From: an uncultured Acetobacteraceae bacterium
Lineage (GTDB): Bacteria > Pseudomonadota > Alphaproteobacteria > Acetobacterales > Acetobacteraceae
Reading direction: 5' to 3'
Assembly (NCBI GenBank): GCA_937902425.1
Contig: CALFNB010000226.1
Coordinates: 1-33,698, forward strand
DNA length: 33,698 nucleotides
The notes under the pieces: model-generated
Told to the model about the DNA's origin: nothing
The model's database searches: none
Seen by the model: the letters and a program-made list of their open reading frames with translations, nothing else
Shown here: in pieces, positions 1 to 33,698 of the stretch
How the letters are laid out: the number at the start of each line of letters is the position of its first letter
How positions within the stretch are numbered: position 1 is the stretch's first letter
Translations under genes and position numbers: made by a program

Positions 1-180
1 GACCGTGGCGATTGGTGCCGGGCGTCCAGCTACCGCCGCAATGGGTCGAATGCGGCGGTTTTCGATTCGCTCTTCTGGCGAATCCCGTTGAAGACTGTGA
101 GTTTCCGCGCGGTGCGTTGCATGGTTCCCATAAACTGGCCACCGTTGCTCATTGAACCAGGCGAAAAAGGGAAACGTTGA

Positions 181-825
181 TTGACGACCTCAGAAACCGG
201 ATCCCGGGTCGGAGCAATTGATGGTGAGATCGAGGATCGTATATCCCATGCGGCGATCGTGGGGGCCTCCGATGACGCGCCGCCGATCAACCCACGCAAC
301 CTCATTTGGGTGGCGCTGGCACTCGCCATCCTCGCCGCCGCCGTCACCATCGACAATCTCTGGCTGCTCAACTTCATCCACGTGATGGCAGGCGTGCTGT
401 GGACCGGCATCGACCTGTTCATGGGCTTCGTGATTGGTCCGATCCTGCGCCGTGCCCCTTTCGCGGCGAGGCGTGCCATCGTGCTGCGTCTTATGCCAAA
501 GACACTTTTTCTGCTGCCGACGCTGGCCACGATCACCGGCACCGCCGGCTGGTTCCACGCCCGCCAACTCGGGCTGCTTGAGGTCCCCTGGCCCGCATAT
601 GGATGGGTGCTGGCCTCACTGGTGATCGTCGCCGTGCTGACCGTGCAGGGTTTCGCGGTGCTACTGCCGGCCAACCTGCTGGTTTATTTCGAGATGCGGA
701 AGCCAACCCCCGATGACGCCCGTATCGGCAGGCTGATGCGGCGCTACATCTATGCGGTCGCATGCCAGGGGGTGATGCAGGTCGCGATCATTCTGGTGAT
801 GGCACGTTTCGTCACGGGACTTTGA
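181..825 (+). CDS. integral membrane protein, DUF2269/CopD-like
   Basis: 214 aa ORF with a TTG start and several hydrophobic helices (LIWVALALAILAAAV, LNFIHVMAGVLWTGIDLFMGFVIGP, WVLASLVIVAVLTVQGFAVLL). The start codon is uncertain. Confidence 0.6.
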   Translation: MTTSETGSRVGAIDGEIEDRISHAAIVGASDDAPPINPRNLIWVALALAILAAAVTIDNLWLLNFIHVMAGVLWTGIDLFMGFVIGPILRRAPFAARRAIVLRLMPKTLFLLPTLATITGTAGWFHARQLGLLEVPWPAYGWVLASLVIVAVLTVQGFAVLLPANLLVYFEMRKPTPDDARIGRLMRRYIYAVACQGVMQVAIILVMARFVTGL

Positions 826-1193
826 AACAAGAAATGCGCATTGCCGTGCGTCGACCCGCCCTCGTTGCTCGGCCTGGATTGCCCGTCCGGCTACCGCCGT
901 CCATCCATGCGTTGGCAGCCAAACCGCTCCTTGGTCGGCAACCGCGGCAGGTAAACGTGAAACCCACACCGCCAGATGTGTGTCTGACGTTCGCGGGCGA
1001 AAGGCGCCGTGACTGTGGGTTGATCCAGATCAACGACGAGAACGCGGTCCCGGACTAATTGTGAAGGCCTTCGATCGAATGGAAGCCGTGCCGGCCATCC
1101 TCCGTGCCGTTGTATCCGAGAACCAGTGAATGACGCTTTCTGGTGCCGGGCCGCGATGAACGCCTGCCAAACATCCTTGTCGGGAGGAACACA

Positions 1194-1898
1194 ATGCGCG
1201 CAATAGATGTGATGACGCCCAATGTGATCACAGTCAATCCAGAAACATCGGTCCAGGGCCTGGCGATGTTGCTCTCAGAGCGGGCTATCAGTGCCGCTCC
1301 GGTTGTCGACTCCAGCGGTCGCATGCTTGGCATTGTCAGCGAGGGCGACCTGCTGCATCGCGCCGAACTCGGCACTGAACGTCCCGATGAGCGCCGGCAC
1401 TCATGGTGGCTGGAACATTTCGCGTCGGGCCTCGCCAGGGACTATGTCAAATCGCACGGCCGCGCAGTCAAGGACATCATGACGCGCGATGTCGTCACGG
1501 TCGTGGAGGAGACGAATCTTGCCGATGTCGCGATGCTGCTTGAGACGAATCGGATCAAGCGGGTGCCGGTCATGCGCGATGGTAAGATCGTCGGCATCGT
1601 CAGCCGGTCCAATCTCGTGCGGGCGTTGGGGGCGACAATGGCCGCTCCCACATCCGGTGCCGTCAACGATGATCGCGCGATCCGCGCGAGGCTCCTGGCG
1701 GAATTAGGGCAACAGCAATGGGCGGCCAGGGTCTGGGCCCAGGACATAATCGTCAGCGGCGGGGTTGTACATCTATGGTTTGGGTCGGACGAGCCCGAGG
1801 AGAGACGCCAGGCTGTACGGGTCGCGGCCGAAAACGTCCCGGGCGTGCGCGGCGTTGAGGAGCACCTCTTACCGATTCCCCTGATGCCCACGATCTGA
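1194..1898 (+). CDS. CBS domain-containing protein with C-terminal BON-like domain
   Basis: Two CBS repeats (AIDVMTPNVITVNPETSVQGLAMLLSERAISAAPVVDSSGRMLGIVSEGDLL; VKDIMTRDVVTVVEETNLADVAMLLETNRIKRVPVMRDGKIVGIVSRSNLVRAL), then a BON-like tail (IIVSGGVVHLWFGSDEPEERRQAVRVAAENVPGVRGVEEHL). GGGAGGA RBS precedes the ATG at 1194. Confidence 0.88.
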   Translation: MRAIDVMTPNVITVNPETSVQGLAMLLSERAISAAPVVDSSGRMLGIVSEGDLLHRAELGTERPDERRHSWWLEHFASGLARDYVKSHGRAVKDIMTRDVVTVVEETNLADVAMLLETNRIKRVPVMRDGKIVGIVSRSNLVRALGATMAAPTSGAVNDDRAIRARLLAELGQQQWAARVWAQDIIVSGGVVHLWFGSDEPEERRQAVRVAAENVPGVRGVEEHLLPIPLMPTI

Positions 1899-2055
1899 TC
1901 GAAAGGTTGACTGCCCCGGCTGGCGCGCCCCTCGGCCAGCCGGCCACGGAACGCTCGCGAGTTCGGCCGAATGGTTGCGAGCATCCGGCGAAATGGCTAT
2001 ACTCACCGGCGGAAAATCGGCCGAAAAGGAAACGTCGGCTGCGTGGGGGGCGCCG

Positions 2056-3132
2056 ATGCTCTTGTTTCGACAGTTGTTCGACCCGCAATCCTCGACCTAC
2101 ACCTATCTGCTCGGCGATGGACGCGGCGGCGAAGCGGTGCTGATCGATCCGGTGTTCGAGCAGGTGCGGCGCGACGGGGCCCTGATCGATGAGCTTGGCC
2201 TCAGACTGGTCGTGACCCTGGAAACCCATGTCCATGCCGATCACGTGACCGGTGCCTGGCTGATCCGGCAGCGGACGGGCAGCAAAATCATGCTGGCGGC
2301 GGCGAGCGGCGCGGAGGGTGCCGACCGTTATTTGGTGCGGGACGACGTGATTGCCTTTGGTGCGCGGCGGCTTCTGGTTCGCGCGACACCGGGCCACACC
2401 AACGGCTGCCTGACTTATGTGCTGGACGACAGCAGCATGGCGTTCACCGGCGATTGTCTGCTGATCCGCGGCAGCGGCCGCACCGATTTCCAACAGGGTG
2501 ACCCGGCGGCGATGTATCGCTCGGTGCACGATTGCATCTTCAGCCTTCCGAATGATTGCCTGCTCTACCCGGCCCACGATTACCGCGGCCTCACGGTGAC
2601 CAGTGTCGATGAGGAGCGCCGCTTCAACCCGCGGCTCGGCGGCGAGATCGCGGTTGGTGATTTCGCCGGCTATATGAAGAACATGCGGCTCGCCCACCCG
2701 AAGCTGATCGATGTCGCGGTGCCGGCCAATCTGCACTGCGGCCGCCCCGAGAACGAGGCCGGACTCGCCGCCGCCGACCCAACCTGGGCGCATCTGCACT
2801 ACAGTTTCGCCGGCGTGTGGGAGATCGATCCGCACGCACTCGAAGAGCGTGCGCGGGACGTGCAGGTCCTCGATGTGCGTGAGGCGGACGAGTTCAACGG
2901 CCCGCTGGGCCATATCACCGGAGCGATCCTCATTCCGCTCGGCGAACTGTCCGGGCGCTTCGGCGAATTGAGCCACGACCGCCCGGTCGTCGCGGTCTGC
3001 CGGGCCGGCAGCCGCTCGGCCCAGGCGATTTCGATACTTCAACAAAACGGATTTACCGACGTCGCCAATTTGACCGGCGGCATGCTGCGCTGGCGCGCGG
3101 AAGCCCATCCGGTCGAGGGCGGCAGTGGTTAA
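2056..3132 (+). CDS. MBL-fold persulfide dioxygenase-like hydrolase fused to a rhodanese domain
   Basis: Metallo-beta-lactamase HxHxDH motif (ETHVHADHVTG) in ETHE1-like context, plus C-terminal rhodanese with active loop VCRAGSRS. Confidence 0.88.
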   Translation: MLLFRQLFDPQSSTYTYLLGDGRGGEAVLIDPVFEQVRRDGALIDELGLRLVVTLETHVHADHVTGAWLIRQRTGSKIMLAAASGAEGADRYLVRDDVIAFGARRLLVRATPGHTNGCLTYVLDDSSMAFTGDCLLIRGSGRTDFQQGDPAAMYRSVHDCIFSLPNDCLLYPAHDYRGLTVTSVDEERRFNPRLGGEIAVGDFAGYMKNMRLAHPKLIDVAVPANLHCGRPENEAGLAAADPTWAHLHYSFAGVWEIDPHALEERARDVQVLDVREADEFNGPLGHITGAILIPLGELSGRFGELSHDRPVVAVCRAGSRSAQAISILQQNGFTDVANLTGGMLRWRAEAHPVEGGSG

Positions 3133-3283
3133 TCAGAAGCCACTACGCCAGCTGACAGGGGCGGCGAACAGGAAGAGTGAGGTTTGTCATCTCCATCTGC
3201 GCCGAGGCGCACAGTTTGGCACAAGGCGGGTTGTTGGTAACGACGTCAGGGGTTGCCCGGGAGACGACCGGGGAAGGCTTCGA

Positions 3284-3544
3284 TCATGCGCGTATGAGGG
3301 CGGCACGCGAGACCAGATCAACGCGGCGGCCCGCCAGGCAAGCCAACTCCTCCTCCAGTGCCAGGAAAGCGAACAGGTCGATCGGCCGATCGAACTCCAC
3401 CAGCAAGTCCAGATCGCTTTCCGTCCGTGCTTCGTCCCGAACCACCGAGCCAAACAGCGCGAGCGAACGGATCGGCCAGCGCCGCCGCAAGTCCGTCAAC
3501 GCCGCGCTTAAGCGGGCAATGATCGCGTCCTTTTCACTCATCAT
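3284..3544 (-). CDS. minimal nucleotidyltransferase (MNT/MntA-like)
   Basis: NTase signature FGSVVRDEARTESDLDLLVEF (GS...DxD) in a small ORF of about 87 aa. Confidence 0.8.
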   Translation of the reverse strand: MMSEKDAIIARLSAALTDLRRRWPIRSLALFGSVVRDEARTESDLDLLVEFDRPIDLFAFLALEEELACLAGRRVDLVSRAALIRA

Positions 3545-3716
3545 ACCGGTCCATGGCACGGCGCCATCGCCATGCGCGAGAACCCCGCGCGGACCGCGTC
3601 ACCGGAGGTGCCACATGGCCGTGACCGAGCGAGACATACACGGACGTTGCGTGTGTGGAGCAAAGACGAGACCGTGCAACCTGGACGTAACGCCTGTTGG
3701 TTGACGGTCCGTTCGC

Positions 3717-4424
3717 ATGACCTCCCTGGATATCGCCTTTGGTTTTCTGGCTGGCATCGTTTCATGCCTGACGCCGGAGGCGTTGCTGCTGTTTCCTTTG
3801 ATCCTCGGAGCCGCCGGTGCCGAGACCCGTGCGAGCGTGATCGCTCCCGCGGTAGGCCTGGGTCTTTCGCTCGTGCTGACCGGCCTTGTCGCTGGTTCGT
3901 TCACGTCGCTGACCGGTATCGATTTTCGCCACGTCGTGTGCGCCTTGCTGTTTCTGCTGGGGATCGCCCTGCTGAGCGCATCGCTGGCCGAGCGATTTCC
4001 CCGCCTCACGGGCGGTCGCGGCGACCTGTTCGCGGCGCACGGCGCGACGTCGTTCGGCCGCGCGTTTCGCCTGTGTCTGCTTGCTGTTTTCGTCGGCGCG
4101 AACTGGTTTCCGATGGCCGGGCCGATACTTATCAGGGCTTCGGCGATGGCCGCGGATATCTGGTATTCCGGTCTGGCGCTGGCGGTCCTGTTCGCGTTTG
4201 GCATGGGCGCGGCGGCTCCGTGGATCTTCCTTGGCCGGATCATTCGGCTGTTGCTTCGTCCGTTCGGCGGCGGCGTTCTGCACGGCATGGCGGGCAAACG
4301 CCTGTTGGGCCTTACACTCCTGGCGGTGGCGATCGTCGGCGGCACCCGGTTGGAGTTCATCATGACGCACTGGCTTTCTGGGCTGTTGCCGGATTGGACC
4401 CGCAAGCTCGCGACCACCTTTTGA
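3717..4424 (+). CDS. CcdA/DsbD transmembrane-domain-like membrane protein lacking canonical cysteines
   Basis: Six-TM-like hydrophobic pattern with CcdA-type duplicated motifs: GIVSCLTPEALLLFPLILGAA (vs LSPCVLPLIP) and GANWFPMAGPIL (vs GWTPCIGPIL). Confidence 0.72.
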   Translation: MTSLDIAFGFLAGIVSCLTPEALLLFPLILGAAGAETRASVIAPAVGLGLSLVLTGLVAGSFTSLTGIDFRHVVCALLFLLGIALLSASLAERFPRLTGGRGDLFAAHGATSFGRAFRLCLLAVFVGANWFPMAGPILIRASAMAADIWYSGLALAVLFAFGMGAAAPWIFLGRIIRLLLRPFGGGVLHGMAGKRLLGLTLLAVAIVGGTRLEFIMTHWLSGLLPDWTRKLATTF

Positions 4425-4475
4425 GCGAACGACCGGGCTGGCGCGGCCCCGGCCGCTGCTGTCAAGGTTCGCGGC

Positions 4476-7325
4476 ATGAGGCTCACCCTTCCCGGCACGA
4501 CCCGCATGGGCCTGCCCGTCTCCATCCGGTTCGACGACCGCCAGATTGAAGCTCTGGAGGGCGAAACGGTCGCCGCCGCTCTCTCGGCCGCCGATATCCT
4601 GACGTTCCGCCGTACTTTGAACGGAGCGCCGCGCGGTCTGCATTGTGGCATGGGCGCCTGCCAGGATTGCGTCGTGACGATCGACGGCCGGATCGGCCAG
4701 CGTGCCTGCGTCACCTCGGTGCGCGCGGGCATGGACATCCGCTCCACGCCGCCAGCGAATGTCACGTCCCTTGGCGACACGCATCCGCCGGAGGAGCGCG
4801 CGCCAGACATCCTTGTCGTCGGCGGTGGCCCAGCTGGTCTCGCCGCCGCCATCGCCGCCGCGGAGGCAGGTGCCGGCGTCGTGCTGCTCGACGAGCGCAC
4901 CGCGACCGGCGGGCAATACACCAAGCCGCTGGGTGGAGCCCAGAGCGACGCCACCCCCGATACGCGGTTCCGCCAAGGCGCTCTGGCCCGCGAGCGCGCT
5001 GTTCGCGCCGGCGTAACGATCGAGACCGAGGCGTTGGCCTGGGGAGCGTTCGCTCCGGACGAGATCGCCGTACTGCTGCGCGGCACCGCGGTGACGTTTC
5101 GCCCGAAGCGGCTGATCCTCGCGACCGGCGCGCATGAGCGGCCGGTCCCGATCCCGGGGTGGACATTGCCCGGCGTGCTGACCACGGGAGGACTGCAAAC
5201 GCTGGTCCGCACTCAGTTGGTGTGTCCCGGCGAGCGCGTGTTGCTGGCTGGTACCGGGCCGCTGAACCTGCAGGTGGCGTGTGAGCTGATCGCGCGCGGC
5301 GTGAAGCCGGTGGCGGTGCTCGACACCGCGCCGCCGCCCTGGTCGGCCGCGTGGCGCGAGATGTTCCGGATGCTGACAGCCGCTCCCGATCTGATGGCCG
5401 ATGGCGTGCGAATGCTGTGGACCCTGCGGCGGGCGGGCGTTCCGGTCCTGTGGTTGACGCCGCTGATTGGCCTGACCGGGTCCGGCCGAGTGGAGGCGGC
5501 GGTGCTGCCGGATCGCACCATCGCGGTGGACGTCGTGGCGCTGAATGCCGGGTTCCAGCCTGAGGTTGCCCTCGCCCGGGCACTGGGCGTGCCGCATCGT
5601 TTCGTGGACAGCGGTCTCGGCCATCTGGCGACCGAGACCGATGAGGATGGCCGCACCGCGCTCGGATCGGTGTTCGCGGTCGGGGATGGCGCGGCTTTGG
5701 GTGGCGCGCGCGTGGCGGCGGCGCGAGGACGGTTGGCCGGTTTGGGGGCGGCCCGCGATCTCGGCCATGCAGCGCCCGAGGACAGTGGAACACGCAAGGC
5801 GTCGCGGCGGGCCATGGCGTTTCAGAACGCTCTGTGGCGGACGTTTCCGCTGCCGCCCGTCGACCCCGGTTCGATCGCCGATGAAACGATCGTGTGCCGG
5901 TGCGAGGAGGTCACGGCCGGCACGCTGCGCGCGGAACTCGCCGCGGGATTGCTGTCGCTGGCGGCGCTGAAGAAGGCGACGCGAGCGGGGATGGGGCGAT
6001 GCCAGGGCCGGTTCTGCGCCGCCACGGTCGCGCGAATGTGTCCGGGTGCGTCCGAGCCGGACGGCTTCGCGGCCCCGCGCGCGCCGGTGCGGCCGGTTCC
6101 GGCGGCGCCCTTGATGCACGAGGCGCCCGAGTTTCAGGCTCCCTTGCTGGAGGATCTGACGCCGCCGCCGCGTGCTGATGGCGCATCGAATGAGCGTTTC
6201 ACCGCCCAGGTAACGGTGATTGGCGGTGGACTCGCGGGTTTGTGCACGGCGTATTACCTGGCCCAGGGCGGGGCGGATGTGCTGATCGTTGATCGTGACG
6301 AACTGGGGATGGCGGCGAGCACCGCCAACGCGGGCAGCCTGCATGTGCAGTTGCTGTCATACGATTTCACCGACGACACGCCGGAGGACGGCGGTCCGGC
6401 GGCGCACACCTTGCCGCTGGCGCCGCGCGCCATCGCGTTGTGGAAAGAGATCGGCGCCGCCGTGGGCGAAAGTCTCGGTATTCGCACGGAGGGCGGGCTG
6501 ATGCTCGCGGAGGACGCGGCCGGCATGGCGTGGTTGCGCCGCAAGTCGGCGATGGAGCGGCGTTGTGGGATCGAGAGTCATGTGCTCGGCGCCAACGAAC
6601 TTTCGTCCATTGCCCCGGCGTTGTCGGAGCGGATGGTGGGCGCCGATTTCGTGCCGGCCGAGGGTTACGGCGATCCGTTACGCGGTACGCTCGCGGTGCG
6701 GACATTGGCGTTACGGCACGGTGCACGGGTTCTGGCCGGCGCGGAGGTGCGGACGATCGCGCGCGAGGGCTCACGGTGGGTCATCGATACGTCTCGTGGG
6801 CGTATCGAAACCGCGACAGTCGTCAACGCTACCGGTCCCTGGGCCGCGCGCACCGGACGGATGGTGGGACTGAATTTGCCGGTGACCGGAACGGTGCAGC
6901 AGGTGATGGTGACGGAGCCGGCGCCAATGCTGACCCGTCATTTGATCGCGGTCGCCAATCGGCACCTGTCGCTGAAACAGCAGGCCAGTGGTGGGTTTTT
7001 GGTTGGTGGTGGCTGGTTCGGCGGGTTCGACGCCGCGACCGGCCGCACGCATAATCTGCGGCGGAATATCGAGGGCAATCTTTGGGTCTGCGGCCGCGTG
7101 TTGCCCGCGTTGCATGGGCTGTCGATGATACGCGGTTGGACCGGTATCAATACGGCCATCGATCGCGCGCCGATCCTTGGTGAGGCACCGGGGTTGCCCG
7201 GCTTCTATAATACCGTGACCGCGAATGGTTACACACTCGGACCAATCGTGGGTAAGCTCACGGCGGAGGCGATTTTGCATGGGGAGGTGGTGGACCCACA
7301 TTATCGGTTGGAACGGTTCGGTTGA
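4476..7325 (+). CDS. three-domain fused FAD-dependent oxidoreductase: 2Fe-2S (HcnA-like) + NAD/FAD and BFD-like (HcnB-like) + DAO (HcnC-like)
   Basis: HCGMGACQDCVVTIDGRIGQRAC ferredoxin-like site; first Rossmann ILVVGGGPAGLAAAIAAAEAGAGVVLLDE; BFD-like VCRCEEV...MGRCQGRFC; second Rossmann VTVIGGGLAGLCTAYYLAQGGADVLIVDRD followed by a DAO fold to the stop. Confidence 0.88.
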   Translation: MRLTLPGTTRMGLPVSIRFDDRQIEALEGETVAAALSAADILTFRRTLNGAPRGLHCGMGACQDCVVTIDGRIGQRACVTSVRAGMDIRSTPPANVTSLGDTHPPEERAPDILVVGGGPAGLAAAIAAAEAGAGVVLLDERTATGGQYTKPLGGAQSDATPDTRFRQGALARERAVRAGVTIETEALAWGAFAPDEIAVLLRGTAVTFRPKRLILATGAHERPVPIPGWTLPGVLTTGGLQTLVRTQLVCPGERVLLAGTGPLNLQVACELIARGVKPVAVLDTAPPPWSAAWREMFRMLTAAPDLMADGVRMLWTLRRAGVPVLWLTPLIGLTGSGRVEAAVLPDRTIAVDVVALNAGFQPEVALARALGVPHRFVDSGLGHLATETDEDGRTALGSVFAVGDGAALGGARVAAARGRLAGLGAARDLGHAAPEDSGTRKASRRAMAFQNALWRTFPLPPVDPGSIADETIVCRCEEVTAGTLRAELAAGLLSLAALKKATRAGMGRCQGRFCAATVARMCPGASEPDGFAAPRAPVRPVPAAPLMHEAPEFQAPLLEDLTPPPRADGASNERFTAQVTVIGGGLAGLCTAYYLAQGGADVLIVDRDELGMAASTANAGSLHVQLLSYDFTDDTPEDGGPAAHTLPLAPRAIALWKEIGAAVGESLGIRTEGGLMLAEDAAGMAWLRRKSAMERRCGIESHVLGANELSSIAPALSERMVGADFVPAEGYGDPLRGTLAVRTLALRHGARVLAGAEVRTIAREGSRWVIDTSRGRIETATVVNATGPWAARTGRMVGLNLPVTGTVQQVMVTEPAPMLTRHLIAVANRHLSLKQQASGGFLVGGGWFGGFDAATGRTHNLRRNIEGNLWVCGRVLPALHGLSMIRGWTGINTAIDRAPILGEAPGLPGFYNTVTANGYTLGPIVGKLTAEAILHGEVVDPHYRLERFG

Positions 7326-7438
7326 TGGAGTGGACGAAAGCCGTTTGGCGGGCATGGCTGAAAATCGTCCGACCACGTTGAAGGGGCTTCGACGCAGCCG
7401 AGACGTTCGGGGGTTTGTGCTTGCCGGACGGCCACATT

Positions 7439-7508
7439 CATCACGAAGCTTTCTTCGAACTCGCACGGTATCTTCGTGAGCTTTGAGCGCTTCGCGTCCT
7501 TTGTGATG
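7439..7508. repeat. degenerate palindromic octamer-like repeat
   Basis: CATCACGAAG (7439-7448) versus CTTTGTGATG (7499-7508), 9/10 complementary, with internal CTTCGTGAG, CTTTGAG, CTTCGCG units. Confidence 0.4.
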
Positions 7509-7559
7509 TATGTGACCGCGGCGAGGCACGGACGACCAGGGCGGCGCACCCCGCCGCGA

Positions 7560-8369
7560 TCAGCCGCTCACACCCCAGGCGATCGCATTGCGCAGCAACG
7601 TAATGAACGCACCGGACTCCCACGCGCCGTGAAACACGGGCGGCGTCTTGTCCGCGGGGTCATTCGCACGGCCCGCGCGGGACGCGGGATTGTGGCAATG
7701 ACCGAGAGCGAGGTACGTCACGCCGCCGTTGCCGATCTGCCGCGTATACCCGAGCACGCGCGTCTTACCGTCGGGAAGCAGCGATGTGTCCGAAGCATAC
7801 ACGGTCCCGATGCTGGGTGACACCGCGCCCGGACCATAATCCGCGGTCAGCAGGATCCGCGTGGACTCCGGGTGTTGCAGTTCGATGAAGTACGGCTCGT
7901 CCTCGACTTCGAATGACGTGCCAACTCCTTTGGTAAGCGCGTGATCGGAATCACTCACGTCGACGCGAAACTTACAGAGCGGGGGGTGAGTGAGAAAATA
8001 GCTGCCGAGGACGGCGTGGTGCTCGGTCTTGACGGTGCGGCGCTGGCGCACGCCCTCAACGCGCTCGGCTTTGCCGCCGCTGGTTCCGTGTAATCCCAGC
8101 CAGTGGCCGCCGGCTTCCATCCACTGCTGGATGGCGCGGGACTGCGCGGCGTCGGGATACGGACCGGCGACATAAGTGATCAGCAGCCGGGAGATCGGCA
8201 GCCATTTCTCAATGTCCGCGAAGTCGTTGCCGACCGAGGCGGGAACGTCCTGCTCGGCCAGCAGGCCCAACAGCCGCAGGCGGGCATAATCGTGGTCGTG
8301 GCCGGCACCGGAGCCGGGCGGAAAGCCGCCGGTGATGAGATGCGCTCGGCCGGGGTTCTTGTCAGTCAT
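7560..8369 (-). CDS. ThuA-like domain protein
   Basis: LITYVAGPY...WMEAGGHWLGLHGTSGG...YFLTHPP...DSDHALTKGV...DEPYF...GRVTYLALGHC-type pattern of ThuA (type 1 glutamine amidotransferase-like) proteins. Confidence 0.78.
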   Translation of the reverse strand: MTDKNPGRAHLITGGFPPGSGAGHDHDYARLRLLGLLAEQDVPASVGNDFADIEKWLPISRLLITYVAGPYPDAAQSRAIQQWMEAGGHWLGLHGTSGGKAERVEGVRQRRTVKTEHHAVLGSYFLTHPPLCKFRVDVSDSDHALTKGVGTSFEVEDEPYFIELQHPESTRILLTADYGPGAVSPSIGTVYASDTSLLPDGKTRVLGYTRQIGNGGVTYLALGHCHNPASRAGRANDPADKTPPVFHGAWESGAFITLLRNAIAWGVSG

Positions 8370-8453
8370 TGGATCGCCTCGCTGGCTGTTCGACTTTCTT
8401 GGTGGCGAATGAGATTGACAAAATTGGCCGTCCTGTCAAATGGCGCGGTGGTA

Positions 8454-8478
8454 GATTGGTTACATATTACAACCAATC
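8454..8478. promoter_or_regulatory. perfect inverted repeat, possible operator
   Basis: GATTGGTT-acatattac-AACCAATC in the intergenic region between the divergent ThuA-like gene and the OMP gene. Confidence 0.35.
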
Positions 8479-8680
8479 GCCGGTTGCATCGGTGTCGATC
8501 CGAGTACTCAACCGAAATGACCAATTTCGCGGTACTCGGCTGACGTACCGTTTGTGCGGCACTATCCGTGGCCTGGTTGGCAGCACGCAGGAACCTATTG
8601 ACCTTTCGTGCGGTCTGTGCTGTAGGCTGATATGAGCACGACTGCAACGACAGGGGTTCAACCTTGACTTAGGGGGTCAT

Positions 8681-9514
8681 ATGCGGGACATTGTTATCTT
8701 TCTCGCCGCCGTTACTGCTTTGGGTGGAACGTGCGTGGGCGGGCCGGTCTATGCGCAGGCGCGTATCCAAGAAGAGAATCTTGTTTACACCGATCCAACG
8801 ATGGCGCTTCCAGGACGATGGACAGTAGGTGCCAATGCCGAATTGTGGGGAGGAATAACACCTTGGGTGAGAACTCAGGATTCGACACAGCAGTGGAAGG
8901 GATGGCAGGCGGGGGGCAGTCTTTCCGTTGGTTACGATGCGTTTCAGTTACAGTTGACCGGCTTGTCGGGTAGCGCCACCGGTACCTCGAGTATGTCTAA
9001 CGGAGCGACCGTACATACACACTCAGGCATCACCGAAATCGAAATATTGGGAAGGTACGTATTTCCCTCTGCACAGTTCTGGGGGATCACGCCTTATGTC
9101 TTGGGTGGCTATGATTTTGTGCAAGTGCCGCAGAGCGACGCGGTGTTCGGAAATTTCTTCTACCCCGCTACTGGTAGCTCGCAGCGCAAATTGACGAACA
9201 CCTTTAATACGCTCTTCATCGGTGTCGGCGGTCTGTACGAATTCACGCAGAACGTTGGCCTTCGGTTTGATGTGGAAATAGGGCCCAGTTTCGGCGAATC
9301 CAAATACACAAACTTCCTTCCCTCCATGAAGTCCGATTTCTCAGGGACGCAATTTGGATTCATGAGCCATCTCACCGTCTATTGGAGGATTACCGACGAT
9401 ATAGTCGCACAGGTTGGATTGAAAGCTGCCGGTATTGAGGGTGGCGCTAATGGAGTGCAAGTCTGGGGCGCGGCTGGCGCATTTGGCAGCATTGGGTATG
9501 CCCATCGCTTTTAA
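8681..9514 (+). CDS. outer-membrane beta-barrel protein
   Basis: N-terminal signal peptide (MRDIVIFLAAVTALGGTCVGGPVYAQA), alternating amphipathic strands, and a C-terminal aromatic (YAHRF) typical of OMPs. Confidence 0.72.
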   Translation: MRDIVIFLAAVTALGGTCVGGPVYAQARIQEENLVYTDPTMALPGRWTVGANAELWGGITPWVRTQDSTQQWKGWQAGGSLSVGYDAFQLQLTGLSGSATGTSSMSNGATVHTHSGITEIEILGRYVFPSAQFWGITPYVLGGYDFVQVPQSDAVFGNFFYPATGSSQRKLTNTFNTLFIGVGGLYEFTQNVGLRFDVEIGPSFGESKYTNFLPSMKSDFSGTQFGFMSHLTVYWRITDDIVAQVGLKAAGIEGGANGVQVWGAAGAFGSIGYAHRF

Positions 9515-9540
9515 GTATGCGCTCGGCGACAGGGACGACA

Positions 9541-11223
9541 ATGATTAAGCTGTTTGCTCAATTTCATCGTAGGCTGAAGCTGCGTCCGACGATCTGTTCA
9601 ACAAGGGCGCGCGAGGTCCTTTTCTCGCATGCTCGCCGCCCACTGTCGGCCGGTCGTGGGCCCGCATCATCGAATTTAGCTCTAGCTTGTCGCTGGGCCG
9701 GAGTCATTCTCCGGTATGCTGGTGTCTTGTGCGCATTCTCATTTGGCGGAGTGTCGGTTACGCGCGCCGATTCATTCGCGCTTATCGTTGGGGTCAGTCA
9801 ATACGCGGACAGTGAGATCAACCAACTCAGATTTGCCGATAATGATGCCAAGGAACTGGCTGAGTTCCTCCGACTATATTCGTACTACCCACGCGATTGC
9901 ATCACACTTCTATTGAATTCAGAGGCAACGAAACTTCGAATCTTGTCATCGTTGCAGGAACTCGAAAAGCGTTGTGGACCCAAGAACGGCGATCCAGGAG
10001 TCGCATTGGTATATTTCGCAGGACACGCTGCGGGCACAGCTGGCAGCGACCCGGATTTCCGGAAGGCGAACAGAAGTCAATCGCGGGAATTCTTGGTTCC
10101 GTATGACGCGCGTTTATCGGCCACCTACCTTCTTCCGGGTGGTGGTAGCGAGAATACAACATTCTTGAAGAAGGAGGAATTTGCTGCTCAGCTCGCCCGT
10201 TTGAAAGAGGCGAACATTGCAGTCGTTCTTGACAGCTGCCACAGCGGAATGCCCGATTTTCGAGGTCTCTTGCAGTTTTATACCGCCCAAGGACCGCAGT
10301 CCAGTGGTGGGGAAAGCAGACACATCGGACTTTTGGCGGCCAGTGGCGAATTGCAGGAATCGCTAGAATTTGCAGACTTACGGCATGGCGCTCTTTCCTT
10401 TGCAGTCCTTGAAGCGCTCCGGAAATTGCGATCACGAATGCCAGAGGGCAAACCATTTTACGTTGATTTGGAGACGCTTTACAAGACCGTTGGCACCGTG
10501 TTTGCCAGCCGGGAAGTACAGGGGCGCCGACTGTCGGACTGGCAGACTCCGGAGCGCAGCTACTTTCCCAATCAGGCCGATCTTGTAAAGGTCGCGGCCG
10601 TCACGGGAGCGTTCGAGCCCTCTACCGCGAGTGTTTCGGGTGGACCTCGGGCTTCGGGGACTGAGGCGCCGATGATTACAGCAATTACGCCACCAAGGTT
10701 CGGTGGCTCGCCATCAACTCCCGCTACTGCTCTGCTGGGAAAAGGCATACTTTACATCGCTGGTGCCATCCCGATCGGTGCTTATGTAGAGTTAGACGGA
10801 CAGATCATAGCGTGGCAGCCGGGTAAATCAATTGAAGCGACAGCAGGACGCCACATCATTGTAATTGGGGAATCCAGGTACGATTTTCGCGATGTAAGAG
10901 AAATTGAAATTAACAATGGCAGCCGCGTGACGATAACTGCGATCTTTCAGGGAACCCTTTCGATCCAGTCATTGCAAAAGGCGGATCCCAGCCTATTCGG
11001 CCCGGACCTAAGCATCATTCTCGACGGGAGTCCGCTGGGTGTTGGCAAGAATCTATCCTATACCGTCCCTGCGGGAACCCATTCACTTGCTGTAACCGTT
11101 TATGGCAGCCGAAAGACTGTTGATGTCTCAGTTAGACCACAATCACCTTTGACGGTCCGGTTTCTCACGCAGGCACTTCCGGGAGGATCGCCGTCGCGGC
11201 AAAGAGGACCTGTTCCCTACTAA
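9541..11223 (+). CDS. exported caspase-family (peptidase C14) protein with C-terminal PEGA-like region
   Basis: C14 catalytic dyad: VYFAGHA (His codon 10024-10026) and VVLDSCHSG (Cys codon 10237-10239). N-terminal hydrophobic export/TM segment (GVILRYAGVLCAFSFGGVSV). PEGA-like repeats GAYVELDGQIIAWQPGKSIEATAGRHIIVI and LSIILDGSPLGVGKNLSYTVPAGTHSLAV. An alternative upstream ATG lies at 9517. Confidence 0.85.
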   Translation: MIKLFAQFHRRLKLRPTICSTRAREVLFSHARRPLSAGRGPASSNLALACRWAGVILRYAGVLCAFSFGGVSVTRADSFALIVGVSQYADSEINQLRFADNDAKELAEFLRLYSYYPRDCITLLLNSEATKLRILSSLQELEKRCGPKNGDPGVALVYFAGHAAGTAGSDPDFRKANRSQSREFLVPYDARLSATYLLPGGGSENTTFLKKEEFAAQLARLKEANIAVVLDSCHSGMPDFRGLLQFYTAQGPQSSGGESRHIGLLAASGELQESLEFADLRHGALSFAVLEALRKLRSRMPEGKPFYVDLETLYKTVGTVFASREVQGRRLSDWQTPERSYFPNQADLVKVAAVTGAFEPSTASVSGGPRASGTEAPMITAITPPRFGGSPSTPATALLGKGILYIAGAIPIGAYVELDGQIIAWQPGKSIEATAGRHIIVIGESRYDFRDVREIEINNGSRVTITAIFQGTLSIQSLQKADPSLFGPDLSIILDGSPLGVGKNLSYTVPAGTHSLAVTVYGSRKTVDVSVRPQSPLTVRFLTQALPGGSPSRQRGPVPY

Positions 11224-11224
11224 C

Positions 11225-11254
11225 CCAACGCCGTTGTGAACTCGACGGCGTTGG
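11225..11254 (+). terminator. stem-loop immediately downstream of the caspase stop codon
   Basis: Perfect 10-bp arms CCAACGCCGT-tgtgaactcg-ACGGCGTTGG starting 1 nt after the stop; no T-tract follows. Confidence 0.5.
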
Positions 11255-11462
11255 TGCACAATCGGGACGGGGCCCGAGGTTACCCCAGACCCGAGCTGTT
11301 ATGCGGCAGCGGGGGGCCGGGACCAGTGAAGGGTATTCTACCGCCCTCTGGAGGGAGTGCGCCAACGTCCCATTACACACTTTTCGGCGTGGTCATCTAG
11401 GGTGTGGACTTCTTTCATCGTTGCATGTACATATCAGCCCAAATCAGTAGGTAGAGGCACAT

Positions 11463-12056
11463 ATGGACCCGACCACTATCTGGTGCGGCTATGGGGCCCA
11501 ATTCGGCGGAACAATTGTCATTGGGATCGATTGCCTAGTCGGTACACTTTACAACGTCGGCGATCCGACGGACAAGGTCCGGTACTGTGAGGTGCAAAGC
11601 CAAGGCGTGACCATTGGCGCTGGGCTTGGAGGCGGCGTCGGCATCATGTTTCTGCTTGCGCTCGGTTTCGCCTCGCCGCAAGAACTCAACGGCTGGGCCA
11701 GCGTCGACGTCGATTTCGCATTCGATCTCGGCATTAAGGGACTCGGTAAGTACCTCGAGAGTCTCTACGAGGTGGGCAAGGCCGGCAAAATTATGAAATA
11801 CTGGGGCAAGGGCGTCACTTTTTTAGAAGACTACTCTAAGACTAAGGACTTCACATTCAACGCGATCAAGAATCGCGATCTCGTTGTAGACCCGCACAAA
11901 CAGCAATTTATTGCTTGGCCCATTCCGACGCCGATTCCAACCAGCCTCCAGGTTTCGCTTGGTAAGCGCGCCTCCGAGGTCGACGTCACGTCTTGGGGCA
12001 CCGTCGACCTGCGCAACGAACTACGGAAGCTTTCAGGGAAGACGGTCCCCACCTGA
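11463..12056 (+). CDS. hypothetical protein, glycine-rich hydrophobic segment
   Basis: 197 aa ORF filling the lower-GC segment. Contains VTIGAGLGGGVGIMFLLALG and a coherent composition; no family recognised. Confidence 0.55.
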   Translation: MDPTTIWCGYGAQFGGTIVIGIDCLVGTLYNVGDPTDKVRYCEVQSQGVTIGAGLGGGVGIMFLLALGFASPQELNGWASVDVDFAFDLGIKGLGKYLESLYEVGKAGKIMKYWGKGVTFLEDYSKTKDFTFNAIKNRDLVVDPHKQQFIAWPIPTPIPTSLQVSLGKRASEVDVTSWGTVDLRNELRKLSGKTVPT

Positions 12057-12133
12057 TCTTTTCATCCAGGTTGCGTCGTATTTTCTTCCGCCGATTGGTA
12101 TTACTCCCGTGGCTCCGTCCGACAATGTCAGTA

Positions 12134-12553
12134 TCAGGAAATGGCCCGCAGATCGGTCACCATGCCTCCCCACGTCGTGTCGGCGACGCGATGGATCAGG
12201 CGGTGGTCCGCGCTGATCAATGTCGCTCCGCGTTGCTCACCGAGTGCCAGGTAGAAACAATCGTAGGCCGGATGATCCAGCAGCCTCGAGAGTGCCGCCG
12301 CGCGGGGGGCGAGCGAAGCAGTTGGCACCAGTTCATCCAGAATCGATGGCAGGCGTGTCACCGCGGCGAGCTGCTGCGTTTGGTGCATCATGCCACGTCG
12401 AACCATTTTCCAGGTGGCATTGCAGACTTCCGGCATGATCAGATCGGGAGCGATCAGAATATCTCCACGCGTCAGCAGTGCCTCGGCCATGCGCGATCCG
12501 TCTTCATCGACAAACCATTTCAACGCGACACTGGCGTCAATGACGAGGATCAC
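12134..12553 (-). CDS. vapC: PIN-domain toxin, VapC-like
   Basis: PIN-domain pattern MILVIDASVALKWFVDE ... DLIMPEVCNATWK ... PAYDCFYLALGEQRGATLISADHRLIHRV. Confidence 0.88.
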   Translation of the reverse strand: MILVIDASVALKWFVDEDGSRMAEALLTRGDILIAPDLIMPEVCNATWKMVRRGMMHQTQQLAAVTRLPSILDELVPTASLAPRAAALSRLLDHPAYDCFYLALGEQRGATLISADHRLIHRVADTTWGGMVTDLRAIS

Positions 12554-12783
12554 CGTTCGTCGCGTCCCTCCCTGACAAAGTCTTCAGAAAGCATTCGAGG
12601 CCCAGCGGGCGTCAAGGCACGAATTTCCGCCAGTTCCCGGACCAACGCGGTGCGGGGCTTTCGAGCAGCCTCTGTCAGCACCTGGCGGAGTTCCGCTTCC
12701 AGGGAACGGCCGTGTTCCATCGCGCGCTCCTTCAGGGATTGAAGAACGACGTCATCGACACCGCGGATAAGAATCTGTCCCAC
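12550..12783 (-). CDS. vapB: FitA/VapB-like ribbon-helix-helix antitoxin
   Basis: GQILIRGVDDVVLQSLKERAMEHGRSLEAELRQVLTEAA is FitA-like RHH. It overlaps the PIN gene by 4 nt (ATGA). GTG start proposed at 12783. Confidence 0.8.
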   Translation of the reverse strand: MGQILIRGVDDVVLQSLKERAMEHGRSLEAELRQVLTEAARKPRTALVRELAEIRALTPAGPRMLSEDFVREGRDER

Positions 12784-12795
12784 TTGAATATCCTT

Positions 12796-12821
12796 GATTG
12801 ATAGCGTGTATGCTATCAATC
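12796..12821. promoter_or_regulatory. palindromic operator candidate for the vapBC-like operon
   Basis: Perfect inverted repeat GATTGATAGC-gtgtat-GCTATCAATC, 12 bp upstream of the proposed antitoxin start. Confidence 0.6.
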
Positions 12822-13172
12822 TCGTCGACCAAGATCAAGGTGGAATTCATTCCCCGTCTTGCCGGGCGAATGGAGCTCGCCGGACCTGTGGGTCACCCTC
12901 CGCCTATCCGCGATTTCTGGCCCCCACCCGCACCAACGCTGTTCCGCGGCGCCGACAGCGCCGCGACAATCGACGGTACCACCCTGGCCGGCTGGCCCGC
13001 CTCGCGCCGCTCCGGCGTTTGTAGCAACCATCGTACCGGTCGCGGATCGAGATCGGCGCGCGCGATCGAAAGCGCCCCGTCCGCCGTTTCGATCTCCTAA
13101 CCATCCGTCGCGCGGGAAAGCCGTCCTTCGGCCACCCACATCCCCGTAGCAGCATGCCGAGTTCCGCGTCAG

Positions 13173-14600
13173 TCACAACCGCGCACCGGTGAAAATGTCA
13201 TCCGCGATCTTGCGGTGCTGCCACTTCCCGTCCTCCAGGCTGCCTTTGAATTCGCCGTTCTCGACCACGACCTTGCCGCGCAGCACCGTCAGGCACGGCC
13301 ACGCCTCCATCTCGCGGCCTTCCCACGGCGTATAATCTGCCTCGTGCAGCCGCGAGGCCGTGATGACCCGCTTGTCCGCCGGATCGAGCACCGTGATGTC
13401 CGCGTCGGATCCCGCCGCCAAGGCGCCCTTGCGCGGATACAGCCCCATGATCTTCGCCGCGTTCGTCGATACCAGATCGACATAACGCGACAGCGAGTAG
13501 CCGCGTTTGCCCACCATCTCCGTGTACATCAACGACACCCGAGGCTCGACGCCGGCGTTGCCGCCGGTGGTGTCGTCGATCCGCGCACCCTGCAATTTCT
13601 TGGCCAGGGTACAGCAGATTTCATCGGTCGCCACGCAATTGATCGCGCCATCCAATGTGCCGGCCCACAGTTCCTTATGATCCTCCGCCGACTTCAGCGA
13701 CGGATAGGTGTGGTAGATCTGTCCGTTCGGCCGTTTATAATCCTCATTGGTGTAGAGCATGTACTGGTGCAGCGACTCGCCATAGATCGGCACGCCGCGA
13801 GACCGTGCCTCGCGGATCGCCTGCACGCCGGTGCCGGCGGAAACGTGCATCATGTACAGCGCGGTGCCCTTGATCTTCTCCGCCAGCCGGATCACGCGGC
13901 GGAACGAAATATCTTCCGACAGCGTATTGTGTACCTCGGCCATGTTCTCGAACCCGGTCCGATCTTCGCGGATCAGCTTCGCGTACATGTGCATAACGAT
14001 GTCGTTGTCTTCGGAGTGGATGACACCAAGACCCTGCTTCGCCGCCAGGACCCGGAAGATCTCCCAGATGTCGCCGAAATCGACCATGCGGCCTTTGCGG
14101 CTCGGGGTGATGTCGGTGGTGAATATCTTGACGGTCGGGTAGCCGGCCTGGATCGCTTCGCCGATCTGGCCGGGCAGGTCGACCGGCAGCGCGCCTTCCA
14201 CCATGATGTGTTGCGCGTAGTCGCAGGCGCAATGTCCCTTCCAGTCCTGCTCACGCTTTTCGATCGCGTCCCGCACGTTGGAGCCCAGAGAGGCGCGGGT
14301 GAAGTCGATCATCGTCGTGGTGCCGCCATGCACGGCGGCTTTGCTGACGACATCGGGTGGCTCGGTGAGGCCGGCGCTGCCGTCGGGATTGGGCAAGTGC
14401 CACTTGCAATGCACATGCGGATCGATCCCGCCCGGCATCACGATTTTCCCCACCGCGTCGATCACCCGAGCCCCAGGCGGCACCGGAAAACTGCCGCTCG
14501 CCGCGACGCCGACGATCTTGTCGCCCGCGATGGCGATGTCATAGGCGCCGACACCCTGCGGGGTCACCACCGTGTCGCCTCGAATGAACAGATCAACCAT
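13173..14600 (-). CDS. dihydropyrimidinase / D-hydantoinase family amidohydrolase
   Basis: MVDLFIRGDTVVTPQGVGAYDIAIAGDKIVGV...VMPGGIDPHVH metal motif, GYPTVKIFTTD with candidate carboxylated Lys, and ATDEICCT region. Confidence 0.88.
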   Translation of the reverse strand: MVDLFIRGDTVVTPQGVGAYDIAIAGDKIVGVAASGSFPVPPGARVIDAVGKIVMPGGIDPHVHCKWHLPNPDGSAGLTEPPDVVSKAAVHGGTTTMIDFTRASLGSNVRDAIEKREQDWKGHCACDYAQHIMVEGALPVDLPGQIGEAIQAGYPTVKIFTTDITPSRKGRMVDFGDIWEIFRVLAAKQGLGVIHSEDNDIVMHMYAKLIREDRTGFENMAEVHNTLSEDISFRRVIRLAEKIKGTALYMMHVSAGTGVQAIREARSRGVPIYGESLHQYMLYTNEDYKRPNGQIYHTYPSLKSAEDHKELWAGTLDGAINCVATDEICCTLAKKLQGARIDDTTGGNAGVEPRVSLMYTEMVGKRGYSLSRYVDLVSTNAAKIMGLYPRKGALAAGSDADITVLDPADKRVITASRLHEADYTPWEGREMEAWPCLTVLRGKVVVENGEFKGSLEDGKWQHRKIADDIFTGARL

Positions 14601-14655
14601 GATATCCCCCTGGCCACAGGCGAGGATCATCCCGCGCCAGGAAGCGAGAGGCAAG

Positions 14656-15768
14656 ATGGTGCAGGTGTTCGATGTGGTGGTGATCGGCGCCGGCATGGCG
14701 GGCGCCTCGATCGCCGCGTTCCTGTCCGAGCATCGCCGCGTCGCGCTGGTGGAGGCGGAGGAACAAGCCGGTTACCACACCACCGGCCGTTCCGCCGCGC
14801 TGTGGACCGCGAATTACGGACCGCCGGACGTGCGGTTGCTGACCCGGTTGTCGCGCGGGTTTTTCGAAACGCCGCCGGATGGTTTCGCCACCGTGCCGTT
14901 GATGCGCCAGCGTCCGGTGCTGTTCCTCGCGACCGCCGAGCAAATGCCGGAATTGGACCAGGCCATGTCCGAGGGCACCGGCCTGTACCGCGTCAGCATC
15001 GCCGACGCCGAAACGATGCTTCCCCCATTGCGCAAGGGCTACCTCGCGGGCGCGGCGGTGGAGGACGACGCGTTCGACATGGATGTCAGCGCGATCCATC
15101 AGGGTTTCCTGAAACAACTCCGGACCCGGAACGGTGTGCTGGCGTTACGCAATCGCGCCGGCCGGATCACGCACACGACGGGCACCTGGCATGTCAAGAC
15201 GTCCTCCGGTGCCGTGTTTCAGGCCGGCGTCGTGGTCAACGCCGCTGGTGCCTGGGGCGATGAGGTCGCCACATTGGCTGGCGTGGCGCCAATCGGACTG
15301 GTGCCGAAACGGCGCACCGCCGCGATCGTCGATCCCTCGCCGTGGGACGCCGAGCATTGGCCGATGGTGCTGGACGTTGGCGAGAACTGGTATGCGAGAC
15401 CAGAGGCACGCACGCGCCTGATGGTCTCCCCGGCGGACGAGACCCCCACGTACCCGCACGATGTCCAGCCGGAGGAAATCGACGTCGCGATCGGCATCGA
15501 CCGCATGCAACAGGCCCTCGACATCACCGTTCTTAGAGTGGAACATTCGTGGGCCGGCCTGCGCACCTTCACGCCAGACGGCAGCCTCGCTTTTGGATGG
15601 GACACAATCAAACAAGGGTTTTTCTGGTGCGTGGGGCAGGGGGGATACGGGATTCAGACCTCGCCCGCCGCCGGCCGCCTCGCCGCCGACCTGGTACTGG
15701 GCTTCGACCCGGGTGAGGCCGCGCCGGCACTCACGCTGATTGACCCCAGTCGATTTCACGCGGCATGA
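14656..15768 (+). CDS. DAO-family FAD-dependent oxidoreductase
   Basis: N-terminal dinucleotide-binding FDVVVIGAGMAGASIAAFLSEHRRVALVEAE; AALWTANYG; C-terminal GLRTFTPDGSLAFGWD...GQGGYGIQTSPAAGRLAADLV. Confidence 0.88.
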   Translation: MVQVFDVVVIGAGMAGASIAAFLSEHRRVALVEAEEQAGYHTTGRSAALWTANYGPPDVRLLTRLSRGFFETPPDGFATVPLMRQRPVLFLATAEQMPELDQAMSEGTGLYRVSIADAETMLPPLRKGYLAGAAVEDDAFDMDVSAIHQGFLKQLRTRNGVLALRNRAGRITHTTGTWHVKTSSGAVFQAGVVVNAAGAWGDEVATLAGVAPIGLVPKRRTAAIVDPSPWDAEHWPMVLDVGENWYARPEARTRLMVSPADETPTYPHDVQPEEIDVAIGIDRMQQALDITVLRVEHSWAGLRTFTPDGSLAFGWDTIKQGFFWCVGQGGYGIQTSPAAGRLAADLVLGFDPGEAAPALTLIDPSRFHAA

Positions 15769-15792
15769 CAGAGTAAACCAAAGGACCCCGCC

Positions 15793-17115
15793 ATGCTTTC
15801 CGAAGCCGATAACGTCCTGCTGACCCGCACCGGCCGCGCGACACCGATGGGCGATCTGTTCCGCCGCTTCTGGCACCCCGTGCTGCTGAGCGCCGAACTG
15901 CCGGAACCCGACGGCGCGCCACTGCGCGTCACCGTCCTCGGCGAGGACCTGCGCGCGTTCCGGGCCACCGATGGCTCGGTCGGTCTCGTCTCCCCGCGCT
16001 GCCCGCACCGCGGCGCCGATCTCTTCTACGGCCGTAACGAGGAGGGCGGCATCCGCTGCGCCTATCACGGCTGGAAATTCGCCACCGGCGGACGCTGCCT
16101 CGCACTGCCCACCATGGACCCCGGACCAGCCCGCGAACGCGCCGAGCAAAATGTCAATCTCCTCGCGTATCCAACGCAAGAGGCCGGCGGCTTCATCTGG
16201 GCGTATCTCGGCCCGCGCCAGCATCGGCCGAAACTCCCGGAACTCGAGTTCCTCGCACTTCCCGCCGCGCACGTTTTCGTTTCGAAGAAGCTGCAACAAT
16301 GCAATTGGGCGCAGGCCTACGAAGGCGGCCTCGACACCGCGCACTTCTCATTCCTGCACATGACCGTGTCAGATGCCGCCGACGTCACGACGCGGCTGAT
16401 GACCAAGGTCTCGTCGAACACCGACACGGTGCGCTGGATGCGCGACGACGGCGCCCCGCGCTTCACTATCGCCGAGCATCCCGCCGGTCTCGTCCTCGGA
16501 GCCGCTCGGCGCGGCGATCCTGGGCAGAACTACTGGCGCATCAGCCAGTTCCTGATGCCCAATCACGGCCTCGCCCCCAATGCATTCCCGGGCGAGAACC
16601 ATCACGGTCAATGCTGGGTGCCGATCGACGACACCTCGTGCTGGATCCACTGCTACACCTGGAACCCCGAGCGTCCGCTGACCGAGGCTGAGTGCCACCG
16701 GTTCCGCTCCGGCTCCGGCGTGCATGCCGAGGTCGACACCCAGTACATCCCGATCCGCCGCCGCGAGAACGACTATCTCATCGACCGCGCGAAGCAAAAG
16801 ACCGAGACCTACACCGGGATCGAGGGTGTCTCGGAACAAGACGCCTGCATCCAGGACAGTCAGGGTCTCATCGCCGATCGCACGACCGAGCATCTCGGCC
16901 CGACCGACATGGGCGTGATCCGCTTCCGCCGCCTGATCCTGGAAGCGGTGCGGGCATTGGAGAACGGCGAACCACCGCGCGCCGTCGCGCATCCGGAAGC
17001 GTATCGAGTCCGCTCGGGCGGTGCTGTCGCGCCGGCCGATGTGCCGCTGGCGGAGGCGATGCGCGATCGTTTCGGTCACGAACACGGGGTCGTGCGGAGC
17101 GATCGTTTTTCGTAA
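15793..17115 (+). CDS. Rieske 2Fe-2S aromatic-ring-hydroxylating oxygenase, alpha subunit
   Basis: Rieske motif CPHRGADLFYGRNEEGGIRCAYHGWKF (CxH-x16-CxxH) and mononuclear-iron motif DTAHFSFLH (Dx2Hx4H). Confidence 0.93.
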   Translation: MLSEADNVLLTRTGRATPMGDLFRRFWHPVLLSAELPEPDGAPLRVTVLGEDLRAFRATDGSVGLVSPRCPHRGADLFYGRNEEGGIRCAYHGWKFATGGRCLALPTMDPGPARERAEQNVNLLAYPTQEAGGFIWAYLGPRQHRPKLPELEFLALPAAHVFVSKKLQQCNWAQAYEGGLDTAHFSFLHMTVSDAADVTTRLMTKVSSNTDTVRWMRDDGAPRFTIAEHPAGLVLGAARRGDPGQNYWRISQFLMPNHGLAPNAFPGENHHGQCWVPIDDTSCWIHCYTWNPERPLTEAECHRFRSGSGVHAEVDTQYIPIRRRENDYLIDRAKQKTETYTGIEGVSEQDACIQDSQGLIADRTTEHLGPTDMGVIRFRRLILEAVRALENGEPPRAVAHPEAYRVRSGGAVAPADVPLAEAMRDRFGHEHGVVRSDRFS

Positions 17116-17334
17116 TCGCGGACATCGCCTGGCGGCCCCTCCCATCACCACGTCATGGCAAAACCGAGGCGCGGCTGGAACGATCCGCGGAGGCTGTGGA
17201 AAGTGCGTCAGGCGCGGATCCTGTGCGAAACGCACGACAATATCCCTCCCCACGTTTGCCCACGCCCCGGAATGGGACCACACTGCCCGCCGAGCATCTT
17301 CGACCGTGCGACACGGCGAGAGGGAGAGAACGTC

Positions 17335-18303
17335 ATGCAATTGAACCGCGAGTCGCTTGTCAAGGCCTGGCGCGACATGGTCACCATCCGCCGCTTCGAG
17401 GAGCGCGTTCAGGAAGAGTTCTCCAAGGGCGGCATTCCTGGTTTCGTGCATCTCTACGCCGGCCAGGAAGCCTCGGCGGTCGGTGTCTGCGCGAACCTCG
17501 GGCCGCGCGACCACATCGCCAGCACCCATCGCGGGCATGGCCACAGTATCGCCAAAGGGTGCGACGTCACCGGCATGATGCTGGAACTGTTCGCCAAACA
17601 AGGCGGGCTGTGCGCCGGCAAGGGCGGCTCGATGCACATCGCCGACCTCGATCAGGGCATGCTGGGCGCCAACGGCATCGTCGGCGGCGGGCCGCCGCTG
17701 GTGGTGGGCGCCGCGCTGACCGCGAAGACATTGCAGTCAGGCAACGTCGCGGTGGCGTTTATCGGCGATGGCGCCTCCAATCAAGGCACCACGTTCGAGG
17801 CGATGAACCTGGCAGTGGTTCTGCGACTGCCGGCGATTTTCGTGTTCGAGAACAACGGCTACGGCGAATACACCGGCGCCGCCTACGCGGTCGGCGGCCA
17901 CGACATCGCCGGCCGCGCCGCGGGCTTCGGGATGCCCGCCACCAAGTGCGACGGCGACGACTTCTTCGCGGTCAACGAAGCGGCGCGCGAGGCGGTGGAA
18001 CGCGCCCGCGCCGGCGGCGGGCCGAGCGCGATCGAGGTCGCGACCTGCCGCTTCTACGGCCACCATTCCGGCGACGCCCAACTCTACCGCGGCAAGGACG
18101 AAGTGCGGCGGCTGCGCGAGGACCACGATTGCCTGAAGCATTTCCGGCGCCGGGTGACCGAAGCCGGACTGCTGGAAACCCACGAACTGGACAGCGTGGA
18201 CGCCGAGGTGGCGACGCTGATCGATCAGGCGGTGGCCGCCGCCCAGGCCGCGCCGTCGCCCGACGCCTCGGCGCTGCTGACCGACGTCTACGTGTCCTAC
18301 TGA
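17335..18303 (+). CDS. thiamine-dependent E1 alpha subunit (acetoin/pyruvate dehydrogenase type)
   Basis: TPP-binding GDGASNQGTTFEAMNLAVVLRLPAIFVFENN; GFVHLYAGQEASAVG; IASTHRGHGHSIAKG. Confidence 0.92.
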   Translation: MQLNRESLVKAWRDMVTIRRFEERVQEEFSKGGIPGFVHLYAGQEASAVGVCANLGPRDHIASTHRGHGHSIAKGCDVTGMMLELFAKQGGLCAGKGGSMHIADLDQGMLGANGIVGGGPPLVVGAALTAKTLQSGNVAVAFIGDGASNQGTTFEAMNLAVVLRLPAIFVFENNGYGEYTGAAYAVGGHDIAGRAAGFGMPATKCDGDDFFAVNEAAREAVERARAGGGPSAIEVATCRFYGHHSGDAQLYRGKDEVRRLREDHDCLKHFRRRVTEAGLLETHELDSVDAEVATLIDQAVAAAQAAPSPDASALLTDVYVSY

Positions 18304-18315
18304 GGGAGCCGCGTC

Positions 18316-19329
18316 ATGACCCAGAAAACGATCCGTCAGGCGTTGCATGAGGCGCTGGTGCATGAGATGCGCCGCGACCCGCGTGTGGTGGTGATCGGCG
18401 AGGACGTCTCGGGCGGCGCCGGCACCGCGGGCGGGCGCGATGCGGCGGGCGGCGTGCTCGGCGTCACCAAGGGCCTGATCGGCGAGTTCGGTGAGGCAAG
18501 GGTGATCGACACCCCGATCACCGAGTCCGCGATCATGGGCGCCGCCGCCGGTGCCGCGGTGACCGGGTTGCGGCCCGTGGCGGAACTGATGTTCTCCGAT
18601 TTCCTCGGGGTTTGTTTCGATCAGATCTTCAACCAGGCGGCGAAGTTTCGTTACATGTTCGGCGGCAAGGCGCGCACGCCGCTGGTGATCCGCACCATGA
18701 TCGGTGCCGGCCGCAGTGCCGCCGCGCAACACTCGCAAAGCCCCTATCACATTTTCACCAGCGTTCCCGGGCTTAAAGTCGTGGTGCCGTCCAACGCCTA
18801 CGATGCCAAGGGGTTGCTGATCCAGGCGATCCGCGACGACGACCCGGTGGTGTTCTGCGAACACAAGCTGATGTACGACCTTAAATGCGAGGTGCCGGAC
18901 GAGGCCTATACGATTCCATTCGGTGAAGCGAACGTTGTTCGTGACGGCGACGATGTCACCATCGTCGCGCTCTCCCGAATGGTGCACTATGCCAGCGAAG
19001 CGGCGGAGACGCTGGCCAAGGAAGGGATCGAGTGCGAACTGATCGATCCGCGCACCACATCGCCGCTCGACGAGGACACGATCCTGGACAGCGTGACCCG
19101 TACCGGGCGGCTGGTCATCGTGGATGAGGCGACGCCGCGCTGTAGCGTGGCGACCGACATCGCCGCGCTGGTCGCGGACAAAGCATTTGGCGCGCTGAAG
19201 GCACCGATCCGCCGCGTCACCGCGCCGCACACGCCGGTGCCGTTCGCTCCTGGGCTGGAGAAACTGTATATTCCTGACCCGGATCGAATCGCCGCCGCGG
19301 TCCGCGCGGTGCACGAGTACCGCAGATGA
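18316..19329 (+). CDS. thiamine-dependent E1 beta subunit (acetoin/pyruvate dehydrogenase type)
   Basis: VVVIGEDVSGGAG...DTPITESAIMGAAAGAAVTGLRPVAELMFSDFLGVCFDQIFNQAAKFRYMFGG...PVVFCEHKLMY; transketolase C-terminal domain. Confidence 0.92.
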   Translation: MTQKTIRQALHEALVHEMRRDPRVVVIGEDVSGGAGTAGGRDAAGGVLGVTKGLIGEFGEARVIDTPITESAIMGAAAGAAVTGLRPVAELMFSDFLGVCFDQIFNQAAKFRYMFGGKARTPLVIRTMIGAGRSAAAQHSQSPYHIFTSVPGLKVVVPSNAYDAKGLLIQAIRDDDPVVFCEHKLMYDLKCEVPDEAYTIPFGEANVVRDGDDVTIVALSRMVHYASEAAETLAKEGIECELIDPRTTSPLDEDTILDSVTRTGRLVIVDEATPRCSVATDIAALVADKAFGALKAPIRRVTAPHTPVPFAPGLEKLYIPDPDRIAAAVRAVHEYRR

Positions 19330-20432
19330 CCATCACCGCGATCACCATGCCCAAGTGGGGTCTGACCATGACCGAGGGCAAGGTCGTGGCATGGCTGAAG
19401 CCGCAGGGCGCCGCGTTCGCTTCGGGCGAGGAACTGTTGGAAATCGAAACCAGCAAGATCACCAATGTGGTGGAGGCGGAATCTCCCGGCACGCTGCTTC
19501 GCATCGTCGCACCGGAGGGCAGCACGCTCCCCATTGGTGCGTTGCTCGCGGTGGTCGCGCCGGAAACCACGCCGGCGGCGGAAATCGACAGGTTTGTCGC
19601 CGGCTTCGTCGTGCCTGAACCAGCCGCGGACGCATCCGCCGAAACCGATGCGCCGGCGCCGCGCGACATCGAGGCCGCCGGTCAACGTCTGCGCTATCTC
19701 GAACTCGGCTCCGGCGGTGGCGTCCCGGTGCTGCTGCTGCATGGTTTCGGCGCCGATCTGAACAGCTGGATGTTCACCCAGCCCGCGCTGTCCGATGGCC
19801 GCCGAACGATCGCGCTCGACCTGCCGGGTCACGGCGGCTCGGCGAAGGATGTTGGCCGCGGCGATGTCGATGCGCTGACTGACGCCGTTGAGGCGGCGCT
19901 GCGCGTGCTGGACATCGACCGTGTGCATCTGGTCGGCCACTCGATGGGTGGCGCGGTGGCCGCGGCATTGGCGGCGCGCCAGCCGGACCGGGTGGCGACA
20001 TTGACACTCATCGCCTCGGCCGGCCTGGGGCCCGAGATCAACGCGACCTTCATCGATGGGTTCGTGCGCGCGGCGCGGCGGCGAGACGTGGAGGCGGTGC
20101 TGCGGTTGCTGGTGCACGACCCCGCTCTGGTCAGCCGCGCGATGATCGAGGACGTGCTGCGCTACAAACGTCTCGACGGCGTGGCCGCGGCGCTGGAAAC
20201 CATCGCCGGCGCCTGGTTCCCGGATGGCCGGCAAACGTACGATCTGGTCACCGCGCTGCCAATGCCGGTGCAACTGATCTGGGGACGCGACGATCGGATC
20301 GTTCCGGTTGCGCACGCCGAGGCGCTGGCCGCGCGCCTGCCGGTGCATATTCTGGCGGATGCCGGCCATCTGCCGCACATGGAGAAGTCCGGCGCGGTGA
20401 ATGCGTTGATCCGGCGGTTCATCGAGGGTTGA
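19326..20432 (+). CDS. AcoC-type E2: N-terminal lipoyl domain fused to alpha/beta hydrolase
   Basis: Lipoyl site LEIETSKITNVVEAE; alpha/beta hydrolase VPVLLLHGFGADLNSW, VGHSMGGAVA, GHLPHME. 4-nt overlap with E1 beta. Confidence 0.9.
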   Translation: MTITAITMPKWGLTMTEGKVVAWLKPQGAAFASGEELLEIETSKITNVVEAESPGTLLRIVAPEGSTLPIGALLAVVAPETTPAAEIDRFVAGFVVPEPAADASAETDAPAPRDIEAAGQRLRYLELGSGGGVPVLLLHGFGADLNSWMFTQPALSDGRRTIALDLPGHGGSAKDVGRGDVDALTDAVEAALRVLDIDRVHLVGHSMGGAVAAALAARQPDRVATLTLIASAGLGPEINATFIDGFVRAARRRDVEAVLRLLVHDPALVSRAMIEDVLRYKRLDGVAAALETIAGAWFPDGRQTYDLVTALPMPVQLIWGRDDRIVPVAHAEALAARLPVHILADAGHLPHMEKSGAVNALIRRFIEG

Positions 20433-20480
20433 ATGACCGGTGGCGGCGTCAGCCCGATCGTCCACCAACAGGAGCCAACC

Positions 20481-20870
20481 ATGCGTCCCCAGGCGGAAGC
20501 GAGGGTCATTCGGTCCAACGACGTCGAGCCAACCAGCTTCGGCCCGCTCGCCGAATACCGGCGTCTGACCGGCCAGGACGGGCTGCCGATCTTCACCGGG
20601 ATCCAGACCTGCGCACCCGGCTATGCGACGCCCATGCACTGGCATCCTTATGTGGAGTGCCTGTTCGTGCTGGAGGGCAGCATGGAAGCGTTCCTGGAAG
20701 GCCAGGAGGACACGCCAGCGCGCCTCGGGCCGGGCGACATGATCGCGCTGCCGGCCTGCGCGCCGCACGTCTTCCGCACCTTCGGCGACCAGACATTGCG
20801 CATCCTGGGCATCCACGCCTCGCCGACCCGGATCGTCAATGTCGTTAGCGACCAATCGGCAACACTCTGA
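20481..20870 (+). CDS. cupin domain-containing protein
   Basis: Cupin motif GYATPMHWHPYVECLFVLEGSMEAFLEG...GPGDMIALPACAPHVFRTFG. AGGAG RBS before ATG 20481; an upstream in-frame ATG at 20433 is possible. Confidence 0.85.
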   Translation: MRPQAEARVIRSNDVEPTSFGPLAEYRRLTGQDGLPIFTGIQTCAPGYATPMHWHPYVECLFVLEGSMEAFLEGQEDTPARLGPGDMIALPACAPHVFRTFGDQTLRILGIHASPTRIVNVVSDQSATL

Positions 20871-20983
20871 TACTAAAATATTTCTCGAACTTAATACGCT
20901 GGCATATTCGCGACACAATTGACCATGATATTGCCATTCATCTCAGGTCACATGCTCTCGGCCCGAACGGAATGGAGACAGCC

Positions 20984-21169
20984 ATGTGCACGACGACATT
21001 CGGCACACTCACTTTGGCGGCGATGCTCAACGACCCGCTGATCCGGGCGGTGATGCGCAGCGACCGCGTATCGGAGCAAGACTACGAGGCACTGCTGGTT
21101 CGCGTCAAAGAGACACTGGCCGAGCGCGAGCGGCCAACTCGGCCCACGTGGGAACTGGCGGACGCCTGA
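20984..21169 (+). CDS. small hypothetical protein
   Basis: 61 aa ORF with GGAGA RBS before the ATG at 20984; after an AT-rich intergenic stretch. Confidence 0.5.
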   Translation: MCTTTFGTLTLAAMLNDPLIRAVMRSDRVSEQDYEALLVRVKETLAERERPTRPTWELADA

Positions 21170-21180
21170 TCCCGGCGGGT

Positions 21181-22071
21181 TCAGCGCGCGGGCAAATGCT
21201 CGCGGAACCAGGCCAGCGTGGGCGCCATGACCTGGCGGAACGCATCGCCGGTATAGACCTCGTAGTGGCCCCAGTGCTTCAATACGACCAACTTCTTTGG
21301 CTCGCCCGCTTTGGCGTACAGCGCCTGGCTTTCATCAGATGGCACCAGCCGGTCGTTGTCGGAGGTGATGAACAGCACCGGCCGCGGTGAGATTTTGTCG
21401 ACCACCCACTCGGGGTGAAACTCCAGCGTTTCGTGCACGTATTCCAACGGGATCGCGCCGACCGCCCCGGGATTGCCGGCACGCGCGGCGGCGGCGAGTT
21501 CCGCTGACTGGCGATCCGGCAACAGGATCTCGCTCCGGTCGACGATTTCCGACTGTCCTGTCATCACCTGGCGGACGCGGTCGGCATTGGCCCGCTCGAT
21601 CAGATCGGCGAACTCGTCCGGCCGGCGCACCGAGCGCATCCAGCGCCTGCCGTGGCCGATGCCGACCACCGCGACGACACATTTGACCCGCGGATCGACC
21701 GCCGCGGTCCACACCACCGTCGCGCCGCCGTAGCTCGTGCCGTAAATCCCCAGCCGATCCGCGTCGACCATCGGTTGCGCACCCAGAAAGGTCAGCGCGG
21801 CCTGTGAGTCGATGACCCGCCCATACGGCGACAGCCGCGATTTCGGCCCGTCACTGTCGCCCCAGCCTTTGTAGTCGAAGGTCAGCACGACATAGCCGGC
21901 GTCGGTCAGTACATGCGCGATATCCGGCAGATACAGATTGCGCACGCCGGTGTAGCCGTGGCTCAGCACGATGCCGGCGCGTTGCTCGTCGGCCCGCGGG
22001 CCCGCGGGCAGAAACAAATCGCCGGCGAGCCGGACGCCCTCGCTGTAAAAATCGACGCGTTGGCTGCTCAT
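21181..22071 (-). CDS. alpha/beta hydrolase (dienelactone hydrolase/X-Pro peptidase-like)
   Basis: GIVLSHGYTGVRNLYLPDIA, nucleophile GIYGTSYGGATVVW, acid DNDRLVPSDE, His WGHYEVY. Confidence 0.86.
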   Translation of the reverse strand: MSSQRVDFYSEGVRLAGDLFLPAGPRADEQRAGIVLSHGYTGVRNLYLPDIAHVLTDAGYVVLTFDYKGWGDSDGPKSRLSPYGRVIDSQAALTFLGAQPMVDADRLGIYGTSYGGATVVWTAAVDPRVKCVVAVVGIGHGRRWMRSVRRPDEFADLIERANADRVRQVMTGQSEIVDRSEILLPDRQSAELAAAARAGNPGAVGAIPLEYVHETLEFHPEWVVDKISPRPVLFITSDNDRLVPSDESQALYAKAGEPKKLVVLKHWGHYEVYTGDAFRQVMAPTLAWFREHLPAR

Positions 22072-23153
22072 TTGCTCCCTCCTTCGGCCGCCCGCGCGTT
22101 GGCGCGTCCAAACAGGCGGCCGAGGGCAGCGCTGATGCTGCGTTGCCGCTTCGTATCGACATCGACGGTCGCGGTCATGCCGGCGCGCAGGGTCGACTCG
22201 TTGTCATGCGGCAACAGCCGGATCTTCACCGGCAGCCGTTGCACGACCTTGACCCAGTTCCCCGAGGCGTTCTGCGGCGGTAAAATCGCGAACTCCGAGC
22301 CGGCCGCCGGGCTGATGCTCGCCACCTCGCCGTCCCAGGCTTCGTCGGGATAGGTGTCCAGCACAACGCGCGCTTGTTGGCCAACATGGACGTGCGTCAG
22401 TTCGGTTTCCTTCAGGTTGGCCTCGATCCAGGGCCGATGATCGGCGACGATCACGAACAGCGGGCTCATGGGTTTCACCTGCTCGCCCAGTTGCAGCTTG
22501 ACATTGACGGCGATGCCGTCCAGCGGCGCGGTCAATGTCGTGCGAGCCAGCTCCAGCGCGGCGCGATCCCGATCGGCGATCTTGTCACGCACCATCGCAT
22601 GGTTATCGGTCGTAACGTTCGGTTCAGCGCCCAGTGTGGTGAGAACGCGCTCAAGGCGGCGGCGCACGACGTTGAGGCGGTCACGTGCGACCGCGGCGTC
22701 ATTCTGCGCTCCCTCCAGCGTGCTGGCGGAGACCACGCCGCGTTCCGCCAACGCTTGTTGCCGCTGCAACTGATGCATGAGGAACGTGGCGTGGGCCTCG
22801 ACCTCGCCCAGTTCGGACTGGGTTTCCCGCCAGGACGCGCGAGCGGTTTCGACCTGCATCCGGGCGATGTCCAGTGCCGCCTCCGCCTTGGCCAGCGCGA
22901 GGCGATACGGCTCCGGGTCGATGCGGACCAGTACCTGACCGGCCTTCACGGCGTCATGATCGCGAACGGCGATGTTCACTACCTCGCCACCCACTTCGGC
23001 GGAGATCTGCGCGATGTCGGCTTTGACATAGGCGTTCTCGGTGCTGACATAGCGGCCGCCGGTTTGCCAGAAGACGGCGCCGCCAATCGCGACCAGCAGT
23101 GGCACGCCGACAAGCAGGAAAAGGCGAAGCAGGCGGGTGCGGCGGTTCGTCAT
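22068..23153 (-). CDS. HlyD/EmrA-family membrane fusion protein
   Basis: N-terminal TM anchor, YVSTENAYVKADIAQISAEVGGEVVNIAVRDHDAVKAGQVLVRIDPEPYRLAL biotinyl-lipoyl-like hairpin, coiled coil and barrel. Confidence 0.9.
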   Translation of the reverse strand: MTNRRTRLLRLFLLVGVPLLVAIGGAVFWQTGGRYVSTENAYVKADIAQISAEVGGEVVNIAVRDHDAVKAGQVLVRIDPEPYRLALAKAEAALDIARMQVETARASWRETQSELGEVEAHATFLMHQLQRQQALAERGVVSASTLEGAQNDAAVARDRLNVVRRRLERVLTTLGAEPNVTTDNHAMVRDKIADRDRAALELARTTLTAPLDGIAVNVKLQLGEQVKPMSPLFVIVADHRPWIEANLKETELTHVHVGQQARVVLDTYPDEAWDGEVASISPAAGSEFAILPPQNASGNWVKVVQRLPVKIRLLPHDNESTLRAGMTATVDVDTKRQRSISAALGRLFGRANARAAEGGSK

Positions 23154-23204
23154 GCGGTCAACACTCTCGGCGAGGACGGTCTGTTCGGTCCCCCCCTCGC
23201 GCCA

Positions 23205-23228
23205 ATCATATACATGCGTTATGATAAC
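23205..23228. promoter_or_regulatory. overlapping inverted repeats in the divergent hlyD/MFS intergenic region
   Basis: ATCATA-tacatgcgt-TATGAT (23205-23225) and the 11-bp palindrome GTTATGATAAC (23218-23228). Confidence 0.35.
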
Positions 23229-23276
23229 CGAGCACACTTTCTTCCCATCGACCAGTACCGACGCGACAACCCAGGC

Positions 23277-24797
23277 ATGTCCGATAGCGAAACGTCTCCG
23301 ACCCTGACCCAGGCGCGGCGCCTGATGCTGATGGCGGCGGTGATCCTCGGTTCTACTCTGTATTCGACGACGTTGTTGATCGCATCAACGTTGTTGCCGC
23401 AGATGCAAGGCACCATGGGCGCCACGTCCGACGAAATCGCCTGGGCGATGACGTTCAACATCCTGGCGACCGCCGTGGTGACGCCGATGACCGGATGGCT
23501 GGTGTCGCGGTTCGGCCGGCGCAACGTCATGACGTGGTCGATCCTCGGTTTCACCATCGCCACCTGGGCGTGCGGCGCTGCGGACTCGCTGAACACGCTG
23601 GTGTTCTGGCGTATCTTGCAAGGCGGCATCGGCGCGCCGGTCATTCCCCTGTCGCAAGCGGTTCTGCTGGACAGTTTCCCGCGCCGCCAGGTGGGCATGG
23701 TGACCTCGGTGTTCGGCATGGCGGTGGTGATCGGGCCGGTGATCGGTCCGACTCTCGGCGGCTTCCTGGCCGAGGCCTACAGTTGGCGGTGGGCGTTCTA
23801 CATGCTGGTGCCGGTGGGACTGATCGCCTGGGTTGGCCTCCGGGCGACCATGCCCGGCGACACCGCCAAGGGCCATATCCGGCTCGACTGGACCGGGTTC
23901 CTGACGCTGTCGGCGGCGATTTCCTGCGTGCAACTGGTGCTGGCGCGCGGTCAGCGGCTCGATTGGTTCGAAGCGGATGAGATCGTGATCGAGACGGTGC
24001 TGGCGGCGGTCGCGCTGTTCATGTTCGTCGCCCATACGCTGACCGCCGAGCGGCCGTTCCTCGACCCGAAATTGTTGGCTGATTCGAATTACGCCCTGGG
24101 CCTGGTGCTGGTGACGATCTACGGGATGCTGAACTTCACGCCGGTCGTGCTGCTGCCTTCGTTGCTGCAGCAATACGCCGGATATCCCGATCAGATCATC
24201 GGCGGCATCCTCGGCGCGCGAGGGGTCGGCGCGACCATCGGCTTCTTCCTGGCGATGTTCATCGGCAAGCTCGATCCGCGCATCGGCATGATATTTGGGT
24301 TCAGCCTGCTGGTCGCGTCGGGCTGGTGGCTGATGAGTCTGGATCTGAATGTCGGCATGACGACGCTGGCGCTGAACAGCGTGTTGCAGGGGATCGGGAT
24401 CGGCGTGTTCTGGGTGCCGTTGACGATCTCCACCTTCGCCACGCTGGAGGCTCGCCTGCTGCCCGAGGCGATGGCGTTGTTTCACCTGCTGCGCAACATC
24501 GGCTCCAGCTTCTTCATTTCGGTGTGCGTCGCCGAAATCGTGCGCGCGACGGGGTCGAACTACAGCCGGCTGACGGAGCAGATCACCCCGTACAACAAGG
24601 CACTCAATCTGCCCTGGGTCATGGGCGCCTGGAGTACGGAAACGACCGAGGGCCTGGCGCGGCTGGCGAAGGAAATCAACCGCCAGGCGGCGATGATCGG
24701 CTACACCAACGCGTTCGCCTGGTACACCGCGACGTCGGCGGGGGCGATCCTGTTGATCATGTTGGCGAAGAAACGGACGCGGAAGGCGGCGGGGTAA
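23277..24797 (+). CDS. DHA2-family MFS drug exporter, EmrB-like
   Basis: 14-TM-type MFS: LIASTLLPQMQGTMGATSDEIAWAMTFNILATAVVTPMTGWLVSRFGRRNV..., GMAVVIGPVIGPTLGGFLAEAYSWRWAFYMLVPVG. Confidence 0.92.
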   Translation: MSDSETSPTLTQARRLMLMAAVILGSTLYSTTLLIASTLLPQMQGTMGATSDEIAWAMTFNILATAVVTPMTGWLVSRFGRRNVMTWSILGFTIATWACGAADSLNTLVFWRILQGGIGAPVIPLSQAVLLDSFPRRQVGMVTSVFGMAVVIGPVIGPTLGGFLAEAYSWRWAFYMLVPVGLIAWVGLRATMPGDTAKGHIRLDWTGFLTLSAAISCVQLVLARGQRLDWFEADEIVIETVLAAVALFMFVAHTLTAERPFLDPKLLADSNYALGLVLVTIYGMLNFTPVVLLPSLLQQYAGYPDQIIGGILGARGVGATIGFFLAMFIGKLDPRIGMIFGFSLLVASGWWLMSLDLNVGMTTLALNSVLQGIGIGVFWVPLTISTFATLEARLLPEAMALFHLLRNIGSSFFISVCVAEIVRATGSNYSRLTEQITPYNKALNLPWVMGAWSTETTEGLARLAKEINRQAAMIGYTNAFAWYTATSAGAILLIMLAKKRTRKAAG

Positions 24798-25401
24798 CGG
24801 TTTTCCCAGGCTCCGTTGCGACAGGCCCGTTGCCGTTCGCGGGGTTGCCGGCGTACTGGGCTGACGCGGCCTGTGGCGGGCGCTGGGGTTGGGGTTGGGG
24901 TTGGGCGGCCCCGATCGGAACGCGGGATCGCGGAGCCTCTGGCGTCGGAGCCGGCGTGATCTGGGGGGCTTCCGTTTCCGGCGACTCCGAAGGCGCTGGC
25001 TGCATCTTATCTTCCGGCGGAGGTACCGCGGCCGCGGGCGCGCTGGCCTGGCTGGCGGCGGCGGGTATTCGGTAACGATCCAACCGGTCGAGGTTCATAT
25101 GGAATGATTTGTTCATCGCGACGATGTTCGACCGCGTGGCATGGCGCATGGTTTCCAGGTCGCCGCGCAACGTGTCGCGGATACTGGCGGTCATCACCGC
25201 GTGAAACATCACGCAATGGCCGGCGAGGATGACCTGGACGACGTTCCTGGGGTTGAACTCCTCGATCATCATGGTGGCCACGCGGGCGCGAATGGATTGG
25301 TCCTGGTTGCCGTCGCCTGGGCGCTCGGAGATGGCTTTCGCCATGTCGTCGATGGCATGGGTGACGGCGTCTTTGACGCTGAGTTCCTGTTGCGTGGGCA
25401 T
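24757..25401 (-). CDS. hypothetical protein with Pro/Gln-rich C-terminus
   Basis: 214 aa ORF; N-terminal helical region (AVTHAIDDMAKAISERPGDGNQDQSIRARVATMMIEEFNPRNVVQVILAGHCVMFHAVM) then low-complexity P/A/Q tail. Overlaps the MFS 3' end by 41 nt. Confidence 0.68.
   Translation of the reverse strand: MPTQQELSVKDAVTHAIDDMAKAISERPGDGNQDQSIRARVATMMIEEFNPRNVVQVILAGHCVMFHAVMTASIRDTLRGDLETMRHATRSNIVAMNKSFHMNLDRLDRYRIPAAASQASAPAAAVPPPEDKMQPAPSESPETEAPQITPAPTPEAPRSRVPIGAAQPQPQPQRPPQAASAQYAGNPANGNGPVATEPGKTVTPPPSASVSSPT
24885..24905 (+). other. G-quadruplex-type motif
   Basis: GGGGTTGGGGTTGGGGTTGGG: four G-tracts with 2-nt loops. Confidence 0.7.
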
Positions 25402-25584
25402 GCGAGGACCGCCTGGGTTGGAGTGGTTGGGTAAACGTTAATATGTCTAACAACAGTGGCGCGTCAAGGGCGGTTCTCGCATCGGCGGCGATCAGGCGTC
25501 GTCAGGTTTCTGATCACTGTCAGCGTCGGACGCGACATCTGCTTCGCTGAGGCCGCGACCATGGCGTGACGTCATGAACAGAAG

Positions 25585-26349
25585 TCACGGCCCTGAAACC
25601 GGCAGCGCATGGCCCGATGCGATCGCCATCGCGCCCCAAACCAGATCGCGGTACGCCTCGTCGAACGAGACACCCTTGATTTCCCAGGCCTTGCCGTCGG
25701 CCCGCCACGCGCCGGTCCAACCGGGATCGGCATTGCTCCATCGCAGCGTGCCCGTGACCACCAATGCATCCGGCACCCTGGCGTCCGCGGTCGCACTGGC
25801 AAGCGGCGGCAGCACGAGGTGCATGCCGTAACGCGTGGCCGCCGCCAACAACGCCTGACGATGCCGCTCATCATTGTCGCCGTCAGCGGTCAACGGAAAG
25901 CGTCCGCCTTTGTTGTCCGCGATCTCGATGCGCACCAGTAACGTTGGCCGCTCCGCCAGCCAGGGCCTGTCGCCAAGCTCCGCCAACGCCGCATCGATCT
26001 TCGCCGGGGAAAAGCGCGCGACCAACGTGTAGGGACGGTCGCGGGTGCCCTGCTCATCATGCTTCGGCAGGTCGCTCATACGGTCGAGGTAGAGATAATC
26101 CTCCACCATGTCCGCCGCCTTCGCCGCCAGCGGATCGACACGGGGATCACGCGGCAACCCGGGATCGCCGGAGCGTTTCACGAGCACGTCGCGCAACGCA
26201 TGATCCAGGCCTTCCGCGCGTGTGCCGTCACCGGTGCCGGTCACGATCGCGGTGCCCTCGCAAAGCGCCTGGTCGTCCCGCGCCTGGACCGCGGCGGCGA
26301 ACAGCGCGAGGCTGGTGCACAGGACAACGATCGATGCGCGGCGGATCAT
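25585..26349 (-). CDS. DUF2066-like exported protein
   Basis: Signal peptide MIRRASIVVLCTSLALFAAAVQA, then GDGTRAEGLDHALRDVLVKRSGDP and later DUF2066-like motifs. Confidence 0.75.
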   Translation of the reverse strand: MIRRASIVVLCTSLALFAAAVQARDDQALCEGTAIVTGTGDGTRAEGLDHALRDVLVKRSGDPGLPRDPRVDPLAAKAADMVEDYLYLDRMSDLPKHDEQGTRDRPYTLVARFSPAKIDAALAELGDRPWLAERPTLLVRIEIADNKGGRFPLTADGDNDERHRQALLAAATRYGMHLVLPPLASATADARVPDALVVTGTLRWSNADPGWTGAWRADGKAWEIKGVSFDEAYRDLVWGAMAIASGHALPVSGP

Positions 26350-26402
26350 GATGGCGTCTGCCCGTTTACGACGAATGGACAGGCTGTTCCAGCCGCGGCG
26401 GT

Positions 26403-27020
26403 CTATTTGTTCCGGGCGAACGCCAGCGCCGCGCCGGCCCCGATCAGCACGCCTCCCGATAGCCGGTTGCGCAGCCGGCCGCGCGATGCCAGCAGTCCGC
26501 GGGCGCGACCGGCGACCAGAGCCCAGAGACCATCGACGATGATCGCGATGAGGACGAACGTCACGGAAAGAACCACGATTTGCGTTCCAACATGCTGGTT
26601 CATCGTAACGAACTGCGGAAAGAACGCACCGTAGAAAAACAGCGTCTTGGGGTTGGTCAAAGAGACCAGCAGCGCGCGAAAATATATCGCTCGCGGCGAC
26701 CTCGGCTGTGGCCGCGCCTTGGTCAGATCAATCAGCGGCGCGCGCCACTGCGCGATACCGAGCCAGATCAGGTAGGCGACACCGATCCAACGAAGCCACT
26801 CGAACCAGACACCGAGCGTTCCCAACATCTCGGTCAGGCCGAGCGCGGTCAGAACAAGCTGTGGGACCATCGCCGAAGTGGTGCCGGCGAGGGTGAGCAG
26901 GCCATATCTTGGTCCATGGGCGACGCTGTTGGCGACAATCAGCGCGACGTTCGGCCCCGGTATGAGCATCAGAACGGTGACCGCCGCGGCGAACGCCAGA
27001 AAAAGCCCAGGATCGATCAT
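26403..27020 (-). CDS. LysE/RhtB-family translocator
   Basis: MIDPGLFLAFAAAVTVLMLIPGPNVALIVANSVAHGPRYGLLTLAG...NPKTLFFYGAFFPQFV. Confidence 0.92.
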   Translation of the reverse strand: MIDPGLFLAFAAAVTVLMLIPGPNVALIVANSVAHGPRYGLLTLAGTTSAMVPQLVLTALGLTEMLGTLGVWFEWLRWIGVAYLIWLGIAQWRAPLIDLTKARPQPRSPRAIYFRALLVSLTNPKTLFFYGAFFPQFVTMNQHVGTQIVVLSVTFVLIAIIVDGLWALVAGRARGLLASRGRLRNRLSGGVLIGAGAALAFARNK

Positions 27021-27149
27021 GGGTCTGTCCTTCGGAGCAACAGGGTTCTTGAAGTCACGATTGTTAAATCCTGGAACTGGGCAATGCGATGCACGCACTG
27101 TTCGTCTGGTTACGGAATACCGGCGAGGAGAGGGGTATTGGAGGACGTG

Positions 27150-27773
27150 TCAGCGCCTGCTCGCGGACTGGCGCGGCAGCATTCTTTCAAGCACGTCATC
27201 ATCCAAAACATAACGGTGAAACAGCACGGCCGCGATGTGCAAACCGACGGTCGCCAATATAATCCAACCGATAATGCCATGTACACGTTGCAACCTGGCT
27301 GCCTGAGCGAGGCCGGCCGGGTCGAGCGCGGGCATGTCAAAATGGTTGAAAGCGCTGTCGCCCGTGGCCCACAGCAGTAACATGCCTTCGAGCACCATCG
27401 CCGCCAGCAGCACGTAGAGACCCACATGCGTGATCCGGCTGGCCAGCCCCATCGCGCCGGCATCGGCCGGCGGCGGTGGTTCGCCGAACGACAGGCGCCA
27501 GACGAAGCGCACGCCCCCGACCATACCCAGCACGGTACCCAGGAGGATGTGCACCGACCGCGCGTCCGACCGCGCTGAGCCCGCCGGGAACCAATCGAGG
27601 GTCTCGGCGCCGATCCACAGCGCCGCCACCAGTGCTGCTACCAGCCAATGCAAAACAATCGAGGTCCAGTCGTAACGTTGCTGATTTGGCTCGTTAGGCG
27701 CCACGGCCTGACTCTCCTGAAAGGTTACGGGGGCGAACTGATGGCTTTCCCCGGAAGCGACGTATGCGGTCAT
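27150..27773 (-). CDS. cytochrome b561-family protein
   Basis: RYDWTSIVLHWLVAALVAALW; RSVHILLGTVLGMVGGVRFVWRL; ITHVGLYVLLAAMVLEGMLLL; RVHGIIGWIILATVGLHIAAVLFHRYVLDDDVLERMLP: histidine-bearing four-helix pattern. Confidence 0.88.
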   Translation of the reverse strand: MTAYVASGESHQFAPVTFQESQAVAPNEPNQQRYDWTSIVLHWLVAALVAALWIGAETLDWFPAGSARSDARSVHILLGTVLGMVGGVRFVWRLSFGEPPPPADAGAMGLASRITHVGLYVLLAAMVLEGMLLLWATGDSAFNHFDMPALDPAGLAQAARLQRVHGIIGWIILATVGLHIAAVLFHRYVLDDDVLERMLPRQSASRR

Positions 27774-27788
27774 CAGCCTCGCGGCAGG

Positions 27789-28157
27789 TCAATGCAGCAG
27801 CCAAATGAAGGGTGGGAAGGTCAACAGAAATCCCGCCGCCAGCATCGCATATGCCACCACATTGATCCGCCTGAGCCGCAAGTTACGCGTACGCCAGCGT
27901 ACCGCGAGAAGCAGCCAGGCCAACAGCCAGACGCCGACCGCGCCGGTGCTGACACCGGAAAGCGGACCGCTCGGCCGCCAGATGTTGAAGGTGGTGCCCA
28001 CAACGGGCCACAGGTCACCAGCGGTGGTAAAGAGGCCGAGTGCGAGCGAGCCGATTCCCGTCGCCAGGATCGCCGCCGCGCCCAGGCCGTTCGGCAGGGA
28101 TCCCAGTACATCGTCTGGGTTCGCGGTCCCGGCGGTGGATTTTGTCTCTCTTTCCAC
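27789..28157 (-). CDS. small integral membrane protein
   Basis: 122 aa ORF with hydrophobic helices (GAAAILATGIGSLALGLFT, GAVGVWLLAWLLLAV, VVAYAMLAAGFLLTFPPFIWLL). Gap of 1 nt from the upstream same-strand gene. Confidence 0.62.
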   Translation of the reverse strand: MERETKSTAGTANPDDVLGSLPNGLGAAAILATGIGSLALGLFTTAGDLWPVVGTTFNIWRPSGPLSGVSTGAVGVWLLAWLLLAVRWRTRNLRLRRINVVAYAMLAAGFLLTFPPFIWLLH

Positions 28158-28158
28158 G

Positions 28159-28734
28159 CTACTTGTGTCCCATTAATACAATCTCGGGGCCGCCGCTGGT
28201 CGGAGCGTGGACGTTGATCAGCGCGCCGAATACACCAGAGACAAGGGTTGCCAGGAAGGCTGCCGCGGTGAAGCCCAGAATCGCGTTGCGCATCTGTCGG
28301 TGGCGCGCGATGTTCGGGCCGTAGGTAATGAACACGACGGCCACCATGGTCATCGCTATGGGGGTGAACCACGAAACGTGCTCTTTCCATTCCATGCCGA
28401 ATTCGTGCCACCCGGCGGTCATCGGGTTGGACAGCAGCAAGAGGCGCGGATACCTCGTGAGGTCAGTTGTGCCGGCTGGCGCCACGGCCCGGTACCAGGG
28501 ATAAACGATGTAAGTACCGGACAGCACGGTAATCCAGGCCAGGGCGGACATGCTGAGCAGGTAAAAGCGGAAAAGCTTGTAATGAGGCGAGGAAGCCGGC
28601 CAGATTCCACCGCTCGCCGCGGTCGCATAGATCACCCCGATGGCACCTGAGAAGGCGAGCATGAACAGTGCTCCAAACCCCATGCCATGCAGGAGGGTAA
28701 TCAGATCACGAACGCTGATGACCATGGTCGGCAC
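28159..28734 (-). CDS. integral membrane protein with conserved-looking histidines
   Basis: 191 aa ORF with about four TM helices; His residues in LLHGMGFG, PHYKLF, GWHEFGMEWKEHVSWF. Confidence 0.65.
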   Translation of the reverse strand: MPTMVISVRDLITLLHGMGFGALFMLAFSGAIGVIYATAASGGIWPASSPHYKLFRFYLLSMSALAWITVLSGTYIVYPWYRAVAPAGTTDLTRYPRLLLLSNPMTAGWHEFGMEWKEHVSWFTPIAMTMVAVVFITYGPNIARHRQMRNAILGFTAAAFLATLVSGVFGALINVHAPTSGGPEIVLMGHK

Positions 28735-29022
28735 CTCCCAAAGCGACCGTCGAGCCCCATGGCGAAGTCATGCCCCCGGCATTTCTCCGACGATCATCCG
28801 CTTTGTTCCGGGAGGTAGCCACCCATTCGGACGTTTGGCAACGAAGGGGGATAAGCCTCGGACCGCGCGCCTCTGAAACGGCGCGGTGTTGTCCATAAGT
28901 ATCGAATTGCGCAAAGCCGCGCCGCCACCCCACCACCCTGATTTCGGCAATCGCCACCACCGCGGCTATGCTGTCGGAACGAACGGCGGCGCACCCGTGG
29001 CCGCGAAGGGAGAGAGACCAAA

Positions 29023-29712
29023 ATGGCAACCTACGTACTTCTCCACGGCGCCTATCAGGGCGGCTGGATCTGGCAACACGTGACTCCGCATCTGCGTGCC
29101 GCCGGCCATACCGTGTTCGCCCCCACCTTGGATGGCTGCGCCGAACGCCGCCACGCGTTGCGACCCGGCATCGACACCGAGAGCCAGGCCGCCGAGGTGG
29201 CGGAGATGCTGTTCTTCGAGGACCTCAAGGACATCGTCCTGGTCGGCACCAGTTGCGGTGGCATGGTGGCTTGCCGGGTCGCCGAACTCGCCCGCCCGCG
29301 GATCGGCCGCGTCGTGCTCGCCGACGCATTGTCGCTGTTCAATGGGGAGGCGGTGTCCGACCACGTCAAACGCCCGACCGCGGTGACAACCGGCGTTGGC
29401 ACCGGCCCATCGCGCGAAGACGCCGCCAACCGCATGTTCATCTCCCTGCCCGAACCGATGAAATCCTGGGCTTTGGAGCGCGTCACCCCGCATCCGATCG
29501 CGGCGATGCAGGCCCCGGTGAAGCTCGACAGTTTCTGGGGGCAAAGCTGGAAGGCCTCGGTGATTTGGTGCCGGCAGAGCGTCAACCCGCCCGTCGCGTA
29601 TCAGCGCCGCGCCCAGGAGACCTTGAAGGCAAGCTGGCATGAACTGGATACGGGGCATTACCCGATGCTCACCGAGCCGGAGAAGCTCGCGCGACTGATG
29701 ATGGCCGGGTAA
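29023..29712 (+). CDS. alpha/beta hydrolase (salicylate-esterase/hydroxynitrile-lyase-like)
   Basis: MATYVLLHGAYQGGWIWQHVTPHLRAAGHTVFAPTLDG, nucleophile elbow VGTSCGGMVA, catalytic His LDTGHYPMLTEPEKLA. Confidence 0.88.
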   Translation: MATYVLLHGAYQGGWIWQHVTPHLRAAGHTVFAPTLDGCAERRHALRPGIDTESQAAEVAEMLFFEDLKDIVLVGTSCGGMVACRVAELARPRIGRVVLADALSLFNGEAVSDHVKRPTAVTTGVGTGPSREDAANRMFISLPEPMKSWALERVTPHPIAAMQAPVKLDSFWGQSWKASVIWCRQSVNPPVAYQRRAQETLKASWHELDTGHYPMLTEPEKLARLMMAG

Positions 29713-29797
29713 CAACCAGACGGGCGGCGGGTCCACGATGGACCGGGCCAGACCAACCGACTATCAGAGGCCAACCCGATCGAGTCGCCGTGCCCCT

Positions 29798-32389
29798 ATG
29801 CTGAATCGCCTGCTCGCAGGCTTGGTTGATACCAGTCGCCGCCATGCTCTGCTCGTCTTGTTCGCCGGATCCCTGCTGGCGGTACTCGCGTGTGGCGTGG
29901 CGGCGACGCGCCTTGGGGTCAGCACCGACACCGACCAGATGTTCTCCGAAACGTTGCCCTGGCGCCGCAACGCGATCGAGATGAACAAGGACTTTCCCCA
30001 GTTCCGCGATCTGCTGGTCGCCGTGATCGACGCCAAGGAACCGGAACAGGCCGACACGACCGCCGACGCGTTGGCCGAGGCCCTGAGCCTCGATCAGGTA
30101 CATTTTCGCTCGGTTCGGCGTCCCGATACCTCACCGTATTTCGAGAACAACGGACTGCTGTTCCTCGATTTGCCGCAACTCACCGCGATCATGGACCGGA
30201 CGATCGACGCGCAGCCGTTTCTTGGGCAACTGGTGGCTGATCCAACCGCGCGCGGCCTGTTCTCGGCGCTGGCGCTTCTGGGAGTCGGTGTGACCCAGGC
30301 CGGCACCGATCTGACGCCTTATCAGGACGCGATTCTGGCGTTTCACGACGTGCTGGCCGACGCGGTCGCCGGCAAGCCGCGCCCGCTGTCCTGGCAGCAA
30401 CTGTTGGGGGCGGGCCTGTCGGACCTCGCCGGCAAGTACCGCTTCGTGCTGATCCAGCCGCGACAGAATTTCGGTGCGCTGGAGCCCGGCGGAGCGGCGA
30501 CGGCCGTGGTGCGCCATGCCATCAGCGAACTGGAATTCGTGAAAAGCGGTGACGCGCATGTGCGCATCACCGGTCAGGTGGCGCTGGCGGACGAGGAGTT
30601 CGCGACGGTCGCGCAGGGAGCGGTGGAAGGATTGATCGGCAGCGTGGTGCTGATCACGTTGTGGCTGTACCTGGCGGTACGGACGTGGCGGCTGATCGTG
30701 CCCATCCTGCTGACGTTGGGGCTGGGGCTGCTGCTGACCGTGTTGTTCGCGGCGGTGGCGGTCGGGACATTGAACCTCGTCTCGGTCGGGTTTGGCGTGA
30801 TGTTCGTGGGAATCGCCGTTGATTTCGCGATTCAGTTCGCGGTTCGCTACCGCGAATACCGCCACGTGATGGGCGATCCGGTACTGGGCTTGCGGCAAAC
30901 CGCGGCGCGGGCCGGCATGCAAATTCTCTGCGCCTCGCTGGCGACGGCGGCCGGCTTCCTCGCGTTCGTGCCGACCCCGTTTTCGGGTGTCGCCGAGCTT
31001 GGCCTGATCGCGGGCGGCGGCATGTTGATCGCCTTCATCTGCACGCTGACGGTCCTGCCCGCCGCCATCACCCTCTTCAATCCGCGCGACGGCGCCGCCG
31101 AGGTCGGCTTCTCCTGGGCTGCTCCGCTGGACACCTGGATCCAGAGCCATCACCGCTGGCTGCTGGCGGTCTTCGCCGCGTTGGTTGGCCTCGCGCTCGC
31201 GGTCGCGCCGCGGATGACGTTCGACTCCAATCCGCTGCACACCAAGAACCCGAACACCGAAGCAATGCGCACCTTGCGCGACCTGATCGATAACCCGCTG
31301 ACGGACCCGTACACCATCGACATCGTGGCGCCGGATGTTGGCACCGCGGATACTCTTGCCGAGCAACTGAAGCGGTTGCCGACGGTGTCGCAGGTGCGCG
31401 ACATCGACAGTTTCGTGCCGCGGGACCAGGCCAAAAAGCTCGCGGTGATCGCCGATGCGCGGACCATTCTGGCGCCGACGCTGTCGGCCGCGCCTCCGGT
31501 CGCGCCGATCACCGCGGATCAGGTGCGGATGGCGGCGCGTGTGGCACTGGGTCAGATCGATCCGGCGCTGCCGAAGCTGCCGAAGGATCATCCGCTCGCC
31601 GCCGTCGACGGCGATCTTCGTAAGTTGAGCGATGCGCCCGATGCCGTGGCGATGGCGGCGAACGACGCTTTGACGCGGTTTTTGCCGATGCAGCTGGATC
31701 ATCTGCGGGCGTCCATGACCGCCGGTAAGGTGACCCGCGCGGACATTCCCTCCGACATCGCGCGCGACTGGATATTGCCCGATGGCCGCGCGCGTTTGCA
31801 GGTACTGGGGAAGCCGGATTTGCGCGACGCCGGCGGCCTGGCGGAGTTCACCAGGGAGGTGATCCATCTCGCGCCCGACGCCGGCGGGCCCGCGGTCACC
31901 ATCGCCGCCACCAGCGCCACCATCGTGAATGCGTTCCGCACCGCGGCGGTGAGTGCATTGCTGGCGATCCTGGTGATCCTGTCGCTGATATTGCGGCGGC
32001 CGCTCGACGTCATTCTGGTGGCGGCGCCGCTGTTGCTGTCGGCGCTGCTGACGCTCTACGTCGCCGTGCTGCTGGGATTGGCGCTGAACTTCGCCAACAT
32101 CATCGCGCTGCCGTTGCTTCTGGGCGTGGGGGTGTCGTTCAACGTCTATTTCATCATGAACTGGCGCGCCGGCCGCACCGGGCCGCTCGGGTCCGCGACG
32201 GCGCGGGCGGTGCTGTTCTCGGCGCTGACCACCGGCACCGCGTTCGGCTCGCTGGCGCTGTCCGCCCACCCCGGTACCGCGAGCATGGGGGAGTTGCTTC
32301 TGATCAGCCTGGGCTGCACGCTCATCGCGAGTTTGGTATTCGTGCCGTCGCTGCTGGCGGCTCTGGGCCCGCCGCGGCCAGGAACCTGA
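29798..32389 (+). CDS. hpnN: RND/MMPL-family transporter, HpnN-like
   Basis: DTDQMFSETLPWRRNAIEMNKDFPQFRDLLVAVIDA typical of HpnN; two sets of RND TM bundles (GVMFVGIAVDFAIQFAVRYREYR; LPLLLGVGVSFNVYFIMNWRAG). Confidence 0.85.
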   Translation: MLNRLLAGLVDTSRRHALLVLFAGSLLAVLACGVAATRLGVSTDTDQMFSETLPWRRNAIEMNKDFPQFRDLLVAVIDAKEPEQADTTADALAEALSLDQVHFRSVRRPDTSPYFENNGLLFLDLPQLTAIMDRTIDAQPFLGQLVADPTARGLFSALALLGVGVTQAGTDLTPYQDAILAFHDVLADAVAGKPRPLSWQQLLGAGLSDLAGKYRFVLIQPRQNFGALEPGGAATAVVRHAISELEFVKSGDAHVRITGQVALADEEFATVAQGAVEGLIGSVVLITLWLYLAVRTWRLIVPILLTLGLGLLLTVLFAAVAVGTLNLVSVGFGVMFVGIAVDFAIQFAVRYREYRHVMGDPVLGLRQTAARAGMQILCASLATAAGFLAFVPTPFSGVAELGLIAGGGMLIAFICTLTVLPAAITLFNPRDGAAEVGFSWAAPLDTWIQSHHRWLLAVFAALVGLALAVAPRMTFDSNPLHTKNPNTEAMRTLRDLIDNPLTDPYTIDIVAPDVGTADTLAEQLKRLPTVSQVRDIDSFVPRDQAKKLAVIADARTILAPTLSAAPPVAPITADQVRMAARVALGQIDPALPKLPKDHPLAAVDGDLRKLSDAPDAVAMAANDALTRFLPMQLDHLRASMTAGKVTRADIPSDIARDWILPDGRARLQVLGKPDLRDAGGLAEFTREVIHLAPDAGGPAVTIAATSATIVNAFRTAAVSALLAILVILSLILRRPLDVILVAAPLLLSALLTLYVAVLLGLALNFANIIALPLLLGVGVSFNVYFIMNWRAGRTGPLGSATARAVLFSALTTGTAFGSLALSAHPGTASMGELLLISLGCTLIASLVFVPSLLAALGPPRPGT

Positions 32390-32409
32390 CGACGACTGGA
32401 GATGGTCAA

Positions 32410-32619
32410 ATGGCTTGCTCCGTGCCGATTTGTTACCTGCTGCACCGGGTCACCGCCGACGGGTCGGAGAGCCTGCTGATGGAACCCGATCTGGCGTCCG
32501 CGCTGACCGATGCCGTGTCCGATCCGGTGTGGCGTGTGGTGCGGATCACGTTTGGCCGGCAGACCGTGCTGGAAGGTGAGGACCTGGAAACCGCCATCGC
32601 CGAGAGACAAATCGCATGA
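32410..32619 (+). CDS. small hypothetical protein
   Basis: 69 aa ORF squeezed between hpnN-like and yggS-like genes, overlapping the latter by 4 nt (ATGA). Confidence 0.6.
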   Translation: MACSVPICYLLHRVTADGSESLLMEPDLASALTDAVSDPVWRVVRITFGRQTVLEGEDLETAIAERQIA

Positions 32620-33278
32620 TCACCCTGCAAACCAACATCGCCGACAATCTGCGTCAGGTGCGGGAACGGATCGCCAATGCCGCGATCAGGGCCGGCCGTA
32701 AGCCCGAGGACGTGACCCTGGTGGCGGTGTCGAAAACCAAACCGATCGAGGCCGTGCGGGCCGCTCTGGCCGCCGGGCAGACCGTGTTCGGTGAGAACCG
32801 GGTGCAGGAGGCGGCCGAGAAATTTCCGTTGCCCGGGGCGACGCTGCACCTGATTGGCGGGCTGCAGACCAACAAAGCGCGCGACGCGGTGCGGATCGCC
32901 GATGTGATCGAGACGCTGGACCGGCCGCGGCTGGCCGAAGCGATTACCGCCGCGATGGCGAAGGAAGGCCGGTATCCGTCGTTGCTGATCGAGGTGAACG
33001 CGGGCGGGGAGGCGCAGAAGTCCGGAGTTCCGCGGGATGACGCCGATGCGTTCATCGCCGATTGCAAGGCACGCTTCGGGGACGGCTTGCTGGGGTTGAT
33101 GTGCATTCCGCCGCACGATGAGGATCCGCGGCCGCATTTCACGTGGCTCGCGGATCGCGCGGCACGGCATGGGTTGAAGGTGGTGTCGATGGGGATGTCG
33201 GCGGATTACGAGATCGCGATTGAATGTGGGGCGACGCTGGTGCGGGTGGGGACGGCGATCTTTGGCGGGAGGAGTTAG
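32616..33278 (+). CDS. yggS: YggS/PLPBP-family pyridoxal-phosphate homeostasis protein
   Basis: LVAVSKTKPIEAVRAALAAGQTVFGENRVQEAAEKF...LHLIGGLQTNKAR...MGMSADYEIAIECGATLVRVGTAIFG. Confidence 0.93.
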   Translation: MITLQTNIADNLRQVRERIANAAIRAGRKPEDVTLVAVSKTKPIEAVRAALAAGQTVFGENRVQEAAEKFPLPGATLHLIGGLQTNKARDAVRIADVIETLDRPRLAEAITAAMAKEGRYPSLLIEVNAGGEAQKSGVPRDDADAFIADCKARFGDGLLGLMCIPPHDEDPRPHFTWLADRAARHGLKVVSMGMSADYEIAIECGATLVRVGTAIFGGRS

Positions 33279-33475
33279 GGGATTCTCCGTGGTGTCGCGC
33301 TGACGCCTGGCCAGCGGGCTCGAACGATTTAGTATTGTCATTGAGTTGGCCCGATGTTTCAGCACTCGCGCTACCAGGCATTTCGGGGGGTGGGGGAAGT
33401 TTGGCATGATTTGTGCGTGGGTGTCCCACTGCCTCGGCATTCTCGGGTGACAGGTACGAAGAAAGCAATCTTTAC

Positions 33476-33643
33476 CACTAAGACACTAAGGCACTAAGAA
33501 GCATAGAAAATTTTTCCTTGCGACATTGGAACTGGACATACTGTTCCCTGTTCAGAACAGTACCGCGAAGAGTGCGTGTCTGATTATCCCTTTGCATGAC
33601 AGAGTGCGGCCCACGTATTGGCATGAACTTAGTGTCTTAGTGT
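33476..33643. repeat. composite palindromic intergenic repeat element (octamer arrays flanking a central inverted repeat)
   Basis: Left: CACTAAGA CACTAAGG CACTAAGA (33476-33499). Right: CTTAGTGT CTTAGTGT (33628-33643). 15-bp perfect IR CACTAAGACACTAAG/CTTAGTGTCTTAGTG. Central TACTGTTC-cctgttca-GAACAGTA (33539-33562). Confidence 0.75.
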
Positions 33644-33698
33644 CTCCTATGTTGATCCTTGCGTCCCCGACCTGAATAATCCGGGACGTTCGACCCCG

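Follow-up and report, generated by a model that had tools for sequence, protein, structure and literature searches.

The interpretation that we prefer, while regarding it as evenly poised between right and wrong, is that positions 8681-11223 hold two genes that work as one accessory unit, directing a caspase-like protease to the periplasm alongside a putative partner in the outer membrane. The two open reading frames (ORFs) are tightly spaced on the same strand, have an atypical codon composition in common and are absent from a congener; the product of the second belongs to the C14 family and has an intact catalytic dyad. The window (the entire stretch of DNA analysed, 33,698 nucleotides) comprises all of contig C226; the genome that it comes from is fragmented (6.8 Mb in 667 contigs, 89% complete) and, judging by its relatives, appears to be that of a member of the Acetobacteraceae. 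The features are as follows, in window positions unless another locus is named.

8681-9514, plus strand: putative outer-membrane (barrel-like) protein, 277 aa (ORF calling, domain scans, homolog searches, structure prediction)
9541-11223 (ORF open from ATG 9517; 568 aa from 9517), plus strand: probably exported C14 caspase-like protease, catalytic domain at residues ~84-330 with H170 and C241
10729-11190, plus strand: beta-rich C-terminal portion of the caspase, with a pair of PEGA-like stretches (residues ~405-475, ~475-558), below the Pfam cut-off
11225-11254, plus strand: 12-bp hairpin, candidate transcript end with no T-run (-22.1 kcal/mol, z -5.6)
11463-12056, plus strand: 197-aa member of a rare, unnamed protein family, with one hydrophobic Gly-rich segment, probably outside the unit
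12134-12553, minus strand: toxin with a PIN domain, from a VapBC/FitAB-type pair, passenger (domain profile search)
12550-12819, minus strand: FitA-like RHH antitoxin, passenger (domain profile search)
~7330-12895, strand not applicable: accessory segment, including a ThuA-like gene at 7560-8369 (minus strand), missing at the same place in congener G653
L035:7876-8589 (genome G066), minus strand: longer (218-237 aa) stand-alone homolog of the 197-aa ORF

An accessory segment of low GC content

The initial annotation had described three same-strand ORFs in a block of lowered GC, followed by a PIN/RHH pair, and in these respects it was accurate. The ORFs (8681-9514, 9517-11223 and 11463-12056) are all on the plus strand, the PIN and FitA-type RHH genes occupy 12134-12819 on the minus strand, and GC content is 0.525-0.56 across the block vs mostly 0.62-0.71 in its surroundings. 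The third-position values (GC3) are 0.57 for the barrel-like gene, 0.53 for the caspase gene and 0.68 for the 197-aa ORF, and 0.79-0.83 for flanking genes. Elsewhere in the window, the genes scanned have roles in metabolism and transport.

It had also been proposed that the block is acquired accessory DNA, and the congener G653 bears this out. There, orthologues of the left-flanking gene (949 aa, 72% identity) and of the right-flanking gene (hydantoinase-like, 84%) are separated by ~0.8 kb that lacks the ThuA, barrel, caspase, 197-aa, PIN and RHH genes, and DNA similarity to the window picks up again at position 12895. The block at ~7330-12895 is therefore accessory DNA, present or absent between species. 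The ThuA-like gene within it has a host-like GC3 (0.785), from which we judge that the segment is probably composite. A repeat search revealed no long direct repeats at the ends of the segment, a tRNA scan no tRNA insertion site, and there was no integrase or transposase among the block genes scanned; Rfam and tRNA scans returned no matches, and scans for sigma-70 promoters and T-run terminators gave results no better than shuffles. At the empty site of G653 itself there appears to be (L129:8641-9147) a short ORF on the minus strand, in which a coiled-coil-like unit, RKFEAxD, is repeated, as recognized by eye.

The putative outer-membrane partner

The upstream gene had been called a signal-peptide barrel gene. 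The signal peptide is clear (residues ~1-25, with a hydrophobic N-terminus extending to about A25); for the barrel, no family match was obtained in Pfam, NCBIfam and other profile scans, which also gave no OmpA domain, and in a crude test strand alternation was not above that of shuffles. The protein is rich in glycine (14%) and aromatic residues (14%), its mature part lacks cysteine, and it ends ...IGYAHRF; it thus has two features of outer-membrane beta-barrels, a signal peptide and a C-terminal aromatic residue, in this case a terminal Phe. AlphaFold, given the single sequence without homologues, returned a pLDDT of 27. No homologues were found in 250 genomes of the order, in 399 of the phylum (its own genome aside) or in plasmid and viral collections. 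A barrel fold is plausible, and a reasonable guess from these sequence features.

Parallels among exported caspases

Pairing of a caspase with an envelope protein, as originally suggested for this locus, does have parallels. Exported caspases with the catalytic domain at the N-terminus and a DUF4384 domain occur across the phylum (DUF4384 was found in L042, L057, L089 and L092), and in four of the eight exported-caspase loci that were read an OmpA-family gene lies directly upstream: L042 (Azospirillum sp. TSA2s p2), L083 (Rhizobium pR132502) and, from two more alphaproteobacterial genomes, L092 (G633) and L099 (G594). The other four (L084, L085, L087 and L089) have no OmpA neighbour. The window pair resembles the OmpA-linked group in that a signal sequence appears to lead straight into a caspase domain with intact His/Cys in a protein of 500-570 aa, and in that a same-strand envelope-protein gene abuts the caspase gene upstream. 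It differs in that the partner has no OmpA domain, the C-terminus of the caspase is PEGA-like instead of DUF4384, and the caspase lacks both the acidic DGxDE motif after GHG and the EF-hand-like loop that most of the group possess; identity to the caspases of the group is only 21-26%. Since OmpA domain, DUF4384 and DGxDE motif are all missing, we treat the window pair as a variant.

The description 'undescribed' was nevertheless too strong, as a survey of 2012 had already reported OmpA in 14 metacaspase operons and 46 caspases with a single N-terminal helix (transmembrane or signal peptide) followed by the C14 domain (Asplund-Samuelsson et al., 2012; PMC3501461). The words 'barrel' and 'PEGA' do not occur in the main text of that survey (PMC3501461), in contrast to the barrel-like partner and PEGA-like end seen here. 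Exported caspases beside envelope proteins are therefore already known in bacteria, and the window pair is an unusual, apparently orphan variant, not a new kind of system.

Two of the parallel loci deserve mention in their own right. In L083:2929-11506 (Rhizobium leguminosarum WSM1325 pR132502), genes for a DUF4384-OmpA protein and an exported caspase are accompanied by those for a trypsin-like protein, itself bearing another caspase-like stretch, a serpin family protein and a serine/threonine kinase, a protease-inhibitor-kinase set that seems worth its own study. In L042:1834-9207 (Azospirillum sp. TSA2s p2), a tubulin-like gene has beside it two gene groups of the OmpA family that run divergently; both include exported caspases, three in total.

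The most serious competitor is that the segment is simply an accessory hotspot, in which barrel, caspase, 197-aa ORF and toxin-antitoxin genes are unrelated cargo and the caspase works in the periplasm without a partner. We think this unlikely, though far from negligible. It would accord with the presence of ThuA and PIN/RHH genes in the same segment, with the different short DNA at the empty site of G653, and with the failure to find a second genome with the barrel and caspase pair among those of the order and phylum, or co-occurrence in any genome searched. Also awkward for a two-gene unit are a PEGA resemblance under threshold and the four exported-caspase loci, roughly half of those read, that have no OmpA neighbour. 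Against unrelated cargo stand the 2-26 nt spacing of barrel and caspase genes on the same strand, their near-equal GC3 and the parallel OmpA-caspase pairs; the two-gene unit is likewise favoured by the hairpin downstream of the caspase gene and by the unoccupied site in G653 and, on the protein side, by the C14 match and dyad, the PDB matches of the caspase model and the aligned mature start, described below.

Start codon and probable export of the caspase

The caspase gene had been placed within 30 nt of the barrel gene; more exactly, the gap from the barrel stop is 2 nt if translation starts at ATG 9517, or 26 nt if it starts at ATG 9541, which is preceded by a Shine-Dalgarno-like AGGGA. The later start trims the N-terminal tail by eight residues only. 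A hydrophobic segment at residues ~60-81 ends ...SVTRA-DSFALIVG, and the catalytic domain follows from about residue 84. The sequence RADSFALIVG is in register with the mature starts of other exported caspases (ARADMFGLVIG in Azospirillum; LHA-DTYALVIG in genome G251), which suggests a signal peptide whose cleavage would free the catalytic domain, and supports the original proposal that the caspase is exported or membrane-anchored. The segment is marginal in hydrophobicity (Kyte-Doolittle 1.68), with an internal Arg and one transmembrane-like window at residue 63, and the tail ahead of it (50-60 aa, basic) exceeds the normal length of a signal peptide. The long basic tail and the Arg leave room for anchoring or for a wrongly assigned start, so that export is likely but cleavage uncertain.

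Anchoring would make the hydrophobic segment a transmembrane helix in the inner membrane, with the basic tail in the cytoplasm and the protease tethered facing the periplasm. The length and charge of the tail, the absence of an alternative start codon beside the segment and the window at residue 63 speak for such an arrangement, whereas the match to the region in which ordinary exported caspases are cleaved, the marginal hydrophobicity and the internal Arg speak against it; on balance we find the anchor distinctly improbable.

The catalytic domain and the C-terminal half

On its sequence, the protein is a divergent C14 protease. It matches Peptidase_C14 (PF00656) with E 1.7e-12 (48 bits vs a cut-off of 21.4), and the His/Cys dyad reported as intact is indeed so, H170 (AGHA) and C241 (DSCHSG) falling in invariant columns of an alignment of nine caspases. 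A structure model built with three Oxalobacteraceae relatives was poor overall (pLDDT 44); all the PDB matches of this low-confidence model at E < 0.001 are metacaspases or bacterial GSU0716, the top ones being fungal metacaspases and this Geobacter protein. Domain profile searches gave no DUF4384 match, and neither these nor the alignment revealed an EF-hand-like loop. In place of DGxDE there is SQSREFLVPYD.

No full-length relative was found in the genomes searched, and the viral contigs and phages searched yielded no useful relative; a contig scan gave one Oxalobacteraceae caspase locus, differing in architecture from that of the window. C14 hits are present in 41 of 249 good genomes of the order, but those read are mostly C-terminal caspase domains of proteins of 740-1000 aa. 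Such long proteins from the same bacterial family share the C14 domain (30-35% identity to the window caspase) and differ in architecture; L054, a comparable protein found in the phylum, carries WD40 repeats. In a tree of 89 caspase domains, two further caspases of the same genome fall in a different clade and the window sequence is on a long branch (1.75) with no resolved position, for which reason we claim no placement for it.

A quite different role, as effector in the type of cytosolic conflict or defence system that accompanies EACC1/EAD1 or GTPase-associated genes, was considered because the best NCBIfam match is caspase_w_EACC1 (NF047832, E 6e-13), a PADLOC caspase model matches, and the LVPYD motif is common to a Rhizobium GASH/EAD1 caspase. 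That caspase family (NF047832; Rhizobium SL42, L041) shares catalytic-domain similarity and an LVPxD motif with the window protein, but the L041 protein lacks an export signal and is clustered with EAD1 and GTPase-associated genes. The window protein scores far under the family cut-off (48.7 bits vs 140), it has a probable export signal, the segment holds no NTPase or EAD partner, and the long branch offers no affiliation; a cytosolic defence role thus seems very unlikely.

Beyond the catalytic domain, the structure model shows the final ~160 residues as beta-rich. The 'PEGA-like repeats' of the initial annotation found weak support: the two C-terminal halves are weakly similar, more so than shuffles (p about 0.006), but only one stretch resembles PEGA (PF08308), at 12.2-12.4 bits (E 0.15-0.17) vs a Pfam cut-off of 20.8. 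The C-terminal half may thus be called beta-rich and, weakly, PEGA-like, short of PEGA membership.

The 197-aa ORF

The idea that barrel, caspase and 197-aa ORF form a conserved module was not supported. Searches of order, phylum and congener genomes gave no other instance of the three genes together: no other genome had the barrel, there was no full-length caspase relative, and the 197-aa protein had a single relative in 250 genomes (28% identity, in G066), whose gene sits alone between threonine-dehydratase-like and Calx-beta/RTX-like genes (named by eye from translations), with neither caspase nor barrel. The trio therefore has no conserved neighbourhood in related genomes, which the original proposal had itself given as grounds for abandoning it. 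There were no relatives in 32 congeners, and no matches in Pfam, NCBIfam or PHROG. The glycine-rich hydrophobic stretch is real (residues 48-71), and no N-terminal signal peptide is visible.

Because a hairpin directly follows the caspase stop (none of 200 shuffles was as stable), 239 bp separate the two genes, the codon composition differs and the sole relative stands alone elsewhere, the 197-aa ORF is probably an independent neighbour, separate from the caspase unit. That the caspase releases or activates it as a membrane-active effector, as its downstream same-strand position and Gly-rich segment had suggested, is the least supported of all the readings and barely credible, given also the lack of a visible signal peptide on a protein whose supposed activator is exported.

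How the unit may work, and what it means

If the two-gene unit is real, its function, each step of which we infer, would be envelope-localised conditional proteolysis. The protease would be exported through Sec and cleaved near ...SVTRA|DSFALIVG, so that it began at the mature N-terminus; its C-terminal PEGA-like beta domains might bind an envelope ligand or partner; the partner, in the outer membrane, would hold or trigger the caspase; and the caspase would cut envelope proteins upon a surface signal (stress, a competitor or phage). By analogy, the pair may act like the OmpA and exported-caspase pairs of other Alphaproteobacteria, with the 197-aa ORF and toxin-antitoxin pair as neighbours within the accessory stretch but outside the unit. 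A more ambitious version, which we regard as a long shot, is a periplasmic caspase system coupled to the outer membrane: a dedicated barrel would sense an event at the surface (phage or contact-dependent attack) and free the caspase from its tether to cut envelope proteins, the whole spreading as accessory DNA.

Much recent work on bacterial caspases has concerned cytosolic effectors. In Alphaproteobacteria it is a recurring arrangement, present also on plasmids of Rhizobium and Azospirillum, for an exported caspase to have an outer-membrane or OmpA-family protein next to it; no functional study of such a pairing came up in literature searches. The window locus would be a minimal, two-gene version of it, and suggests that the envelope partner may be exchangeable, being in some cases an OmpA-family protein and in others a barrel-like one.
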